Below, piece by piece: positions 1 through 64,000 of a stretch of 64,000 nt of DNA (position 1 is the first letter of the stretch; every line of letters starts with the position of its first letter). This DNA comes from Pimelobacter simplex (GTDB taxonomy: Bacteria > Actinomycetota > Actinomycetes > Propionibacteriales > Nocardioidaceae). The notes below the pieces were generated by a model. The model did not search any database. It saw only the letters and a list, made by a program, of their open reading frames with translations, and had not been told where the DNA came from. The DNA is taken from NCBI GenBank assembly GCA_016803235.1, contig JADCLI010000014.1, positions 46,653-110,652 of the forward strand, written 5' to 3'. The position numbers and the translations under genes were made by a program.

Positions 1-1
1 G

Positions 2-52
2 TCGTTCGCCTACATGTCCTCACCGTGGGCCGAGAACCTGGGAGCACGCTGA
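2..52 (+). CDS. 3' end of an upstream gene, probably the transporter's peptide-binding protein (partial)
   Basis: An open frame enters from the left edge and stops at the TGA at 50-52, encoding the last 16 residues of a protein (SFAYMSSPWAENLGAR). The next start codon follows two bases later. Genes directly upstream of a DppB-type permease usually encode the extracellular substrate-binding lipoprotein, so that is the likely identity. This rests on position only; too little sequence is visible to name a family. Confidence 0.5.
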   Translation, partial: SFAYMSSPWAENLGAR

Positions 53-54
53 CC

Positions 55-1005
55 ATGCGGATCGGCTATCTGCTGCGCCGGGTCGCGATGCTGGCGGTGA
101 CGCTCCTCGTCGCCAGCTTCGTGATCTTCGCAGCGACCTACGTCGCGCCGGGCAACCCGCTCGCCGCGCTCTCCGGCGGCAAGTCGCTGTCGCCGGAGGC
201 GCAGACGGCTCTCGAGCGCCGCTACCACCTCGACGAGCCGTTCCTCGCGCAGTACTGGCACTGGTTGAGCGGCGCCGTGCGCGGTGACCTCGGGGTGTCG
301 ATCCCGCTGCACGAGGACGTGTCGACGCTCATCGCCGACCGCGCCTGGATCACGCTGAGCCTGGTGCTGTACGCCGCGGTGATCATCGTCATCCTCGGCA
401 TCGGCCTGGGCCTGCTCGCCGGGCTGCGACCGGGCTGGATCGACTCCTCGGTCCTGGTCATCTCCTCGATGGCGGCGGCCGTCCCGGCCTTCGTCGCGGC
501 GATCGTGCTGATCGCGGTGTTCGCGGTCTCCCTCGGGTGGTTCCCGACGATCGGCACCGGTGACGGCTTCCTCGGGCATCTGGAGCACCTGACCCTGCCG
601 GCGGTCGCGCTGGCGCTGTCGTCGGTGGCGGTCGTGGCCCGGGTGACCCGGACCGCGATCCGCGAGGAGGTGGCGCGCGAGCACGTGCAGACCGCCATCA
701 GCCGGGGCATCCCGCAGCACCTCGTGGTCACGCGGCACGTGCTGCGCAACGCGGCCATCCCGATCACCACGGTCACCGGCGTGACCATCGCGAGCCTGAT
801 CGCGATCTCGTCGGTGGTCGAGACCTCCTTCGGTCTCAACGGCCTGGGGCAGTACCTCGTGAAGTCGGCACAGGGCAAGGACATCGCCGTCGTGCAGGGC
901 ATCTCGCTCGTGCTGGTGGTGGCGTTCGTGCTGGTCAACCTCGTGGTCGACACGATGTACGCCGTCCTCGACCCGCGGGTCGAGCTCGGCGCGAGGGCAG
1001 CGTGA
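55..1005 (+). CDS. Peptide ABC transporter permease, DppB/OppB type
   Basis: Inner-membrane permease of an oligopeptide or dipeptide importer. It opens with a hydrophobic helix (LLRRVAMLAVTLLVASFVIF), followed by the periplasmic loop PGNPLAAL that is typical of DppB proteins, then several further membrane helices. The cytoplasmic EAA-type loop lies near residues 210-235 (RGIPQHLVVTRHVLRNA) and contacts the ATPases. At 316 residues the length is normal. I chose ATG 55 because it follows the upstream stop by two bases; a GTG at 25 would overlap the upstream gene. The gene overlaps its DppC-type partner by four bases (GTGA), so the five transporter genes form one operon. The substrate cannot be read from the sequence; peptides or nickel are both possible. 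Confidence 0.9.
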   Translation: MRIGYLLRRVAMLAVTLLVASFVIFAATYVAPGNPLAALSGGKSLSPEAQTALERRYHLDEPFLAQYWHWLSGAVRGDLGVSIPLHEDVSTLIADRAWITLSLVLYAAVIIVILGIGLGLLAGLRPGWIDSSVLVISSMAAAVPAFVAAIVLIAVFAVSLGWFPTIGTGDGFLGHLEHLTLPAVALALSSVAVVARVTRTAIREEVAREHVQTAISRGIPQHLVVTRHVLRNAAIPITTVTGVTIASLIAISSVVETSFGLNGLGQYLVKSAQGKDIAVVQGISLVLVVAFVLVNLVVDTMYAVLDPRVELGARAA

Positions 1006-1871
1006 GCGCCGTCGCCGCCCCGGTCGCGGGGACGAGGCCGGTCCGCGGGCGTCGTCGTACCGGGCTCGGGGCGACCGGCTGGGTCTCCGCGGCCGTGGTC
1101 GGCCTCGCCACCCTCGTCGCCGTCGTCGGACCGCTGGTCGCGCCGCACGACCCGAACCAGGCCGACCTGGTGCAGGCCTGGATCGGCCCGGGTGGGGACC
1201 ACCTGGTCGGCCTCGACGTGCAGGGCCGGGACGTGCTGTCCCGGATCCTCGCCGGTGCCCGCTCCTCGATGCTCGGGCCGCTGCTCATCGTCGTGATCTG
1301 CATGCTGGTGGGCTCGTTGCTCGGCCTGGTGTCCGCGTGGCGCGGCGGCATGGTCGACGCGGGTGTCTCGGCGGGCCTCGACATCCTGTTCGCCTTCCCG
1401 GGCGTGCTGCTGGCGGCACTCACGGCCGCGGTGTTCGGCGCCGGCCTGTGGGCGGCCGTGCTCGCGATGGCGGTGGCCTACACGCCCTTCGTGGCCCGGC
1501 TGCTGCGTGGTGCCATGCTCAAGGAGCGCAACCAGCCCTACATCACGGCGTTGGAGGTGCAGGGCCTCGGGGCCACCGCGATCTGCCTGCGGCACGTGCT
1601 GCCCAATGTGTTCCCCTTCATGGTCGCCCAGGGCTCGATCCTGTTCGGGTACGCGGTGCTCGACCTCGCGGTCATCTCCTACCTCGGCATCGGCGTGCAG
1701 CCGCCCGACCCGGACTGGGGCGTGATGATCTCGGAGAACCAGTCGGGCATCCTGCTCGGCTACCCGCTGCCCGCGCTGTGTGCCGGCGCCTGCATCGTCG
1801 CGGTCGTCGTGGCCATGAACCTGCTCGGTGAGCGGCTCCTCGAGCGGGCCGGGAAGGACGGTGGCCGATGA
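1002..1871 (+). CDS. Peptide ABC transporter permease, DppC/OppC type
   Basis: Second permease subunit, pairing with the preceding DppB-type protein. It shows an N-terminal membrane anchor, then the DppC signature (LVGLDVQGRDVLSRILAGAR) near residues 67-86, five further hydrophobic segments, and an EAA-type loop around residues 170-200 ending RHVLPN. At 289 residues it has the usual family length. Translation begins at GTG 1002 inside the previous gene's stop (GTGA overlap), and its own end overlaps the next start, so the proteins are probably made in equal amounts. Confidence 0.9.
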   Translation: MSAVAAPVAGTRPVRGRRRTGLGATGWVSAAVVGLATLVAVVGPLVAPHDPNQADLVQAWIGPGGDHLVGLDVQGRDVLSRILAGARSSMLGPLLIVVICMLVGSLLGLVSAWRGGMVDAGVSAGLDILFAFPGVLLAALTAAVFGAGLWAAVLAMAVAYTPFVARLLRGAMLKERNQPYITALEVQGLGATAICLRHVLPNVFPFMVAQGSILFGYAVLDLAVISYLGIGVQPPDPDWGVMISENQSGILLGYPLPALCAGACIVAVVVAMNLLGERLLERAGKDGGR

Positions 1872-2872
1872 ACCACCCCGAGAGTGCCCCGCTGCTCGAG
1901 GTCGACCGCCTCGGCCTCGACCTGCTCGTCGGTGGCGTGCACCGCTCGGTCCTGCGCGACGTGTCGTTCTCCGTCGCGCAGGGCGAGGCGGTCGGTCTCG
2001 TCGGCGAGTCCGGCTCGGGCAAGTCGATGACCGTGCGGGCGATCGACCGGCTGCTGCCGGCCGGCGCGCGCCAGCGCGGCAGCATCCGGTTCGACGGCAA
2101 GGACGTCGTGAGCCTCTCCGGCGCGGCACTGCGCAGCTACCGGGCCGAGGTCGCCGTCGTCTTCCAGGACCCGCGGGTGCACATCAACCCGGTCCGCAGG
2201 GTCGGTGACTTCATGACCGAGGTCCTGCGCACCAACCGCTCGGTCAGGAGGAGGGACGCCGGGGCGCGGGCCGTCGAGATGCTCGCGAAGGTCGGCATCC
2301 CCGACGGCGAGCGGCGTCTCGACCAGTACCCGCACGAGCTCTCCGGCGGCCTGTTGCAGCGGGTGATGATCGCCAGCACGCTGTTGACCGCGCCCCGGCT
2401 GCTGCTCGCCGACGAGCCGACGACCGCGCTGGACGTGACCACGCAGGCCGAGATCATGGGCCTGCTCGACGAGCTGCGCAGCGACCTGGGGCTGTCGATC
2501 CTGTTCATCACCCACGACCTCGACCTGGCCGCCGCGGTGTGCGACCGAACCGCGGTCATGTACGCCGGCGAGATCGTCGAGGTGCGCGAGTCCCGGTTGC
2601 TCCACGACGACCCGCTGCACCCCTACACCGCGGCGCTCGGCGCCGCCCGCCCGCTGCTCGACCGGACCGCCCGGCTGGTCGCGGTGCCCGGCCGGCCGCT
2701 CTCGGCGCTGGAGGCGCCGACCGACGGCTGCGCGTTCGCCGGCCGCTGCCCATACGTCGAACCGACCTGCACGTCCGCCGCCCCGGTGCTCGTGCCCGCC
2801 GACGGCGGCGCCGCCCGGTGCGTCCGCGTCGAGGCGCTGCGCGGAACCCTGGGAGGAGTGCCCCATGCCTGA
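1868..2872 (+). CDS. Peptide ABC transporter ATPase, DppD/OppD type
   Basis: Cytoplasmic ATPase powering the importer. Walker A is GESGSGKS near residue 47, the ABC signature LSGGLLQRV near 160, Walker B LLLADEPTTALD near 180, and the switch His lies in ITHDLD. The C-terminus carries the Cys-containing GCAFAGRCPYVEPTC segment typical of the oligopeptide ATPase tail domain. Its 334 residues are normal. It starts four bases inside the DppC-type gene (ATGA) and overlaps the next ATPase gene by eight bases. These ATPases normally work as a DppD-DppF heterodimer. Confidence 0.92.
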   Translation: MNHPESAPLLEVDRLGLDLLVGGVHRSVLRDVSFSVAQGEAVGLVGESGSGKSMTVRAIDRLLPAGARQRGSIRFDGKDVVSLSGAALRSYRAEVAVVFQDPRVHINPVRRVGDFMTEVLRTNRSVRRRDAGARAVEMLAKVGIPDGERRLDQYPHELSGGLLQRVMIASTLLTAPRLLLADEPTTALDVTTQAEIMGLLDELRSDLGLSILFITHDLDLAAAVCDRTAVMYAGEIVEVRESRLLHDDPLHPYTAALGAARPLLDRTARLVAVPGRPLSALEAPTDGCAFAGRCPYVEPTCTSAAPVLVPADGGAARCVRVEALRGTLGGVPHA

Positions 2873-3710
2873 CGTCTCCGATCCGGTCCTCGAGGTCGTC
2901 GGCCTGCGCAAGACCTTCGGCGACGTGGTCGCGGTGGAGGAGGTCTCCTTCGCCGTACGCCGGGGCGGGTCGCTCGCCATCGTCGGCGAGTCCGGCTCCG
3001 GCAAGACCACCGTCGCGAAGATGGTCACCGGCCAGGAGCGGCCCACCGCCGGCACCATCCGGGCCTGCGGTCGCGACCGCTCCGCCCCCGCTCGTGGGGG
3101 AGCGGAGCGGCGGTTGCGCGGCCGCGAGGTGCAGATCGTCTTCCAGGATCCGTACTCCAGCCTCGACCCGCGCCAGCCGGTGGACCGCGCGATCGACGAG
3201 GTGCTTCGCCTGCACCGCCCGGACTGGTCGGCGCCCCAGCGCGCCGAGCGCGTGGTCGAGCTGGTCGGCATGGTCGGGCTCGACGATCGGCAGGGCAGTG
3301 CACTGCCCCGGGCGCTGTCCGGCGGGCAGCGGCAGCGGGTCGCCATCGCCCGCGCGCTCGCGGCCGAGCCGGAGGTGCTGATCCTCGACGAGTCGGTCGC
3401 CGCCCTGGACGTGTCGATCCAGGCGCAGGTGCTCAACCTGCTCATCGACCTGCGCGAGCGGCTCGGGATCACCTACGTCCTGATCAGCCACGACCTCGCC
3501 GTGGTCCGCCAGCTCACCGAGACCGTCGTCGTCATGCACCGCGGCACGATCGTCGAGCGTGGACGCACCGAGGACGTCCTCGACGCCCCGCAGCACGACT
3601 ACACCCGCCGGCTGCGCGCCAGCGTCCCGACACCCGGCTGGGACCTGGCCGCCGTGCGACGGGCGCTGCACGAGACCCGCCCGGTGAGGCCGCTCACACC
3701 CAGTTGTTAG
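2865..3710 (+). CDS. Peptide ABC transporter ATPase, DppF/OppF type
   Basis: Second ATPase of the importer. Walker A is GESGSGKT, the signature LSGGQRQRVAIARAL, Walker B VLILDESVAALD and the switch His is in ISHDLAV. At 281 residues it is shorter than most DppF proteins (about 320) because the Cys-rich oligopeptide tail domain, present in its partner, is missing; the protein ends soon after the nucleotide-binding fold. A short insertion rich in Arg and Gly precedes the Q-loop (residues about 70-85). Last gene of the transporter operon. Confidence 0.9.
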   Translation: MPDVSDPVLEVVGLRKTFGDVVAVEEVSFAVRRGGSLAIVGESGSGKTTVAKMVTGQERPTAGTIRACGRDRSAPARGGAERRLRGREVQIVFQDPYSSLDPRQPVDRAIDEVLRLHRPDWSAPQRAERVVELVGMVGLDDRQGSALPRALSGGQRQRVAIARALAAEPEVLILDESVAALDVSIQAQVLNLLIDLRERLGITYVLISHDLAVVRQLTETVVVMHRGTIVERGRTEDVLDAPQHDYTRRLRASVPTPGWDLAAVRRALHETRPVRPLTPSC

Positions 3711-3721
3711 CCTCGGGAGTG

Positions 3722-4465
3722 ATGACTCGCGACATGGTGTTGGCCGTACCGGACCAACAGGCCGAGCCGGTGACCCCGGACGTCCTCGACTCCCTGCTCA
3801 ACACCCCGGTCACCCGGGGCGTGGGGGGTGTCGCGGTCTGGCGGATCCCGACCGCGAGCCTCGGCGACGAGGAGCTCGAGGTGGCCCGCGACTGGCTCGA
3901 CGAGGGCGAGCGGCAGCAGGCGTCGTCGTACGTCCGGGCCGAGCTGCGCCGGGCCTACGAGATCGCCCACGCCGCCGCCCGCCTGGTCGTCGGCGCGGTG
4001 ACCGACACCCCGCCCGAGAAGGTCGTCTGGGGCCGGCACGCCTGCCCCGGGTGCGGTGAGCCCCACGGCCGGCCGCGCGCGGAGGGGGCGGGCGTCGAGT
4101 TCTCGTTGAGCCACACCCCCGGCCAGGTGCTGGTGGCCGTGGCCGACGTCGCCGTCGGTGTGGACGTCGAGCGGCACCCCGACGACCCGGTCGCGCTGGC
4201 CCGGCTGCTCCACCCGCGCGAGTGCGAGGAGATCGAGGCCGCCGCGCACGGCACCCTCGACGGCGGACGCGCCAGCGTGCGGTTCACCCGTGCCTGGTCG
4301 CGCACCGAGGCCTACCTCAAGGGGATCGGCATCGGGCTGGGCCGCGACCCCCACCTCGACTACCTCGGCACCGACGGCGCGTCGAGCCGGACCCTGGGCG
4401 CATGGACCGTGCGCGACGTCGTCGTCCCCGAGGGGTACGGCGCCGCCCTCGCCGTGCTGGCCTGA
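3722..4465 (+). CDS. 4'-phosphopantetheinyl transferase, Sfp superfamily
   Basis: Transfers the phosphopantetheine arm of CoA to a carrier-protein serine, activating polyketide, nonribosomal peptide or fatty acid carrier domains in the cytoplasm. The two signature motifs are present: VGVDVER (magnesium ligand Asp) in mid protein and RAWSRTEAYLKGIGIGLGRD further on, with the invariant Glu and Lys. A zinc-like CPGCGEPHGRPR segment precedes SLSHTPGQ, where the His belongs to the CoA-binding region. About 247 residues, like Sfp-type enzymes. I prefer ATG 3722, preceded by a GGGAG; an in-frame TTG at 3704 would overlap the transporter. No megasynthase is nearby, so the carrier partner is encoded elsewhere. 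Confidence 0.85.
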   Translation: MTRDMVLAVPDQQAEPVTPDVLDSLLNTPVTRGVGGVAVWRIPTASLGDEELEVARDWLDEGERQQASSYVRAELRRAYEIAHAAARLVVGAVTDTPPEKVVWGRHACPGCGEPHGRPRAEGAGVEFSLSHTPGQVLVAVADVAVGVDVERHPDDPVALARLLHPRECEEIEAAAHGTLDGGRASVRFTRAWSRTEAYLKGIGIGLGRDPHLDYLGTDGASSRTLGAWTVRDVVVPEGYGAALAVLA

Positions 4466-4579
4466 TCGCTGCCCGCCTGGTTCCCCGCCGGCCACCTGAC
4501 AGCGGATCCTGTGGTGCCGGTCACGCGCGAAGGTTAAATCTCTCGTGGGCGGGCCGGTTTTACCCGAAAACCCCGCGAT

Positions 4580-4594
4580 CGGGACTTTGGTCCT
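4580..4594. promoter_or_regulatory. DosR/DevR-like box upstream of the surface protein gene
   Basis: The stretch GGGACTTTGGTCCT contains a perfect GGAC-N4-GTCC inverted repeat (4582-4593). It matches the core of the mycobacterial dormancy-regulator box, GGGAC-N5-GTCCC, except at the last base. It lies about 210 bases before the surface protein start in a 338-base gap that otherwise shows no gene. The family assignment is inference from motif similarity. Confidence 0.4.
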
Positions 4595-4803
4595 GCATAG
4601 GGTGCTGATCTGGGTTCTGGCCTGCCCCTCCTGCTCGGGAGGCGTGGACGGCCGGAGCGATGCGTGTCGGACCTGTGTTCGCGGTGGGGCGTGGACGTCG
4701 GGTACGACGCTGCTGTCGTGCGTCCTCGGACCGCCCGCGTCCTCACCTCTGCAATGGTCGCGACGACCCCCCTCGGCGCGGCGCCATGGGGGTTTTCCCG
4801 CAC

Positions 4804-6777
4804 ATGTCCAGTTCCTTGCGCCGGTTCCGGCGCGATGCCGAGCCGGCCCGGCCCCGAGGGGCTCGCCGGCGGCGCCACAAGATCGCACTCCTGCTGCCGG
4901 CCGTGGTGGTGGCGAGCACCGTCCTCAGCGGTCCCGCCCACGCCGACGACGTCGACGACCCGGCGCCCGCGTCGCCGGACTCCTCGCAGACCGCACCGGC
5001 GCCCGACCCGGCGCCGAGCGACGACCCGAAGCCGGAGCCGAAGCCGGAGCCCGCCCCGGAGCCGAAGCCGGCCCCGGAGCCCGAGCCCAGTGACGACCCG
5101 GCCCCTGCGCCCGCCGCCGAGCCCTCCGACGCCCGCGACGAGAAGGCCGACACCGCCGACGCCGGGAAGGCGCCGCAGGCCGAGCCCGTCGCCGTCAGCC
5201 CGTCCGCCGGCACCGTCTTCTCGGCCGCCGCCAAGGCCAGCGGGGACAAGGCCGCGGTGCCGGCTGCCGCGAACGAGAAGAAGGTGGTGGTGTGCAAGTA
5301 CGTCAGCACGCCCCCCGGCTACTCGCACCACGTGATCGTCCCGTCGGTGAACTCGCTCAAGGACTGGGACCCGTCGATGGGCTTCCCCTCCTTCGCGTTC
5401 GCCGACGCCCACGACTCGATCGTGATCCGGTACCTCGGCGACGACGAGATTCCCGGCCAGGTGCCGAACTCGGCGTGCCCGAACCTGATCAAGAAGCCGG
5501 TCCCGCAGCTGGTCAACCCCTGCGGTCCCGACAACGCGGTCTGGGCGGACCTCACCGGCACCGGCTTCACCGCCGTCCGCCAGCTCGACGGCAGCCTCGT
5601 CGTCACGGCGAGCCCGGGCTACTGGTTCGCGCCGCTGACCATCCCGCCGACGACCGAGTTCACGATCCCGGCGCCGGTCGACAGCGATCCGGACAACCAG
5701 GCCTGCCAGGGCGCCATCGTCCCGCCGGCCCCGCAGGCGGTCGACGAGTGCGGCGACGGCATCGTCCAGTGGGCCGACCCGGCCGAGAGCGACGACTACA
5801 CGTGGAAGCGCAACCAGGACGGCAGCGTCACGTTCACGGCCGTCCCGCCGGCGGTCTTCCCGGGTGGCGAGTCGACGTACTCGTGGCCGGCCCCGACCGC
5901 GGAGCAGGAGGCCTGCCCGAAGAAGGTCGTGGTCTGCAAGTACGTCACCAAGCCCGGCGGCGTCCAGCACCACATCGTCATCGTGAGCGTCAACGCGGTC
6001 GACCCGTCGGGCAGCGGCAAGACCTGGGACCAGGTCACCGACGCCGACTTCCCGTTCCCGTTCGAGGACGCGCAGGATTCCATCGCGATCGGGTTCGCCG
6101 ACAAGGGCGACCAGTCGCACGACTTCACGCCGGAGGACTGCGGCACGAAGGTCGACCCGCCGGTCGTGCCCGAGGTGGACCCCTGCAACCCGACGGGTGT
6201 CACCAGCAACATCGCCTTCGGTGCCGTCCCGGAGGGTCCGTGGACCGCGGACACTTCGGTGGCCGGCCAGATCACCTTCACGGCGACCGGCAGCAACTAC
6301 TTCGGCACCACCGGTGAGGGCGACGACAAGGTCTTCGTGAAGACCCACGTCGTCAAGCTCGGCTCCGACAGTGGCGAGAAGTGCCTGATCGCTCCGGCGA
6401 TCGCGCCGAACGACCCGTGCAACCCGGCGGGTGTCACGGCGAACGCGACCTGGGTGCTCCCTGCCGAGACCGCGGACTACTCGGTCTCCGTCGTGGACGG
6501 CGTGATCAAGCTGATCGCCAAGCTCGGCAAGGTGTTCGAGAGCGGCCAGCCCACCTACACCTACAACCTCGCGGCCACCCCGACCGACTCGGGTGTCGCC
6601 TGTGAGGTCGGCGGTGTCGAGGAGGCCGTCAACACGTCGAAGGACGAGGTCGACGGCGCGCAGGCCGCCACCGGCCTGCCGAACACCGGCGGCCCCGCGG
6701 GCTGGCTGATGCCGCTGGGCGTCGGCCTGGTCCTGGCCGGAGCCGGCCTGGTGCTCGGTCGGCGCAGGACGGCCTGA
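4804..6777 (+). CDS. Secreted, LPXTG-anchored surface protein with repeated Cys-containing modules
   Basis: A sortase substrate displayed on the cell wall. From ATG 4804: an Arg-rich N-terminus, a hydrophobic signal segment (KIALLLPAVVVASTVLSG) with likely cleavage after AHA, then a Pro/Glu/Lys spacer rich in PEPKPEP units. Two copies of a module of about 70 residues follow, each opening KKVVVCKYV with a conserved HH and VSVN, interleaved with shorter CxPxxV-type units (WADLTGTGF, WADPAESDD, NPCNPAGV). The end is a full sorting signal: LPNTGG, a hydrophobic helix, then RRR. The modules look like beta-sandwich domains; the ligand is unknown. Upstream in-frame ATGs at 4786 and 4660 are less likely starts because they precede the signal peptide. 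Monocistronic; the hairpin after it ends transcription. Confidence 0.85.
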   Translation: MSSSLRRFRRDAEPARPRGARRRRHKIALLLPAVVVASTVLSGPAHADDVDDPAPASPDSSQTAPAPDPAPSDDPKPEPKPEPAPEPKPAPEPEPSDDPAPAPAAEPSDARDEKADTADAGKAPQAEPVAVSPSAGTVFSAAAKASGDKAAVPAAANEKKVVVCKYVSTPPGYSHHVIVPSVNSLKDWDPSMGFPSFAFADAHDSIVIRYLGDDEIPGQVPNSACPNLIKKPVPQLVNPCGPDNAVWADLTGTGFTAVRQLDGSLVVTASPGYWFAPLTIPPTTEFTIPAPVDSDPDNQACQGAIVPPAPQAVDECGDGIVQWADPAESDDYTWKRNQDGSVTFTAVPPAVFPGGESTYSWPAPTAEQEACPKKVVVCKYVTKPGGVQHHIVIVSVNAVDPSGSGKTWDQVTDADFPFPFEDAQDSIAIGFADKGDQSHDFTPEDCGTKVDPPVVPEVDPCNPTGVTSNIAFGAVPEGPWTADTSVAGQITFTATGSNYFGTTGEGDDKVFVKTHVVKLGSDSGEKCLIAPAIAPNDPCNPAGVTANATWVLPAETADYSVSVVDGVIKLIAKLGKVFESGQPTYTYNLAATPTDSGVACEVGGVEEAVNTSKDEVDGAQAATGLPNTGGPAGWLMPLGVGLVLAGAGLVLGRRRTA

Positions 6778-6807
6778 GTCCTGAGGGACTGATCGCCTGA
6801 GATGCAC

Positions 6808-6842
6808 GGAGCCCGTGCCGAGGAATCCTCGGCACGGGCTCC
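6808..6842. terminator. Strong bidirectional hairpin terminator
   Basis: A perfect 15-base stem (GGAGCCCGTGCCGAG and its complement), with the small loop able to pair further, lies between two convergent genes 31 bases after one stop and 19 bases before the other. Its symmetry suits termination from both sides. Confidence 0.85.
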
Positions 6843-6860
6843 TTGCCTGTCGGGACAGCG

Positions 6861-7910
6861 TCACTGGGGGACACGGACGACGACGCGGCCCATCGTCTGC
6901 CGTCTCTCCTGGCGTTCCATGGCCGCGGGCAGGTCGTCGAAGGCGATCTCCTCGGTGACGACCGTGCGGATCGCGCCGGAGCGCAGCATCGTCAGCAGCC
7001 GCGCGTGCGCGTGCTGGCCCTCCGAGCGCGCGGGCCAGTTGAAGCCCAGGGTCTGTCGCAGGCCGAGCGGGTCGTCGACGTAGACCAGGCAGACGCCGTA
7101 CAGGGAGAAGTTGCCGTAGACCGCCGGGGCGGTGGTGACAGGGGCGCCGTCGTTGGCGATGTCCTGGCTGTAGCCGACCAACAGGTGGCGACCGTGGATG
7201 CCCATGCAGCGGAAGGTCTCGGTGGTCACGGTGCCACCGACGGTGTCGTAGGCGACGTCGACGCCGTGGCCGAAGGTGGCCTCGTTGACCTGGTCGGCGA
7301 AGCCACCGTCGAGGTAGTCGATGACGACGTCGGCGCCCAGGCTGCGGGCGAACTCGACCTTCTCCGGCCCACCCGCGGTGGCGATCACCGTGGCGCCGAG
7401 CGCCTTGCCGAGCTGGACGGCGGCCGAGCCGTTGCCACCCGCGGCGGCGTGCACGAGCAGGGTCTCCCCGGGCTTGATCCGGGCGCGGTCGACCAGGGCG
7501 AACCAGCCGAGGTGGCAGGGATAGTGGACCGCGGCGGCATCGGCGTCGGAGAGCCACGACGGCAGCACCTGCGTGGTCGCGGCGTCGAGGATCGCGTACT
7601 GCGCGAAGCCGCCGTGCGCCATGACGGGGATACCCATCACCCGCTGCCCGACGAGGTGCTCGGCGCCGGGACCGGCGCTCTCCACGACGCCGACCGATTC
7701 CATGCCCGGCGTGAACGGCGGCGTGAGCGGCAGGACCGCGTAGCGGCCGCGGACCACGTCGGTGTCGTTGAGGTTCACGCAGAAGGCGGCGACCTTGACC
7801 CGGACCTCGCCGGGTCCGGGCTCCCGCACCTCGGTGCTCCGGCGCTGCAGCACCTTGGTCGGGTCGCCGAGGTCGGTCGCGACCCAGGAGTCGGCGGTGA
7901 GGACGGTCAT
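6861..7910 (-). CDS. Zinc-independent MDR-family oxidoreductase, quinone oxidoreductase-like
   Basis: Probable NAD(P)H-dependent quinone or enone reductase of the medium-chain dehydrogenase/reductase superfamily. The N-terminal GroES-like half holds FCVNLNDTDVVRGRY and PGMESVGVVESAGPG; the Rossmann half has the dinucleotide motif VHAAAGGNGSAAVQLGKALGA near residues 150-170. The catalytic-zinc cysteines of true alcohol dehydrogenases are missing, as in quinone reductases. 349 residues, normal length. It follows the TetR gene on the same strand with a clear AGGAGG-type ribosome site, so the pair is probably a regulator-target operon responding to an electrophile or quinone. Confidence 0.85.
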   Translation of the reverse strand: MTVLTADSWVATDLGDPTKVLQRRSTEVREPGPGEVRVKVAAFCVNLNDTDVVRGRYAVLPLTPPFTPGMESVGVVESAGPGAEHLVGQRVMGIPVMAHGGFAQYAILDAATTQVLPSWLSDADAAAVHYPCHLGWFALVDRARIKPGETLLVHAAAGGNGSAAVQLGKALGATVIATAGGPEKVEFARSLGADVVIDYLDGGFADQVNEATFGHGVDVAYDTVGGTVTTETFRCMGIHGRHLLVGYSQDIANDGAPVTTAPAVYGNFSLYGVCLVYVDDPLGLRQTLGFNWPARSEGQHAHARLLTMLRSGAIRTVVTEEIAFDDLPAAMERQERRQTMGRVVVRVPQ

Positions 7911-7962
7911 GCGGGCACCTCCAGGAGGATTCGGGTGCCGCGAACGCTAAACGTTATTACCT

Positions 7963-8556
7963 CTACGAAACAAGGCCCTGGAGGGCGCGATCGGTGATCC
8001 GCGCCGCATTCCTCGCCATCAGGCGGGCCGTGGGCCGGTCGCGGGTCATCGCGGTGAAGGTGAGGGCGGCGAGGAAGTGCTCGAAGGCCGCCCGGACGTC
8101 GTCCGGCGACACCTCGCCGCCGAGCCCGGCGGCCTCGACGGCACCGGTGAAGGCCGCCAGGACCGGCTCCTCGGCCCAGGCGCGCAGCCGGGTGTGCTCG
8201 TCCGGGGCGTCGTAGTGGGCGAGGATCAGGCCCGGCAGCGCCGCGTGCACGGGCGGGGTGAGCAGCTCCTCGAGCACCACGTCGGCCAGCCGGGCCAGGT
8301 CGGCCTCGAGGTCCCCGGTCGGCTCCGGGGGCGACCACTCGGAGACGGCGAAGATCGCGAACTCGACCAGCTCGGCCTTGGTGCCCCACCGCCGGTACAC
8401 CGTGGGCTGGCCGACGCCGGCGCGCAGGGCGACCTCCTTGAAGCTGACCGCCTCGTAGCCGCCCTCGACCAGCAGCGCCAGCACGGCGGCACGGACGGCG
8501 CCCTCGACGCGGGGGTCACGGGGTCGGCCCGGGGAGGCGGCGGGTGGCGTGGACAC
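7963..8556 (-). CDS. TetR-family transcriptional regulator
   Basis: The N-terminal helix-turn-helix (FKEVALRAGVGQPTVYRRWGTKAELV) is followed by an alpha-helical ligand-binding domain, 197 residues in all. The GTG at 8556 (VSTPPAAS) is preferred; an in-frame ATG at 8673 would add an unstructured Arg-rich leader. The stop lies 52 bases before the oxidoreductase start. In that gap AACG-N5-CGTT (7943-7955) is a short symmetric site that could be an operator. Likely represses itself and the oxidoreductase; the ligand is unknown. Confidence 0.85.
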   Translation of the reverse strand: MSTPPAASPGRPRDPRVEGAVRAAVLALLVEGGYEAVSFKEVALRAGVGQPTVYRRWGTKAELVEFAIFAVSEWSPPEPTGDLEADLARLADVVLEELLTPPVHAALPGLILAHYDAPDEHTRLRAWAEEPVLAAFTGAVEAAGLGGEVSPDDVRAAFEHFLAALTFTAMTRDRPTARLMARNAARITDRALQGLVS

Positions 8557-8748
8557 GGGGTCATTGTGCTCGATCGATAGCCCCGCCCCGGCCGCCTCCG
8601 CATCGCGAGCCCGATCGACACGCTTTCGACGCGCGGTCGCCCGGACGGGGCGTCCATCGCCTCCGGGGAGCACCTGCCTGGCTGCGCAAGGAGATCGCCG
8701 AGTCGGTTCGCCGAGCGGCAGCCCGTCCTCGGCTGAGGCCGGCCCGGG

Positions 8749-8771
8749 CCCGTCGGGCTACGCCCGACGGG
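8749..8771. terminator. Hairpin with the aldehyde dehydrogenase stop codon in its loop
   Basis: CCCGTCGGGC and its exact complement flank a three-base loop, and the TAG stop of the minus-strand aldehyde dehydrogenase (8758-8760) falls in the stem-loop junction. It sits at the end of the amine catabolism operon and is a likely terminator. Confidence 0.55.
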
Positions 8772-10257
8772 TCCGGTAGACCGTCTCGTGCCACGGCTTG
8801 GCCGCGACCCCGGTCAGGTCCGACATGACGTGCTTGACCTGGGTGTACTCCTCGAAGGAGTACGTCGACATGTCCTTGCCGTAGCCCGAGCCCTTCTGGC
8901 CGCCGTGGGGCATCTCGGAGACGATGGGAATGTGGTCGTTGACCCACACGGTCCCGGCCTGGATCTCCCGGGTCGCGTGCTGGGCGCGGTAGACGTCGCG
9001 CGTCCAGACGGAGGCGGCCAGGCCGAACGGGACGTCGTTGGCGAGGCGGATCGCCTCGTCGTCGCCGTCGAACGGGAGCACGGCGAGGACCGGACCGAAG
9101 ACCTCCTGCTGCACGATCTCGCTGCGCTGGCCGGCGTCGACGACGAGGGTGGGCTCGTAGTACGCGCCCCCCTCGAGGGCGCCGCCCGGCGACCTTCCCC
9201 CACGGACCACGCGTGCGCCCGCGCCGCGAGCGCGGTCCACCAGGGCAGCGACCCGGTCGCGCTGGGTCGTCGAGACGAGCGGCCCCTGGTCGGTGTCCGG
9301 GTCACGGGTCGGGCCCAGGCGGACGGTGCCCATCAGGTCGGCCACGCCCTCGACGAAGTCGGCGAACCGTGAGCGGTGCACGTACGCACGGGTCGCGGCC
9401 GTGCAGTCCTGGCCGGTGTTGATCAGCGCCGCGGCGACCGCGCCGCGCACCGCCGCCTCCACGTCGGCGTCGTCGTGGACCACGAAGGGCGCCTTGCCGC
9501 CGAGCTCGAGGTGGAGCCGGGTGCCGTTGGCCGCGGCGATGCCCGCGATGTGGCGTCCGACGCTCGTGGAACCGGTGAAGGAGGTCATGGCGATGCCGGG
9601 ATGGGAGACGAGGGCCTCGCCGGTCGAGCGCCCCGGGCCGTTGACGACGTTGAGGACCCCGGCGGGCAGGCCGGCCCGCTGGCTGGCCTCGGCGAGCATG
9701 AGCGTCGTGAGGGGCGTGAGCTCGGCGGGCTTGAGGACGACCGTGTTCCCGGCGGCGACGGCCGGCAGCACCTTCCAGACCGCCATCTGGAGCGGGTAGT
9801 TCCAGGGAGCGATCGAGCCGACGACGCCGATCGGCTCCCGCCGGATCGTGGAGGTGTGGTCGGCGGAGTACTCCGCGGACGCCTTGCCGTCGAGCACGCG
9901 CGCCGCGCCGGCGAAGAAGGCGACGTTGTCGATCGAGCCCGGCACGTCGAACTCGCGGCTCAACCGGATCGGCTTGCCGGCCTGAGCGGTCTCCGCCTGC
10001 GCCAGCTCCTCGGCGACTGCCTCGAGCTCGCGGGCGAGGCCGCCGAGGATCGTGGAGCGTTCCGCCGGTGTCGCACCGGCCCAGGCGGGCAGGGCCGTCG
10101 TCGCGGCGGCGACCGCGGCGTCCACGTCGGCGGGGGTGTCGGCGGCGAAGGACCAGATCTCCTCGCCGGTCGAGGGGTCCAGGACGCGGTGCCGGTCGCC
10201 ACCGCCGTCGCCGAAGCGGCCACCGACGAAATGGCCGCCTCCCGGTGTCGGTGTCAT
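8758..10257 (-). CDS. Aldehyde dehydrogenase, gamma-aminobutyraldehyde dehydrogenase type
   Basis: Oxidises an amino-aldehyde to the acid with NAD+, probably 4-aminobutyraldehyde to GABA. All ALDH landmarks are visible: the APWNYPLQMA substrate/NAD loop, FTGSTSVGRH, the general base in ELGGKAPFVVHDDAD, the catalytic Cys in NTGQDCTAATR near residue 290, and EVFGPVLAVLPF. The C-terminal YSFEEYTQVKHVM is typical of the aminobutyraldehyde branch. 499 residues. Its start overlaps the cupin stop by four bases (ATGA), and it is last in an operon of amine oxidase, cupin and dehydrogenase. The exact substrate is inferred from neighbours. Confidence 0.85.
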   Translation of the reverse strand: MTPTPGGGHFVGGRFGDGGGDRHRVLDPSTGEEIWSFAADTPADVDAAVAAATTALPAWAGATPAERSTILGGLARELEAVAEELAQAETAQAGKPIRLSREFDVPGSIDNVAFFAGAARVLDGKASAEYSADHTSTIRREPIGVVGSIAPWNYPLQMAVWKVLPAVAAGNTVVLKPAELTPLTTLMLAEASQRAGLPAGVLNVVNGPGRSTGEALVSHPGIAMTSFTGSTSVGRHIAGIAAANGTRLHLELGGKAPFVVHDDADVEAAVRGAVAAALINTGQDCTAATRAYVHRSRFADFVEGVADLMGTVRLGPTRDPDTDQGPLVSTTQRDRVAALVDRARGAGARVVRGGRSPGGALEGGAYYEPTLVVDAGQRSEIVQQEVFGPVLAVLPFDGDDEAIRLANDVPFGLAASVWTRDVYRAQHATREIQAGTVWVNDHIPIVSEMPHGGQKGSGYGKDMSTYSFEEYTQVKHVMSDLTGVAAKPWHETVYRTRRA

Positions 10258-10625
10258 CGCGGTCCCTCCTCCGAGCGTGCCGGCAGCTGGACGTAGACCT
10301 TGCGCAGCGTCTCGGTGACGCGCCAGGTCGTGTGATCGCCCTCGTGCAGGTGCACCACCGCCCCCGGGACGAGGTCGAGCGTGCTGCCGTCGGCGAACTC
10401 GACGGTGCCCCGGCCCGAGAGCACGACGAAGAGCTCCTCGACCTCGACGTCGACGTCCACGCCCGGCGCGGCCTCCCAGATCCCGACGGGCAGGGGGCTG
10501 TCCGTCAGCGGGGTGGCGGGCGTGGGCATGGGGGCGTCGGGGGAGTCGCTGGTCAGGGACTCCGCCGCCGCATCGGGGCTGAGCAGACGGGTGTCCGCGT
10601 GGGGGTTCTCGCGGGGGTCGGGCAT
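10254..10625 (-). CDS. Small cupin-domain protein
   Basis: A 123-residue protein with a single-stranded beta-helix: VEELFVVLSGRGTVEFADGS, then PGAVVHLHEGDHTTWRV, matching the two conserved cupin motifs. The N-terminal third is Pro/Asp-rich and probably flexible. The ATG at 10625 has GGAGGA just before it. Coupled to the aldehyde dehydrogenase by an ATGA overlap and 25 bases after the FAD oxidase. Cupins beside DAO-type amine oxidases are common in putrescine-like pathways; the role (regulator, lyase or detoxification) is not known. Confidence 0.8.
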   Translation of the reverse strand: MPDPRENPHADTRLLSPDAAAESLTSDSPDAPMPTPATPLTDSPLPVGIWEAAPGVDVDVEVEELFVVLSGRGTVEFADGSTLDLVPGAVVHLHEGDHTTWRVTETLRKVYVQLPARSEEGPR

Positions 10626-10650
10626 GGCGTCCTCCTCGGGGACGGGGTGG

Positions 10651-12078
10651 TCAGGAGTCGAAGCCGAGGCCGACGGCATCCATGGCGCGCAGCACCAGGT
10701 TGCGGCGCCCCTGGTTGTGGTCGGCGCGGTCCATCGACCAGCGGGCCAGGTTGATGCCGGCGCTCGCCAGCGGCTCGGGGGGAAAGGGCAGGGGGCGCTT
10801 GCGGACCATCTCCAGGGACGTGCGCCGGGTCGGCTCGCCGGCCAACAGGTCCAGCATGACGTCGGCGGCGAAGTGGGTGGCCGCGACGCCCAGGCCGGTG
10901 AACCCCGCGGCGTAGGCGATCTTGCCCCGGCGTGCGGTGCCGAAGAACGCGCAGAACTGGGTGCACGTGTCGATCGCGCCCGACCACCGGTGGCTGAACC
11001 GGGTGCCCTCGAGCTGGGGGAAGAGGGTGAAGAAGTGGCTGGCGAGGCGCTCGAACGTGGCGGGTCGGTCCTCGTAGCGCGCACGGACGCGGCGACCGGT
11101 GTGGTAGACGGCGTCGTACCCGCCGAAGACGATCCGTCCGTCGGTGGTGGGCCGGTAGTAGTGGAACTGGTTGGCCAGGTCGCTGACCCCTTGGCGGTTC
11201 GACCAGCCGATCGAACGCAGCTGCGCCTCGGACAACGGCTCGGTGGCGAGCACGTAGTCGTAGACGGGCACCGTCATGAGCCGGTTGCGCCGCAGCAGGG
11301 ACGGGAAGACGTTCGTGGCCAGCACGACCTGACGCGCGCTCACCTCGGTGACCGCGGTGGAGAGCCGTACCCGGTCCGCGGTCGTCGTCAGTGCCTCGAC
11401 CGCCGCGTGCTCGAAGATCTCGACCCCGAGGTCGGTCGCCACGCGGCCCAGCTCGGCCACGAGCTTGGCCGGATGGATCAGGAGGTTCGTGTCGCGTTCC
11501 CAGCAACCCGCGAGGTAGCGCGGCGAGGCGATCTCCGCCTGCACGGCCTCCCGGTCGAGGTAGGTGGCCCCGTCGTGGTGGGAGCGCTCGCGCAGCCAGG
11601 GCACCTCGTGCTCCTCGACGGCGACCTTGAGCAGGCCCGTCCGCTCGGCGTCGACCTTCATGGCGTACCGCTCGAGCGTGGACTCGATCGCGTCGAGGTT
11701 CTCGAGGCCGAGGTGGTCCAGGGTGTCGTACTCCTCGGGCCAACGGCGTCGGCCGTTCTCCTCGCCGTGGGTCAGGCTGGCTTCGCAGAAGCCGCCGTTG
11801 CGGCCCGAGGCCGCCCAGCCGACCCGCTGCGCCTCGAGCAGCACCACGGAGCGTTCGGGGTCGCGCTCCTTCGCCTTGATCGCCGTCCACAGGCCGGTGT
11901 AGCCGCCACCGACGACGACGAGGTCCGCCTCGACCCGCGACTCCAGGGTGGGGTGTCGCTCGATCACCACGTCGTCGAGCCAGAAGGCCCGGGCCTGCGC
12001 ACCCGCCAGGGCATGCCGGACGACCTCTGGTGCCGGTGCAGCTCGTTCGTAGACCGTGGTTCCCAACGCCTTCTCCAA
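10651..12078 (-). CDS. FAD-dependent amine oxidoreductase, DAO family (PuuB-like)
   Basis: Likely oxidises a primary or glutamylated amine to an aldehyde plus ammonia and hydrogen peroxide. The FAD-binding fold is clear near residue 50 (VVVGGGYTGLWTAIKAKE, then VLLEAQRVGWAASGRNGGF), and the C-terminal FAD contact is YAAGFTGLGVAATHFAADV. The overall plan resembles gamma-glutamylputrescine oxidase and related DAO enzymes; 475 residues is slightly long for that family. First gene of the minus-strand operon and divergent from the permease, with a palindromic control region between. No glutamylputrescine synthetase is present here, so the pathway may act on a free amine or use genes elsewhere. Confidence 0.82.
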   Translation of the reverse strand: MEKALGTTVYERAAPAPEVVRHALAGAQARAFWLDDVVIERHPTLESRVEADLVVVGGGYTGLWTAIKAKERDPERSVVLLEAQRVGWAASGRNGGFCEASLTHGEENGRRRWPEEYDTLDHLGLENLDAIESTLERYAMKVDAERTGLLKVAVEEHEVPWLRERSHHDGATYLDREAVQAEIASPRYLAGCWERDTNLLIHPAKLVAELGRVATDLGVEIFEHAAVEALTTTADRVRLSTAVTEVSARQVVLATNVFPSLLRRNRLMTVPVYDYVLATEPLSEAQLRSIGWSNRQGVSDLANQFHYYRPTTDGRIVFGGYDAVYHTGRRVRARYEDRPATFERLASHFFTLFPQLEGTRFSHRWSGAIDTCTQFCAFFGTARRGKIAYAAGFTGLGVAATHFAADVMLDLLAGEPTRRTSLEMVRKRPLPFPPEPLASAGINLARWSMDRADHNQGRRNLVLRAMDAVGLGFDS

Positions 12079-12096
12079 TTCAACAGTAATGGGATC

Positions 12097-12168
12097 GCAA
12101 CGATGTCAGATCGGCAAGATTTTGGGAAGAATCTTGCCAAGAACGCAAATCGATGTCACGATCGTTGC
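12097..12168. promoter_or_regulatory. Divergent control region with a perfect 9-bp palindrome
   Basis: GGCAAGATT-N8-AATCTTGCC (12113-12138) is a perfect inverted repeat. It is flanked by an outer pair GCAACGAT (12097-12104) and ATCGTTGC (12161-12168), and by a direct repeat CGATGTCA (12101-12108 and 12151-12158). It lies between the divergent oxidase and permease genes. The Lrp-type regulator of this locus is the obvious candidate to bind such multiple sites. Confidence 0.6.
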
Positions 12169-12265
12169 AGGCCGGTGACCTCCGACACACCGCGGGGCGT
12201 CACCCCCTCCCGGCCACACTCGCCCCGGTTACGGCGGCGCGGCCCCAGCTACCTCCGGAGGTCCC

Positions 12266-13729
12266 ATGTCCACGCCTGCACAGGCAGAACCCACGCCCGC
12301 GACCGAGAAGCTCCCGCGCAAGCTGCGCTGGTACGACGGACTGGCCATGTCGATGACCATGCCGGCCGCCCTGATCGCGACGCTGGGAGCGTCGATGTCC
12401 GGTCTCGGCGGCTGGGGAGCAGCAGCCCTGTGGGCGGTCTCGATGGTGATCGCCCTCGGCGTCAACTGGATCTACATCGAGTTGGCCACGATGTTCCCCG
12501 ACTCCTCCGGTGGCATCGCGGGCTTCGCGGCGCGGGCCTGGCGCTCCCGCGCACCGTGGGTGGCCCCGGTGGCCGGCGTCGGCTACTGGCTGCCCTGGGG
12601 GAGCAACCTGGCGACCTACGGATCGCTCAGCGGCCTGCTCATCCAGTCGCAGTGGTTCCCCGACCAGGACTGGAGCGCCTCCTGGGGCCCTCTCCACTTC
12701 TCGTTCCCCATCGCGGTCGGGCTGGTGGTCATCGCGGCGCTCTACCTGATCAACCTGATCGGTGTCCGGGTGACGATGGCGTTCGTGTACGTGACCGCCG
12801 CGATCCTGCTCGTTCCGCTCACCGTGTTCATCGCGTTCCCCGTCTTCAGCGGGGACTGGGCACCTGGCGACCTGAGCTGGCGCCTCGAAGGTGCCGAGGG
12901 CATCCGCACCGCCCTCGTGTGGCTCTACGTGATGGCCTGGACGACGCTGGGCGTGGAGATCTGCACCACCTTCGCGTCGGAGTACCGCGAGCCGATCCGG
13001 GACACCATCCGCGCCATCCGCGCGGCGGTGCTCGTCTGCCTCGGCGTCTTCTTCCTGGTCCCGCTGACCCTCGGTGGCTACGCCGGCGAGGCTGCCGTCG
13101 ACGTGGACCCGACCACCTTCTTCGTGGCCAGCTTCGCCGATCTCGTCGGCGGTGGTGCCGACGTGATGGTGCTGTGCCTGCTCGCCTCGCTGCTGCTGGT
13201 CATGCTCACCTCGGTCGCCGACTCCTCGCGGGTGTTGTTCGACATGGGCCGACAGGGTGTGACCGTGCGTAGCGTCGGTCGGCTCAACCGCCGCGGGGTT
13301 CCGGTGCGCGCGCTCAACATCATGCTGGTGCTCAACGTCGTCCTGCTGGTCGTGCTCCAGCAGCCCCTCGCCATCATCGTGACCGGCAACCTCGGCTACG
13401 TGCTCACCCACGTCCTGGCGGTGCTCGGCTTCGTCCTGCTCCGCAAGGACCGTCCCGACCTTCCCCGCCCCGTGCGCCTCCCAGCGGCCGCGACCCCCGT
13501 CGCCGTCGCGCTGGCCGCCGTCCTGGCCGTCATCCTGGTCGTCGGCGCGACCGGGTTCTCGATCACCGGCTACGGCGGGTTCCTCGAGCTCGGCATCGCG
13601 CTCGGCCTGCTCGCCCTCGGCGTGGTCATCTGGGCCCTGGTCCAGGCGCAGGACCGGCGCAACGGCAGCGAACCGGCCGGCGACGACCTCGACTCCCCGC
13701 TCCCGGCCGAGCCCACCCCGGCACCCTGA
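12266..13729 (+). CDS. APC-superfamily amine or amino acid permease
   Basis: Secondary transporter with about 12 hydrophobic segments over 487 residues, and the APC-type first helix (MTMPAALIATLGASMSGLGGWGAAALW). Long loops are few and the C-terminus is hydrophilic, ending in Pro/Glu. The ATG has CGGAGG 8 bases before it. Divergent from the amine oxidase operon and followed by an aldehyde dehydrogenase, so it probably imports the amine degraded by these enzymes. Resembles PuuP-like permeases in context; the substrate is inferred. Confidence 0.85.
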   Translation: MSTPAQAEPTPATEKLPRKLRWYDGLAMSMTMPAALIATLGASMSGLGGWGAAALWAVSMVIALGVNWIYIELATMFPDSSGGIAGFAARAWRSRAPWVAPVAGVGYWLPWGSNLATYGSLSGLLIQSQWFPDQDWSASWGPLHFSFPIAVGLVVIAALYLINLIGVRVTMAFVYVTAAILLVPLTVFIAFPVFSGDWAPGDLSWRLEGAEGIRTALVWLYVMAWTTLGVEICTTFASEYREPIRDTIRAIRAAVLVCLGVFFLVPLTLGGYAGEAAVDVDPTTFFVASFADLVGGGADVMVLCLLASLLLVMLTSVADSSRVLFDMGRQGVTVRSVGRLNRRGVPVRALNIMLVLNVVLLVVLQQPLAIIVTGNLGYVLTHVLAVLGFVLLRKDRPDLPRPVRLPAAATPVAVALAAVLAVILVVGATGFSITGYGGFLELGIALGLLALGVVIWALVQAQDRRNGSEPAGDDLDSPLPAEPTPAP

Positions 13730-13787
13730 CCCCGCTCGCCGCCCCTCGCGGCGCTGCCGAACGAACAACGAACGAAGGGAATCCCTC

Positions 13788-15257
13788 ATGACCACCGCGA
13801 TCGACGTCTCCACCATCACGGCGCCACGCACCCAGCTCTACATCAACGGCGACTACGTCGACAGTGCCTCCGGGGAGACCACGGGCATCGTCAGCCCGGT
13901 CACCGGCCAGACCATCGCCGACCTGGCGGTCGCCACCACCTCCGACCTCGACGCCGCCGTCAAGTCCGCCCGGGCGGCGCAGGAGAGCTGGCGCCGTCTC
14001 GGGGTCTGGCAGCGGGCCGAGATCCTGCACCGCGTCGGTGACCTCCTCGAGGCGCGGGTCGACGAGCTCGCGCTGCTGCAGACCCTGGAGCAGGGCAAGC
14101 CGCTGTCGGAGTCCCAGGCGGACCTGCGCGAGGCCGCGCAGCTGTTCCACCTGCACGCCGAGGACGCGGTCCGCCTGCACGGCGAGACGCTGCCCTCCAA
14201 CGACCAGAGCAAGCGGATGTGGACCTTCTACCAGGCGGTCGGCACCTGGGCGATCGTCATCCCGTGGAACTTCCCGGTCCTCATGTTCGCGGAGTTCATC
14301 GCGCCAGGTCTGGCCACGGGCAACGCCCACGTCGTCAAGCCGCCGACGCACACCTCGCTGACCCTGCTCGCCGCGGTCGAGGTGCTGCGCGAGGCCGGCG
14401 TCCCCGACGGCCTCGTCAACGTCGTCCCGGGGGAGGGCGCCCTGGGCGCCGAGCTGGTCACCCACCCGGGCATCGACGCGATCGGCTTCATCGGCTCCTC
14501 CGCCACGGCGGAGAAGATCGTCCGCTCGGCCGGGCTCAAGCGGTCCATCCTGGAGGCGTCCGGTAACGGACCGGTGATCGTCCTCGCGGACGCCGACCTC
14601 GAGGCTGCGGCGCGGGCTGCGGTCCGGGGTGCCTACTACGGTGGCGGTCAGGTGTGCTGCGCGACGGGCCGCGTGCTCGTCCACGAGGCGGTGCACCAGG
14701 ACTTCCGCGCCGCCGTCGTCGAGGCCAGCCGCGAGGCGGTGCTGGGCAACCCGTTCGAGGATGGCACGACGCTCGGGCCGATGAACAACGAGCTGACCGC
14801 CAGCAAGGTCGACGAGCACCTCGCCGAGGCCGACGAGCGCGGCTTCGAGGTCCTGGTCGGCGGGGGGCGGCGTACGGGCATGCCCACCTCGCTGTACTAC
14901 GAGTTCACCGTCGTCGACGGCGTCGCCCCGGACAGTCGCCTCAGTCGCGAGGAGACCTTCGGGCCCGTGGTCCCGATCATCGCCGCCGCCACCGACGACG
15001 AGCTGCTCCGCATCGCCAACGACGACGCGCTCGGCCTGCAGTCCGCGGTCTTCACCAAGGACATCGCCAAGGCCTACCACTTCGTGGAGAACGTGCAGAC
15101 CGGCCAGGTGATCGTCAACGACAGCAACGGCTTCTGGGACGTCAACATGCCGTTCGGCGGCGTCGGCGGGAAGCGCACGGGGTGGGGCCGCATCGGTGGG
15201 CGACACACGCTCATCGACATGAGTGACCTCCGCACGGGCGTCCTCCACCTCGGCTGA
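13788..15257 (+). CDS. NAD(P)-dependent aldehyde dehydrogenase
   Basis: Second aldehyde dehydrogenase of the locus, 489 residues. It shows the substrate loop VIPWNFPVLMF, the nucleotide motif FIGSSATAEKI, the general-base region ILEASGNGPVIVLADADLEAA and the catalytic Cys in GGGQVCCATGR near residue 290. SGNGP in place of the common LGGKNP suggests a different branch from the first dehydrogenase. It follows the permease by 58 bases with AAGGGA before its ATG. Together the two enzymes could run successive aldehyde steps or handle two amines. Confidence 0.85.
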   Translation: MTTAIDVSTITAPRTQLYINGDYVDSASGETTGIVSPVTGQTIADLAVATTSDLDAAVKSARAAQESWRRLGVWQRAEILHRVGDLLEARVDELALLQTLEQGKPLSESQADLREAAQLFHLHAEDAVRLHGETLPSNDQSKRMWTFYQAVGTWAIVIPWNFPVLMFAEFIAPGLATGNAHVVKPPTHTSLTLLAAVEVLREAGVPDGLVNVVPGEGALGAELVTHPGIDAIGFIGSSATAEKIVRSAGLKRSILEASGNGPVIVLADADLEAAARAAVRGAYYGGGQVCCATGRVLVHEAVHQDFRAAVVEASREAVLGNPFEDGTTLGPMNNELTASKVDEHLAEADERGFEVLVGGGRRTGMPTSLYYEFTVVDGVAPDSRLSREETFGPVVPIIAAATDDELLRIANDDALGLQSAVFTKDIAKAYHFVENVQTGQVIVNDSNGFWDVNMPFGGVGGKRTGWGRIGGRHTLIDMSDLRTGVLHLG

Positions 15258-15279
15258 GCCCGATCGCTAGCCTACGCAG

Positions 15280-15744
15280 ATGGATGGGTTCGAGGCTCTG
15301 GACCAGGTCGACCGTCAGATCATCGCGGCGCTCCAGCTAGACGGGCGCCGGACGGTCACCAGCCTGGCGACCGACCTGGACATCCCCGCCTCGTCGGTCC
15401 GCTACCGGATGAAGCGGCTCGAGGACGCGGGGGTGCTGCAGATCGTCGGCATCGCCAACCCCTTGGCGATCGGGTTCGACCGACTGGCCCTGATCCACCT
15501 CACGGTCCGTCCGACAACCGCCCACGCGGTCTGCAAGGTCGTGAGCGAGATGCCGGAGACGAGCTACGTCGTCATGACGAGTGGCCGCTTCGACGTGCTC
15601 GCCGAGGTGATCTGCCGCGACGTCGCGCACTTCGTGGACGTCGTCGACCGGATCGCCGCCGTCGACGGGGTGATGTCCACCGAGTCGTCCTTCGTCCTCG
15701 AGGTCCACAAGCTCGCCTACGGCTGGGGGGTCCCGGGTGCGTGA
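15280..15744 (+). CDS. Lrp/AsnC-family transcriptional regulator
   Basis: 154 residues: an N-terminal winged helix-turn-helix (DRQIIAALQLDGRRTVTSLA, then IPASSVRYRMKRLEDAGVLQ) and a C-terminal RAM ligand-binding domain (MTSGRFDVLAEVICRDVAHF). It lies 22 bases after the aldehyde dehydrogenase on the same strand and closes the amine locus, so it is the likely regulator of both divergent operons through the repeats at 12097-12168. Lrp proteins form octamers and often bind arrays of sites. Confidence 0.88.
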   Translation: MDGFEALDQVDRQIIAALQLDGRRTVTSLATDLDIPASSVRYRMKRLEDAGVLQIVGIANPLAIGFDRLALIHLTVRPTTAHAVCKVVSEMPETSYVVMTSGRFDVLAEVICRDVAHFVDVVDRIAAVDGVMSTESSFVLEVHKLAYGWGVPGA

Positions 15745-15751
15745 GGTCGGG

Positions 15752-16105
15752 ATGCCGGCGAGCCGCGCGGCGTGGCTGGCGCTCGCCGGAGCGATCGGGT
15801 GTGAGGTCGTGGCCTCGCTGTCGCTCAAGGCTGCCCTGCACCACCCGGTGCTGTACGCCGCCGCGGTGGGCGGCTATGTCAGCGCCTTCGCGCTGCTCGG
15901 ACGGATCCTGCGCCTGGGCATGCCCCTCGGGGTCGCCTACGGAGTGTGGGGCGCGGCAGGAGTCGCGGGGACGGCTGTGCTGTCGATGCTGCTCTTCGGC
16001 GAGGACCTCACCGTCCTGACCGCCGCCGGCCTCGGGCTGGTCGTCGCCGGCGTGCTCGCGGTCGAGCGTGGCTCGGTCGAGGTGAGGGACGGGACCGAGG
16101 CATGA
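15752..16105 (+). CDS. SMR-family multidrug/cation exporter subunit A
   Basis: Small four-helix membrane protein. The conserved Glu of helix 1 is in AGAIGCEVVASLSLKAAL, and helix 4 ends LVVAGVLAVER. From ATG 15752 it has 117 residues, near the SMR norm of 105-110; a GTG at 15737 would overlap the regulator. Its last four bases (ATGA) start the next SMR gene. Tandem overlapping SMR genes usually encode the two halves of an obligate heterodimer, as in EbrAB or YkkCD. The cargo could be a quaternary amine, guanidine or a drug. Confidence 0.82.
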   Translation: MPASRAAWLALAGAIGCEVVASLSLKAALHHPVLYAAAVGGYVSAFALLGRILRLGMPLGVAYGVWGAAGVAGTAVLSMLLFGEDLTVLTAAGLGLVVAGVLAVERGSVEVRDGTEA

Positions 16106-16425
16106 CCGGGCTGGTGTTCCTCGGAGCCGCCATCGTCTGCGAGCTGGTGGCGACCCTGACGCTCAAGGCGGCCTCGCTGGGGCGGCACCGCCTCTACGCG
16201 GTCGTGGTCGCCGGCTACGTCGCAGCGTTCACGATGCTCGCGCTCGCCCTCGCCGAGGGCCTCGGGCTGGGCGTCGCCTACGGCACCTGGACGGCGGCAG
16301 GCGTGGCGACGACCGCGATCGCCGCCCGCTTCCTGTACGGCGAGCCGCTGAACCGGACGATGGGTCTCGGGATCGCCCTCATCGGCGCGGGTGTGATGCT
16401 GGTCCAGGCCGGTCTCGCGTCCTGA
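16102..16425 (+). CDS. SMR-family multidrug/cation exporter subunit B
   Basis: Partner of the preceding gene, with which it overlaps by four bases. 107 residues in four hydrophobic helices; helix 1 carries the essential Glu (AAIVCELVATLTLKAA), and the family motif AYGTWTAAGVATTAI is present in helix 3. The two proteins differ in loop charge, with subunit B more basic in loop 1, as expected for the oppositely oriented halves of a heterodimer. Confidence 0.82.
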   Translation: MTGLVFLGAAIVCELVATLTLKAASLGRHRLYAVVVAGYVAAFTMLALALAEGLGLGVAYGTWTAAGVATTAIAARFLYGEPLNRTMGLGIALIGAGVMLVQAGLAS

Positions 16426-16751
16426 CGGGAGCCGCGTCGCGCGCGCTCCTCCCTGCCGCCCTGCAGCCGGTGGGCGCTGGATCGGCCGGGCTTCCGGGTC
16501 GATCGGACTGATCACGACCGGGCCCCGCGCAGTGCGTCGGGGCTCGGTGGTGGACGGGTGTCATCAAGCCGGGCGTGTGAGCGGACCTGGTCCTTGCCGA
16601 GCTCGACCGGCGCGCGAGTCCTCCGGGTGCTGGTTGGGGTCGAATGCCGAAGAAGCACTCAGCTGACCGGTGGCACCGCCGATGCAGGTCGTAGGTCTCC
16701 TGCTCCGAAGCGGCAGCGATGTCGGGATCAGTTTCCACCTGGGAGGGCGAC
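16426..16751. other. Gene-free stretch, 326 bases
   Basis: No convincing reading frame or RNA is visible between the SMR pair and the GGDEF gene. It is GC-rich with short imperfect repeats. The region from here to the first att repeat may belong to an older insertion (see the repeat at 18261). Confidence 0.4.
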
Positions 16752-18032
16752 ATGGCCGATGCTGCCAGCGCCGTCAGAGTGCGGCCCGCGGTCGTGCCTG
16801 CCTTCTTGTGCACCCCTGTTGCCTGTCAGTTGTGGGTGGGGATGGCCTTCGTGTCAGCGATGGTCCTCCCTGTCGCGCTCGATCATCGCGTGGGCGAGGG
16901 GCACACCCGTCACGAGATCTGGACCGCGGTCGCCATCATCTTCGCCTCAGTTCTGAACGTCGAGATCGGCAGGGTGCTCGAAGGGGGCGCGGCGTTCAGC
17001 CAGCGTCCGCACAAGGCGCTGTCGACGTGGGCATTTGCGTGCGTCATCGTGCTCTCGGTCGGCTGGCTGCTCCCCGTTGTCGCGGCCTGCTACGCCCACG
17101 CCCGCTGGCGCGGCTTGCGAGTGCCGCTGTGGAAGTGGATCGGGTCGGCGGCCTACGTCGTCGTGGCCGGCGTCGCTGCCGCCGCAGTCGTGCACGCCGT
17201 GCTTGGTGAGGACAGCTTGACCCGTGGCGACGGTTTGTGCGGGATGTTCGCCGTGCTCGCCGGGACGGCGGCGTTCCTGGTCGTCCAGACACTGATGTTT
17301 CACGGCAGTGCCTATCTCAACGTCGCCGATGACGAGGTCTGGCTGCGGCAGACCCTCCGGCAACCGACCTTCTACCTCACCGAAGTGGGGGTCCTGCTGG
17401 TGGGCGGGCTCGCCGCCGCGGTCTGGATCGCCTCGCCCTGGTTCCTTGCGCTGCTGCTTCCCGTGTTCGTGCTTGCCCAGCGTGCGGCTCTTCACGAGCC
17501 TCTACGTCAGCGCGCCGAGCACGATGACAAGACCGGGCTTCTCCGATTCGACGCCTGGGACCGGCAGGCACGTGTGGGGGCCGCCCGCTGCATCCGACAC
17601 GAGCGGCCGTGGAGCGTCCTGTTCGCCGACCTCGACCATTTCAAGTTGTTCAACGACACCTGGGGACACCTCGCCGGTGACATGGCACTCGAGTCCGCGG
17701 CGGCGGTCATCCGCGACGAACTCCGAGAAGGTGACTTGGTGGCCCGTTTCGGCGGGGAGGAGTTCTGCGTCTTCCTCCCAGGGGTCGGCCTCGAGGACGG
17801 CCACGAGCTCGCCGAACGCGTCCGTGCCGCGGTCGCAAGCATCGACCTTCCGGGGGCCCAAGCGCTCACTGTGAGCGTCGGTGTCGCGACTGTGCAACCA
17901 GGCTGCGGTTCCGCGGATCGTGCCGGCCTGGGCTCGCCGGACCTGACCGACGTCGTCCGGAGTGCTGATCGCGCGCTGTACGCGGCCAAGGAGGGTGGAC
18001 GCAACACCACCCGGTCACAGCTCGCGATGTGA
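16752..18032 (+). CDS. Membrane-bound diguanylate cyclase (GGDEF)
   Basis: Makes cyclic di-GMP from two GTP. The N-terminal 230 residues form about seven hydrophobic helices that should sense a membrane or small-molecule signal. The C-terminal cyclase has its catalytic motif as GGEEF near residues 334-338, preceded at the correct five-residue distance by the inhibitory I-site REGD, so product feedback is likely. It ends with YAAKEGGRN, a standard GGDEF-domain end. ATG 16752 is preferred because GGGAGG lies five bases before it; ATG 16719 would be an alternative. No EAL domain is present. Stands alone between the SMR genes and the first island. Confidence 0.88.
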   Translation: MADAASAVRVRPAVVPAFLCTPVACQLWVGMAFVSAMVLPVALDHRVGEGHTRHEIWTAVAIIFASVLNVEIGRVLEGGAAFSQRPHKALSTWAFACVIVLSVGWLLPVVAACYAHARWRGLRVPLWKWIGSAAYVVVAGVAAAAVVHAVLGEDSLTRGDGLCGMFAVLAGTAAFLVVQTLMFHGSAYLNVADDEVWLRQTLRQPTFYLTEVGVLLVGGLAAAVWIASPWFLALLLPVFVLAQRAALHEPLRQRAEHDDKTGLLRFDAWDRQARVGAARCIRHERPWSVLFADLDHFKLFNDTWGHLAGDMALESAAAVIRDELREGDLVARFGGEEFCVFLPGVGLEDGHELAERVRAAVASIDLPGAQALTVSVGVATVQPGCGSADRAGLGSPDLTDVVRSADRALYAAKEGGRNTTRSQLAM

Positions 18033-18260
18033 CCTGCGAGATCGGGTACCAGCGCCAGGAGCGGTGATGGGCTCGGGCGGGCCATGAATGGCCCGCCGGA
18101 GTTTGGTCGCCGTCGACGGACGGGTACAGCAACTCGTCGACGGTGATCGGTACTTGAAGTCGTACCCCTCGCTCGCTGCCCAACGAGTGCCTGATCCGCA
18201 TCGCGTTGCGCGTCGCGCAAGGTGCGTCTGCCGTGGCCTCGCTGGTTCGCGGGCAGCGGG
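18033..18260. other. Gene-free stretch after the diguanylate cyclase
   Basis: No supportable gene. It leads into the diverged repeat and the left att site and is probably non-coding debris of tRNA-targeted insertions. Confidence 0.35.
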
Positions 18261-18424
18261 CTCTCACATAGATTCGCGTCGAAGGCCATCGGTTCCGGGG
18301 CCCGACCATTCCCAGGGCACTGACGCGGAAGGCTCGACGCGGTTCGACACAGTCGGGCAGGTGGAAATGCGACGACGAAGCGCGGGTCGGGGCGTCGCTC
18401 GGCTCGTCGACCTGCGCTTTCGCT
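18261..18424. repeat. Diverged copy of the sequence next to the right att site
   Basis: This segment aligns with 34281-34445 at roughly two-thirds identity. Shared blocks include TCACATAGA, CCATTCCCA and GACCTGCGC. The copy also keeps an imperfect hairpin (GCGCGGGTCG with CGACCTGCGC) equivalent to the tRNA-Arg terminator at the right end. The pattern fits two related elements inserted one after the other at the same tRNA. Confidence 0.6.
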
Positions 18425-18470
18425 TCGGTGCCCCAGGCAAGAGTCGAACTTGCGACCTTTCGCTTAGGAG
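18425..18470. repeat. Left attachment site of island 1 (46-bp copy of the tRNA-Arg 3' end)
   Basis: Forty-six bases identical to 34446-34491, covering the tRNA-Arg sequence from the anticodon loop to the discriminator base. The 5' half of the tRNA is absent here, so this copy is not a gene. It is the target-site duplicate left by an integrase that recombines in the anticodon loop. Confidence 0.9.
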
Positions 18471-18624
18471 CGAGGTGCACCTATCGCGCTGACCTGCAGC
18501 CGAAGCAGTTGGCCGCCCGGATTGACAGAGGATTCACATACGACGGCGCTGCGAGCCGTAGGTCCGGCGACCTGCGGACTCCACGCAATCCAATCTGGCA
18601 CACCCCGACACGGCTCGCGCACCT

Positions 18625-20282
18625 GTGGTGCATGAGTCTCTCGCCCCCGACCTCCGCGACGCACTGCCGCCGCTCCTCACCATCCACGACATCGCCAGTC
18701 TGTTCCAGGTCCATCGAACAGCCGCGTATGCCCGCACGCGCGACCCGGCTTTCCCCGATCCCCTCGTGATCTCGGGCTCCTGCTACCGCTGGTACGGACT
18801 CGACCGGCAGCGCGCGATGACTGTTACAGGATCGACCGAGGCCGGACAGAACGCCACCACCAAGAACGTGTACGACGGACTCTCGATGACGGCGGTGGGC
18901 CAGTACAACGCTGTCAACGGCACCTTCACTCAGCCCGAAGTGCTCTACAAGCTCGACGCTGGCGGCACCCAGCTCGCCTACGACCAGGAAGTCACCTCGA
19001 ACGGCGGCGAGGCATTCCTCGACACCGACGGCCACGGCAACATCGCCGCCATCACCACCGCCCCCACCAGCGGGACCGGCGTATTGGGCTGCGGCGTCAT
19101 CTACGACCCCTACGGCAACCCTCACCAGGCAGATACCGGCACCACCAGCAACAAGATCTGCAACAACGGCACCCAGATCGACACCACCGGCAACGCTGCC
19201 TGGTACCGCGGCCTGACCCGGGACGGCTCCACCGGGACCTACCAGATGGGCACCCGGACCTACGACCCTGACACCGGAGCCTTCACCACCCCCGACTCCT
19301 ACCGCGTCGCGTCCCCGTCGACCGACCTCTCCGTCGGGACCGACCCGTTGACGGCCAACACATACGCCTATGTCAATGGCAACCCTCTCAATCGCATCGA
19401 CTCTGATGGCCACAGGCCGGCGTGTATCGACCTCGGTGGCTGCGCGAATCTCCTGGACCCTGAGGCCGAGTACAAGGGAGCATGGGTCTCCCACGTCGGT
19501 GAGCCCTCGGAAGGGTACGACGCGGGAGCTGAGGTTGCGGCCGCCGTTCCGAATCCCGTTGCCATGGTGCGCGGAGCGGTCGACTTCTTCGGTGGGTCGC
19601 TTCTCGGGATCGGCGAGCCGGTCAATCGCATCACCGGAAGGCCGACCGCGCCAGTCGTCGACAGAGACAAGATCGCCGAGGGCCGGGCCGCATTCTTGGG
19701 CGAAGCTGTGAAGACAGCCCTGCTGGTGTCGACGTTTATCCCAGGAGGACAGGTGGCAGCACCAGTCCGGGCGGTCTTGACGGCCGTCAAGGCCAAAGTG
19801 CTGGCACCGGTGGTCGCGCGAGCTGCAGGTCTCGCGACGAAGGCGCGTCTGCCGAAGGTCATGCGCACTCCGCCGAAGCGGACTGCAATGGACATCGCTC
19901 CACGGCCAAATGCCGAAGTTCCGGCCGCTGTCAAGAGCGGTCACGACCTGATCGACCCGAGCCAGGTACGTTTCACCCAGGACAGCGCAGGGGCGACCTT
20001 CTCGGACGGCCGCTCGGTCCTCGACCTTGCCAATGAGATGGTGACGACCGGTAGGGCGCCGGCGGGGCTTCCGCCGATCCGGTTGTTGAACAGAACGGGA
20101 AACTCTACTCTCTCGACAACCGACGACTCTTCGCCGGGCAATATGGAGGTGTGAAACTCCCGTACCGGATGGCAAGGCCCGGCGAGATCGCCGCGAGGAA
20201 CCAGACGCAGATCTACGACGGCACATCGATCATGATCCGCTTCCCGGGCGGACGTGCGAACTGGGGCTGGTGGCAGCAATGA
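18625..20282 (+). pseudogene. Excisionase-like HTH fused in frame to an Rhs-core toxin, then frameshifted
   Basis: Residues 15-60 form a MerR/AlpA-type helix-turn-helix (LLTIHDIASLFQVHRTAAYA). Without a break the frame enters the end of an Rhs protein: YDGLSMTAVGQY, YDPYGNPHQ, YRGLTRDGSTGTYQMGTRTYDPDTGAF and TYAYVNGNPLNRIDSDG, the classic Rhs-core end. A variable toxin domain follows. Near 20083 one base appears lost: the current frame stops at 20154, but the next frame continues as EQNGKLYSLDNRRLFAGQYG and ends at 20282, exactly where the immunity-like gene begins. Rhs proteins are normally over 1,500 residues, so most of the N-terminus is gone. The parent toxin was probably a polymorphic effector; activity today is doubtful. 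Confidence 0.75.
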
Positions 20283-20518
20283 CCGACTACACCGCTCTCC
20301 GCGGCCGTGACGAGGTGCTGGCCGTCTTAGACGCGCTTCAAGCTGAGCTTGCGAGCGGACCAGACTGGGAGAACGTTACGCTGGACCGCTTCCTGGATGC
20401 CTTCAACGCGCTTCTAGGCTCGATCGAGAACGCGTACATCAACACGGGCCGACCTGTCCCCGACTCCCCGTGGACGCTCATTGCGGAAGCCTTGCGGGGG
20501 GCGCCCTTCTATGAGTAG
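20279..20518 (+). CDS. Probable immunity protein of the Rhs toxin
   Basis: A 79-residue acidic protein whose ATG overlaps the stop of the repaired Rhs frame by four bases (ATGA), the standard place for an immunity gene. It is mostly helical (DEVLAVLDALQAELAS, DRFLDAFNALLGSIENAY) with a C-terminal tryptophan segment ending GAPFYE, as in small Rhs-associated DUF immunity families. I do not recognise the precise family. It should bind and block the C-terminal toxin encoded just upstream. Confidence 0.6.
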   Translation: MTDYTALRGRDEVLAVLDALQAELASGPDWENVTLDRFLDAFNALLGSIENAYINTGRPVPDSPWTLIAEALRGAPFYE

Positions 20519-20927
20519 ACCGCTGATTCGGCGCTATGAGTGCCCCGACGCCTTCCAATCGCCAGCGACTTGTTCGACATCTAGCGACTTCGCATCTTGC
20601 AAGACCGTCCGAAAGCGGCGCCTGAGGTTTGGGACGGATCATGTGCCAATGTCATTTTGGGCAGGTTCTTCTCCAGGCGAGCGGATAGTGGCGCGGTCTC
20701 ACGTCGTCCAGTGATCGGGAAGCAGTGGCTCGGTTGCCTCGAGGACTCCTCCGCCGATGACCATTGGTGGAAGGGCCTCGCAACGTCGTCGGATTGATCG
20801 ACGCACATCCTTCGTGAAGCCCCACCACCCCGCGACCGGTAGCAATGGGATCCGCAAGAATGACCCCCGGGATGTCCAGAGCCCCGGGCCGATTCACATC
20901 CGAGGGGCCCCCGACAGCGCTGAGGAT
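20519..20927. other. Debris between the Rhs locus and the selenium genes
   Basis: No complete gene. A plus-strand frame at 20626-20797 (EVWDGSCANVILGRFF, ending HWWKGLATSSD) has a protein-like composition and could be a decayed second immunity gene, but no start or family is evident. Confidence 0.3.
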
Positions 20928-21198
20928 CTACGGCTGCGCTTCAGGCACCGTGAGGGCTGCGCGGCGGCAGTCGATCTCCACGTGACGCTCGCCCTCCCAC
21001 AGCGCCACGAATCGGACCCCGTCGTCTAACGACGTGACATGGACTTGGGCGATGTCGCCTCTGTCGATGAGTGGGAGCAGGACCATGTGCTCGGCCGGCC
21101 CTGGAACCTCAGCACCAGCTAGGACGACCCACGTACTTCATCGACTTCTGGATCAGTGTCGCCACTTCCTCTACTCGGGCCATGGCATTGAGATTCAT
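20928..21198 (-). pseudogene. Frameshifted small gene of unknown function
   Basis: On the minus strand, ATG 21198 opens MNLNAMARVEEVATLIQKSM and then stops at 21109. A shift of frame near 21115-21125 restores VVLAGAEVPGPAEHMVLLPL and continues to EALPV-like residues ending PEAQP at 20928. Both halves have a soluble-protein composition and join smoothly, which suggests one gene of about 90 residues broken by a single indel. No family recognised. An intact shorter version from ATG 21086 (52 residues) is possible. Confidence 0.4.
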
Positions 21199-21453
21199 GA
21201 ATGGGTCAGGACTATCGACTTCTCGATCTTCGACAGCGAGGCCCTGCGGAAAGCCGTGTCCCATGGGGATGAAGGGGCGGCGTTGAGTCGTGCCACCTGG
21301 AGCCACCACGGCCATGGATGGCGGCCGAAGGCGACAGACGCAATTCAGTGCCGTCGGCTCACAGACCCACGGGCGGCACCGACGATTCTTAGCGTCCACC
21401 GAGCAGAGCTACCTGCCCAGAAACTCGTCCAAGAGCCCGTGGCGGTTGATCGC

Positions 21454-22446
21454 CTACCGGATCTCAACGCCGGAACCGACGGTCGTGTGGCCGATCACCG
21501 GGTAGCCAGGTACTTCGCCGGCGATCAGCAGACCCCCGGATGTCTGCGCATCTGCCAAGAACAGCAGGTCAGCGTCGGTGATCGGTCCGGCGGAGGTGAG
21601 ATGCGGACGGACCCAGTCGAGGTTGCGGCGCGTGCCACCCGAGACATAGCCGGCCTGCAGGGCGTCGAGGGCGCCGTCAACTGCTGGCACGGCCGCGCGC
21701 TCAATGACTGCACCAACGCTCGACGCGCGGCACATCTTGTGCAGGTGTCCGAGTAGGCCAAACCCTGTGACGTCAGTTGCTGACCGAGCCCCTGACGTGA
21801 ATGCGGCCTCCGAAGCCTCACGGTTCAGTGATGCCATGACTTCGATCGCGTGGGCAAAGACCTCCCCCGTTTGCTTGTGGCGGTTGTTCAGCAGGCCAAC
21901 ACCGAGGGGCTTGGTCAAGGTGAGCGGCTGTCCGGGTTCTGCGGCGTCGATGCGGAGGATCCGATCCGGCGCTACCGTCCCGGTTACCGCCATGCCGTAC
22001 TTGGGCTCCGGGTCGCTGATCGTGTGACCGCCGATGACGGGGCATCCGGCCATCCGAGCGATGTCCAGGCCTCCACGAAGTACCTCGCTCATCACGTCGA
22101 GCGGCAGCACGTCTCTTGGCCATCCGACCAGATTAATCGCGACAACCGGTTGGCCACCCATGGCATACACGTCAGACAGCGCGTTCGCTGCTGCGATCCT
22201 TCCCCAGTCATGGGGATTGTCGACCACCGGCGTGAAGAAGTCGGCGGTCGAGACCACGGCGAGGTCGTCGCGAACGCGAACGACGGCTGCATCGTCGCCG
22301 TCGTCAACGCCGACGAGGATGTCGTCGGAGGCCTGTCCGACCAAGTTGCGAACTGCGTCTTCGAGTTCGCCCGGTGGAATCTTGCATGCGCAGCCACCAC
22401 CCTGCGCATAGCTCGTCAGCCGCTTGGTCGCTGTGCCCGAGTGCAT
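21454..22446 (-). CDS. selD: Selenide, water dikinase
   Basis: Makes selenophosphate from selenide and ATP, the selenium donor for SelA. The N-terminus has the catalytic pair in GGCACKIPP: Cys19 (Sec in some organisms) and Lys22. The substrate-binding landmarks GVDDGDDAAVV, STADFFTPVVDNPHDWGRIAAANALSDVYAMGG and the ATP-binding GGHTISDPEPKYG follow. 330 residues, normal. It is transcribed away from tRNA-Sec and selA, with only 45 bases between its start and the tRNA. The protein uses Cys, so selD expression does not itself need Sec decoding. Confidence 0.95.
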   Translation of the reverse strand: MHSGTATKRLTSYAQGGGCACKIPPGELEDAVRNLVGQASDDILVGVDDGDDAAVVRVRDDLAVVSTADFFTPVVDNPHDWGRIAAANALSDVYAMGGQPVVAINLVGWPRDVLPLDVMSEVLRGGLDIARMAGCPVIGGHTISDPEPKYGMAVTGTVAPDRILRIDAAEPGQPLTLTKPLGVGLLNNRHKQTGEVFAHAIEVMASLNREASEAAFTSGARSATDVTGFGLLGHLHKMCRASSVGAVIERAAVPAVDGALDALQAGYVSGGTRRNLDWVRPHLTSAGPITDADLLFLADAQTSGGLLIAGEVPGYPVIGHTTVGSGVEIR

Positions 22447-22491
22447 GTTCGGAGCCTACGTGGGCGACGACGACTACTGTGTGCACCGCGC

Positions 22492-22587
22492 GGAGGCGTA
22501 TGGGTTCCTGGTGGGCCCCCCGGTCTTCAAAACCGAGGAGACCGAGCATCTCGGTCTGGCGGGTTCGATTCCCGTCCGCCTCCGCCA
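22492..22587 (+). tRNA. selC: tRNA-Sec, anticodon TCA, CCA encoded
   Basis: Ninety-six bases folding as a selenocysteine tRNA: acceptor GGAGGCG pairing CGCCTCC, a short D arm, anticodon loop CTTCAAA with TCA, a long variable arm (GAGACCGAG, loop, CTCGGTCT), and T arm GGGTTCGATTCCC. The discriminator is G and CCA is encoded. The eighth acceptor pair appears as T-C. It lies between selD and selA and should be charged with serine, then converted by SelA. Confidence 0.95.
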
Positions 22588-22611
22588 CGAGTCGCACAGG
22601 AGGGCCGGTCG

Positions 22612-23856
22612 GTGGTTGACGATCCGCGGCGCAGAATCCCGCGCACTGATCACCTATTGGAGCTCGTCAGGAGCGTTCAACAGCGGGCCCGCACTGGCCT
22701 GATCGCTCCTGAGGAGGTCGAGTCGGTTCTGCTTGCGGCCGCTGCCTCCGCGTTCCAGGGCGTTGGTTTGCGCCCGGTGCTCAACGCGACCGGGGTTGTT
22801 GTCCACACTAATCTCGGCCGCGCTCCGCTGTCGCGGGCGGCAGTGGCCGCGGTCATCGCCGCCAGCGGTTACACCGACGTCGAGATCGACCTCGACACCG
22901 GTAAGCGAACCCGCCGCGGCGGCGAGGCCCTGGCGGCACTGCGTCGTGCATGTCCGGCGGCCGAAGACGTTCTGGTGGTGAACAACGGTGCCGCCGCACT
23001 TGTCCTCGCCACGACCGCGCTGTGCATGGGCCGCGAGGTTGTCGTCAGCAGAGGCGAGTTGGTCGAGATCGGCGCGGGGTTCCGGTTGTCAGACCTCATT
23101 GCTTCAACAGGGGCACTGCTGCGTGAGGTGGGCGCAACCAATCGCACTCACCTGCGTGACTACGTCGACGCGATCGGCCCGGACACGGGCTGCATCCTCA
23201 AGGTCCACCCAAGCAACTTCAGGGTCGAGGGCTTCACGAGTGGCGTCTCGATTACCGAACTGCGTTCGGCTGTCGGCGACCTGCCGATCATCGCTGACCT
23301 CGGCAGCGGTCTGCTTCGTCCCGAACCGCGGTTGCCCGATGAGCCGGATGTCTCGAGCGCCCTCGCGTCGGGTGCGGACCTCGTGGTGGCCAGCGGTGAC
23401 AAGCTCCTCGGTGGCCCTCAGGCCGGCCTCCTGCTCGGTCGAGCAGACCTGATCAAGACTCTCGCCAATCATCCGCTTTCACGGGCGGTTCGCGTCGACA
23501 AATTGACGATCGCCGCGCTTGAAGCGACGCTCTCCAACCCAAGCGTTCCGGTGCGGCAGGCGCTGGACGCGGACGTGAATCAGCTGCGTCAACGGACTGT
23601 CCGACTTGGTGCGCAACTCGACCTGCCTGTGGTCCCTCACGACGGTCGGGTCGGCGGCGGCGGCGCCCCCGGTGTCGCCCTTCCAGGCTGGGCTGTGCGG
23701 CTGCCCGAATCGGCAGCGCCCTGGCTACGTTCCGGCGACCCTGCAGTGTTGCCCCGTGTGCGTGCCGGCCACTGCCTCATCGACCTTCGCTGTATCCCGG
23801 AATCCGACGACCAAAAGCTGCTCGATGCGATTCAACGATGCTTGGTGCGACTTTGA
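22612..23856 (+). CDS. selA: L-seryl-tRNA(Sec) selenium transferase
   Basis: PLP enzyme converting seryl-tRNA(Sec) to selenocysteinyl-tRNA(Sec) with selenophosphate. The 414-residue protein has the SelA core: NATGVVVHTNLGRAPLS, the RRGGEA phosphate loop region, NNGAAALVLAT, and the PLP lysine in ASGDKLLGGPQAG at Lys264. The start is GTG 22612, with AGGAGG eight bases before it and only 24 bases after tRNA-Sec. Its end overlaps selB. An in-frame opening upstream runs through the tRNA and is not coding. Confidence 0.95.
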   Translation: MVDDPRRRIPRTDHLLELVRSVQQRARTGLIAPEEVESVLLAAAASAFQGVGLRPVLNATGVVVHTNLGRAPLSRAAVAAVIAASGYTDVEIDLDTGKRTRRGGEALAALRRACPAAEDVLVVNNGAAALVLATTALCMGREVVVSRGELVEIGAGFRLSDLIASTGALLREVGATNRTHLRDYVDAIGPDTGCILKVHPSNFRVEGFTSGVSITELRSAVGDLPIIADLGSGLLRPEPRLPDEPDVSSALASGADLVVASGDKLLGGPQAGLLLGRADLIKTLANHPLSRAVRVDKLTIAALEATLSNPSVPVRQALDADVNQLRQRTVRLGAQLDLPVVPHDGRVGGGGAPGVALPGWAVRLPESAAPWLRSGDPAVLPRVRAGHCLIDLRCIPESDDQKLLDAIQRCLVRL

Positions 23857-25676
23857 GGTCGTATGTCGTCGCAACGGCGGGCCACGTCGACCACGGTAAG
23901 AGCACTTTGATCCGTTGCCTGACCGGGACTGAGCCGGACCGATGGGAAGAGGAGCGCCGCCGCGGACTGAGCATCGATCTCGGATACGCGGGCATGAAGC
24001 TTCCGGGAGGCGAGCATGTGGGGTTCGTCGACGTTCCCGGTCATCGAAGATTCGTCGGCAACATGCTGGCTGGACTCGGGCCCGCTCCGGTAGTGCTGCT
24101 CGTCGTTGCAGCGGACTCGGGATGGCAGGCACAGACTTCGGAGCACCGCGATGCCATCGCTGCGCTGGGCATCTGCCGTGGTGTTGTTGCTGTGACACGA
24201 ATCGACTGCGCGTCGGCTGAGCAGATACAGAGGACCCGCGCTCAAGTGGTTCGAGAACTGGCTGGGACTCCTTTGGCCGACGCTCCGGTCGTGGAGGTAT
24301 CGAGCATCAGCGGTGCTGGGGCGGACGATCTCGTTGCGACGCTGGCATCTGTGCTGACGACCAGCTCAGAGCCCAGCAGTGGGCGACTCCGGTTCTGGGT
24401 TGACCGGTCCTTCAGCGTCTCCGGTTCTGGGACCGTCGTCACCGGCACGCTAACGGCGGGCGCCCTGGGGATTGGCGATGAGCTCGACGTGCTGCGAGGT
24501 CCCGACGTCCTTCGCGTAACGGTTCGTCGGCTGGAGTGTGACGGCGAGAGTCTGGCGACGGCGGCCCCGGTGAGCCGTGTCGCGCTCAATCTGCGGGGAG
24601 TCGGGGTCGCCGACGTCCGCCGAGGCTCAGTCCTCATGACACCAGGCCGGTGGCGCCAGACAGAGTTGGTGGATGCCCGCTGCACTTGGGGCTCCGGCGA
24701 GCCGATCCCAACTGAAGTCCACCTCCATGTGGGGACGTCCGCGTCGGTCGCACGAGTCCGTGCGCTCGGCGAGCAGCACGTCCGGCTTCGGCTCCGCCGA
24801 CCTCAGCCTCTGGCCCCGGGCGATCGCGTGATCCTGCGCAATCCCGGCGACGGCTCCATCCAGGGGGCCGTCATCATCGACACCGACCCGCCGGCTCTTA
24901 ACCGGAGAGGTGACGCCGCTCGGAGGGCCGCCGAACTGCAGGCGAGTCCACTGACGGGCGACGTTGCATTCGAGGTCCGACGGCGACGGTCAGTACCGCT
25001 CAACCAGTTGCTTCTCCTCGGCCTGGCCGAGGAGGCGAACAGCGAACCTCCGGCCGGCGTCATCGCTCACGCCGGTTGGTGGATCGATGCGGCCGCATGT
25101 GCGTCGTGGGCGTCAACGCTGAGCGAGGCCGTGGCGAACCATCACGCCCGCGACCCCTTGTCGCCAGGCATTGCACATGCCGCCGCAAGCCAGCTGGCCG
25201 GCATACCTCACGGCGACATCCTCCCGCTCGTACTGCGGAGAGCCGGCCTGGAAAGCTCCGGGGGCTTCGTGCACGGCCCGGGGCGCGGGCACGACCTGGG
25301 CCCTGCTGAGACGGCAATCGCGCGGGTGGAAGCCAGGTTGTCGCGGAACGCCTTTGATGCACCCCTGGTGCGCGACCTCGATGCGCTCGGTCTGGGCCAG
25401 CGCGAACTTGCGGCGGCCGCTCGCTCGGGACGAATCCTCCGCTTGGCGTCCAACGTTGTGCTCCTGCCATCGGCTCCCGTCCTCGCGCTGCGCGAGTTCG
25501 TGCGCCTGCCCCAGCCTTTCACTACGAGCCAAGCCCGGTTGGCGCTGGGCAGTTCACGGCGTGTCGCCATCGCACTCTCGGAACACATGGACGGGCGCGG
25601 TTGGACGCGGCGCGACGGAGACGCGCGCCGAGTCGTGTTACAGGATCCGGACTGGAAGGACCTCAGCAAGGGGTAG
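23838..25676 (+). CDS. selB: Selenocysteine-specific elongation factor
   Basis: Delivers Sec-tRNA(Sec) to the ribosome at UGA codons marked by a SECIS hairpin. The EF-Tu-like G domain has GHVDHGKST, the DVPGH motif and VTRIDCAS in place of NKxD. The C-terminal part holds the winged-helix modules that bind the SECIS. 612 residues, typical. ATG 23838 lies in the end of selA; TTG 23853, overlapping the selA stop (TTGA), would give the more usual short N-terminus RSYVVATAGHVDHG and may be the true start. The C-terminal SECIS-binding part should match the hairpin at 27572 if that is real. Confidence 0.95.
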   Translation: MLGATLRSYVVATAGHVDHGKSTLIRCLTGTEPDRWEEERRRGLSIDLGYAGMKLPGGEHVGFVDVPGHRRFVGNMLAGLGPAPVVLLVVAADSGWQAQTSEHRDAIAALGICRGVVAVTRIDCASAEQIQRTRAQVVRELAGTPLADAPVVEVSSISGAGADDLVATLASVLTTSSEPSSGRLRFWVDRSFSVSGSGTVVTGTLTAGALGIGDELDVLRGPDVLRVTVRRLECDGESLATAAPVSRVALNLRGVGVADVRRGSVLMTPGRWRQTELVDARCTWGSGEPIPTEVHLHVGTSASVARVRALGEQHVRLRLRRPQPLAPGDRVILRNPGDGSIQGAVIIDTDPPALNRRGDAARRAAELQASPLTGDVAFEVRRRRSVPLNQLLLLGLAEEANSEPPAGVIAHAGWWIDAAACASWASTLSEAVANHHARDPLSPGIAHAAASQLAGIPHGDILPLVLRRAGLESSGGFVHGPGRGHDLGPAETAIARVEARLSRNAFDAPLVRDLDALGLGQRELAAAARSGRILRLASNVVLLPSAPVLALREFVRLPQPFTTSQARLALGSSRRVAIALSEHMDGRGWTRRDGDARRVVLQDPDWKDLSKG

Positions 25677-26036
25677 ACCAGTCTGAACCCATGCGTCGAA
25701 GCCGCCGATGACATCGGTGGCAAACGACAGGCCCAGCGACTGCAGTCGAGCAGCGGCAAGCGACGAACTGTACCCCTGTTGACATAGGACGATCGGCCGT
25801 GTTCGCGGTCCAGCGACGCTGATGCGCCACGGGCTGGTTGGGTCGAGGCGCCACTCCAGAATCGTCAGATCGATCGGCAGTGAATCCGGAGGCGCTCCGA
25901 AGCGCTCGCGCTGGTCGTCTCGACGCACGTCGACCAGCAGCGCGCCACTACGCTGCGCTTCGAGCGCCTCCAGCGCCGTCAGCCGGTTCAGGCTGCCGCG
26001 GGCCTGCGCTAAGGCTTGGCCGATCGTGGATTCCAC
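25638..26036 (-). CDS. Single-domain rhodanese-like sulfurtransferase
   Basis: A 132-residue rhodanese domain: LLVDVRRDDQRERFGAPPDSLPIDL, then the active-site loop VLCQQGYSSSLAAARLQSLG with the catalytic Cys, and GGFDAWVQTGLPL at the end. GTG 26036 (VESTIGQA) is the best start. It converges on selB and their ends overlap by 39 bases. Rhodaneses can carry persulfide or perselenide sulfur/selenium; next to selD/selA a role in selenium delivery is attractive but unproved. Confidence 0.75.
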   Translation of the reverse strand: MESTIGQALAQARGSLNRLTALEALEAQRSGALLVDVRRDDQRERFGAPPDSLPIDLTILEWRLDPTSPWRISVAGPRTRPIVLCQQGYSSSLAAARLQSLGLSFATDVIGGFDAWVQTGLPLAEVLPVRIL

Positions 26037-26202
26037 GCGGCCAGCACACCACACCAATCGACCCGGGCGCGAGATCTGTATCTCGCAAGGGAAGGCGGCT
26101 GGCGGTGCCGGACTGCACTCCGGGCGATACCAGACGGCGCGTGTTCTGGAGGTCAATCGTCGCGACACAGCGCGATGCTCAGCAAAGGTTCATTGGAAGT
26201 GC

Positions 26203-26321
26203 TTGACAACGGGTGGTGCGTCGCTGACGCTTGTGCCCCGGTCGAGAGACGCGGGATTACTCGGGGAGTCCGGCATGAATTTTCCGGCGATTGCTAGCAG
26301 CAATGCGGCGCGCACCTGCTT
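26203..26321 (+). promoter_or_regulatory. Possible promoter region of the Mau-like operon
   Basis: A perfect -35 box TTGACA stands at 26203-26208, about 115 bases before the first gene. The -10 region 17-19 bases downstream is a poor match (GACGCT), so the promoter assignment is weak; a sigma factor encoded in the island may read a different promoter here. Confidence 0.3.
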
Positions 26322-26858
26322 GTGCAGGAGGTGGTCGTGACGGTCGTTTGGCATGCGGCAATGACTGCTGCAGCCGTTCTTCTGATCGCCAGTGCTGTGA
26401 GTCATTCACGCGACTGGAAACTCATGCTCTCGTCTCTGCTGAAGCACGGAGTTCTTCCCTACAAGGTCGCGCGTCGGCTCGCGAGAATGTTCGCCTCCAT
26501 CGAGTTCCTCTTGGCACTCCTCGTGGGTTCTTCCGTGGCGTTTCCTGGAATCCTTCCGTCGTATGTGGCCGGAGGTGCCGCTGCGGTCTTCTTCGGATCC
26601 ATGACCGCCTACCTCGCCGCTGTTGTTGTGCGCCGCGGCGAAGCCACGTGCAACTGCTTCGGAACCGACCAGCCCTTGAACTGGATGACGGTCGTCCGCG
26701 CTGCCCTGCTCATGGGCGCCGCGGTCGGCTACTCCTTTGCCGGTTCCGCAACCGTGAGCGCAGCGCGCGGGCAGGGATTCCTCATCGGGATCGCCGTGGC
26801 CGCTGCTCTCGTCTTCCTGCCCAACGTTAGGTCCGGCCCAGCCCGAGGAGTTGCATGA
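26322..26858 (+). CDS. MauE/DoxX-type membrane protein
   Basis: A 178-residue integral membrane protein with five hydrophobic segments. The loop before helix 4 has the MauE hallmark CNCFG (Cys110 and Cys112), which is thought to act in disulfide handling during maturation of the methylamine dehydrogenase small subunit. GTG 26322 is followed by an internal AGGAGG, so translation could also begin at a later codon. It overlaps the next gene by four bases (ATGA) and opens a five-gene operon. Confidence 0.75.
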   Translation: MQEVVVTVVWHAAMTAAAVLLIASAVSHSRDWKLMLSSLLKHGVLPYKVARRLARMFASIEFLLALLVGSSVAFPGILPSYVAGGAAAVFFGSMTAYLAAVVVRRGEATCNCFGTDQPLNWMTVVRAALLMGAAVGYSFAGSATVSAARGQGFLIGIAVAAALVFLPNVRSGPARGVA

Positions 26859-27373
26859 GCCTCAACCTTGCACTGTCCATCATCGCTGTCGCAGGGGTGG
26901 TCGTGCTTGCCTTGGCAGCGGCGAACCAGAGTGCGGAGCTGCGTTTCCTCAAGCAGCAGGTGGTCAGTCTGCGCAAGCTGTCGGGAATCGATGCGAAGTT
27001 GTTGGACGTCGAAACCAGGGGAGAAGTCGCGGCCGCGCTGCCCACGGCATCCAGAGGCGCGATGGTGCTGGTGATCGACGAAGGATGCTCCATCTGCGAG
27101 GAAGTGGTGCCACTCTTCGCTCAGCTCATGGCGGCCGAGGACAACGACGGCTTCGCCGCGGTTGTGGTCAGCCGGTCACGGACGCGGACCGAAGGAGCCG
27201 AGAGGGTACGGCACCTGGCGGACCCCCGACTGCACCACCATCTGGATCCGGGCTATCTGCCCGCCATGCACTACATCCTGCCGGACGGCGAGCCGGGCTT
27301 GACCGAGCCTGTCGGGTCCCGCGAAGGGCTGATCGAAGCGATGGCTCTCGCCGGCGTCAAAGTAAAGGTATGA
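26855..27373 (+). CDS. MauD-like membrane-anchored thioredoxin-fold protein
   Basis: 172 residues: an N-terminal signal anchor (ALSIIAVAGVVVLALAAAN), a short coiled region, then a thioredoxin fold with a CSIC redox motif at Cys78-Cys81 after VLVIDEG, and a cis-Pro-like segment near LPAMHYILPDG. The layout matches MauD proteins, which with MauE are needed to form the many disulfides of MauA. It faces the outside of the membrane. One base separates its stop from the next start. Confidence 0.75.
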   Translation: MSLNLALSIIAVAGVVVLALAAANQSAELRFLKQQVVSLRKLSGIDAKLLDVETRGEVAAALPTASRGAMVLVIDEGCSICEEVVPLFAQLMAAEDNDGFAAVVVSRSRTRTEGAERVRHLADPRLHHHLDPGYLPAMHYILPDGEPGLTEPVGSREGLIEAMALAGVKVKV

Positions 27374-27374
27374 C

Positions 27375-28115
27375 ATGCTGAGGCTCTCGGGGCTTCGTCC
27401 CGCTGTCATCTCGCCGTTCCTCGTGCTGGCGGCGATGACGGTCGTTGCGGCAGTTCTCGCGGCCACGGCCGGAGCCGCAGAAACCCGAGCGCCCCTATGG
27501 GTGATCTTGTCCTTGGCCGCAGGCTTCTCCATCTCAGGCTCCGTTTGAAGTCACAACTCAGCAATGCTGATCTCGTCGGTCTGGCGAGGCACTTCGTTGA
27601 GGTGGTTCAACTCCGGCCTGGTGCTCGGGGGAATCTTTGCTGCCATCGCAGTCTTGCTCGCCTCGTCGATCGTGATCCGACCGTGGTGGAGTGAACGATT
27701 CACGTGGGTCCCGATCACCGCGGCCACGCTGGTGCTGCTGCTTCGTGAGCTGGGGGTATTGACCTTCCGTATGCCGCAGAATGCGCGCCTCGTGCCCCAG
27801 CGCGTGGTCGACGCAGGGCCAAAACTCGGCGCCCTGCAGTTCGGATTCGAGATGGGGACCGGCTCGAGGACCTATGTCACGAGCAGCCTGCCGTACCTGT
27901 TGGTTCTGGCGCTCGCTCTCGCGGCGTCCCCAATCGAAGCGGTCGTTGCGGGAGCCGGGTTTGGTCTAGGACGAGCGCTGATGTCGAGCTCACGCACTTG
28001 GTCTCGGCCGGTGGAAGTGTGGGACGAGGTGCTCTTAGGGCAGGAACGCGCTTTGCGCCTTTGGACGTTTGCGCTGGGCGGGCTGGCCGCGGCAGCGATT
28101 GCGCTGATGAGTTGA
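27375..28115 (+). CDS. Membrane protein with in-frame TGA: candidate selenoprotein
   Basis: Reading from ATG 27375, one base after the mauD-like stop, the frame meets TGA at 27546-27548 (codon 58) and then stays open in the same frame to 28115, 246 codons in all. Residues before the TGA form two hydrophobic helices (PAVISPFLVLAAMTVVAAVL; PLWVILSLAAGFSISGSV); after it come further helices and a basic loop. If TGA were a stop, the second part would need its own start at ATG 27564, which has no ribosome site, and a 190-base gap would break an operon whose genes otherwise lie at most 15 bases apart. Seventeen to forty bases after the TGA lie hairpins resembling a bacterial SECIS. The alternatives are a nonsense mutation (CGA to TGA) or two separate genes. 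Confidence 0.6.
27546..27588 (+). promoter_or_regulatory. Putative bacterial SECIS element
   Basis: After the TGA (27546-27548) the bases CTCGTC (27572-27577) pair with GGCGAG (27583-27588), closing the loop GGTCT (27578-27582). The same GGUCU occurs in the apical loop of the Escherichia coli fdhF SECIS. The loop begins 29 bases after the TGA, inside the 16-37 base range used for bacterial SECIS searches. A second hairpin, TCAGC-AAT-GCTGA (27558-27570), lies between and could help or compete. Confidence 0.5.
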
Positions 28116-28128
28116 GAATGGAGACAGG

Positions 28129-28812
28129 ATGAAGAAGTTCAGAAACGCCGACGGATCGACCGTCGAGTTGGAGGCAGCGGGGTACGACATCGCTGAGCCA
28201 TGGGACGCGACGTTCCAAGTACGCCTCAGGTCGCCACGAGGAGGCGACGACCTGATCGACCAGTTCGACGTGTATCCCTTGGGGAATCATGAGCCCGTTG
28301 TGGAGCGCGTTCTCAACGGCAAGATCGTCGAACAGGTCGCGCACAAAGGCGGCAGGCTCGTCGTGGCTCACGGTGTGACACAAGGGCTGATGGCCTGGCT
28401 GGGAACCAAGTTCGAGATCGCCGTCTTCACCCGCTCGCCTCGCCCTTCAATGAAGGATGCACTGCGGCGGTTCGACGTACTGGAAATTGCCGAGGGCCAA
28501 GACGGTATCGAGGTGACAAGCAAGGACGCTGGCCACGTCGTGCGTCCCTACAGCGCCGGAAAGTTCATTCCGGAACTCGGCTACGTGATCGTCAAGGCTC
28601 CACAGGAGTCGGTGAAGCTGATGCCGTCGTGGCGCGGCACCCAAGTGCGCGCGGGCGAGGTGTGGCGCATCGACGGCGGGCTGCCCGCCGACGAACAGCT
28701 TCTCCTGGGGACCACGACCTGCGCTGCCATCGTGTCGCCGACAGCGGGTGTCACAAACGATGCGCTGCTGAACTTCTGCCGCAGTATCAACACGTTGGAA
28801 TGGAGGAGTTGA
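28129..28812 (+). CDS. Unknown soluble protein in the Mau-like operon
   Basis: 227 residues, no signal peptide or membrane helix. A strand-rich fold with FQVRLRSPRGGDDLIDQFDVYPLG near the start, GGRLVVAHGVTQGLMAWLG, and a C-terminal DNALLNFCRSINTLEW. One conserved-looking pair of cysteines (TTTCAAI and NFCRS). The ATG lies 13 bases after the preceding stop with GGAGA before it. I do not recognise the family. Its position between the membrane protein and the exported Cys-rich protein suggests a cytoplasmic maturation or chaperone role for one of them. Confidence 0.65.
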   Translation: MKKFRNADGSTVELEAAGYDIAEPWDATFQVRLRSPRGGDDLIDQFDVYPLGNHEPVVERVLNGKIVEQVAHKGGRLVVAHGVTQGLMAWLGTKFEIAVFTRSPRPSMKDALRRFDVLEIAEGQDGIEVTSKDAGHVVRPYSAGKFIPELGYVIVKAPQESVKLMPSWRGTQVRAGEVWRIDGGLPADEQLLLGTTTCAAIVSPTAGVTNDALLNFCRSINTLEWRS

Positions 28813-28813
28813 C

Positions 28814-29350
28814 ATGAACGACGCGTCAATGCCGCCGAGCATTTTCCTTCAGCCCGCCGGCCACCTGGTCCCCAGCACCGTCCGCGCAACGCTGGCAGCA
28901 TCCCTCACGAGTCGCCGTTCGCTGCTGAAAGGATTCGGCGTGCTATTCGTCGCCTTGGCAACGGCTTCGATCGACATGCTGCCACGCATCGGCAGCAAGG
29001 CGGCTGCAGCGCCAGCAACGCGCGTCGATTGCAACTACCCCGACAGCTGGAAGATCTGCAATCCCGACGCAGCCCAGGTGTCGGGGGCCTATTGCGACTC
29101 GACGGGCTATCACCGCACCGACGCCACAGCCAACGTCTGCGAGTCACGCGATTACGTCCGGGACTGGCGGTGCGGTCCGATCCCAACGGGGGGGAGCTAC
29201 AACGCCTGGGTCTGGCGGAAGCACTGGGGGCCCGACACCGGTGCGCCCGACGTCCGGTGCTCTGACGGCAAGGTGCATGCCATCGACAAGGACCCGTGCC
29301 GTCCGTATCGCAAGTGGACGTTCCCCAGCACCTGCAAGGTTCTGCTCTGA
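28814..29350 (+). CDS. Tat-exported Cys-rich protein, methylamine dehydrogenase light chain-like
   Basis: 178 residues. A twin-arginine signal (SRRSLLKGFG at 33-42, then a hydrophobic stretch, cleavage probably after the Ala run near 66) precedes a small domain with eight cysteines (73, 82, 94, 109, 120, 149, 162, 174) and six tryptophans. The spacing CNYPDSWKIC recalls CDYWRHC of MauA, the tryptophylquinone subunit, which is also Tat-exported, Cys-rich and matured by MauE and MauD. MauA has twelve cysteines, so this is at best a distant relative; no mauB or mauG is present. GGAGG is placed correctly before the ATG and the operon spacing is one base. Whether any Trp becomes a quinone is unknown. 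Confidence 0.65.
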   Translation: MNDASMPPSIFLQPAGHLVPSTVRATLAASLTSRRSLLKGFGVLFVALATASIDMLPRIGSKAAAAPATRVDCNYPDSWKICNPDAAQVSGAYCDSTGYHRTDATANVCESRDYVRDWRCGPIPTGGSYNAWVWRKHWGPDTGAPDVRCSDGKVHAIDKDPCRPYRKWTFPSTCKVLL

Positions 29351-29405
29351 CGTTACAACCAACCCAGCGAGCCAGACGTCTATCACGATGAAGGGAGGAC
29401 ACTTC

Positions 29406-29936
29406 ATGGGAGTGGACGTCGTCGCAGACACCGAGCTCGCTGAGTTCTTGCAAGCGATTCAGCAACGCCTCAGCCGGTTGGCCTTGATGCTGACCGGTGA
29501 TCGGATGAGCGCTGAAGATCTTGTCCAGGACACGATGGTCAACGTCGTGCGGAGATGGTCGAAGGTTCGGCGTGCCGACGATCCCGTTGCCTACGTCTGT
29601 CGAATGACCCTCAACCAATGGCGCGACCTCGGCCGACGTCGCGGCGCCCGGATCGTCGAGATGCCACTCGACGATCCGGGTCCGTCGAACGAGGCTTCGA
29701 CCATTGCGACCGATGAGGCATTGCTGGACAGGCTCACACTACGAGACGCGCTCAGCGAGCTCACCGCGAAGCAGCGAGCTGTTCTCTACTTCCGGTACTA
29801 CGAGGACCTTTCCGTCAGGGAGGTCGCGAACATCCTCGAGTGCTCGGAAGGAACTGTGAAATCCCAGACGTCCTACTCCCTTCGAGTTCTGGCCAGATCG
29901 AACGCGCTCGCACCGGTCAATCGGGGAAGCAGGTGA
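29406..29936 (+). CDS. SigE-family ECF RNA polymerase sigma factor
   Basis: 176 residues with sigma region 2 (ALMLTGDRMSAEDLVQDTMVNVVRRW) and region 4 (LTAKQRAVLYFRYYEDLSVREVANILECSEGTVKSQ), the layout of the actinobacterial SigE/SigM-like ECF group. ATG 29406 follows GGGAGG by eight bases. It lies 55 bases after the Cys-rich protein and overlaps the next gene if that uses GTG 29933. Probably controls this operon in response to an envelope or redox signal passed by its partner. Confidence 0.88.
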   Translation: MGVDVVADTELAEFLQAIQQRLSRLALMLTGDRMSAEDLVQDTMVNVVRRWSKVRRADDPVAYVCRMTLNQWRDLGRRRGARIVEMPLDDPGPSNEASTIATDEALLDRLTLRDALSELTAKQRAVLYFRYYEDLSVREVANILECSEGTVKSQTSYSLRVLARSNALAPVNRGSR

Positions 29937-29941
29937 CACAC

Positions 29942-31165
29942 ATGAGATCAGTACGTGACGAACTGGACCACGTGAACGCGATGGGTGACGTCGCGACGGC
30001 ACTGGCGAGCGGACGCAGAAAGCGTGCACAGCGGCGAACCGCGGTCGTGGCCTTGGCCGCAGCCGCTGCCGTGGCAGCAGCGGTCGTTCCCTCCGTCCTC
30101 GTCGAAGACGCCCGAAATGCTCCGAAGTCTCCAGCGGGTCAGCGCAAGGACGCTGTCCCAACGCCGGCGGCGAACGACGTCGTGCCGGTTGATGAGTTCA
30201 TCCGGACCTGGGTTCCTGCAGCCGAGATGCTGGGCACCCCTGCACCGAGCGGAAGCGTCCTTGCGCGCCAGTGTCCGACAGACGCGGCATGTCGGTGGAC
30301 CTTGGTCGCCGCGGACGGGGAGCAGCTCGACCTGGAAGACGTCAGCCCGGGACTGGCGGCGCTGCTTGCCGATGTCGACCCGGCCGATGTGTCGCTCTCC
30401 TACGACGGTCAATGGATGGCGATCGATACCGCCGGGACCATTCGCATCCAGTCGCTTGACCCCACAAGGTCTGAGTCCGCGCCCACCGTCGTCGAGCCGA
30501 CGGCCGCCGGCAGCGCGTGGGACCTCGTTGGCTGGGGTTCCGGGTCGCTTTCCCTCGCGCTGGCCGAGACGGACGCGTCGGGACGCACCACCAAGTACGC
30601 CACCATCGGATTGGAGGGCGGCGGAATCGACATCGTCGATGCTCCAGAGCCAGGCAAGTACGGTCCAGTCGCCGACTTCGGGCAAGGAGTTCAGGTGTCA
30701 CGCCGCGTGCCAGAAGGTACGAGGGTGACTTCCTCCACGACGCTGGTCGTCCCCACCAGCACGGATGCGTCTTTGCCGATGGGTGAGGTGACGCCCTTCA
30801 GCGAACCCATCGACGCTTCGGACCTGCTCCAGCCGGGCGAGACCCTGTCAGGCCCCAACGGTCTCCCTGAGCTCACCACGCCTCCCGACGCCAGTCGCGA
30901 CGAGGTCTGGCCGCACGCAACCGTGTTCACGCCGGACGGTGAACGGACCGGGCTCATTGAGCTCCGTGCGGGAGACCCGACTCGCGCACCAGTTGGACTT
31001 TCCACCGGATGGCAGATCGTCGGTAGCAATGGTTCTGGCCAAGTCGTGGAGATCTCCAGCGAGAACGGAAGCCAGATTCGCGCTCGCGATGGCGACGGAG
31101 TGGCTTGGAGCCACAACTTGCCGGCGGCCGCAGATTGGGTCGTGCCAGGCATCGTGTCTCGCTAG
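29942..31165 (+). CDS. Membrane-anchored partner of the sigma factor, possible anti-sigma
   Basis: 407 residues from ATG 29942 (GTG 29933, overlapping the sigma stop, is an alternative). The N-terminal 30 residues are cytoplasmic and basic, then one helix (AVVALAAAAAVAAAVV), then a large extracellular part with repeated strand motifs (YDGQWMAIDTAGTIRIQS, LVGWGSGSLSLALAE), like a beta-propeller. This arrangement is common for proteins encoded after SigE-family sigma factors. The short cytoplasmic end lacks an obvious zinc anti-sigma HxxxCxxC motif, so control of the sigma factor is inferred from position. Confidence 0.65.
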   Translation: MRSVRDELDHVNAMGDVATALASGRRKRAQRRTAVVALAAAAAVAAAVVPSVLVEDARNAPKSPAGQRKDAVPTPAANDVVPVDEFIRTWVPAAEMLGTPAPSGSVLARQCPTDAACRWTLVAADGEQLDLEDVSPGLAALLADVDPADVSLSYDGQWMAIDTAGTIRIQSLDPTRSESAPTVVEPTAAGSAWDLVGWGSGSLSLALAETDASGRTTKYATIGLEGGGIDIVDAPEPGKYGPVADFGQGVQVSRRVPEGTRVTSSTTLVVPTSTDASLPMGEVTPFSEPIDASDLLQPGETLSGPNGLPELTTPPDASRDEVWPHATVFTPDGERTGLIELRAGDPTRAPVGLSTGWQIVGSNGSGQVVEISSENGSQIRARDGDGVAWSHNLPAAADWVVPGIVSR

Positions 31166-31341
31166 CGACCGCGCGCGTCTCGTTGGGCATCGGAAGTTGA
31201 CCCGAATGGTTGACGGCCGAACCGGGCCAAGGTCGTCAGACAGATCCGGCGACCGCGGCCCGGTCGACAGACTCCAGGGCGCTGGTCTGTCTCGAAGGCC
31301 TTCGACCTTGCGACTCTGTGCCCACACCACTCGTCTCGGGC

Positions 31342-31758
31342 TCAACCGGACGTGAGCACCTTCGTGCGCAGCACGGCAGAAAACTTGTCGATCGCGACAC
31401 GTTCGCGACCCTTCGGGGTGTTCCCGAAGACGGGCAAACTCAACTCGCTCCCGTCGGCCCACTGGACCACGGGCGACATCGACGACTCCCAGCGCTGCCC
31501 GAACGGCCCCAGGCTCTCGAAGTTCAGCGAGTGAGCACCGAGCCGCACGACCTGGTCGAGCCGACGCACCCAGGCCTCACTGTCGTCCGGCTTCTGGTCA
31601 GGAGAGTGGCCGTCCCAGTTGGAGGCGACTTTCGAGACCGTCGCGAAGCCGACTAAGGGGCCGGCGATCCAGGCCACCGCCCAGCAGACGGAGCCGTCCG
31701 ACGACTCCGACCTGCACACGCTCGCGTCGACTTCAGTTTCTCCGGTCAAGTACGCCAT
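31342..31758 (-). CDS. Uncharacterised protein, possibly 5'-truncated
   Basis: 138 residues from ATG 31758 with a protein-like composition (WAVAWIAGPLVGFATVSKVA, DSEAWVRRLDQVVRLG, VFGNTPKGRERVAIDKF). The same frame is protein-like for 30 codons upstream (LERLGIHVVDAETYDPGPTA) but is then cut by TGA at 31846-31848, and no start codon lies between. Either translation starts internally or the gene has lost its beginning. No family recognised. Confidence 0.5.
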   Translation of the reverse strand: MAYLTGETEVDASVCRSESSDGSVCWAVAWIAGPLVGFATVSKVASNWDGHSPDQKPDDSEAWVRRLDQVVRLGAHSLNFESLGPFGQRWESSMSPVVQWADGSELSLPVFGNTPKGRERVAIDKFSAVLRTKVLTSG

Positions 31759-31883
31759 AGCGGCAGCGAGCGCTGTCGGGCCGGGGTCGTAGGTCTCCGC
31801 GTCGACGACGTGTATGCCCAGCCGTTCGAGCCCAGCCTGGCCTCGTCACGATCCTGGGCGCACGAACTCGACTGCGCCGCGGG

Positions 31884-32325
31884 ATGGGGCTCCCCGGCTC
31901 CGGAAGTGTCCGCAACCACGTCATTCGAGGTGAATGGTGTGTCGCCGGCGCGCACGTTGGGTCGAACCCACGGTTCGAACGGTTCCGCGTGCGCTTCTCT
32001 CATCTCGAGCTGTGGCCGGTCGAAGCCGCCGTTGAGCAGCAGTTCCAGCTCGCAAGTGCTGGGGAGGGCACGATCGGCTTCAAAGCCGCTCCCACCACGA
32101 GCACCAGCTACGAGCAGTTCGGCGAATCGGCACAGTTGAAGGCCTATGCCTCTGGCGTCTTCGGTTCGCCGACGGCCTGGGGGAGCAGGATCGACGTTCG
32201 AACGTGGCTTGAACTCGACGGCCTGTCCGGTTGGACCGTCGAGGAGATCCTGACGCGGTTCACACACCCGATGGAGAGTCTCCTCACGCTGCTTGCCAAT
32301 GAAGAAGGGGACTGCTGCACGGATA
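31884..32325 (+). pseudogene. 5' fragment of an ApeA-like (HEPN-linked) defence gene, cut by an IS element
   Basis: The plus-strand frame reads NHVIRGEWCVAGAHV, then FERFRVRFSHLELWPVEAA, TWLELDGLSGWTVEEILTRF and HPMESLLTLLANEEG. This pattern of strands around GAH and a trailing helix is like the N-terminal domain of ApeA-type antiphage proteins, whose C-terminal HEPN RNase domain is missing here. The frame ends at the left boundary of the IS3 element. No convincing start codon is visible, so the upstream end is also damaged. Confidence 0.45.
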
Positions 32326-32375
32326 GGTGACATCTGATCTGTGGTGCCGAGGGGTGCCGCTGGAAGGATGTTGCT

Positions 32376-32669
32376 GTGCCGAAGCCGTACCCCAAGGAGT
32401 TCCGTGACGACGTGGTCCGCGTCGCGAGGAACCGTGAGCCTGGCGTCCATCTCAAGCAGATCGCTGCCGACTTCGGCATCAGCGAGTCGTGCCTGACGAA
32501 CTGGATGAAGACCGCCGATGTCGAGGACGGCGTGAAGCCCGGCACGACGTCGGCTGAGAGTGCCGAGAACCGCGAGCTGCGCAAGCGGCTGCGGCTGCTG
32601 GAGCAGGAGAACGAAGTCCTGCGTCGGGCGGCTGCCTATCTGTCGCAGGCGAACCTTCCGGGAAAATGA
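32376..32669 (+). CDS. IS3-family transposase orfA
   Basis: A 97-residue helix-turn-helix protein (HLKQIAADFGISESCLTNWMK) with a C-terminal leucine-zipper-like helix (RLRLLEQENEVLRRAAAYL), standard for IS3 OrfA. GTG start at 32376. It overlaps orfB by four bases (ATGA). IS3 elements make the OrfAB transposase by a -1 frameshift near this junction. Confidence 0.9.
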   Translation: MPKPYPKEFRDDVVRVARNREPGVHLKQIAADFGISESCLTNWMKTADVEDGVKPGTTSAESAENRELRKRLRLLEQENEVLRRAAAYLSQANLPGK

Positions 32670-33567
32670 TGTACCCGCTCGTCCGCGAGTTGGCTGTCGA
32701 CGGGATTCCCGTCACGGTGACGTGCCGGGTGCTCAAGATCGCTCGCCAGCCCTACTACCGGTGGCTCAACGCGCCGGTCACCGACGCCGAGTTGGTTGTG
32801 GCCTACCGCGCCAACGCCTTGTTCGACGCCCACCAGGATGACCCCGAGTTCGGCTACCGCTTCCTGGTCGACGAGGCGGCCATCGCGGGCGAGGCGATGG
32901 CGGAGCGGACCGCGTGGCGGATCTGCTCGCAGCTGGGCTGGTGGTCGGTGTTCGGCAAGCCCAAGCGCGGCAAGGCGAAGAAGCCCAGCCCTCCGGTCCA
33001 CGACGACCTGTGCGCCGTGGTCGACAAGAACGGCGTCATCCGCCACGAGTTCAAGGCCGATGCCCCGAACGAGCTGTGGATCGGCGACATCACGGAGCAT
33101 CGGACGACCGAAGGCAAGGTCTACATGTGCGCGTTCAAGGACGTCTACTCCAACCGGATCGTGGGCTACTCCATCAACTCCAGGATGAAGTCCAGACTCG
33201 CCGTCGCGGCGCTCAACAACGCCGTCGCCAGGCGCGGTGACGTGGCCGGCTGCGTGGTTCACACGGACAGAGGATCGCAATTTCGAAGCAGGAAATTCGT
33301 CCACGCCCTCAACCGTCACGCCATGGTCGGATCCATGGGCCGCGTCGGGGCCGCGGGCGACAACGCGGCCATGGAGAGCTTCTTCGCGCTGCTCCAAAAA
33401 AAGTCCTGAACCGACGCGCCTGGGCCACCCGCGAGGAGCTCCGGATCGCGATCGTGACCTGGATCGAGCGGACCTACCACCGACGCCGCCGACAGGCCGC
33501 TCTCGGACGATTGACCCCCATCGAGTACGAAGCCATCATGACCACGCCAGCCACTCAGGCTGCGTGA
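32666..33567 (+). pseudogene. IS3-family transposase orfB, frameshifted
   Basis: The DDE integrase domain is recognisable: Asp in WIGDITEH, Asp in VVHTDRGSQF and Glu in NAAMESFFALL. After that the run of seven A at 33396-33402 puts the frame onto TGA at 33407. With one more A the frame would continue as VLNRRAWATREELRIAIVTW to the natural end AATQAA-type at 33567. The active-site residues all lie before the break but the normal C-terminal helix is lost. Could also be a sequencing error or transcript slippage in the homopolymer. Confidence 0.8.
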
Positions 33568-33581
33568 CCCAACCTGTCACC

Positions 33582-33893
33582 CGTTCGTGCAGCAGTCCCG
33601 TGGTCTTGACCGTCAGCGACACGCGCGCCCTCAACGGGCTCGCGGTCTCCGGGGCTACCAACACTGTCTGGCTCGCGTCGCAGGTCTTCGGCGGCTCGAG
33701 CACAATCACCGTTTATCGTGTCGATGCAGGCAGCGGAGCGCAAACAACGTTCACGGTTCCGATCAACCCCAATATCACGTCGGGCGTTCTCGTCGCTGCG
33801 ATTAACCCCGCCAACGGCTACTACTATTACGGCGGACGCGACAACCTAGGGATCCTGCGCCTCTACGCCTTCAACACAGTCACACAAACGCTT
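33582..33893 (+). pseudogene. Fragment of a secreted surface protein with propeller-like repeats
   Basis: Starting at the right IS end, the frame reads LNGLAVSGATNTVWLASQVF, STITVYRVDAGSGAQTTF, AINPANGYYYYGGRDNLG and LRLYAFNTVTQT, like DUF6923-type beta-propeller modules of actinobacterial surface proteins. No start, signal or anchor is present and the frame runs into unrelated sequence near 33893. Confidence 0.55.
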
Positions 33894-33898
33894 CCATG

Positions 33899-34110
33899 GT
33901 GGACCGGGCGCGACCGGTCGCTCCTACAGCGACCGGCCCACGTTGGAGGCCTCGATCCGGGCGAGGCTGTTCGACCTTCCTGGCGACACGGTCGTGCACA
34001 CCGGGCACGGCGAGGACACCACCGTCGCCGCGGAGCGTGCGAATCTGGCGGCCGCGACGATCCGCAACCGCATCGCCGCCCGGCTGCCCGGGGAAGAGTG
34101 CGTGCCGTAA
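33899..34110 (+). pseudogene. C-terminal fragment of an MBL-fold metallo-hydrolase
   Basis: In one plus frame the residues GGPGATGRSYSDRPTLEASI, RLFDLPGDTVVHTGHGEDTT and ERANLAAATIRNRIAARLPG end at TAA 34108-34110. The HTGHG near the end holds the last metal-binding His of metallo-beta-lactamase folds. The N-terminal HxHxDH half is missing. Another piece of decayed cargo at the island's right end. Confidence 0.65.
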
Positions 34111-34280
34111 GGGAGCTGCTCATGGGCAACGTCAGCATGCAACAACCCCGCGAATCGTCCCGCGGAACGGCTGCGGTCACGTCGGGGCGGGACGGCTTTG
34201 GGGCGGACCGCCGGCCTGCTCGTTGCCGAGGTTGTCCGCTGGGAGGGCTTCGCGGATGTTCGTGACGCCTGCTGGCAGGT

Positions 34281-34445
34281 TTCACATAGAATTCCCATAG
34301 AAAGCTGGCCGATCGGCGTTCCCAGGCCATTCCCAAGGACCAGGCGCGGATGGATCGGCATGGTGTGACACGGGCCGACAAGGGAGTTGGGATGACAAAA
34401 GCGCAGGTCAGGCGTGCATTGAGCTCGCTGACCTGCGCCTTTGCG
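34281..34445. repeat. Right-end copy of the att-adjacent repeat
   Basis: Counterpart of 18261-18424. Here TCACATAGAATTCCCATAGA shows two CATAGA motifs at short spacing, which could be integrase arm-binding sites of the former attP. The stretch ends with the tRNA-Arg terminator hairpin. Confidence 0.55.
34401..34438 (-). terminator. Terminator of tRNA-Arg(CCT)
   Basis: GCGCAGGTCAG (34401-34411) pairs perfectly with CTGACCTGCGC (34428-34438) directly after the tRNA on the minus strand, with a run of A on one side and T on the other. An equivalent but imperfect hairpin exists at the left att site. Confidence 0.75.
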
Positions 34446-34491
34446 TCGGTGCCCCAGGCAAGAGTCGAACTTGCGACCTTTCGCTTAGGAG
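34446..34491. repeat. Right attachment site of island 1
   Basis: Identical over 46 bases to 18425-18470. It covers the tRNA-Arg 3' half from the anticodon loop to three bases past the discriminator and joins the intact 5' half of the tRNA at 34492. Confidence 0.9.
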
Positions 34492-34522
34492 GCGGCTGCT
34501 CTATCCACTGAGCTACTGGGGC
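34450..34522 (-). tRNA. tRNA-Arg, anticodon CCT
   Basis: Seventy-three bases on the minus strand. Acceptor GCCCCAG pairs with CTGGGGC; the D arm GCTC/GAGC, T arm GCAAG/CTTGC and anticodon loop CTCCTAA (CCT, reading AGG) are clear. The discriminator is A and CCA is not encoded. The anticodon stem pairs GCCGC with GCGAA, leaving the outer two pairs as G-A and C-A mismatches, which is unusual. Host site of island 1. Confidence 0.88.
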
Positions 34523-34725
34523 GTGCAGGCCATCTTGTCAGGTCCGCGCGGTGGACTCCGGATTGGGTCGTCGCCGGGGGGAGCGGCGACAATGGTGAGC
34601 GACTCGCCGTCGGTGTTGTCGCAGGCCCGTACGGTGGGCGTGGTACCAGTGCCGTCGGCCGCTGACTCGGCAGCGACGTCGAGACCCAGACCATCCGCCG
34701 CGAGCGGCCACACGACCAGGTGATC

Positions 34726-36117
34726 ATGACGCAGGACGTTGAATCCAGGCGCCCCGACGCGCCCGGGAGCCGCGCGCGCCGGGTGCCGACCTCGCGGGCC
34801 GACCGGGATCGCCGCCGCCCCCGCGGCGAGCGCGGCAGCCGCGCCTCCCGTGCCGGCGCGGGGAAGCGGGTCGCCGGTGGACGGCGCAAGGCGCCGCAGC
34901 CCGGCAAGGTCGTCCTCAAGGTGATCCTCGCCAGCCTGCTCTCGCTCGGCCTGGCGACCGGCCTCGGCGTGGTCCTGATCTACAACAACTGGAACAGCAA
35001 CATCGACCGGCAGGACCTCGCCGCGCAGCTCGGCAACGACCGCCCGAAGAAGGAGAAGGTCGCCGGGCCGCAGCAGCCGATGAACATCCTGGTGATGGGC
35101 TCCGACAGTCGCGACTGCGAGGGCTGCGGGGTCGACGGGGAGTCGACCAACGGCCTGTCCGACACCACGATCCTGTTCCACCTCTCGGCGAACCGGAAGT
35201 TCGCCTACGGCATCTCCATCCCGCGCGACACCGCCGTGATGCGGCCGACCTGCTACAAGCCCGACGGCTCCGAGATCCGCGCCGCGACGTCGTACGACAA
35301 GTGGAACGCCGCCTTCTCCTACGGCGGCCCGGCGTGCACCATCCGCCAGTTCGAGCAGGTCACCGGCATCCCGCTCGACAACTACGTCGTGGTCAACTTC
35401 GGCCAGTTCAAGGACATGGTCAACGCTCTCGACGGCGTCGAGGTCTGCATCCCCGACGACATCGACGACGACGTCCGCAACATCCACCTCAAGGCCGGCA
35501 CCCGCGAGATCAAGGGGAACGAGGCGCTCACCTACGTGCGGGCCCGCTACCGGATCGGCGACGGCACCGACCCCAACCGCACGCGGCGCCAGCAGGCGTT
35601 CATCGGCTCGATGATCAACAAGGCGCTGACCGCCGGCATGCTGGCGCGGCCCGACCGGCTGGTCGGCTTCATGAACGCCGCGACCACCGGACTGCAGACC
35701 GACTTCAAGGGCATCGCGCAGATGGCGGACCTGGGCGTGACCGCCCAGGGCATCGGAGCCGACAACATCAAGTTCATCACCACGCCGTGGGCCTACTCCG
35801 ACAAGGTGAGCTCCGGCATCGAGTGGACGCCCGAGGTCGAGAAGCTGTGGCAGCTCGTCCGCGAGGACAAGCGCCTGACGCCGGAGTTCCTCAAGGACGC
35901 GCTCAGCGCGGGCGACAACCCGGACGGCTCGCCGTCCGTGACGGCGGGCTCCGGCCAGGCGCCGTCCGAGACGACGTCGCCCTCGGAGACGGCCAGCCCG
36001 TCCGAGTCCGGCACCCCGTCCGGTACGCCGGGTGGCTCCGCCGGCAACGGCACGCCCACCCCGCCGGCCACGGGCCTGAGCGCGGCCGGTCGCGACGCCG
36101 CCGGCCTGTGCACCTGA
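34726..36117 (+). CDS. LytR-CpsA-Psr (LCP) family cell-wall glycopolymer ligase
   Basis: Membrane enzyme that moves lipid-linked glycopolymers onto peptidoglycan outside the cell. A long Arg-rich cytoplasmic head (about 60 residues), one helix (VILASLLSLGLATGLGVVLI), then the LCP domain: NILVMGSDSRD, DTTILFHLSAN, GISIPRDTAV with the catalytic Arg/Asp, NYVVVNFGQFKDMVNALDGV, GNEALTYVRARYRI and the conserved RRQQAFI. The tail is a Ser/Thr/Pro spacer rich in SPSE units and ends with one Cys. About 463 residues. GTG 34720 is an alternative start. A small conserved gene follows 11 bases later. Confidence 0.9.
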   Translation: MTQDVESRRPDAPGSRARRVPTSRADRDRRRPRGERGSRASRAGAGKRVAGGRRKAPQPGKVVLKVILASLLSLGLATGLGVVLIYNNWNSNIDRQDLAAQLGNDRPKKEKVAGPQQPMNILVMGSDSRDCEGCGVDGESTNGLSDTTILFHLSANRKFAYGISIPRDTAVMRPTCYKPDGSEIRAATSYDKWNAAFSYGGPACTIRQFEQVTGIPLDNYVVVNFGQFKDMVNALDGVEVCIPDDIDDDVRNIHLKAGTREIKGNEALTYVRARYRIGDGTDPNRTRRQQAFIGSMINKALTAGMLARPDRLVGFMNAATTGLQTDFKGIAQMADLGVTAQGIGADNIKFITTPWAYSDKVSSGIEWTPEVEKLWQLVREDKRLTPEFLKDALSAGDNPDGSPSVTAGSGQAPSETTSPSETASPSESGTPSGTPGGSAGNGTPTPPATGLSAAGRDAAGLCT

Positions 36118-36128
36118 GGCAGTCGGGC

Positions 36129-36308
36129 ATGGGCGAGCAGGGCAGCAGCAGGAGCGACTGGGAGCGGCGGCGCCGGCTCGCGGAGATCTTCGGTGACGCC
36201 GAGCCGTCGGTGACCTCCGACGAGCGGGACGACGCGGCGCCTGAGGCGCGGGAGAGCGCGAGCGAGCGCTGGCTCAGGTCGCAGGTCCCGCCGCACCACG
36301 GCAGCTGA
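36129..36308 (+). CDS. Small conserved actinobacterial protein after the LCP gene
   Basis: 59 residues: a basic, helical middle (SDWERRRRLAEIFGDAEPSV) and the end WLRSQVPPHHGS. Short proteins with this plan and a PPHHG end recur beside LCP genes in actinobacteria, which supports it as a gene. No domain of known function. ATG 36129 is 11 bases after the LCP stop, so the two are likely co-transcribed. Confidence 0.7.
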   Translation: MGEQGSSRSDWERRRRLAEIFGDAEPSVTSDERDDAAPEARESASERWLRSQVPPHHGS

Positions 36309-36317
36309 GGGTCTCAA

Positions 36318-36386
36318 GACGGTTGCTGCGCAACCTCCTCGACCACCGGAAAGAGACGGTTGCTGCGCAACCTCCTCGACCACCGG
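36318..36386. repeat. Two tandem REP-like hairpin units
   Basis: A 32-base unit starting GACGGTTGCTGCGCAACC occurs at 36318-36349 and 36355-36386, with a 37-base period. Each unit contains GGTTGC-TGC-GCAACC, a perfect hairpin. Such palindromic units between genes are common in high-GC actinobacteria. Confidence 0.8.
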
Positions 36387-36391
36387 GAAGC

Positions 36392-36428
36392 ACCGAGGGC
36401 CGGCGGGGATGCCCCACCGGCCCTCGGT
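36392..36428. terminator. Bidirectional hairpin between convergent genes
   Basis: ACCGAGGGCCGG pairs perfectly with CCGGCCCTCGGT, and the inner GGGG/CCCC extends the stem. It lies 20 bases after the minus-strand mscL stop and serves the LCP side as well. Confidence 0.8.
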
Positions 36429-36448
36429 CTCGTTCGTCTGCGAGCGCG

Positions 36449-36802
36449 TCAGTCGCGCGCCGCCAGCGCGTTGCGGATGTCGGTCAGCAGCTCGATCTCG
36501 GTCGGGCCGCCGACGTCGACGGGGAAGAAGCGCTCCTTGGCCTTCGTGTAGGGCGTGACCACGAGGAAGTACAGGACCGCGGCGAGGATCACGAAGGCGA
36601 TCACGGCGTTGATGAACGGCGCGACGTCGACGTCGGCGATGATCATCGCGCCCACCTGCTGGGCCCCGCCGAGCTTGCCGATGTAGGCGAGCAGGACGTC
36701 GGTGAAGGTCTTGACGACCGCGGCGAACGACGTGCCGATGATGAACGCGACCGCGAGGTCGACGAGGTCACCCTTGAGGATGAAGTTCTTGAACCCGGAC
36801 AT
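36449..36802 (-). CDS. mscL: Large-conductance mechanosensitive channel
   Basis: Opens under membrane stretch to release solutes on osmotic downshock. 117 residues with the N-terminal helix FKNFILKGDLVDLAVAFIIG, TM1 through AAVVKTFTDVLL, and TM2 (FINAVIAFVILAAVLYFLVV) followed by the cytoplasmic RNALAARD helix, all as in MscL. Its ATG has GGAGAG before it. Monocistronic. Confidence 0.93.
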   Translation of the reverse strand: MSGFKNFILKGDLVDLAVAFIIGTSFAAVVKTFTDVLLAYIGKLGGAQQVGAMIIADVDVAPFINAVIAFVILAAVLYFLVVTPYTKAKERFFPVDVGGPTEIELLTDIRNALAARD

Positions 36803-36862
36803 GTATCTCTCCTCTTCCCGAGCGTGGTGGTGGAGGTGGGGACTCGCTCCTGGCCCCAGAAA

Positions 36863-37498
36863 CTAACTGCGACTCCATGTATAAGTCACGTACTCGGCAG
36901 CGGACGCCGCCGTCACCTGGTGCACGCTGCCCGAATCTAGGGCCAGCACCACCAGCCGCCCGGGAAGCGCGCCGTCGGTCGCCGAGGCCGGGTCCGGTAC
37001 CGCGAGCACGGTCGCGTCGCGGGCCAGCAGGGTCGTCGTGCCGGCCTGCGGGTCGGTGCCGAGCAGGCTGATCCGGTCGCCCGGGCGCAGCAGGGCGACC
37101 TGGGCCGCGTCGGAGAGCCGGACCGGGACGATGGCCGTGCCGGCCGGCTGGGCGGCGCCGAGACGGGGGCCGACCAGGCGGACGTCGGTGACGGCCTCGC
37201 CGGCGCGCACGGGAGCGGCCAGCCGCCGGCCGACCGGGTGTCGCGCCACCCCGTCCGGGACGACCTCCGGAGGCACCTCCACCGTGACCAGGTCGGCCGC
37301 CGCGACCTCCCGGCCGGCCGGCAGGTCGCGGCCCGCGACCAGCAGCGTGGCGGTCTCGGGCGGTGGCGGCGCGAGGGAGCGCACGGCGACGGCGGCGCCC
37401 ACGCCGAGGAGGAGGGCGGCGATCAGTCGCCGCCGGCGCAGCACGCGTCGTCGTACCTGGTCGCGGGCGTCACGCAGCCGGTGCAGCAGGGAGTCCAT
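36863..37498 (-). CDS. SAF-domain protein, CpaB/RcpC-like
   Basis: 211 residues: a short Arg-rich cytoplasmic head, one helix (RLIAALLLGVGAAVAVRSL), then a SAF domain (LLVAGRDLPAGREVAAADLV, TVEVPPEVVPDGVARHPVGR) and an RcpC-type region (GTAIVPVRLSDAAQVALLRPGDRISLLG). Such proteins assemble Flp/Tad pili. No other tad genes are close, so it may act alone or with a distant locus. Confidence 0.8.
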   Translation of the reverse strand: MDSLLHRLRDARDQVRRRVLRRRRLIAALLLGVGAAVAVRSLAPPPPETATLLVAGRDLPAGREVAAADLVTVEVPPEVVPDGVARHPVGRRLAAPVRAGEAVTDVRLVGPRLGAAQPAGTAIVPVRLSDAAQVALLRPGDRISLLGTDPQAGTTTLLARDATVLAVPDPASATDGALPGRLVVLALDSGSVHQVTAASAAEYVTYTWSRS

Positions 37499-37558
37499 GC
37501 AGGCGACCGTAGGTCGCCCCGGCGCCGGCTGCCGGCGCCATCCACAGGCCCTGCGGGA

Positions 37559-37879
37559 TCAGGCGGGGGAGGCGGCCGAGGCCGAGCTCGACGAGCCGGA
37601 GGAGTCGCTCGACGAGCTGCTCGAGCCGCTCGAGTCGCTCGAGGCCGACGCCGCGGCCGACGCCGCGGCCGGCGTGGCGGGCGTGCTCGAGGCGCTGCTC
37701 GACGACTTGCTGTCGGTCTTGTAGAAGCCGGAGCCCTTGAACACGACACCGACGGAGTTGAACACCTTGCGCAGCTTGCCGGTGCACTCCGGGCACGTGG
37801 TCAGGGCGTCGTCGCTGAACTTCTGGACCTGCTCGAAGGCGTGACCGCACTCGGTGCACAGGTACTGGTAGGTGGGCAT
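37559..37879 (-). CDS. FmdB-family zinc ribbon protein
   Basis: 106 residues. MPTYQYLCTECGHAFEQVQ and TTCPECTGKLRKVFNSVGV give the two CxxC knuckles of the FmdB ribbon; the last half is a low-complexity Ser/Ala tail. Function in actinobacteria is unknown, often thought regulatory. Its leader contains a CIRCE-like operator 28 bases upstream, so it may be a heat-shock gene under HrcA. Confidence 0.85.
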   Translation of the reverse strand: MPTYQYLCTECGHAFEQVQKFSDDALTTCPECTGKLRKVFNSVGVVFKGSGFYKTDSKSSSSASSTPATPAAASAAASASSDSSGSSSSSSDSSGSSSSASAASPA

Positions 37880-37892
37880 CGACGTTCCTCGC

Positions 37893-37933
37893 TTGGCACT
37901 CTCGCCCTAGCACTCTTGCCGGGCGAGTGCCAA
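37893..37933. promoter_or_regulatory. CIRCE-like HrcA operator with an extra half-site
   Basis: CTAGCACTC (37907-37915), nine bases, GAGTGCCAA (37925-37933) differs from the CIRCE consensus TTAGCACTC-N9-GAGTGCTAA at two bases. A third half-site TTGGCACTC lies at 37893-37901. The site sits between divergent fmdB and the acylase gene, next to the fmdB start. Confidence 0.8.
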
Positions 37934-37975
37934 TGCTACGTCAGCGTGCAACCACACGGCACAATGGCGCCCACC

Positions 37976-40606
37976 ATGGTGGACGTCGACTCTCCCTCCC
38001 CGAACCGTGCGCCCCGATGGCCCCGCTGGCTGCGCTGGACCGCCGCCCTCGGCATCCTCCTCGTCCTGGTCCTCGTCGCGGGCCTGACGACCGCGGTCGT
38101 CGGCGTGCGTCGCTCGTGGCCGCAGACCGGGGGCGAGCTGTCGATCAGCGGCCTCGAGGGCGAGGTCCGGGTCGTGCGCGACGGCCACGGCATCCCGCAG
38201 ATCTACGCCGACTCCACCCACGACCTGATGCTGGCCCAGGGCTTCGTGCACGCGCAGGACCGCTTCTTCGAGATGGACGTACGACGTCATGCGACCGCCG
38301 GGCGCCTCTCGGAGCTCTTCGGCGAGTCCGGCCTGGAGACCGACCTCGTCGTGCGCACCCTCGGCTGGCGCGACGTCGCCGAGAAGGAGGTCGCGCTCCT
38401 GCGCCCGGCCACCCGCAGCGCGCTGGACGCCTACGCGGAGGGCGTCAACGCCTACCTCGAGGGCCGCTCCACCTCCGAGATGTCGCTGGAGTACGCACTC
38501 CTCGGCGTCACCGGCCTCGACTACCAGCCCGAGCAGTGGACCGCCGTCGACTCGGTCGCCTGGCTCAAGGCCATGGCCTGGGACCTGCGGGGCAACCTCG
38601 AGGAGGAGATCGGCCGCGCGATCGCGACCGCGACCGTCGGGGAGGACCGCACGCAGGACCTCTACCCCGGCTACCCGTACGCCGCGCACGAGCCGATCGT
38701 GCAGCAGGGCGGCGTCGTCGAGGGCGCCTTCGACCAGGACGCGACCGGCGCCCCCGCCGGCTCCCTGCTGCGCCCCGCTCCCGCCGACGCCGGTACGGTG
38801 CGCGCGCTCGCGACGGTGCGCGAGGTGCTCGCCGGCGTACCCGCCCTGCTGGGGAAGGGCGACGGCATCGGCAGCAACGCCTGGGTCGTCGACGGCGACC
38901 ACACCGACACCGGCGCGCCGATCCTCGCCAACGACCCGCACCTGGGCATCTCGCTGCCCGGCGTGTGGACCCAGGTCGGTCTGCACTGCCGCACGCTGTC
39001 CGCCGAGTGCCCCTACGACGTGGCCGGGTTCAGCTTCTCCGGGGTGCCCGGTGTGGTGATCGGCCACAACCGTGACATCGCCTGGGGCTTCACGAACCTT
39101 GGCCCCGACGTGACCGACCTGTACGTCGAACGGGTCACCGGCGACGAGTGGGAGTACGACGGCCAGCGGCTCCCGCTGATCCGCCGTACCGAGACGATCG
39201 AGGTCCGCGACGGCGAGGACGTCGAGATCACGGTCCGCTCCACGAGCCACGGTCCGCTGCTGTCCGACCTCGCGCGGTTCGCCGACGAGGACGGCATCGA
39301 GATCACCGAGGACGGCCTGCTCGACCAGGTCGACGCCGTCGCCGACGGTGAGCAGGACGAGTCCGCGGGCGACACCGCCATCTCGCTCGCCTGGACCGCG
39401 CTCACCCCGCGCCCGACCGCGGACGCACTGCTCGCGCTCGACCGCGCCGGCGACTGGACCGAGTTCCGCAAGGCGCTGTCCTCCTTCGCCGTCCCCGGCC
39501 AGAACGTCGTGTACGCCGACGCCGAGGGCCACATCGGCTACCAGGCGACCGGCGTCGTCCCCGTCCGCCGTCGCGGCAACGACGGCCGGCTGCCGGCCGC
39601 GGGGTGGCTCAAGGACACCGACTGGACCGGCGACGTCGTCCCCTTCGACGCGCTGCCCAACGTCCTGGACCCCGACTCCGGGATCATCGCCACCGCCAAC
39701 CAGGCCGTGATCGACCCGACCCGCTACGCGCCGTACCTCACCTCGGACTGGGACCTCGGCTACCGCTCGGACCGGATCAACCGGCTGCTCGCCGCCGACG
39801 ACGAGCTGAGCGTCGAGGGGATGGCGGCCATCCAGCTCGACGACCGCAGCGCGATCGGCGAGGCGCTGACGCCGTACCTCCTCGACGTCGACCTGCCCGG
39901 CGGCTACTACTCCGACGGGCAGCGGCTGCTGAGGTCGTGGAACTACCAGCAGGACGCCGAGAGCGCGGCCGCGGCGTACTTCAACGTGGTGTGGCGCGAG
40001 CTGCTCGCCCGCACCTTCTCCGACGAGCTCCCGAAGGTGGTCCAGCCCGACGGCGGCGACCGCTGGTTCGCGGTCGTCGGCAGCCTGCTGCCGCGCGGGA
40101 AGAACCCGTGGTGGGACGACGTGCGCACCGACGACAAGGTCGAGCGGCGCACCGACATCCTGCGCGACGCGATGATCGCGGCGCGCGACGAGATGACCGC
40201 GCTCGAGTCCCCGGACCCCGCCGAGTGGTCGTGGGGGGCGCTGCACGAGCTCGAGCTGCGCTCCTCGACGTTGGGGGAGTCCGGGATCGGCATCGTCGAG
40301 CGGATGTTCAACCGCGACGGCTGGGAGGTCGGCGGCGGCGGCTCGCTGGTCAACGCGACCGCATGGGACGCGCGCGCCGGCTACCGGGTCGCGACCGCCC
40401 CGTCGATGCGGATGGTGGTGCCGATGGACGACCTCGACGCCGCCCGCTGGATCAACCTCACCGGTGTCTCCGGGCACGCCTTCCACCCGAACTACACCGA
40501 CCAGACCGACCTGTGGGCCCGCGGCGAGACGCTGCCCTGGGTGTTCTCGGAGAAGGCGGTCGACCGGGCGGCCGAGGACGTGCTGGTGCTCAGGCCCGAG
40601 GGCTGA
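37976..40606 (+). CDS. Penicillin acylase family N-terminal nucleophile hydrolase
   Basis: Secreted or membrane-tethered amide hydrolase of the penicillin/acyl-homoserine-lactone acylase family. An N-terminal helix (WTAALGILLVLVLVAGLTTA) is followed by the alpha chain (VRVVRDGHGIPQIYADS, AQGFVHAQDRFFEMDVRR), then a linker and the beta chain starting at the nucleophile Ser in GIGSNAWVV near residue 300. Further landmarks are LANDPHLGISLPGVW and GVPGVVIGHNRDIAWGFTN. About 876 residues. ATG 37976 is chosen; ATG 37964 is equally possible. The end overlaps the 5-FCL gene by 17 bases tail to tail. The substrate could be a quorum signal, beta-lactam or lipopeptide. Confidence 0.88.
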   Translation: MVDVDSPSPNRAPRWPRWLRWTAALGILLVLVLVAGLTTAVVGVRRSWPQTGGELSISGLEGEVRVVRDGHGIPQIYADSTHDLMLAQGFVHAQDRFFEMDVRRHATAGRLSELFGESGLETDLVVRTLGWRDVAEKEVALLRPATRSALDAYAEGVNAYLEGRSTSEMSLEYALLGVTGLDYQPEQWTAVDSVAWLKAMAWDLRGNLEEEIGRAIATATVGEDRTQDLYPGYPYAAHEPIVQQGGVVEGAFDQDATGAPAGSLLRPAPADAGTVRALATVREVLAGVPALLGKGDGIGSNAWVVDGDHTDTGAPILANDPHLGISLPGVWTQVGLHCRTLSAECPYDVAGFSFSGVPGVVIGHNRDIAWGFTNLGPDVTDLYVERVTGDEWEYDGQRLPLIRRTETIEVRDGEDVEITVRSTSHGPLLSDLARFADEDGIEITEDGLLDQVDAVADGEQDESAGDTAISLAWTALTPRPTADALLALDRAGDWTEFRKALSSFAVPGQNVVYADAEGHIGYQATGVVPVRRRGNDGRLPAAGWLKDTDWTGDVVPFDALPNVLDPDSGIIATANQAVIDPTRYAPYLTSDWDLGYRSDRINRLLAADDELSVEGMAAIQLDDRSAIGEALTPYLLDVDLPGGYYSDGQRLLRSWNYQQDAESAAAAYFNVVWRELLARTFSDELPKVVQPDGGDRWFAVVGSLLPRGKNPWWDDVRTDDKVERRTDILRDAMIAARDEMTALESPDPAEWSWGALHELELRSSTLGESGIGIVERMFNRDGWEVGGGGSLVNATAWDARAGYRVATAPSMRMVVPMDDLDAARWINLTGVSGHAFHPNYTDQTDLWARGETLPWVFSEKAVDRAAEDVLVLRPEG

Positions 40607-41192
40607 ACCGCAGCACCCCGCCGGGGGTCGCGGCCGCGGTGACCGGACGGTCGTGCGGCTCGGCGGGGACGTCGGGCAGCACCTCGTCGACGTAGACCAG
40701 GACGCAGGTGAACGTGCCGACCGGCACCCGCGCCAGCGCCCGGTCGTAGGACCCGCCGCCGCGGCCCAGCCGCATCCCGTCGGTCGACACGGCCAGGCCG
40801 GGCACGAGGACGACGTCGGCGGTCGCCACGGCGTCGTACCCGAGGGGCCGGCCGACCGGCTCGAGCAGCCCGCGCCGGGCCGGCGCCAGCGACGTCGGGC
40901 CGTGGTACGCCGCCCAGTCGAGGTCGTTGTCGGGCTGCAGCACCGGCAGGATGACCCGCTTGCCGGCGTCGACCAGCAGGTCGAGCAGGGCGGTGGTGCC
41001 GGGTTCGGTGCCGACCGAGACGTACGCCGCGACGGTCGCCGCCCGGCGTACCTCCGGGGCCGCGAGCAGGTGCTCGGCGATGGCCCGGGCGGCGGCTCCG
41101 ACCTCGGTCAGCGAGCGGCGTCGCCGAGCGGTGAGGAGCTGGTCGCGGGCCGCGACCTTGGCCGCTCCGTGGAGCGGATGTGGACCTGTCAC
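40590..41192 (-). CDS. 5-formyltetrahydrofolate cyclo-ligase
   Basis: Converts 5-formyl-THF to 5,10-methenyl-THF with ATP. 200 residues with the N-terminal basic helix KVAARDQLLTARRRRS, the substrate pocket EPVG, and the ATP-binding signature VPGLAVSTDGMRLGRGGGSYDRAL near 140-160. Divergent from galU with 23 bases between starts, so the promoters must overlap. Confidence 0.92.
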   Translation of the reverse strand: MTGPHPLHGAAKVAARDQLLTARRRRSLTEVGAAARAIAEHLLAAPEVRRAATVAAYVSVGTEPGTTALLDLLVDAGKRVILPVLQPDNDLDWAAYHGPTSLAPARRGLLEPVGRPLGYDAVATADVVLVPGLAVSTDGMRLGRGGGSYDRALARVPVGTFTCVLVYVDEVLPDVPAEPHDRPVTAAATPGGVLRFSPRA

Positions 41193-41215
41193 GCAGGAAG
41201 CCTACGATCGGCAGC

Positions 41216-42613
41216 ATGGGTATGAGTGGCCGCAGTGGCGGTCTCGAGAAGGCGCGGGCGAAGATGCTCGACGCAGGGGTCGACCCCGTGGCGATCGAGA
41301 CGTTCGCGCACTACTACCGCCTGCTCGAGCACGGCGAGACGGGCATGATCCCCGAGTCGAGCATCGAGCCGGTCGACATGGACAGCCTGGCCGACGTCGA
41401 GGTCGCCGACGACGTCGCCGCCGAGGCGATCGGCAAGACGGTGGCGATCAAGCTCAACGGCGGGCTCGGCACGTCCATGGGCATGGAGCGCGCCAAGTCG
41501 CTGCTGTGCGTGCGCCGCGGGCTCTCCTTCCTCGACATCATCGCCCGCCAGGCGCTGCACCTGCGGCGCGAGCACGGCGCCCGGCTGCCGCTGATCTTCA
41601 TGAACTCCTTCCGCACCTCCGGCGACACGCTCGACGCGCTGGGCCGCTACGAGGACCTCCCCGTCGAGGGGCTGCCGCTGGACTTCCTGCAGAACAAGGA
41701 GCCCAAGCTCCTCACCGCCGACCTGAGCCCGGTGTCGTGGCCGAAGGACCCCGACCTGGAGTGGTGTCCGCCCGGCCACGGCGACCTCTACACCGCGCTG
41801 CGGGGCACCGGCCTGCTGGACCTGCTGATCCAGCAGGGCTACCGCTACGTGTTCGTGTCCAACTCCGACAACCTCGGTGCCGTCCCCGACCCGCGGGTCG
41901 CGGGCTGGTTCGCCTCGAGTGGTGCGCCGTTCGCGATCGAGGCGGTGCGTCGTACCGCCTCGGACCGCAAGGGCGGCCACTTCGCGCGTCGCAAGGCCGA
42001 CGGCCGGATCGTGCTGCGCGAGACCGCGCAGACGCTGCCCGAGGACCGCGAGGCGCTCGCCGACCTCGACCGGCACCGGTTCACCTCGACCAACAACCTG
42101 TGGTTCGACCTGCACGCGATGAAGACCGTGCTCGACGGTCGTGAGGGCATCCTCGGCCTGCCGCTGATCCGCAACGTCAAGCACGTCGACCCGGCCGACC
42201 CGGCCTCGCCCGAGGTCGTCCAGATCGAGACCGCGATGGGGGCGGCGATCGAGGTCTTCGACGGTGCCCGGCTGATCGAGGTCGGCCGCGACCGGTTCAT
42301 CCCGGTCAAGACCACCAACGACCTGCTGGTGCTGCGCTCCGACGTCTACGAGATCGGCACCGACTTCGCGTTGACCCAGGTCGCCACGGACGTGCCGTAC
42401 GTCGAGCTCGACGCCGACCACTACAAGGTGGTCGGCGAGTTCGACAAGCGCTTCCCCGAGGGCGCGCCCTCGCTGGCCAAGGCCACCGCGCTCAAGGTCG
42501 AGGGCGACTGGACCTTCGGCCACGGCGTCCAGGTCGTCGGCTCCGTCGAGCTCGACGCCAAGGGCGCCCAGCGCGTGCCTGCCGGTGAGGTGCTGTCGGG
42601 CTCGGATGACTGA
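41216..42613 (+). CDS. UTP-glucose-1-phosphate uridylyltransferase, UDPGP family
   Basis: Makes UDP-glucose for cell-wall and exopolysaccharide synthesis. The nucleotide-binding loop IKLNGGLGTSMGMERAKSLL lies near residues 85-105, followed by FMNSFRTSGDT and FVSNSDNLGAVPDP, as in the eukaryote-like UDPGP group rather than the short bacterial GalU. 465 residues from ATG 41216; an upstream GTG is possible. It overlaps the moeA-like gene by eight bases. In corynebacteria and streptomycetes this position also precedes the glp/moeA and glpR/sepX genes. Confidence 0.88.
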   Translation: MGMSGRSGGLEKARAKMLDAGVDPVAIETFAHYYRLLEHGETGMIPESSIEPVDMDSLADVEVADDVAAEAIGKTVAIKLNGGLGTSMGMERAKSLLCVRRGLSFLDIIARQALHLRREHGARLPLIFMNSFRTSGDTLDALGRYEDLPVEGLPLDFLQNKEPKLLTADLSPVSWPKDPDLEWCPPGHGDLYTALRGTGLLDLLIQQGYRYVFVSNSDNLGAVPDPRVAGWFASSGAPFAIEAVRRTASDRKGGHFARRKADGRIVLRETAQTLPEDREALADLDRHRFTSTNNLWFDLHAMKTVLDGREGILGLPLIRNVKHVDPADPASPEVVQIETAMGAAIEVFDGARLIEVGRDRFIPVKTTNDLLVLRSDVYEIGTDFALTQVATDVPYVELDADHYKVVGEFDKRFPEGAPSLAKATALKVEGDWTFGHGVQVVGSVELDAKGAQRVPAGEVLSGSDD

Positions 42614-43808
42614 CCCGGCCAGCTCGGTCGACGAGCACCGGTCGCGCGTCCTCGAGGGCGTCAGGGCGCTGGACCCCGAGGTCGTGCCCCTCCCCGACGC
42701 GCTCGGCCGCGTCCTGGCCGCCGACGTCGCCGCCACCCTGTCCGTGCCACCGTTCGACCACGCCGCGATGGACGGCTTCGCGGTCCGCTCCGCCGACGTG
42801 GCGGCGGTGCCGGTGTCGCTCCCGGTGACGGGCGCCGTCGCCGCCGGCGACACGGTGACCCCGTTGGCGCCCGGCACGGCGGTCCGGATCATGACCGGAG
42901 CGCCCGTGCCGCCCGGCGCCGACCTGGTCGTGCCGTTCGAGTGGACGTCGGGCACCGACCCGGTCGAGGTCCGCGAGCGCGCGGACGCCGGTCGGCACAT
43001 CCGGTTCGAGGGCGAGGACGTCCGCGCGGGGGAGGCCGCACTGGCCGCGGGGGTCCGCCTCGGCCCGGCACAGCTCGGCCTGCTCACCTCGGTCGGGGCC
43101 ACCTCGGTCGCGGTACGCCCGCGCCCGCGGCTCGCCGTCCTGTCCACCGGCGCCGAGCTGGTCGAGGGCCACGTGCCCGACAGCAACTCGCCGACCCTGC
43201 TCGCCGCCGGCCGCTGCGCCGGTGCGGACGCCGCCGCCTTCGGGCCCGCCCCCGACGACGTCGCCGGCTTCCGCACCCTCCTCTCCGCCGCGGCCGAGGC
43301 CGCCGACGTCGTCGTCACCACCGGCGGCATCTCCGCCGGCGACCACGACGTCGTCAAGGCCGCGCTGCGCGACGACCCCGCCTTCTGGTTCGGCCCGGTC
43401 GCGATGAAGCCCGGCCGCCCCCAGGGCTGCGGGGTGCTCGTCGCCTCCGACGGGCGCCGGGTCCCGGTCGTCACCCTGCCCGGCACGCCGATCGCCGCCT
43501 ACGCCGCCTTCCTGCTGTACGTCGTCCCGCTGCTCCACGCGCTCGCCGGCTCGTCCTGGCGGCCGGTGACCGCACCGCTGGCCACGGAGGTCCGCGCCGC
43601 CGGCCGGACCGTGCTGCTGCCCGCCGTCGTCGACGACGTCTCCGGCGCGGTGTCGCCGCTGCCGGGGCACGCCGGCCACTCGCAGCGGCTGCTCGCCGCG
43701 GCCGACGCGTTGCTCGTCGTACCGCCCTCCGACAGGGTGGTTCCCGAGGGGACGACCGTCGAGGTGCTCGCCCTGCACCCGCTACTCCAGGAGGGCCTCC
43801 ATGGCTGA
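42606..43808 (+). CDS. MoeA/gephyrin-like protein (molybdopterin molybdotransferase or Glp)
   Basis: 400 residues with MoeA landmarks: MDGFAVRSADV, TGAPVPPGADLVVPFE, VLSTGAELVEG, TTGGISAGDHDVVK and PGRPQGCGVL. The usual LPGNPVS motif reads LPGTPIAAYAA, a change near the active site. Its place between galU and a GNAT/sepX pair matches corynebacterial Glp, a gephyrin-like divisome protein paired with the membrane receptor GlpR. The tightly linked moaC and mog genes argue that molybdenum cofactor synthesis is kept. It may do either job or both. Confidence 0.82.
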   Translation: MTDPASSVDEHRSRVLEGVRALDPEVVPLPDALGRVLAADVAATLSVPPFDHAAMDGFAVRSADVAAVPVSLPVTGAVAAGDTVTPLAPGTAVRIMTGAPVPPGADLVVPFEWTSGTDPVEVRERADAGRHIRFEGEDVRAGEAALAAGVRLGPAQLGLLTSVGATSVAVRPRPRLAVLSTGAELVEGHVPDSNSPTLLAAGRCAGADAAAFGPAPDDVAGFRTLLSAAAEAADVVVTTGGISAGDHDVVKAALRDDPAFWFGPVAMKPGRPQGCGVLVASDGRRVPVVTLPGTPIAAYAAFLLYVVPLLHALAGSSWRPVTAPLATEVRAAGRTVLLPAVVDDVSGAVSPLPGHAGHSQRLLAAADALLVVPPSDRVVPEGTTVEVLALHPLLQEGLHG

Positions 43809-44280
43809 CGACCAGGCACGGCTGACCCACGTCGACGCCTCCGGCGCGGCTCGGATGGTCGACGTCTCGGCCAAGGACGTGACCCGCCGGGTGGCGACCG
43901 CGTCCGGCCGGGTGCTCGTCTCGCCCGAGGTGGTGGGCCTGCTGCGCGGCGAGGGGGTCCCGAAGGGCGACGCGCTCGCCGTCGCCCGGATCGCCGGGAT
44001 CATGGGCGCCAAGCAGACGCCCGCGCTCGTCCCGCTGTGCCACCCGCTGTCGATCTCCGGCGTGACCGTCGACCTCACCGTCGCCGACGACGCCGTCGAG
44101 ATCGCCGCGACCGTGCGGACCACCGACCGCACCGGCGTCGAGATGGAGGCCCTGACCGCCGTCTCGGTCGCCGCGCTCACCGTCGTCGACATGGTCAAGG
44201 CCGTCGACAAGGGCGCGGTCATCACCGACGTCCGGGTCGAGACCAAGACCGGCGGCAAGTCGGGGGACTGGTCGCGATGA
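43801..44280 (+). CDS. moaC: Cyclic pyranopterin monophosphate synthase
   Basis: First committed step of molybdenum cofactor synthesis together with MoaA. 159 residues: LTHVDASGAARMVDVSAKDVT, GIMGAKQTPALVPLCHPL with the catalytic His region, and ALTAVSVAALTVVDMVKAVDK. Overlaps the previous gene by eight bases and the next by four. Confidence 0.93.
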   Translation: MADDQARLTHVDASGAARMVDVSAKDVTRRVATASGRVLVSPEVVGLLRGEGVPKGDALAVARIAGIMGAKQTPALVPLCHPLSISGVTVDLTVADDAVEIAATVRTTDRTGVEMEALTAVSVAALTVVDMVKAVDKGAVITDVRVETKTGGKSGDWSR

Positions 44281-44759
44281 CCGCGGGCCTCCCCGCCGTG
44301 GTGGTGGTGGCGTCCAACCGCGCCGCCGCCGGCGTGTACGACGACACCACCGGCCCGCTCATCGTCGAGGCCCTGCGGGCGTGGGGCTTCGACGTCGGCG
44401 AGCCCGTCGTCCGACCGGACGGCGAGCCGGTGGGCGCGGCGATCGCGCTCGCCGTGCGCGACGGGGCCCGGGTGGTCCTCACCACCGGTGGCACCGGGCT
44501 CACCCCGACCGACCGCACCCCCGAGGTGACTCGCCCGCTGCTCGACCGCGAGGTCCCCGGCCTGGCCGAGGCGATCCGCGCCGCCGGCGTCGCCAAGGGC
44601 GTCCCGACGGCGGTGCTCTCCCGCGGGCTGGCCGGGGTGTCCGGGGCCGCGCTGGTCGTGAACCTCCCCGGGTCGCGCGGGGGCGTGAAGGACGCGCTCG
44701 CCGTCCTCGAGCCGGTCCTCGTGCACGCCGTCGAGCAGATCGTCGGGAGCGACCATTGA
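44277..44759 (+). CDS. Molybdopterin adenylyltransferase, MogA/MoaB type
   Basis: Adenylylates molybdopterin before metal insertion. 160 residues with VVVVASNRAAAGVYDDTTGPL, the signature VLTTGGTGLTPTDRTPEVTRPL and VVNLPGSRGGVKDALAVL. The ATG overlaps the moaC stop (ATGA), and the gene ends overlapping the acetyltransferase start if TTG 44756 is used. Confidence 0.9.
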   Translation: MTAGLPAVVVVASNRAAAGVYDDTTGPLIVEALRAWGFDVGEPVVRPDGEPVGAAIALAVRDGARVVLTTGGTGLTPTDRTPEVTRPLLDREVPGLAEAIRAAGVAKGVPTAVLSRGLAGVSGAALVVNLPGSRGGVKDALAVLEPVLVHAVEQIVGSDH

Positions 44760-45400
44760 GCGAGGCTCCCCGTGAGCGGATGGTCGTCGGCGTCCCCGGC
44801 CGTGCCTGGCCCAACGAGCTGATCTCCGGCACCGACCCGGTCGTCCGGCTGCGCCCCATCGCGCGCTCCGACGCCCGCGCCTGGCGCAGTGCCCGCCGCC
44901 GCAACGCGGTGTGGCTCGGGCCCTGGGACGCCACCGCCCCGCCCGGCTCGGACGCGCGCCCGACGTCGTTCCGGGCACTGGTCAAGCGGCTGCGGAAGGC
45001 CGCGCGCCGCGGGACGACGTACCCGTTCGTGGTGGAGGTCGACGGCGTCTTCGCCGGCCAGGTCAGCGTCAACAACATCGTGCGCGGCTCCGCGCAGTTC
45101 GCCTCGGTCGGGTACTGGATCGACCAGCAGTTCGCCGGCCGCGGCGTCATCCCGCGCGCCGTCGCGATGGTGATCGACCACTGCTTCTTCCTCGGCGGGC
45201 TGCACCGCATCGAGATCTGCATCCGCCCCGAGAACTCCAACTCGCTGCGGGTCGTCGAGAAGCTCGGCATCCGCGAGGTCGGCTATGCGCCGTACTTCCT
45301 CCACATCGACGGTGAGTGGCGCGACCACCGGATCTTCGCGGTCACCCGCGAGGAGGCTCCCCGGGGCGTCCTGGTCCGCCTCGATCGTGAAATCACATGA
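44756..45400 (+). CDS. GNAT-family N-acetyltransferase, RimJ-like
   Basis: About 214 residues. The acetyl-CoA site is in the block VGYWIDQQFAGRGVIPRAVA, followed by HRIEICIRPENSNSLRVVEKLGIREVGY, typical of RimJ/RimL enzymes. Two starts are possible: TTG 44756, overlapping the mog stop (TTGA), or ATG 44780. In corynebacteria a rimJ-like gene sits at the same place between glp and glpR. The substrate could be a ribosomal or divisome protein N-terminus. Confidence 0.85.
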   Translation: MSEAPRERMVVGVPGRAWPNELISGTDPVVRLRPIARSDARAWRSARRRNAVWLGPWDATAPPGSDARPTSFRALVKRLRKAARRGTTYPFVVEVDGVFAGQVSVNNIVRGSAQFASVGYWIDQQFAGRGVIPRAVAMVIDHCFFLGGLHRIEICIRPENSNSLRVVEKLGIREVGYAPYFLHIDGEWRDHRIFAVTREEAPRGVLVRLDREIT

Positions 45401-45422
45401 GTCACACGAATCAATCTGTGAC
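45401..45422. promoter_or_regulatory. Inverted repeat before the sepX-like gene
   Basis: GTCACA-N10-TGTGAC is a perfect inverted repeat 52 bases before the GTG start, in a short gap. The right arm joins GACAC, the core of WhiA sites in streptomycetes, whose sepX is developmentally regulated. This is a suggestion only. Confidence 0.4.
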
Positions 45423-45473
45423 ACACCGATGGACATGCGCCTCGCGCTGAGGTACCGCTCCTAACCTCTCGGT

Positions 45474-46322
45474 GTGGACCTGAGCTCGCTGATCTTCGTC
45501 GCCTTGTTCGTGGCGTGGGCGGTCTACCTCATCCCGATGGCGCTGCGGCGTCACGAGGAGGACGCCTCCAGCCGCTCGGTCGACGGCTTCTCCGACCGGC
45601 TGCGGGTGCTCGCCCGGCGCGACGCGGTGTCGTCCACCGAGGCCGAGCTGGTCGCCACCGGCCGGCCCGAGAAGCCGGCGGAGAAGCGGGACGAGGAGCC
45701 CGCGGCGCCCACCCCTGCGCCGCGTGCCGCCCGCCCCGCCTCCTCGTCCGCCGCCCGTCGCGCCGCTGCGCGCCGCCGTCGCGTCTTCAACCTGCTGCTC
45801 CTCGCGATCGTGGTCGTCGCCGCCCTCGCAGTCGGCAAGGTCGTCGCCTGGGTCTGGCTCTCCGCCCCGGGCGGGCTGATGGTCGCCTGGCTCGTCGCCT
45901 GCCGCCTGATGGTCAAGCGCGAGCGCTCCGCGCGGTCCGCCCGCGCCACGGACGTCCGCAAGCGCCGCACCACCCTCGCCGACGAGGCCATCGCGGCCGA
46001 GGACGCGGAGGACGCCGAAGTTGCCGAGGACGAGACGCGCGACGACACCGACGAGATCGCGGTGGTCCCCGCCGAGGTCCTCGACGAGCCGGCCGCGCCC
46101 ACCGAGCCCGCGCAGGGCTGGACGCCCGTCCCGGTGCCGCTGCCGACGTACGTCGCCAAGGCCCCGGCCGGTCGCACCGTCCGCACCATCGACCTCGACT
46201 CCACCGGCGTGTGGAGCTCGGGCCGCAACGAGGCCGACTCCCAGCTGGCCCGCGAGGCCGACGCGCAGCGCGCCCAGGACGCGGCCGGCGACGCCGAGCA
46301 GCGCCGCGCCACCGGCAGCTGA
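45474..46322 (+). CDS. GlpR/SepX-like membrane division protein
   Basis: 282 residues. Helix 1 (SLIFVALFVAWAVYLIPMALRR) is followed by a basic cytoplasmic stretch, a Pro/Ala linker, then two close helices (VFNLLLLAIVVVAALAVGKV and PGGLMVAWLVACRLMV) and a long acidic tail. This matches GlpR of corynebacteria and SepX of streptomycetes, membrane proteins that link the divisome to the gephyrin-like Glp. The neighbourhood galU, glp, rimJ, glpR is also the same. GTG 45474 is the start. Confidence 0.78.
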   Translation: MDLSSLIFVALFVAWAVYLIPMALRRHEEDASSRSVDGFSDRLRVLARRDAVSSTEAELVATGRPEKPAEKRDEEPAAPTPAPRAARPASSSAARRAAARRRRVFNLLLLAIVVVAALAVGKVVAWVWLSAPGGLMVAWLVACRLMVKRERSARSARATDVRKRRTTLADEAIAAEDAEDAEVAEDETRDDTDEIAVVPAEVLDEPAAPTEPAQGWTPVPVPLPTYVAKAPAGRTVRTIDLDSTGVWSSGRNEADSQLAREADAQRAQDAAGDAEQRRATGS

Positions 46323-46367
46323 GCCGCCGTCCCGGCTGACCGGTCGGGCCGCGGGTAACGCCCGGCC

Positions 46368-46658
46368 ATGACCGATCACGACGACCAGGGCACCGCCGCC
46401 GACCGGCAGGCCGCCCAGCAGGCGCGCGAGCAGGAGAAGAAGTACGCCGACTCCGCGACCGCCGTCTCGCCCGACACCCAGACCGCCGACCCCCAGCAGG
46501 GGATCGAGGAGAGCCCGTTCGACGGCGAGTCCGCCCGCGGCCAGTCGACCACCTTCGAGGACCCGCCGAAACCCCGCGCGAGCTCGAACGTCGACCACGG
46601 TCCCGACGGCGACGAGCAGCCCCGACCGGCCGGTCACGCCGACGAGGACCGCAACTGA
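46368..46658 (+). CDS. Small hydrophilic protein of unknown function
   Basis: 96 residues, very acidic and rich in Asp, Glu, Gln and Pro (TDHDDQGTAADRQAAQQARE, PQQGIEESPFDGESARGQ). No membrane or signal segment; probably disordered. ATG 46368, 45 bases after the sepX-like gene. No family recognised. Confidence 0.6.
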   Translation: MTDHDDQGTAADRQAAQQAREQEKKYADSATAVSPDTQTADPQQGIEESPFDGESARGQSTTFEDPPKPRASSNVDHGPDGDEQPRPAGHADEDRN

Positions 46659-46710
46659 CCATCCCGATTCGGAACCCACGCGACCCGGGTGCTAGCGTTG
46701 CTCCTCGCTT

Positions 46711-46786
46711 GGGGGTGTGGCGCAGTTGGTAGCGCGTCTCGTTCGCAATGAGAAGGTCAGGGGTTCGAATCCCCTCACCTCCACCA
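46711..46786 (+). tRNA. tRNA-Ala, anticodon CGC, CCA encoded
   Basis: Seventy-six bases with acceptor GGGGGTG pairing CACCTCC and the alanine identity pair G3-T70. The anticodon stem TCTCG/TGAGA encloses TTCGCAA, anticodon CGC (reads GCG). T arm AGGGG/CCCCT. Host site of island 2, which restores the 3' part of the gene. Confidence 0.93.
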
Positions 46787-46818
46787 GCAAGCAAGAACCG
46801 GCAGGTCGCCTCTGACCT
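46742..46818. repeat. Left attachment site of island 2
   Basis: Seventy-seven bases matching 57494-57570 with one mismatch (46786 A, 57538 G). The first 44 bases are identical and span the tRNA-Ala anticodon loop to CC of the CCA end; the rest covers part of the terminator hairpin. Confidence 0.92.
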
Positions 46819-46826
46819 GCCGGTTC
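46795..46826 (+). terminator. Terminator of tRNA-Ala
   Basis: GAACCGGCAGGTC pairs perfectly with GACCTGCCGGTTC, six-base loop, followed by TCGCGTTTTC. A copy with one extra T in the second arm occurs at the far end of island 2. Confidence 0.85.
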
Positions 46827-46870
46827 TCGCGTTTTCGGGTCTAGTGCGCTGGGACTTCCACGAAGGGGAT

Positions 46871-48043
46871 TCACCACGCCGGGCCGTCTCGCTTACTCCC
46901 GGCGTACCCCCGCCCGGTGGGGGAGCCACGAAGCGCCTGCCGGGTGCTCCAGCCGAGGCGGTCTGCCGCCTCGGGTTCCGCGTCGGGTTTCGCCGCGGGG
47001 CCGCGGCTGGGGTCGTTCAACCGGTCGAGGCCAGCCTGGTCCGCCGACGTGCCGAGGAAGTGCAGGTAGCGGTTCGTCGTGGCGATCGACTCGTGCCCCA
47101 TCCATGCCTGGACGGTGCCGGGATCCACACCGCGCGCCAGCCACAGGCATGCCGCGGTGTGGCGCAGGTCGTGGATGCGCCGCCCGCCCGCTGTCTGGTC
47201 CCACTTGACCGTGCGCAGCACGGCAGTGCGGTGCAGCTGGGCGCCTCCGCCGGTGGTGATCAGGAGGTCGGTCGGCTCCTTGCCCTCCGCCATGCGCTGG
47301 ATGATCGGCAGGACGCGGTCAGCGACCGGCACCCGACGACCGCGGCGTCCCTTGGTGGCCTTGACCGCTCCGCCCTCGGTCTGCGAGCGCCGCACCAACA
47401 ACCCGGGCGTGGGTACGTCGACCACGTCCTCGACCAGCACGGACCGCGCCTCGCCCCACCGCATCCCAGTCCAACCAAGGACCAGCAGGACGTCGGCCAG
47501 GTGCGGGTCGCGTGCCTTCCAGCGGTCGTAGGTCGCCTCGAGCTCGGCCTCGGTCCACGGCCGCATCTCCGTCGGCTCCTCGGAGGACCTGGGGACCTTC
47601 GTCGCGGTCACCGGATTGCGCACGACCGCCTTCTCCCGCACGCACCAAGCGAAGAACGTCGACAGGCTGGCGCGGTAGCGGACCACCGAGCGCTCGCTGA
47701 GCCCACGCTGGATCAACATCTCGAACGACCGCGCGATCTCCCGCTCGGAGACGGCGCCGACCTGCATCGCCTGCATGCTCGTAGGCACCAGCCGCTGGAG
47801 TGCCTGGTCGCTGCGGTAGGTCTTCGCCGCGACCGTGAACTCCCGGACGACCAACCACTCCTCGAGCAGGGTCCGTACAGGGCGTCGTCCGGCCCGCGGA
47901 TCTATCCCGCCGTCGAGGGCCGCCTTCTCCCGCGCCAGCCAGTCGCTCGCATCCCGCTTGGTGTCGAACGTGCGGCTAGCGACGAACTGTCGCCCGCTCT
48001 TCAACCGCGCCCGGAACCGGCCCGCCGAGGTCTTCTCGATCAT
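46871..48043 (-). CDS. Tyrosine recombinase (site-specific integrase)
   Basis: 390 residues. An N-terminal arm-type domain (DWLAREKAALDGG), a SAM-like core-binding domain (TLLEEWLVVREFTVAAKTYR, FFAWCVREKAVVRNP), then the catalytic domain: Arg in LGWTGMRWGEARSVL, His-x-x-Arg in HDLRHTAACLWL, His in WMGHESIATTNRYLH and the Tyr nucleophile in the same block. The C-terminal Arg/Pro tail is probably flexible. It points toward the tRNA, 53 bases beyond its att site, as in mycobacteriophage-type elements. Confidence 0.92.
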   Translation of the reverse strand: MIEKTSAGRFRARLKSGRQFVASRTFDTKRDASDWLAREKAALDGGIDPRAGRRPVRTLLEEWLVVREFTVAAKTYRSDQALQRLVPTSMQAMQVGAVSEREIARSFEMLIQRGLSERSVVRYRASLSTFFAWCVREKAVVRNPVTATKVPRSSEEPTEMRPWTEAELEATYDRWKARDPHLADVLLVLGWTGMRWGEARSVLVEDVVDVPTPGLLVRRSQTEGGAVKATKGRRGRRVPVADRVLPIIQRMAEGKEPTDLLITTGGGAQLHRTAVLRTVKWDQTAGGRRIHDLRHTAACLWLARGVDPGTVQAWMGHESIATTNRYLHFLGTSADQAGLDRLNDPSRGPAAKPDAEPEAADRLGWSTRQALRGSPTGRGYAGSKRDGPAW

Positions 48044-48058
48044 GCCGTCGCCGTTGGC

Positions 48059-48238
48059 TCAGGACGCGCGAGCGAGCCACTGCTCGACGTCGCTGCGGCG
48101 GTATCGCGGACAGGTCGACGTCATCCACGTGACCCGTGGCCCCATCCCGCGCTGCCGCCACCGGCATAGCGTCGACTCCGAGACCCGGATCCACCGGGCC
48201 ACCTCGCTGCTGGTGAGGATCTCCTCCACCGTTTCCAT
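48059..48238 (-). CDS. Excisionase-like helix-turn-helix protein
   Basis: 59 residues of MerR-like HTH: EILTSSEVARWIRVSESTLC, RWRQRGMGPRVTWMT and YRRSDVEQWLARAS. Starts at ATG 48238 with GGAGGTGA before it and ends 15 bases before the integrase, so the two form one operon. It should direct the integrase to excise the island. Confidence 0.85.
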   Translation of the reverse strand: METVEEILTSSEVARWIRVSESTLCRWRQRGMGPRVTWMTSTCPRYRRSDVEQWLARAS

Positions 48239-48559
48239 CTGGTCACCTCCGACTCCGAGAGCGACGACCGCCGCCCGAGACTTCTGACAGTCACCTAAGG
48301 AAGCGATGGGGGCTCGAGCGATCAGATGCCGACGGTGAATCTCCTGCATTGCTCCACGCCGCTGCGGACCACCGAAGCGCAGGACAGGTCCCTGGTACGC
48401 AGGAAGTGCGCGAATGGGAGCTTGGCCGGTCGCCGATGCGCTGCGGGCCTTCCGCCCAGAAGACGCTTCTCCCATGGAACTCCCGCGTGTCCTCCCCCGG
48501 GCTTCCCGCGTCCAGGGCCAACACTTAGAACCCTAGGACCGGATAGACAGGAGCTCAGC
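48239..48559. other. Divergent intergenic region, 321 bases
   Basis: No gene seen. It must hold the promoters for the integrase operon (left) and the RiPP locus (right). Just before the first precursor gene, GGAGC at 48550 is the ribosome site. No clear operator palindrome recognised. Confidence 0.4.
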
Positions 48560-48715
48560 GTGGCGGAGCAGCCATCTCTGTACGACAACGCGGTCCCGAG
48601 CAACGGATACGACCCGGGTACGCGGCCTGACCCCGGCACTGCCATCACTGCGTCCTACGAGACGATCGACAACGACCGCGCGCCCATGATGACGTTCAGC
48701 GGCGTGGTGCGCTGA
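48560..48715 (+). CDS. RiPP precursor peptide 1 (ATP-grasp substrate)
   Basis: A 51-residue peptide starting at GTG 48560 with AGGAG six bases upstream. N-terminal leader MAEQPSLYDN with Pro/Gly-rich middle, then the C-terminal ASYETIDNDRAP and GVVR end. Residues of the C-terminal 20 are closely matched in the next peptide (ETIDNDRA, GVVR). Thr and Asp/Glu side chains in such a block are what graspetide ATP-grasp enzymes join as ester or amide rings. Confidence 0.8.
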   Translation: MAEQPSLYDNAVPSNGYDPGTRPDPGTAITASYETIDNDRAPMMTFSGVVR

Positions 48716-48716
48716 C

Positions 48717-48878
48717 ATGGGCACGCTCACGGCGTCGTTGTACGACAGCAACAGTGTCCGGCCTGTTGTGGATTCGTCGAATCCGCGGCCGGCCCCGTGG
48801 ACTATCGAGACCGCATCGGTGGAGACCATCGACAACGACCGTGCGGCGCTGATGCTCGACGCCGGGGTCGTTCGCTGA
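48717..48878 (+). CDS. RiPP precursor peptide 2 (ATP-grasp substrate)
   Basis: A 53-residue peptide from ATG 48717, one base after the stop of precursor 1. It begins MGTLTASLYDSN (SLYDN in precursor 1), has a Pro-rich middle and ends with ASVETIDNDRAALM and GVVR. The core motif differs from peptide 1 at only a few positions, so both are probably modified by the same ligase three bases downstream. Two variants suggest two related products or a leader-sharing pair. Confidence 0.78.
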   Translation: MGTLTASLYDSNSVRPVVDSSNPRPAPWTIETASVETIDNDRAALMLDAGVVR

Positions 48879-48881
48879 CCT

Positions 48882-49775
48882 ATGCCTCTTATCGTCGGCG
48901 CGACCGACGATGTTCACGTCCAGGCCGTCATCGCGGCGCTGGACGTTGAGCCGACTGTCCTTGACGCGTCGACATTCCTGACCGCGCCAGTGACACTGGC
49001 TGCCGATGGGTTGCGGGTCGGCGGAGAGCCGTTGGCTGCGGCCAGGGGTTGGCTGCGGCGTCTGGCGCCAGCGGGCTGGACCGAAACGATGAACGGCCAT
49101 GGGCGAGTGGCCGCTGGTCATTCGGCAGCGATATCTGCTCTGGCTGCTGTGGCTCGGGACCCGCGGATTGATTGGTTGACGCCGTTGGATGCACTCGGCG
49201 GCGCAGAGAACAAGCCTGTCCAGTACAGGGCAGCGGCGCTGGCGGGCGTCCCTGTGCCGGAGTGGGTCGTGACGACCGATCCCGGTGATGTGCCGAAGTC
49301 GGGGTCCTGGGTTTCGAAGCCTCTCGGCCCCGGGTCGTTCATCGATGATGACGGGAACGGGTGGGTTGTTCCTACCGCGAGAGTTGATCTTGGCTATCCG
49401 GGGACCATCACGGCTGTCCCGTTCGTGTTGCAGCGCCTGGTCGAGGCAACGGCGCACGCCCGTGTCGTCACGGTCGGTGACCAGGTGTGGTCAGCAGTCC
49501 TCCCGGCCGGCGACCTACCGCTGGACTGGAGACTCTCACCCGAAGGGCACTTCGGGTTCACTCCCGAACCGGTACCCGGCTATGTCCTAGGACAGGCCCA
49601 TGCCGCCGCGGTGAGCAACGGAGTGCGGTACTCGGCCCAGGATTGGATCCGGGACGCCGACCACAGGTGGTGGTTCATCGACCTGAACCCCGCTGGGCAG
49701 TGGCTGTTCTTGCCCGAACCGGTCGCCACCGGCGTCACCGGCGCCATCGCTGACTTCCTGCAGGACCACCCATGA
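48882..49775 (+). CDS. ATP-grasp ligase of a graspetide-like RiPP pathway
   Basis: 297 residues with the MvdD/TgnB-like ATP-grasp plan. The pre-ATP-grasp half carries PLIVGATDDVHVQAVIAALD; ENKPVQYRAAALAGVPVPEW begins the ATP-grasp fold; KPLGPGSF is the nucleotide lid; and WWFIDLNPAGQWLFLPE holds the Asp/Asn metal ligands near residue 265. Family members crosslink Thr, Ser or Lys to Asp or Glu side chains in precursor cores. ATG 48882 is three bases after precursor 2 and the end overlaps the membrane gene. Likely family: actinobacterial ATP-grasp ribosomal peptide maturases. Confidence 0.85.
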   Translation: MPLIVGATDDVHVQAVIAALDVEPTVLDASTFLTAPVTLAADGLRVGGEPLAAARGWLRRLAPAGWTETMNGHGRVAAGHSAAISALAAVARDPRIDWLTPLDALGGAENKPVQYRAAALAGVPVPEWVVTTDPGDVPKSGSWVSKPLGPGSFIDDDGNGWVVPTARVDLGYPGTITAVPFVLQRLVEATAHARVVTVGDQVWSAVLPAGDLPLDWRLSPEGHFGFTPEPVPGYVLGQAHAAAVSNGVRYSAQDWIRDADHRWWFIDLNPAGQWLFLPEPVATGVTGAIADFLQDHP

Positions 49776-50392
49776 CGACCCAATCTCGCGGCGCGAAGAT
49801 GGCGAACGTGTCCCGGAAGGTCCTCGGTCACGAGTGGCACATGTTCTTCGCGTACGTGTTCATCGTGTTCCGGCCCGGAGCGAACCCGCCCACGCACCCA
49901 CAAGCAGACGACAGCCCGCCCGCACTCGTCCCGAAGTCGTGGACCCACGCGGAGTTCGACCTGTACATCGCAGAAGCTCGGCTCGACGTCGCGAACCAGC
50001 AGGCCGAGAAGCGCGACATCCGTGCTCGGGCGCAGATCATCCTCACCACGGCGATCATCCTCGGCGGCACCATCGCCGCGTCATACGGCAACAACCACGA
50101 CCTGTGCCTGCGGCACACGCTCCTCTACATAGCGTCCGCGGCCTTCACGACCCTGGCCGGCCTCGGTGCCGCCGGCATCATCTCCGGCAAGTCGTTCATC
50201 GGCACTGTCAGTGTCCCAGTCCTCCCCCAGTTCCCGACCGGCGAACTTCACCATGCAGTCGCCACCGGGTACGCCACACACCGCAAGACCGGTGCTGAAA
50301 CGGTCGCAACGCTGGTCACCGTTCTCCGGATCTGCGTTCTCACCCTCGTGCTCGGAGCATTCCTGCTCGCCATCGCACACGTCACCAGCTAG
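49772..50392 (+). CDS. Membrane protein of the RiPP locus
   Basis: 206 residues. A cytoplasmic Pro-rich and acidic head, a helical region (FDLYIAEARLDVANQQAEKR) and three hydrophobic helices (AQIILTTAIILGGTIAASYG; YIASAAFTTLAGLGAAGIIS; RICVLTLVLGAFLLAIAHVT). Overlaps the ATP-grasp gene by four bases (ATGA). No transporter signature; a pore, exporter or target/immunity role for the peptide is possible. Recognised only by context. Confidence 0.7.
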   Translation: MTTQSRGAKMANVSRKVLGHEWHMFFAYVFIVFRPGANPPTHPQADDSPPALVPKSWTHAEFDLYIAEARLDVANQQAEKRDIRARAQIILTTAIILGGTIAASYGNNHDLCLRHTLLYIASAAFTTLAGLGAAGIISGKSFIGTVSVPVLPQFPTGELHHAVATGYATHRKTGAETVATLVTVLRICVLTLVLGAFLLAIAHVTS

Positions 50393-50510
50393 CCGCTGGG
50401 AGCCACACCAGGTGCCCGTCGACGTCCGACAACTCCGGAAGCTGGCCCGGTCAGGCGATCGCGGTGAGCATGGAAACGCAGAAGGAGATCATTCGGGGTG
50501 GCGTCGGTCA

Positions 50511-52703
50511 CTAGTTCCCGGAGGTGGCCGGTGGCGACTCAAGGTCTGCTGCATCGGCTTGGTCTTCATCGTCAGCCGGCACGGGGTTCACGAACTCCAT
50601 CGCGAACTCGCGTTTGCGCGCCCAGCTGGTGTCCGTCCATTCATCACGTTCTCGATCGTCGACGGACTTCGCCAGAATGCCCGTAACCGTCGTGAACAAT
50701 TGGCCCGTGAAGGATGCACTGCTCGGCTTGCCGCTCCCGCCTATCAGGTAAGAGAAGCCAACGAACCGCGCAGCAACATCAGCCACGGTGAACTCATCTG
50801 CCGTGAGCCCGTCGCGAACAGCCTTCTGGATCTCGGACTCGAGTCCCGCGTCGATGACGAAGTTGTAGAGGAAAACGCCCCCGGCCAGCTCGGTCGAGGT
50901 GTCTCCGGCTCGCAAGTCTTTGAGGAGTTCAGGAACGATGATCTCTGCTTCATGCCGGTGGAGTCGACCAAGCGCAGCCTGTGCCGGCTCGTTCAGCGGG
51001 TAGGTGTCGCTATGGGCCCTCGAAACGACATAGGCGCGGCGGTGAAGGTCGCTGCACGCGTCAAGCGATGCGGCCACGTCAGCATCGGGGTCCTTGGACA
51101 GCGCGGTGCGGATGAGATTGGCCATCCAGTAGACGGTTGAGGAGAGGTCGCTCGACCAAGAGTCGACACGGTCGGGAAGTTCAACGATGAGCTCCGCGAC
51201 CGCCGTCATGAGTTCGGGTGTGATCGGTGCGGAGTATGGGTCGGCCCGCCACATCTGGGAAGGGTCGGGGTACCGCTCGTGGAGCTTGGACAGGGCCAGC
51301 GTGACCTGTTCATCGTCTTCGTGCCGCAGCAGGCCACGAAGCTCGGCGGGCCGGCCAGCGGCGGCTTCGTCCAAGGCACGGGTGATGACTGAATCGGGGA
51401 TATCGCCCTCCGGGATCGTCTGGGCGAGATACCGGTCGAAGTAATCCGGATGAGCGAACCGGCGCGCCGCTGCGCGGCTGTGCTGTTTGGCCTCCACGGC
51501 AGGGAACAACGCCTTGAGGACGGTGCGGGCGTCACGCTGGTTTCGGTCTCCTTCAACAGCATTGAACAGCTCAGACCAGTCGGTGTCCTTGTCCTTGGCG
51601 TAGAACGCGGCAGCGCCGCGCAGGCTGTTGGTCAGTTGTGGACGCCATTGTTGGAGTTGTGCGAACAAGTCAGGGAACTGCACGCGGACGAACGTGGCGA
51701 GAATCAGATCGAGGTCATTCATCTCGTTGACGTCGTGGATGCGGAACTGCTCGGTGACCTGCGCGAGGAACCGTCCGATGGCTCGCGGTGTGGTGAGTTG
51801 AGATGGCATCGTCTCGCGAATGATTTCGGAGAAGCGGCCCTTCTCGAAGTTGGACTCAATACGTTCAGCCGTCACGATTTCCGTCAGGCCCTCGTCGAGC
51901 ATCTTCGTGATCTTCGCTGTCAGCAGCGGTGGCATCGTCAGCGGGTATTGGACGATCTTCTCCATGAACGCTCGGGCGCGTGAGGCGGTCACCGTGCCGC
52001 GTCGCGGGTCAAGAAGTGTTTCGACGATCGTGCGTTCGTCGTAGGCGAGCAGGAAGTCGACTCCTGGGAAACGACCGAGGAGGCGGACGACCTTCAGCAG
52101 GTCGAGCAGTTCTCCGGGCTGGAGCCGGTCGATGTCGTCGACGACGACGAGGATGGGTGCTCCGATGTCGACCAAGGCGTCGGCGACCTCTTGGAATGCC
52201 ACATTCCACGGCTTGCGAAGCCGGTCTTCCAGGGCACGGCTAGCTTCGGCGAGTCCAGGCCCCGCGACTGGAACAGCCGCGAGGAGGGGGCGGGCGACGT
52301 CGGCATAGTTGAGCAGTCGTCGGCGGACACTACGTGCACCTTCACCTTCAGGGAGCGCTGAGCTGAGCGCACTGAAGAACTCCTGAAGAAGAGATTCGGT
52401 TCCTGTTGTGGCCCACGGGGTGAACTGGACGACCCGCCACTGGCCGTCCTGAGGTCCCGTGAGGTAGGTGCCAATCATGGAGATGACCGACGACTTGCCG
52501 CTACCCCACGGGCCTTCGAGACCGTAGACGACGCTGGACTTCACGGAGTGGGCGTCGCAGATCAGGCGAGCGGAGTTCTCAGCAAACTTGGAACGGCCGA
52601 GACGATCCTCGCGCACCTCGCTGATTGGGTCGTCGCGCCAACGGGCAACTTCGGTAGAAACCGGCGGGGTCGAAGCATCGGGCTGATCGCTGTTCACAGA
52701 CAT
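50511..52703 (-). CDS. KAP-family P-loop NTPase
   Basis: 730 residues from ATG 52703. After a short head comes the KAP domain: Walker A GPWGSGKS at 64-71, TPWATTGTESLLQEFFSAL, Walker B ILVVVDDIDRLQPGELLDLL and the KAP-type DFLLAYDERTIV. The hydrophobic insert common in KAP proteins is weak here (LLAAVPVAGPG). The long C-terminal region is alpha-helical with repeats (RHEDDEQVTLALSKLHERYP). KAP NTPases occur in antiphage and plasmid-exclusion contexts. Converges on the RiPP operon; an earlier ATG at 52727 is possible. Confidence 0.85.
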   Translation of the reverse strand: MSVNSDQPDASTPPVSTEVARWRDDPISEVREDRLGRSKFAENSARLICDAHSVKSSVVYGLEGPWGSGKSSVISMIGTYLTGPQDGQWRVVQFTPWATTGTESLLQEFFSALSSALPEGEGARSVRRRLLNYADVARPLLAAVPVAGPGLAEASRALEDRLRKPWNVAFQEVADALVDIGAPILVVVDDIDRLQPGELLDLLKVVRLLGRFPGVDFLLAYDERTIVETLLDPRRGTVTASRARAFMEKIVQYPLTMPPLLTAKITKMLDEGLTEIVTAERIESNFEKGRFSEIIRETMPSQLTTPRAIGRFLAQVTEQFRIHDVNEMNDLDLILATFVRVQFPDLFAQLQQWRPQLTNSLRGAAAFYAKDKDTDWSELFNAVEGDRNQRDARTVLKALFPAVEAKQHSRAAARRFAHPDYFDRYLAQTIPEGDIPDSVITRALDEAAAGRPAELRGLLRHEDDEQVTLALSKLHERYPDPSQMWRADPYSAPITPELMTAVAELIVELPDRVDSWSSDLSSTVYWMANLIRTALSKDPDADVAASLDACSDLHRRAYVVSRAHSDTYPLNEPAQAALGRLHRHEAEIIVPELLKDLRAGDTSTELAGGVFLYNFVIDAGLESEIQKAVRDGLTADEFTVADVAARFVGFSYLIGGSGKPSSASFTGQLFTTVTGILAKSVDDRERDEWTDTSWARKREFAMEFVNPVPADDEDQADAADLESPPATSGN

Positions 52704-53059
52704 GACCCTAGGCGCCGTCCCAGACATGCCTGAGCGGCGACGACGAGGCGCGTGTCGAACGAGTTCCTCGCCTCGAACGTCCGCGCCCAGCCGCGTGGCA
52801 ACGAGCTGCTTTGTCCCGCAGCCGGGCAGGACGTCCTGCGGAGGGACACGCGGACACAAGGCGTTTCCGGTTAGGCTATGTCCGGTCACCGCCCAGGCTT
52901 AGCCAGGCGGACGACGAGGAAGATGGCGAGCGCGACGTAGACGCAACATGCATTGCCCTAACGCGACTGCCCATGAGGTGGCGACCAGGGCTAGGCATGG
53001 ACACCGAGTCGGCAGGGTGAGGAGCCCGGGTTTTCCGCACCCAGTGCTTCATGCCGCCG
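52704..53059. other. Gene-free stretch, 356 bases
   Basis: Upstream region of the KAP gene and downstream of the XRE gene. Frames here are short or without protein-like composition. GCCTGAGC and GGACG repeats only. Confidence 0.35.
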
Positions 53060-53440
53060 CTATTGCCCGTGCTGATAGCGCACCTGCAGGCTCGAGTCCC
53101 GTACGACGAACCGAGAGAAGACCAGTTCGGTCAACATCGGGCCGAGGATCCCTTCGATGGCTGCTACGTCCCTCAAGGTGAGTTGCGCGTACCCGCGCAG
53201 CAGTTTGCTGAGGCGTCCCGGTGTGATCCCGGAGCGCTCCTCCAGCCAAAACTTCGAAGGTCCGAGCTGTTCCAAGCGAACTGTCGACTCGACCACGAAG
53301 TGGTGCTGCAGCTCTGCCGCCCGTGCACTCGCGTACGCCGCGGGCGTCGTCGGCTGGATCCAAGTGACGTCGCCGGGCCGGCCGAACATGACGGGCTCCT
53401 CGAGAAGGTCCCGGGGCATGGTCGACGGAGGCTTCGGCAC
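53060..53440 (-). CDS. XRE-type helix-turn-helix regulator
   Basis: 126 residues. The HTH is in FWLEERSGITPGRLSKLLRGYAQLTLRDVAAIEGILG, and the C-terminus ends LQVRYQHGQ. The N-terminal 35 residues are Pro-rich, and ATG 53419 (MPRDLLEEP) may be the true start. Divergent from the zinc-knuckle gene, with a perfect palindrome overlapping that gene's start, so it probably represses both. Confidence 0.78.
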   Translation of the reverse strand: MPKPPSTMPRDLLEEPVMFGRPGDVTWIQPTTPAAYASARAAELQHHFVVESTVRLEQLGPSKFWLEERSGITPGRLSKLLRGYAQLTLRDVAAIEGILGPMLTELVFSRFVVRDSSLQVRYQHGQ

Positions 53441-53515
53441 CGGTCAAACATACGGCGCGAGAAGGCTCGACCTGGGCCTGTGGATAGCGGCGGAGAACCG
53501 CGATCCTCGGCGTAT

Positions 53516-53531
53516 CTTCCATTTATGGAAG
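53516..53531. promoter_or_regulatory. Perfect palindrome CTTCCAT-TT-ATGGAAG
   Basis: Seven-base inverted repeat with a two-base centre; its right arm is the ATG start of the zinc-knuckle gene. It lies 76 bases before the XRE start. A good candidate operator for that regulator. Confidence 0.65.
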
Positions 53532-53923
53532 AAAGCACGGAGTGCGACGCTGGTACCTGTCCCGTTCGACTGGTTGCGCGTATGGCGATGACCGGGCATG
53601 CGATGCGGTGTGGCGAAGGCTGGTTTGGGCTCGTTGACGAGCTCGATCGGGCGCTGGCGGCCCTCGACGTTGACTCTCGCCTCTTTGCGATAGCCCGCAC
53701 CGGTGGCGAGCTCATTTTCGATGCTGGGCCGCCGTCACCTGAACTCGCTGATCGTTTCGCCGCGCTCGTCGGCGCAGCCTCGGAAGCGGCGAGCAGGACC
53801 TGTGAGGTCTGCGGGGAACCTGGCGAGAGGAGCGCGATCCGCGGCTTGGTCGAGGTTCTGTGCGCTCAGCACCGAGCCGCTGCCGAAGCGGCCGGGTGTC
53901 GACATCGAGCACCGCCGTACTGA
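53525..53923 (+). CDS. Small zinc-knuckle protein (CExCGxPG family)
   Basis: 132 residues if ATG 53525 is used, or 113 from ATG 53582. GHAMRCGEGWFGLVDELDRA at the front and CEVCGEPGERSAIRGLVEVL, then CAQHR at the end match a widespread family of short proteins with a C-terminal CxxC...CxxH zinc site, often on plasmids and islands. No ribosome site precedes ATG 53525, whose codon lies in a palindrome, so the later start may be the real one and the palindrome its operator. Role unknown. Confidence 0.7.
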   Translation: MEESTECDAGTCPVRLVARMAMTGHAMRCGEGWFGLVDELDRALAALDVDSRLFAIARTGGELIFDAGPPSPELADRFAALVGAASEAASRTCEVCGEPGERSAIRGLVEVLCAQHRAAAEAAGCRHRAPPY

Positions 53924-53985
53924 CGAATTCGCAGGACGAGCGACAAGCCCATCGGCTTCCATGGTGCGAAGACAGAGGAGGTCAG

Positions 53986-54777
53986 ATGTGCTCGTTCCAG
54001 CCGTTCCCGCGACGAGAACTGAAGCGACTGCGGCGACGGTGGCTGCGTCGGAACTGGGCGATTGTCGCCTTCCTGCTTGTGGGGTTCGCCCTCATGGCGA
54101 CGCTGGTGTCCTTCGGGGTGGCAACGACTGGTCTGGCTGGCCGCTGGTATGCCATCGGCGTGTTTCACGCGGGTCTGTTGGCTGCCGCGCTCCACCTGGT
54201 GAACTCCGCGTTCCTCGCGCACGAAGCGAGTGCGGTGTGGCAGCTCAGGGGCGCGTGGGGTGAGGACAACACGCGCTCGGAGCTGCAGAAGGCGAAGCGG
54301 CGGCGGCTCGTCTGGGGGTGGGTCGACAGCATCACGCTGCAGGGCGGCGACCTCGATCACGTGGTGGTCACGCGCTCGGGCGGCATCGTCGTGCTGGACT
54401 CCAAATGGCGCAGCTCGATCGACGCGGAAGCGGTCGCGGAGATGACGGCGTCCGCGAAGAAGGCTGCAATCAGAGCGCAGGGACTCGCCAGATCCATGCT
54501 CAAGTCAGAGCACGGAGCGAAGCATCGGGCACGCGCGCAACCGGTGACAGTGGAGGCCGCCGTCGTGCTGTGGGGAGCGGCGCGGGAGATGGTGAAAGAC
54601 GGCCGAGAGGTGGACGGCGTGCGGTTCGTGGATGGACGCAAGCTCGTCGAGTGGCTGCGTCAGCTGGAAGGTCCGCCGGTGCCATCGGATGCGGCAAAGG
54701 AGCTGCTCGGGCAGCTGAAGACGTACCGCGCGACGGCTTTCAAGGCTGCCGAGCTTCGGTCGGCCGAGCGTCCGTGA
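53986..54777 (+). CDS. NERD-domain membrane protein
   Basis: 263 residues. Basic head, two helices (WAIVAFLLVGFALMATLVSF; YAIGVFHAGLLAAALHLVNS), then a nuclease-related NERD domain: LRGAWGEDNTRSELQKAKRR, SITLQGGDLDHVVVTRSGGI and VLDSKWRSS, with the catalytic-type Asp and Lys of the restriction-endonuclease-like fold. ATG 53986 has GAGGAGG five bases upstream. NERD proteins occur in defence islands; the membrane link suggests it acts at the cell surface. Confidence 0.8.
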   Translation: MCSFQPFPRRELKRLRRRWLRRNWAIVAFLLVGFALMATLVSFGVATTGLAGRWYAIGVFHAGLLAAALHLVNSAFLAHEASAVWQLRGAWGEDNTRSELQKAKRRRLVWGWVDSITLQGGDLDHVVVTRSGGIVVLDSKWRSSIDAEAVAEMTASAKKAAIRAQGLARSMLKSEHGAKHRARAQPVTVEAAVVLWGAAREMVKDGREVDGVRFVDGRKLVEWLRQLEGPPVPSDAAKELLGQLKTYRATAFKAAELRSAERP

Positions 54778-54827
54778 GGCGCCTCGCGGAGCCCAATCGT
54801 GCCCTGCGAAACGTCCGGCAGAATGCT

Positions 54828-55178
54828 TCAACGAATCCAGCGGCTCCCGGTAGCCGGTCGACGGATGCGAGCGAGCTCGTCACCGACTGAGCTCCACTTC
54901 GCGTCCACGAGCTCGCCCCGAACGCTGCGGTCGTTGAGCTCTCGAAGGATGCGTCGGCAGGCGCTGGGGGAGTCGAGAACGGCGCTGACGTGCCGCTCGA
55001 TGCTCGCCGGTTCATTCACGTAGGTGATCGCCGTGTGGCCCGCTTGCGCAGCTCGACGTTCCTCGGAGGCGAGCCGTCGACAGGCGCTGCTGCACCATCG
55101 ACGCGGCCGTCCGGCCTTCGGTCGATCGGAGACGAAGAACGGTCGGCCGCATCGGGGACAGGCCTTCTCGATGATCAC
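54828..55178 (-). CDS. Zinc-ribbon protein coupled to the HTH gene
   Basis: 116 residues from GTG 55178 (IIEKACPRCGRPFFV). Four cysteines (CPRCG and WCSSACRRL) form a zinc ribbon like that of DNA-binding replication or recombination factors; the rest is helical (RHVSAVLDSPSACRRILREL). It overlaps the HTH gene by four bases (GTGA). No clear family. May act with the HTH in control or replication of the island. Confidence 0.65.
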   Translation of the reverse strand: MIIEKACPRCGRPFFVSDRPKAGRPRRWCSSACRRLASEERRAAQAGHTAITYVNEPASIERHVSAVLDSPSACRRILRELNDRSVRGELVDAKWSSVGDELARIRRPATGSRWIR

Positions 55179-55504
55179 TGGTTCCGCTCCTGATCCAGCG
55201 ACCATTCGAAGACTGTGGCCACCCGCCAGCGGAGGTGCTTGCCGATGCGAAATCCCTTGGGTCCGCGTCCTCTGCTGCGCCAGGCGTAGACGGTCTTGAC
55301 GGGTACGCCGAGGTACGCAGCCACGTCGGCGGCTGTCCAGAGGCGCTCGCCGACGGGGTGGCGTTGGGGTTCCGCGGGACCGGTCGGCTGAGTCGGGGGA
55401 GCGGCCTCAGGGCGCCCTCGCCTGCGTCCGCGCGTGGGAGTCGACTCCGATGTGGGTTCCTCCCACAGGGCGGGTTGGTCGGAGTGGTGCTTGTTGTTGC
55501 TCAT
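55175..55504 (-). CDS. AlpA/MerR-like helix-turn-helix protein
   Basis: 109 residues: a Pro/Arg-rich head of 50, then LWTAADVAAYLGVPVKTVYA, WRSRGRGPKGFRIGKHLRWR. This is the excisionase-type HTH found also at the integrase, but with a long N-terminal extension. ATG 55504. Likely a second control protein for the island. Confidence 0.78.
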   Translation of the reverse strand: MSNNKHHSDQPALWEEPTSESTPTRGRRRGRPEAAPPTQPTGPAEPQRHPVGERLWTAADVAAYLGVPVKTVYAWRSRGRGPKGFRIGKHLRWRVATVFEWSLDQERNQ

Positions 55505-55939
55505 CGCATGCCCGCCTTGATTCCGTGGGTGCTGGTTGCACCCCTCTTGGTTTCCTAAGGCATGGCCAGCTGCTCGAGCGATCACCGAAGCGGCGGGAAC
55601 TTCCCAGGCAGAGGGGGACGCGGCAGTTCCGGACGCTGCCAAGCATTTACGCCGGACGTTTCCCCTCCGAGAATGCAAGAGGTGTGTGGCACTTCGTCGG
55701 CGTGGTGAATCGGGAGGGGCCCGGCGACGACGTGCGTTGGGCGCTGTCGACTGGATTGGCGAGACGCGGAGCTCAGACTTGGCGACTCCTGGGTGAGGTG
55801 AGCGCTGCCCGCTTGAGCGGTGCCGCAGGTGACGGTGTAGTTCAGGCGTTCTCCGCGCCTCATGTCTGCGTCGGCTCAGCCACACCCTCGCTCTGCCGAT
55901 CCCGCCATGCGACGGAGGGGGGTGATAGTCACTTACTCC
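55505..55939. other. Gene-free stretch, 435 bases
   Basis: Control region between the HTH pair (left) and the HEPN-type gene (right). No supportable gene; TTGATT at 55514 is a weak -35 on the plus strand. Confidence 0.35.
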
Positions 55940-57373
55940 ATGGCGGAGCTGAACGAGAACCACGACCTCCAGGACGAGTCCGACCTCGAGATGTCAGTCC
56001 TCCGGCTCAGAGCTGGAGGACTGACGTTGAGAGCATCGGCCGCGACGGTCGAAGAGTCCGTGAACAATGTGTCGACCGCGTCGTTGAAGGTCGACCCGGC
56101 GGATCTGGTGGCTCCGGTCGACCTGGCGGGACCTATCGAGGTGACGGTCGACGTTGCGCAGACGGACGGCGATCCGCTAGAGCACCCGCTGTTCACCGGG
56201 CACGTGACCGCATCCCACGCTGAAGTGGACGGCGGACTCTCCCTTCGAGCCACGGCAGGCATCGAACTATCGGAGACGGCCGTCGGCTTCGTCCGAACGC
56301 AGCATGTCAATCCCCACGAGGAGTTCTACCTCATCGCGAGGCTCGGTGGGCTTCCACCCGAACGCATCAACGCGGCCGGGACCGCGTTGCTGACACCGGA
56401 GACCTTCGTCATCGAAGTGCCGCTCCAAGGTATTCGGGTCGATCGGCCGATCGAGGTCATGGGTATTCACCTGCTGCCCCTTGATCTACTCGGAGACGGC
56501 AAAGTTCCGTGGGGGCCGTTCACTCCGCTCGCAAAGGAGATCGAGGACCGCTGGGGGAAGCCAACTGCTCGAGCGCGGGCACAGGTTGAAGGTCGCTTGA
56601 TGTACGAAGCAGAGCAGACTGCGCTCCAATCGATCGAGTTGGCGCTCAACGGAATCCTTGCCACCGCGACCTACGGACTATCGGTCGATCCATGGAATCG
56701 CACACTGAATTTCGAGCGCGATCGGCTCCGGTTTCGGCCGACCGCGATACCCATCGTGTACGCGCTCGGATTAAGCACCCAACGGAGGTGGATCCACGAT
56801 CTACCCGGGCCCGCGCAAGCGACAGACACGCGATTCGGTGACCAACTCGACCGGTGGTCCGCACTGCTCCAACAGCCGCCCTCGCCGGTTGTCGCACGGG
56901 GCCTCCGGGCGCTGCGCGACGCGGCAGACGAGTCACGGGACGTCTTTGACCGTTGCCACGCGCTCTTCAGTGTCCTGGAGTACTACGCGGCTAGCGTGTC
57001 CATGCCGCCGGTTGTATCCAAGGAGTCGCGTCGACTTGCTGCCAAGGCCATCAAAGAGCTCGCCCTACCAGGGCGCGAACTGCAGGTCCTTCGCGACGCC
57101 ATCAACCAAGTCAACGGAGCTCCGCTGCTTGCAAAGGTCCGCATGCAGGCGGAGCAAGACCGGGTTCCCTTCAACCCGTCGGAGTGGAGCCTGCTGGCAG
57201 GTCTGCGTCGTGCGAGGAACTCCACTGTGCACGGCCGAGTGGCGGACGATGCTCCGGGCCCTGACGACATCCGATGGGGCGTCAGCATCGCTGCTCGTCT
57301 GCTCCTGCACCGCTGGATCGCCGAATCTGCGCAACGAACCGGAACTGTCGACAGGATGGAGCGCGCGGACTGA
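55940..57373 (+). CDS. HEPN-domain protein, probable RNase effector
   Basis: About 477 residues from ATG 55940; GTG 55922 and ATG 55907, which follow GGAGG, are alternative starts. The N-terminal half is strand-rich (VEESVNNVSTASLKVDPADL, HPLFTGHVTASHAEVDGGLS). The C-terminal half is helical and ends with RRARNSTVHG, whose RNSTVH is the HEPN RNase signature R-N-x3-H (Arg426, His431). HEPN proteins of this size act in abortive infection, like ApeA, though the N-terminus here is a different type. Last gene of island 2. Confidence 0.75.
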   Translation: MAELNENHDLQDESDLEMSVLRLRAGGLTLRASAATVEESVNNVSTASLKVDPADLVAPVDLAGPIEVTVDVAQTDGDPLEHPLFTGHVTASHAEVDGGLSLRATAGIELSETAVGFVRTQHVNPHEEFYLIARLGGLPPERINAAGTALLTPETFVIEVPLQGIRVDRPIEVMGIHLLPLDLLGDGKVPWGPFTPLAKEIEDRWGKPTARARAQVEGRLMYEAEQTALQSIELALNGILATATYGLSVDPWNRTLNFERDRLRFRPTAIPIVYALGLSTQRRWIHDLPGPAQATDTRFGDQLDRWSALLQQPPSPVVARGLRALRDAADESRDVFDRCHALFSVLEYYAASVSMPPVVSKESRRLAAKAIKELALPGRELQVLRDAINQVNGAPLLAKVRMQAEQDRVPFNPSEWSLLAGLRRARNSTVHGRVADDAPGPDDIRWGVSIAARLLLHRWIAESAQRTGTVDRMERAD

Positions 57374-57493
57374 GCGCTGACGCCTTGGGACGCTTACCCC
57401 CGGCGTACCCCCAGGTCGCAATCGGCGCCGTTTCATGCGTTGATTCGACGCCTATGCCGGCGTGAATCCGGCGAACGGAAGCCTCGGGAGCCA

Positions 57494-57570
57494 TTCGCAA
57501 TGAGAAGGTCAGGGGTTCGAATCCCCTCACCTCCACCGGCAAGCAAGAACCGGCAGGTCGCCTCTGACCT
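57494..57570. repeat. Right attachment site of island 2
   Basis: Copy of 46742-46818, carrying the 3' half of tRNA-Ala and the terminator hairpin with one inserted T. The 5' half of the tRNA is absent, so it is not a gene. Confidence 0.92.
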
Positions 57571-57612
57571 TGCCGGTTCTTGCGTTTCGGGTGTGTTGCA
57601 CCGGGGCGTTGC

Positions 57613-57768
57613 TCAGCCAGTTGCTGAACTCGGGCCACTCGGTGATCGGAGCAGCCGCAGTCCAGCCAAGGTTTCGGGGTCGAGCAGGTTGATCGGCGGG
57701 TTGTTGAAGGTCGCGGTCAGGTAGCCGGGTGCGGTCTGCGTGACGTGGACGACCTGGCTGTGATCGAC
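57613..57768 (-). pseudogene. Crotonase (enoyl-CoA hydratase) N-terminal remnant
   Basis: The minus frame reads VVHVTQTAPGYLTATFNNPP and INLLDPETLAGLRLL, the start of an enoyl-CoA hydratase/isomerase fold, then runs off into unrelated sequence toward the island end. No start codon of its own is obvious and the CoA-binding and catalytic parts are missing. Confidence 0.6.
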
Positions 57769-57881
57769 GAGTGCTCGGTGGCGCTGCCGCACGGAAGGCG
57801 GCAGCGGGACCGTCAGGAGAGCAGCACACGGCCGGCGGCCAACCAGCCCGAGGTGGGGCCGATCGCCTCGACCGTGGCATC

Positions 57882-58721
57882 TCATGCGTACAGAGCTGTC
57901 GCCCCGCCCCAGAGTGCACCCGGGTTCAGCCGGGTGGGGAAGCGTTGGAGCATGGCGTTGAAGAAGTCGAGCGCGGTGGTCCGTTCTGCCAGCACGGCGG
58001 CCGCTGTGGTGAGGTACTCCCGGGTCTCGCGGATCGTCCGCCGCGCATCATCATCGAGGACCTTGTTCTTGTGCCCGGCCACGATGAGCCGCGGGTGCAG
58101 TGACGCGACCGTGTCGATCGCGCGGAGCCACGCGTTGATGCCGTCTCCCTGCGCCTCGCGCAGGAACTGGTGCACACCGTTGTAGATGACGTCACCGGCC
58201 ACGACCAAGTCGAGGCTCGGGGCGTGGAGCACGCTGGTGTCGTCGGTGTCGGTGTGCCCGACTTCGATCACCTTGAGCGTGTGTCCCTCGAGCTCGATCG
58301 CGTTGTTGGACACCTCCGTCGCGACAACCTCGGTCGCGGGGATCTGGCCCGGGAAGAGGGCATCCCAGAAGAACTCGCGAACGGCGAGGTTGGCATGCAT
58401 GTGTTCGATTGTCCTGGCGGTGTTCACCACCTCGGCGCCGAACCGCTTGGCGAGCTCGGCGGACCCGAACCAGTGGTCCCCGTGGCCGTGGGTGACGAAG
58501 ATGTGCGTCAGGTTCTTCCCGGTGGACTCGACCCAGTCGCCGACGGCCGCGGTCTGGGCGATCGTCATCGGCGGGTCGACGAGGACGGCGTCCCGGTCGC
58601 CGGAGACCAGGGTGATGGAGAGTGGCGAGAACATGCGCTCGTCGCCGTTCGGCACGAGTTCGATGACGTCCTGGGGCACGGGGTCGGCGATGAAGATCTC
58701 GTAGGACGGGTGGTCGGACAT
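57882..58721 (-). CDS. MBL-fold metallo-hydrolase
   Basis: 279 residues from ATG 58721. Metal site THGHGDHWFG near residue 82, then VGHTDTDDTS and VAGHKNK near 200, complete the metallo-beta-lactamase ligands. Probably a lactonase or thioesterase-like hydrolase. Last gene of the operon MFS, SDR, thioesterase, MBL. Confidence 0.85.
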   Translation of the reverse strand: MSDHPSYEIFIADPVPQDVIELVPNGDERMFSPLSITLVSGDRDAVLVDPPMTIAQTAAVGDWVESTGKNLTHIFVTHGHGDHWFGSAELAKRFGAEVVNTARTIEHMHANLAVREFFWDALFPGQIPATEVVATEVSNNAIELEGHTLKVIEVGHTDTDDTSVLHAPSLDLVVAGDVIYNGVHQFLREAQGDGINAWLRAIDTVASLHPRLIVAGHKNKVLDDDARRTIRETREYLTTAAAVLAERTTALDFFNAMLQRFPTRLNPGALWGGATALYA

Positions 58722-58749
58722 GGGAGCTCCAGTGGTCAGTGGGTGGGAG

Positions 58750-59232
58750 CTAGGTGAAGAGCAGGCAGGTGGCGATGGCGTGGGCCACGACGCGCCCGTG
58801 GTCGTCGTGCACCGTCGCCTCGGCGGTGGCGGTACGACGCCCGATCGTGACGACATCTGCCCGACAGCGGAGCAGGCCGCTGTCGAGGTTGGCGGCCCTG
58901 GTGAACTTGATGTGCAGGTCGAGCGACGTGTAGCCGACCCCGGCCGGCAGCTTCGTGTGGACGGCGCAGCCCAGGGCCGAGTCGGCGAGACCGGCGATCA
59001 TCCCGCCGTGGACGGAGCCGATCGGGTTGTAGTGCCACTCCTCGGGCTGCATCTCGAACTCCGCCCAGCCGTCACCGACGGCGACGGGCAGGATGTTGGT
59101 CGTCGCGCCGGCAGGGACGAGGGGCAGCTCTCCACTGCCGATCCTGTTGAGGAAGTCCAGCCCTGCCAAGCTGGCGGCGGCATCCACGAAGACCTTGGGA
59201 TCCTCCCAGGAGTAGGTGCGTTCCCGGCACAT
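58750..59232 (-). CDS. PaaI-family thioesterase (hotdog fold)
   Basis: 160 residues. The hotdog signature EWHYNPIGSVHGGMIAGLAD contains the catalytic Asp/Gly loop and the helix, and DLHIKFTRAANLDSGLLRCR follows. Hydrolyses an acyl- or phenylacetyl-CoA. ATG 59232 overlaps the continuation of the SDR frame. Confidence 0.85.
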   Translation of the reverse strand: MCRERTYSWEDPKVFVDAAASLAGLDFLNRIGSGELPLVPAGATTNILPVAVGDGWAEFEMQPEEWHYNPIGSVHGGMIAGLADSALGCAVHTKLPAGVGYTSLDLHIKFTRAANLDSGLLRCRADVVTIGRRTATAEATVHDDHGRVVAHAIATCLLFT

Positions 59233-59933
59233 GCGTCGCTCCGTGCGAGCTGGGGGTAGAGGGCCTCGACCGGTGCAGCGAGCCCGGCCTTCACCTGGCG
59301 GCTGAGCTCGTCGGCGAGGATCTCGTAGCTCCCCGCCTCGATGCCGTCGTACGCCGAGCGGACCACGTCCGCCGGATCGAGCTTGGGAGCCTCCACGCCG
59401 CGGGTCATCGGGGTGTCGGCGTACCCCAGGTGGAGGCCCGCGACGTGCACGCCGTCGGCGGCCAGCCTGATGCGTTGGGTGTTGGTGGCCTGCCAGAGCG
59501 CGGCCTTCGTGGCCGAGTAGGCATCGCCGATGCCGAGCCAGCTCAGGACGGACAGCACGTTGAGCAGTGTGCCGCCGGAGGATCTCAGCGCCGGGGCGAA
59601 CGCGTTGGTGACCTCGAGCGCTCCCCAGAAGTTCGTCTCGAACAGCTCGCGCGCGGTCGAGAGGTCGCCGAGGACGCTGGAGCCGTTGGACGCCCCGGCG
59701 TTGTTGATCACCACGTTCACGTCACGCGCGATGTCGGCCGCGTCCGCGACGGACTCGGGTGAGGTGACGTCGAGGGTCAGCGGCGTGATGCGGTCGTCCT
59801 CCCAGCCGCGCGGGTTGCGGGCTGCGGCGTACACCTTGACCGCACCGCGCTCGAGCGCCTGGTGGACGAAGTGGGTGCCGAGGCCGCCGTTGGCTCCGGT
59901 GACGAGCACGACGGCTCCGTTGAGGGTGGACAT
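58998..59933 (-). CDS. Short-chain dehydrogenase with an unnatural C-terminal run-on
   Basis: The SDR domain (first 235 residues) is complete: VLVTGANGGLGTHF, NNAGASN, the catalytic Ser region LLNVLSVLSWLG and YSATKAALW. After ALYPQLARSDA the frame has no stop and runs through the thioesterase gene in another frame for about 235 bases, ending as low-complexity Ser/Arg. SDRs of this group end near ALYPQLA, so the stop was probably lost by a small indel around 59235. The gene starts three bases before the MFS stop. Confidence 0.75.
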   Translation of the reverse strand: MSTLNGAVVLVTGANGGLGTHFVHQALERGAVKVYAAARNPRGWEDDRITPLTLDVTSPESVADAADIARDVNVVINNAGASNGSSVLGDLSTARELFETNFWGALEVTNAFAPALRSSGGTLLNVLSVLSWLGIGDAYSATKAALWQATNTQRIRLAADGVHVAGLHLGYADTPMTRGVEAPKLDPADVVRSAYDGIEAGSYEILADELSRQVKAGLAAPVEALYPQLARSDACAGNAPTPGRIPRSSWMPPPAWQGWTSSTGSAVESCPSSLPARRPTSCPSPSVTAGRSSRCSPRSGTTTRSAPSTAG

Positions 59934-59936
59934 GTG

Positions 59937-61505
59937 TCAGTTCCTTTCAGGGGTGAGAGGTGCGGAGGGCGCCACGGGGTGCTGGTGGCGGACGAAGAGC
60001 GCCGCGAGCACGGCGATGGCGAGCAGGACGAGCCCGCCGACCACCAGCCCGCTGTGGAGCGCAGTGGTGAACGCGTCGGGCACGGCCTTCGCGAGCAGGG
60101 CCAGGGTGCCTGCGTCGGCCTTCGGGCTCTGGCCGTGGCTGACGCTCGTGGCGACCGCGTCCGCGGTTGCCCGCGAGACGCCGCCTTGACCGTCGAGGCT
60201 CTCGGCAAGGATCGACGGGAAGCGGCTGGTGGCGATCGTCCCGAGGACGGCGGGGCCGAGCATGGAGCCGAGCTGGCGGAACAGGTTCACGGTCGCCGAT
60301 GCCATCCCCGCCTGCAGCGGGCCGACGCTGTTGACGGCGGCCGCGGTCGACGGGGCGATGAGCAGGGCACTTCCGACGCCGGTCAGGAGCAGCCCGGGCC
60401 ACATGTGCGCGTAGCCGCTGTCGGCGCCGTTCCACAGCAGCGACAGCGCCCCGGCGCCCATGAGCAGCAGGCCCACCGTCAGCGTCACCGTGAATCCGAC
60501 GGTGCGCACGATCCGGGCGCCGAAGGCGCTGAGCACGACGTAGCTGAGCATCATGGGCATCAGCCGGACCCCGGCACCGAGCGGGTCGTGCCCGGCGACC
60601 CGCTGGAGGTGCAGCACGCTGAGCAGGGCGATCCCGACGAAGCCGAACATCGCCGCTGCGGTCACCAGCATGACGGTGGTGAACGACCTGCTGCGGAACA
60701 GGCCCAGGTCGAGCATCGGGTCGTGGTGGGTGGACTCCACGCGCACGAACAGGACGCCGGCCACCGCGGTCACGAGGTAGGCCACGACGATGCGGGGCTG
60801 TCCGTAGCCGCTCGCTCCGCCCTCGATGACCGCGTACGTCGCCGCCGCGACCGTGACCGTGCCCAGGACGACCCCGAGCGGGTCCAACTGGCGCGAGGGG
60901 TGCTTGCTCTCGCCGAGGACCAGGAGCGCGAGGGCTCCGGCGATGGCACCGAGGACCACGTTGGTCAGGTAGACGCTGTGCCAGGAGAGCTCCCGGAGCA
61001 GCAGGCCGGCGAGCAGCGGGCCGATCGCCAGGCCGAGTCCGGCACAGCTCGCCCAGATGCTGATCGCGCCGGTGCGCTCCTGCGGGTCCTGGAAGCTGGT
61101 GCTGACGATCGCCAGGCCCGAGGGCAGGATCGCCGCTGCCCCCACGCCCATCACGGCCTGCGCGGCGACCAGGACGCCGGCGCTGTCGGCCAGGAACGCG
61201 ACCAGGCTCCCGGCGGTGAAGACCCCGACGCCGGAGAGGTAGGTGAGGCGACGGCCGTAGAGCTCGCCGAAGGTGCCGGCCGACATCACCAGGCTGACGA
61301 GGGCGAGGGCGAAGGCACTGGTGACCCACACCAGGGTGCTTCCGGAGACGTGGAGGTCGTCCTGGATCGACGCCAGCGCTCCGATCGTGGAGGAGGCGTT
61401 GATGAACGTCATCATCACGCCGATGCAGACGACGAACAGGCTCGGCCACTTGTTCCGGACGATCGGCGCGGCCGCCGTCCCACGATCCTGACTAATGGAA
61501 ACCAT
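59937..61505 (-). CDS. MFS drug exporter, DHA2 (14-helix) family
   Basis: About 522 residues and 14 hydrophobic helices. LAFLADSAGVLVAAQAVMGV and the signature GAAAILPSGLAIVSTSFQDP are motif A/C regions of drug:H+ antiporters. ATG 61505 lies within the upstream operator; ATG 61532 is also in frame. First gene of the minus-strand operon and divergent from the HxlR regulator. Confidence 0.88.
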   Translation of the reverse strand: MVSISQDRGTAAAPIVRNKWPSLFVVCIGVMMTFINASSTIGALASIQDDLHVSGSTLVWVTSAFALALVSLVMSAGTFGELYGRRLTYLSGVGVFTAGSLVAFLADSAGVLVAAQAVMGVGAAAILPSGLAIVSTSFQDPQERTGAISIWASCAGLGLAIGPLLAGLLLRELSWHSVYLTNVVLGAIAGALALLVLGESKHPSRQLDPLGVVLGTVTVAAATYAVIEGGASGYGQPRIVVAYLVTAVAGVLFVRVESTHHDPMLDLGLFRSRSFTTVMLVTAAAMFGFVGIALLSVLHLQRVAGHDPLGAGVRLMPMMLSYVVLSAFGARIVRTVGFTVTLTVGLLLMGAGALSLLWNGADSGYAHMWPGLLLTGVGSALLIAPSTAAAVNSVGPLQAGMASATVNLFRQLGSMLGPAVLGTIATSRFPSILAESLDGQGGVSRATADAVATSVSHGQSPKADAGTLALLAKAVPDAFTTALHSGLVVGGLVLLAIAVLAALFVRHQHPVAPSAPLTPERN

Positions 61506-61545
61506 AGTCAGACCGTACATGCTGACTTGCATGAGGTAAAGTCAG
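61488..61545. promoter_or_regulatory. Two tandem operators CTGACT-N12-AGTCAG
   Basis: CTGACT-N12-AGTCAG occurs at 61488-61511 and again at 61522-61545, ten bases apart, in the divergent region of the MFS and HxlR genes. The first copy covers the MFS start codon. Identical arms and spacing point to two dimers of the HxlR regulator. Confidence 0.85.
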
Positions 61546-61560
61546 ACGTAGAATCGGGTC

Positions 61561-62106
61561 ATGGACCACGACGGCAGCGCGGCAGTCCCGACCGATGTCC
61601 TCGAGCGCCTCGGAGCCTTCTCCGACCGCGACGAGTGGCCCGCGAAGGGCTGGTGCCGGATCGAGCGCTCCCTCGAGGTCATCGGCACCCGCTCGGCGAT
61701 GTTGGTGATCCGGGAGCTGTTCTACGGCGGGACCAGGTTCGACGAGCTCGTCCGACGGACCGGGCTCAGCGAGGCCGTCGTCGCGGGCAGGCTCAAGCAG
61801 CTGTACGCCGACGGGATCGTCGACCGCAGGCCCTATCGCGAGGCGGGCAAGCGCACCCGCGACGAGTACGTGCTCACCGAGCGCGGGCGCGGGATCTTCC
61901 CGGTCATCGTCGCCATGGTGCAGTGGGGCGAGGGGCTGCGCGACGACCACCGCACGGGCGTCGAACTGGTCCACCGCGACTGCGGTACGCCGCTGTCCGT
62001 CGCCGTGACGTGCGAGAAGGGTCACGAGGTCCCGGTGGATCGCGCGGCGGTCCGGCTCAAGGACGAGGAGCATGCCCTCGCAGGTCGGCGCCGCGGCCTG
62101 GTGTAG
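61561..62106 (+). CDS. HxlR-family transcriptional regulator
   Basis: 181 residues. The winged helix starts CRIERSLEVIGTRSAMLVIR, continues through TRFDELVRRTGLSEAVVAGR to LKQLYADGIVDRRPY, typical of HxlR. The C-terminal extension with CGTPLSVAVTCEKGHEV has two cysteines that could sense electrophiles. ATG 61561 lies 15 bases after its operator. Likely represses the exporter operon. Confidence 0.88.
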   Translation: MDHDGSAAVPTDVLERLGAFSDRDEWPAKGWCRIERSLEVIGTRSAMLVIRELFYGGTRFDELVRRTGLSEAVVAGRLKQLYADGIVDRRPYREAGKRTRDEYVLTERGRGIFPVIVAMVQWGEGLRDDHRTGVELVHRDCGTPLSVAVTCEKGHEVPVDRAAVRLKDEEHALAGRRRGLV

Positions 62107-62193
62107 CTCGTTCCCCTTCGTGCTGCGTCCCCCTCCTTGCGCAACGTTGCCCGACGGACGCGCGTCTCGACCGCGCGGCCGTAGGCTCGCGCC

Positions 62194-63648
62194 ATGACCG
62201 TCGTCCCGCAGCGAGTCGCGATGCTCCAGCACCGGTTCGCGACGGCCTTGCCCGAGCTGGCGCTGCCGTCGGTGGCGGCCGCGGTGCCCGACCCGCGGGT
62301 GGTGGTCCTGAACGGCCCGCTCGCCGCTGAGCTCGGTCTCGACCCGGACCGGCTGCGCTCACCAGAGGGCGTTGGTCTGCTGACCGGGACGGTCGTGCCG
62401 GAGGGCGCGATGCCGGTCGCGCAGGCGTACGCCGGGCACCAGTTCGGCGGCTTCGCCCAGCTCGGCGACGGCCGCGCCCTGCTGATGGGGGAGGTCGAGG
62501 ACACCGACGGCAGGCTGCGGGACCTGCACCTCAAGGGCTCCGGTCGCACGCGGTTCGCCCGCGGCGGTGACGGCCTCGCCGCTCTCGGGCCGATGCTGCG
62601 CGAGTACGTCGTCAGCGAGGCCATGCATGCTCTGGGCATCGCGACCACGCGCTCGCTCGCCGTGGTCGCGACAGGTCGCACGGTGCGCCGCGAGGAGGGG
62701 CTGCCCGGTGCGGTGCTGGCACGGATCGCCAGCAGCCACCTGCGGGTCGGCACCGTGCAGCTGGCGCGTGCCACCGGAGACCTCGACCTGCTGCGCCGTG
62801 TGGTCGACCACGCGATCGAGCGGCACCACCCGGAGGTCGCAGGGGACGTCAACCCCTGCCTGGCCTTCTACAGTGCGGTCGTCGCCGCGCAGGCCCGGCT
62901 GATCGCCCAGTGGATGCTGGTGGGCTTCGTCCACGGCGTGATGAACACCGACAACATGACGTTGTCCGGCGAGACCATCGACTACGGCCCGTGTGCCTTC
63001 CTCGACGTCTTCGACCCGACGACCGTGTTCAGCTCGATCGACCAGGGCGGCCGCTACGCGTATGCCAACCAGCCTGCCGCGGGCGAGTGGAACCTCGCTC
63101 GCCTGGCCGAGGCGCTGCTGCCCCTGATCGACGAGGACCAGGACCGTGCGATCGAGCTGGCTACCGAGGCGCTTGGCTCCTTCCGTGTCGAGTACGACGC
63201 GGCCTGGTCCGCCGGCATGCTCGCGAAGCTGGGTGTTGCTGCCGATGCCTCGGCCGCCGACCGGTTGTTCTCGCCGCTCCTCGACCTGCTCCGGGAGAGC
63301 CACGTCGACCACTCGTCGTTCTGGCGCCGACTGGCGACGGCGGCTCGCGGCGACGCCGAGCCGGTGCGTGGGATGTTCGTCGACCTCGCCGGCTTCGACG
63401 CCTGGCTGGACCAGTGGCGGGCGTTCGGACCCGACGCAGACGCCATGGACCAGGTCAACCCGCTGCACATCCCGCGCAACCACCTCGTGGAGGAGGCGCT
63501 CGAGGCGGCGACGACGGGTGACCTCGCGCCGTTGGAACGCCTGCTCGAGGCGGTGCGCTCGCCGTTCCGTCAGGTCGTCGGCCTCGAGAGGTACGCCGAG
63601 CCGCCGCCTGCCGGCACCGGGCGCTACCGGACCTTCTGCGGCACCTGA
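62194..63648 (+). CDS. selO: Protein adenylyltransferase SelO
   Basis: Pseudokinase that transfers AMP from ATP to protein hydroxyls. 484 residues with [15 protein letters not shown], the ATP region [20 protein letters not shown], the active-site [20 protein letters not shown] and the C-terminal YRTFCGT, where vertebrate homologues carry selenocysteine and bacteria Cys. Not part of the selenium island despite the name. Stands alone before the rRNA leader. Confidence 0.93.
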
Positions 63649-63703
63649 CTCGGCCCGGTGGGGCGGTCCTTCCCGCCGTGGCATGCGGCCGTGCCGCTTC
63701 GAT

Positions 63704-63732
63704 TTGTGGTTCTGGTCGGGTGTGCGTAGTGT
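63704..63732 (+). promoter_or_regulatory. Candidate rRNA operon promoter
   Basis: TTGTGG (63704-63709), 17 bases, TAGTGT (63727-63732) is a good -35/-10 pair upstream of the rRNA leader. A second, poorer pair (TTGGCA at 63861, TAGGGT at 63886, 19-base spacing) may be a further promoter. Confidence 0.45.
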
Positions 63733-63955
63733 TCTCTTCGTCGCCGGGTGCGGCGGGGAGCAAGACGGCCGTTCGGCTGGAGGGCTTCCGGAACCCGGGA
63801 CCACTTGGTCTGGATCTTCTGGGGTTCGGGCGTCGGTCAGAAAAGCAGGTCCACACGGATTTGGCACAGACCGGGGTTCGGGGGCTAGGGTTTCGGGCTG
63901 CATCGGCTCGAAGGTGAACTGTGGCGTGAGTCGTGGGGAGCTTCGGTGCGTGTGA

Positions 63956-63977
63956 TGTTTGAGAACTCAACAGTGTG
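63956..63977 (+). other. Pre-16S rRNA leader motif
   Basis: TTTGAGAACTCAACAGTGTG, containing the palindrome TTGAG-AA-CTCAA, is the conserved leader found before actinobacterial 16S genes. The rRNA itself begins after the window's right edge. Confidence 0.75.
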
Positions 63978-64000
63978 TCATGCATAGATTGTTGTGACGT

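Follow-up and report, generated by a model that had tools for sequence, protein, structure and literature searches.

A TGA codon inside an open frame

Whether a TGA codon within an otherwise open frame marks a decaying gene or encodes selenocysteine (Sec) is the question raised by the forward-strand gene at 27375-28115 of the window, i.e. the whole 64,000-nucleotide stretch of Pimelobacter simplex DNA analysed herein. As the first-pass annotation had located exactly, the frame begins at ATG 27375, holds a single internal stop, the TGA of codon 58 at 27546-27548 on the same strand, and is open until the terminal stop that ends at 28115. A single base lies between this start and the end of the ORF before it (26855-27373), and the gene is single-copy in its own genome (5.36 Mb in 82 contigs). 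Read through the TGA, it would encode a membrane selenoprotein of 246 residues with Sec at codon 58; this reading is based on the single frame, on the conservation of the TGA in the alignment with relatives and on a helical AlphaFold2 model. Taking the sequence comparisons together, we regard it as almost certain that the internal TGA encodes selenocysteine and that the gene is not broken. The UGA at codon 58 would then be decoded as Sec by the SelA, SelB and tRNA-Sec of the same island, with a hairpin 29 nt downstream directing the event.

Conservation of the TGA codon

A scan of genome contigs yielded 96 relatives, of which the best 80 loci were kept and 16 left out; the window together with the best 80 of 96 relatives makes a set of 81 sequences. 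In all 81 the codon that corresponds in the alignment to codon 58 of the window gene is a TGA, and the Sec site sits in a strongly conserved stretch, SGS-x-U-[ST]-x-NS. Since one pattern of the scan, VCSHNSAM, was written with Cys codons, it would favour Cys homologues, yet none of the best 80 of 96 close loci has Cys at the Sec position. The first-pass annotation had suggested looking for Cys or Sec in homologues and had named beforehand, as grounds for dropping its reading, arginine at codon 58 or the two halves occurring as separate genes. In fact the codon is TGA in the best 80 of 96 close loci, and in the more distant subfamily described below it is TGA or, in eight copies, TGC as far as read; no arginine was seen, and the two halves form one frame in 81/81 sequences of the window and the best 80 of 96.

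The conservation is not confined to the codon itself. In an alignment of 44 members the invariant residues include S54, G55, S56, U58, N61 and S62, a second invariant block is made of F156, G157, E159, M160, G161 and T162, and Sec lies within one of these two best-conserved stretches. The terminal stops of the 81 aligned proteins (window and best 80 of 96) are mixed, being TGA in 57, TAG in 21 and TAA in 2 with one frame open at a contig end, so that the internal TGA is no mere habit of stop usage. As synonymous sites are probably saturated between divergent members, dN/dS over all divergent pairs (medians 1.1 and 0.79) was set aside and 83 pairs of 80-99% identity were used instead, for which the ratio is 0.48 in the part preceding the TGA and 0.25 in the part that follows it; judged by these ratios, both sides are under purifying selection. 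The carriers span many genera, for example Streptomyces, Amycolatopsis, Nonomuraea, Micromonospora and Pseudonocardia among others. No relatives were found in phages or viral contigs, while in the plasmid collection a single record, from Nonomuraea, matches, in a stretch that has no listed genes. At two loci (L001:12574 and L014:794) the selenoprotein gene occurs a second time, on the other strand of the locus, and this copy too has a stop at the aligned column.

With these data the most ordinary explanation can be weighed, namely a nonsense mutation (e.g. CGA to TGA) in the gene of a common membrane protein on a decaying island. An integrase-core transposase gene does lie nearby (32666-33409), and the related locus L023 has a decayed look, as described below; against this stand the TGA shared by 81/81 sequences (window and best 80 of 96) over many genera, the restriction of the distant subfamily to TGA or Cys as far as read, the selection acting on both sides of the TGA and the covariation of the hairpin. 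A chance mutation is thus hardly conceivable.

A second explanation would be that the frame yields two products, namely a peptide of 57 residues and, from an internal start at ATG 27564, a downstream protein. The ORF 27564-28115 indeed begins with ATG, and the downstream part is open on its own. But the strongly conserved stretch spans the TGA and lies mostly before ATG 27564, while the codon of this ATG is Met in only 5/81 sequences of the window and the best 80 of 96, the others including F in 34, D in 21 and H in 6. Moreover, in the distant subfamily described below, TGC takes the place of TGA only where SelA is missing, the one exception being a genome with both forms. Two separate products are consequently very improbable, and we retain the reading of one selenoprotein.

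RNA hairpins beside the UGA

Downstream of the TGA, on the same strand, a bSECIS-type hairpin is found at 27572-27588 by RNAalifold consensus and covariation, with the arms CTCGTC (27572-27577) and GGCGAG (27583-27588) enclosing the loop GGTCT (27578-27582). The hairpin coordinates and the spacing of 29 bases from the TGA to the GGTCT loop had been given correctly in the first-pass annotation, and RNAalifold on the 81 sequences (window and best 80 of 96) returns the same six-pair stem. Compensatory change is seen at the pair 40-54, which is GC in 23, UA in 22, UG in 20 and something else in 1 of 66 distinct rows. The stem has a covariation of 0.247 against 0.144 +/- 0.013 for shuffles, none of 500 of which reaches it, where the aligned sequences are related and the shuffle counts are not probabilities; slid registers give at most 0.113. 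Further pair types, one of five covariation measures, are not above the shuffles (411/500), and an added outermost seventh pair is unpaired in 45/66 rows. It is the covarying hairpin, along with the TGA at the aligned codon in the window and the best 80 of 96 relatives, that supports the selenoprotein reading first proposed for this gene.

By energy alone the hairpin region of the window is unremarkable (z about -1.2), and the support for the hairpin is therefore comparative. When ten single sequences from both subfamilies were folded, a small-loop hairpin appeared at the SECIS place in 10/10, although in energy these hairpins do not stand out from shuffles (z between -2.28 and +0.08 for the ten). 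Some hairpin also precedes the SECIS place in 10/10, differently placed in L002, L119 and L121. In the window this upstream hairpin, TCAGC-AAT-GCTGA, occupies 27558-27570 of the forward strand with arms at 27558-27562 and 27566-27570; in the family alignment 89.1% of cells are paired at these columns, with covariation weaker than that of the main stem. The first-pass annotation was right on its presence and took it for a possible competitor; as the hairpin is largely conserved across the family, companion seems the better word for it. Besides, the Val57 codon is GTT in 42/45 sequences, hinting that the RNA around the UGA is under constraint.

Selenocysteine machinery in carrier genomes

The decoding genes lie 5' of the selenoprotein gene within the island, and the earlier statement that selA, selB, selD and tRNA-Sec are all there is borne out by curated models for each. 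On the reverse strand selD, for selenophosphate synthetase, is at 21454-22446 (TIGR00476, E=2.8e-114), followed on the forward strand by tRNA-Sec (UCA) at 22492-22587 (ARAGORN; Rfam RF01852, 80 bits), by selA at 22600-23856, where 22600 is an arbitrary start of reading (Pfam SelA 2.1e-94; TIGR00474 2.3e-117 in its own genome), and by selB at 23838-25676 (TIGR00475, 245 bits with a cut-off of 242.25). Between selB and the cassette, a rhodanese-domain protein is encoded on the reverse strand at 25638-26168 (Pfam PF00581, E=1.1e-6); it possibly serves selenium or sulfur delivery, and a relative is close to the gene in 4/80 loci (best 80 of 96).

Among 50 genomes of the window subfamily, corresponding to 50 of the best 80 of 96 loci, SelB is over the cut-off in 40, and in the other ten SelA is over the cut-off in nine, so that SelB or SelA is present in 49/50. 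The exception is L023, which has no SelA match and keeps of SelB only a remnant, residues 296-601 of the C-terminal part. At this locus (L023:4426-8729) the TGA gene is open to its end, MauE and d2 (the cassette partners described below) are partial, and MauD and d1 were not found; with the machinery lost and these partners partial, we read it as a cassette decaying after the loss of its machinery. The machinery often lies near the gene: tRNA-Sec is inside 18/60 loci scanned, and selD, selA and selB are found in 23/80, 16/80 and 15/80 of the stretches, respectively (best 80 of 96 loci).

As for other selenoproteins, no Sec formate dehydrogenase over the family cut-off was found in the window genome, where the best match has 98.7 bits against 814.2 and no TGA. 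In the carrier genomes tested the formate dehydrogenase family is over the cut-off in 17/25, several with an internal TGA, and not over it in 8/25, the genome of the decayed L023 being one of these eight.

A distant subfamily with probable Sec/Cys exchange

A profile of the window family matched 33 of 396 Actinomycetota genomes, its own included; most of these matches are distant and carry either WSP-U-GxSML or SP-U-GLSMVETITP as their motif (L094-L124). The window and the distant subfamilies align in profile-profile comparison with a probability of 99.3% and E 4.9e-20. The Sec position is readable in 29/33 distant regions, with TGA in 25 and TGC in 4; the rest (L092, L093, L103 and L122) are cut, masked or unresolved by the pattern, and L093 shows a TGA. 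No NCBIfam model matches the distant family over its cut-off.

When the distant family was used as the query on these 396 genomes, 71 of them had matches. In 54 of the 71 the match extends to the Sec column and contains a TGA, its place having been read individually in 25 of the 54 and being taken as the profile search reports it in the remainder; eight copies have no stop there, and in 10/71 genomes, the window genome among them, the match falls short of the Sec column and enters neither count. All eight stop-free copies have the Cys codon TGC, and there is no Arg among those read. One genome, G100, holds a Cys form (TGC) and a TGA form together (L155, L156), and SelA is present in it.

The exchange follows the presence of SelA, which was used as the marker because SelB is blurred in the 396 genomes by EF-Tu, which also matches. 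Strong SelA matches (E<1e-60) were found in 51/54 TGA genomes, with a partial one in G200 and none in G242 (68% complete) and G256 (73%), while there is no SelA match in any of the seven Cys-only genomes (0/7). The chance that all seven would be among the ten of 61 genomes lacking strong SelA is about three in ten million (hypergeometric, with relatedness ignored). SelB at E<=1e-65, a threshold chosen post hoc from the background, points the same way with 45/54 TGA genomes and 0/7 Cys-only ones. SelA is over the cut-off in 226/396 Actinomycetota genomes, so the family is one selenoprotein among others in this phylum.

Cassette partners

The selenoprotein gene is embedded in a forward-strand cassette. 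It is preceded by a MauE-family membrane protein with an invariant CxC at 26322-26858 (Pfam PF07291, E=2.9e-14), for which PF07291 is matched by 19/20 aligned members and the Cys columns are kept in 20/20, and by a MauD-like membrane-anchored thioredoxin-fold protein with an invariant CxxC at 26855-27373. The latter alone matches no Pfam family, whereas its family profile matches MPT53 (1lu4) at 3.8e-7, and both Cys of the CxxC are present in 29/29. Downstream lie d1, a conserved cassette protein at 28129-28812 without a match in Pfam or NCBIfam and with none in the PDB below E 0.26, and d2 at 28814-29350, a Cys-rich exported protein recognised by TAT signal matches, which has five invariant Cys, a WxW and a D, all invariant residues being kept in 32/32. 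Within 6 kb of the gene in the 81 stretches (window and best 80 of 96), a relative of the MauD-like protein is found in 79, of d1 in 77, of d2 in 81 and of MauE in 47; no MauE relative turned up in 34/81, some stretches being cut by contig ends. The commonest order is d1-(MauE)-MauD-d2-selenoprotein, and in the window it is MauE-MauD-selenoprotein-d1-d2. Just past the cassette, at 29241-29936, an ECF-type sigma factor is encoded (Pfam Sigma70 regions 2 and 4), with relatives in 9/80 loci (best 80 of 96), and the transposase gene already mentioned (Pfam rve 1.3e-21) is near the island, and its presence makes a mobile or rearranged island possible.

Iterated searches of the 33 distant regions revealed 33 MauD-like ORFs in 28 regions and 28 MauE-like ORFs in 28; in a spot check by Pfam, one of the MauE-like proteins matched at 3.3e-13 and one of the MauD-like proteins had no Pfam family. 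In 22 distant regions another Tat-exported Cys-rich family is encoded (for example at L111:3690-4187 on the reverse strand, with 21 other loci), in which 11 Cys and a Trp are invariant over 17 aligned members. Its profile-profile match with d2 spans the Tat signal only. The MauE/MauD partnership thus looks general although the exported proteins differ.

The first-pass annotation had spoken of a Mau-like redox operon. For MauE this is confirmed by PF07291 and for MauD it agrees with the fold of its family profile, whereas an amine dehydrogenase subunit as the exported partner is not supported: d2 as the light chain of that enzyme was considered and rejected for want of a Pfam or PDB profile match. 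Methylamine dehydrogenase carries a tryptophan-derived cofactor, and it may be asked whether d2 is the substrate from which the cassette produces a quinone-type cofactor or a RiPP-like modified Cys-rich peptide, with the selenoprotein as redox supply. Both MauE and MauD belong to the maturation of methylamine dehydrogenase, d2 has the invariant WxW and D beside its invariant Cys, and the most divergent row of the distant exported family (from L124) has as its best PDB match the small subunit of aromatic amine dehydrogenase, weakly (E 0.023). Clusters of mauE/mauD with Cys-rich precursors in three Streptomyces have also been proposed as RiPP candidates by decRiPPter (PMC7794033), with no mention of selenium in the accessible part of that paper. 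But the light chain of amine dehydrogenases is matched in Pfam or the PDB neither by d2 nor by the exported family of the distant subfamily, and the structure model of d2 is poor (pLDDT 63.8). We consider such a product rather unlikely.

Fold and proposed mechanism

The AlphaFold2 model of the selenoprotein is helical with a mean pLDDT of 90.5, falling to 77 in the block 51-60 and 63 in 61-70. A helix at 39-53 is followed by a break at SGS and by a helix at 57-65 with Sec as its second residue, and another break comes after the invariant FGFEMGTG. The helices of CcdA are likewise broken at its cysteines. The Sec column is the only conserved Cys/Sec column, in 44/44 members of the window family and 26/26 of the distant family.

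Database searches place the family only from a distance. With the window protein no Pfam family is over the cut-off, DUF983 being at E 0.13 and scattered single-member matches no better than 0.0061; with the window family no model of NCBIfam (June 2026) is over its cut-off, the scattered matches being at best 0.0057, and the best of the PDB sequences has E 2.6. Foldseek with the model finds no PDB match at E<0.001 (best 0.53), and the viral models give 0.36 at best. The distant subfamily does match CcdA, at E 1.4e-4 and a probability of 52% with SPC aligned on SPC, whereas the probability is 0.4% when the window subfamily is compared with CcdA directly; the NCBIfam DsbD model is matched weakly by 2/26 distant members (best 1.8e-6). 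These profile comparisons are suggestive of a distant relation of the window family to CcdA/DsbD through the distant subfamily, with Sec at the place of the SPC cysteine.

The selenoprotein is likely a membrane thiol/selenol redox carrier. Its Sec would be the reactive residue, the selenol of a polytopic CcdA/DsbD-like electron carrier in the membrane, and the selenolate would exchange with the CxxC of the MauD-like neighbour and/or the CxC of MauE. Electrons may in this way cross the membrane and adjust the disulfides of d2, the Tat-exported partner, either electron direction being allowed. That d2 is the client is suggested by the gene order and the cysteines of d2, and we see the chances for and against it as evenly balanced. 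The explanation as a whole, with its parts at the strengths given to each above, appears to us highly likely.

Alternatively, the selenoprotein may be a transporter or a structural partner, handling selenium, a metal or a thiol compound rather than carrying electrons. The lack of a fold match and the single redox residue would suit such a function, and in the table of PMC13188914 some membrane selenoproteins already known bear transporter names. But in both subfamilies the gene is repeatedly paired with MauE and MauD-like CxxC proteins, and there are the signals to DsbD/CcdA, weak as they are; these make a transporter or structural partner unlikely, and an electron carrier remains our preferred reading.

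Significance

A review of May 2026 (PMC13188914) gives in its Table 1 119 selenoprotein families and subfamilies, many with NCBIfam models, and the accessible portion of that table has no entry with the motif or description of the window family. The accessible text of the deep-Sep paper (PMC12013277) likewise contains no match for actinobacterial terms, and in the literature covered, with subscription literature outside, no paper was found on a selenoprotein together with MauE in Actinobacteria or on a selenoprotein in Acidimicrobi. Very probably, then, there is a real and new selenoprotein family together with a second related one, residing in a conserved redox cassette; the window family is apparently large, widespread in actinobacteria and uncatalogued.

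If this is true, the use of selenium by actinobacteria has been undercounted, for instance in Streptomyces, Amycolatopsis, Nonomuraea, Micromonospora and Pseudonocardia among others, and the genes of the family have presumably been annotated as two fragments or missed altogether. It would also provide a selenoprotein for the window genome and for 7 or 8 of 25 other carriers without a formate dehydrogenase over the cut-off. Sec users without known selenoprotein genes exist according to the portion of a 2016 survey available to us (PMC5029168), and the family is a concrete candidate answer to them. The "orphan SelD" of Amycolatopsis vancoresmycina described in that portion is not explained in this way, as an assembly of the same species (L006) has SelB over the cut-off and a formate dehydrogenase with TGA. 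Moreover, a membrane redox carrier in which just one selenium is conserved would make the question why Sec is retained simple to approach.

On a larger scale, we tentatively raise the possibility that membrane redox carriers working with one residue, a Sec that has replaced the Cys of a CcdA-like protein, form a superfamily throughout the phylum. Such a superfamily might keep the Sec system in many actinobacteria without Sec formate dehydrogenase and might power the maturation of proteins rich in Cys and Trp that leave by the Tat route and may carry a protein-derived tryptophan cofactor.

Comparison with known systems

With the Sec formate dehydrogenase of actinobacteria the window family has the decoding machinery in common, while the proteins are unrelated. 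TsoB (NF045694, rhodanese/DsbD-fusion-like) is a DsbD-like selenoprotein in NCBIfam, and one of 44 window members matches it at E 0.065, which is not significant; moreover, TsoB has two Sec in UxxxxU, as given in the available part of the table in PMC13188914.

The transmembrane domain of CcdA/DsbD resembles the present system in being a membrane protein, in the weak alignment of the distant Sec/Cys on the SPC cysteine of CcdA and in the membrane-anchored thioredoxin-fold neighbour. CcdA and DsbD have a pair of membrane cysteines, whereas the selenoprotein has a single conserved redox residue, the Sec, with no second conserved Cys in either subfamily, and the window subfamily is not directly recognisable as CcdA. 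With the mau system for the maturation of methylamine dehydrogenase, the cassette shares a true Pfam member of MauE, a MauD-like CxxC protein and a Tat-exported Cys-rich partner; it differs in that no light chain is recognisable by Pfam or PDB profile, and in that the selenoprotein and d1 are added.
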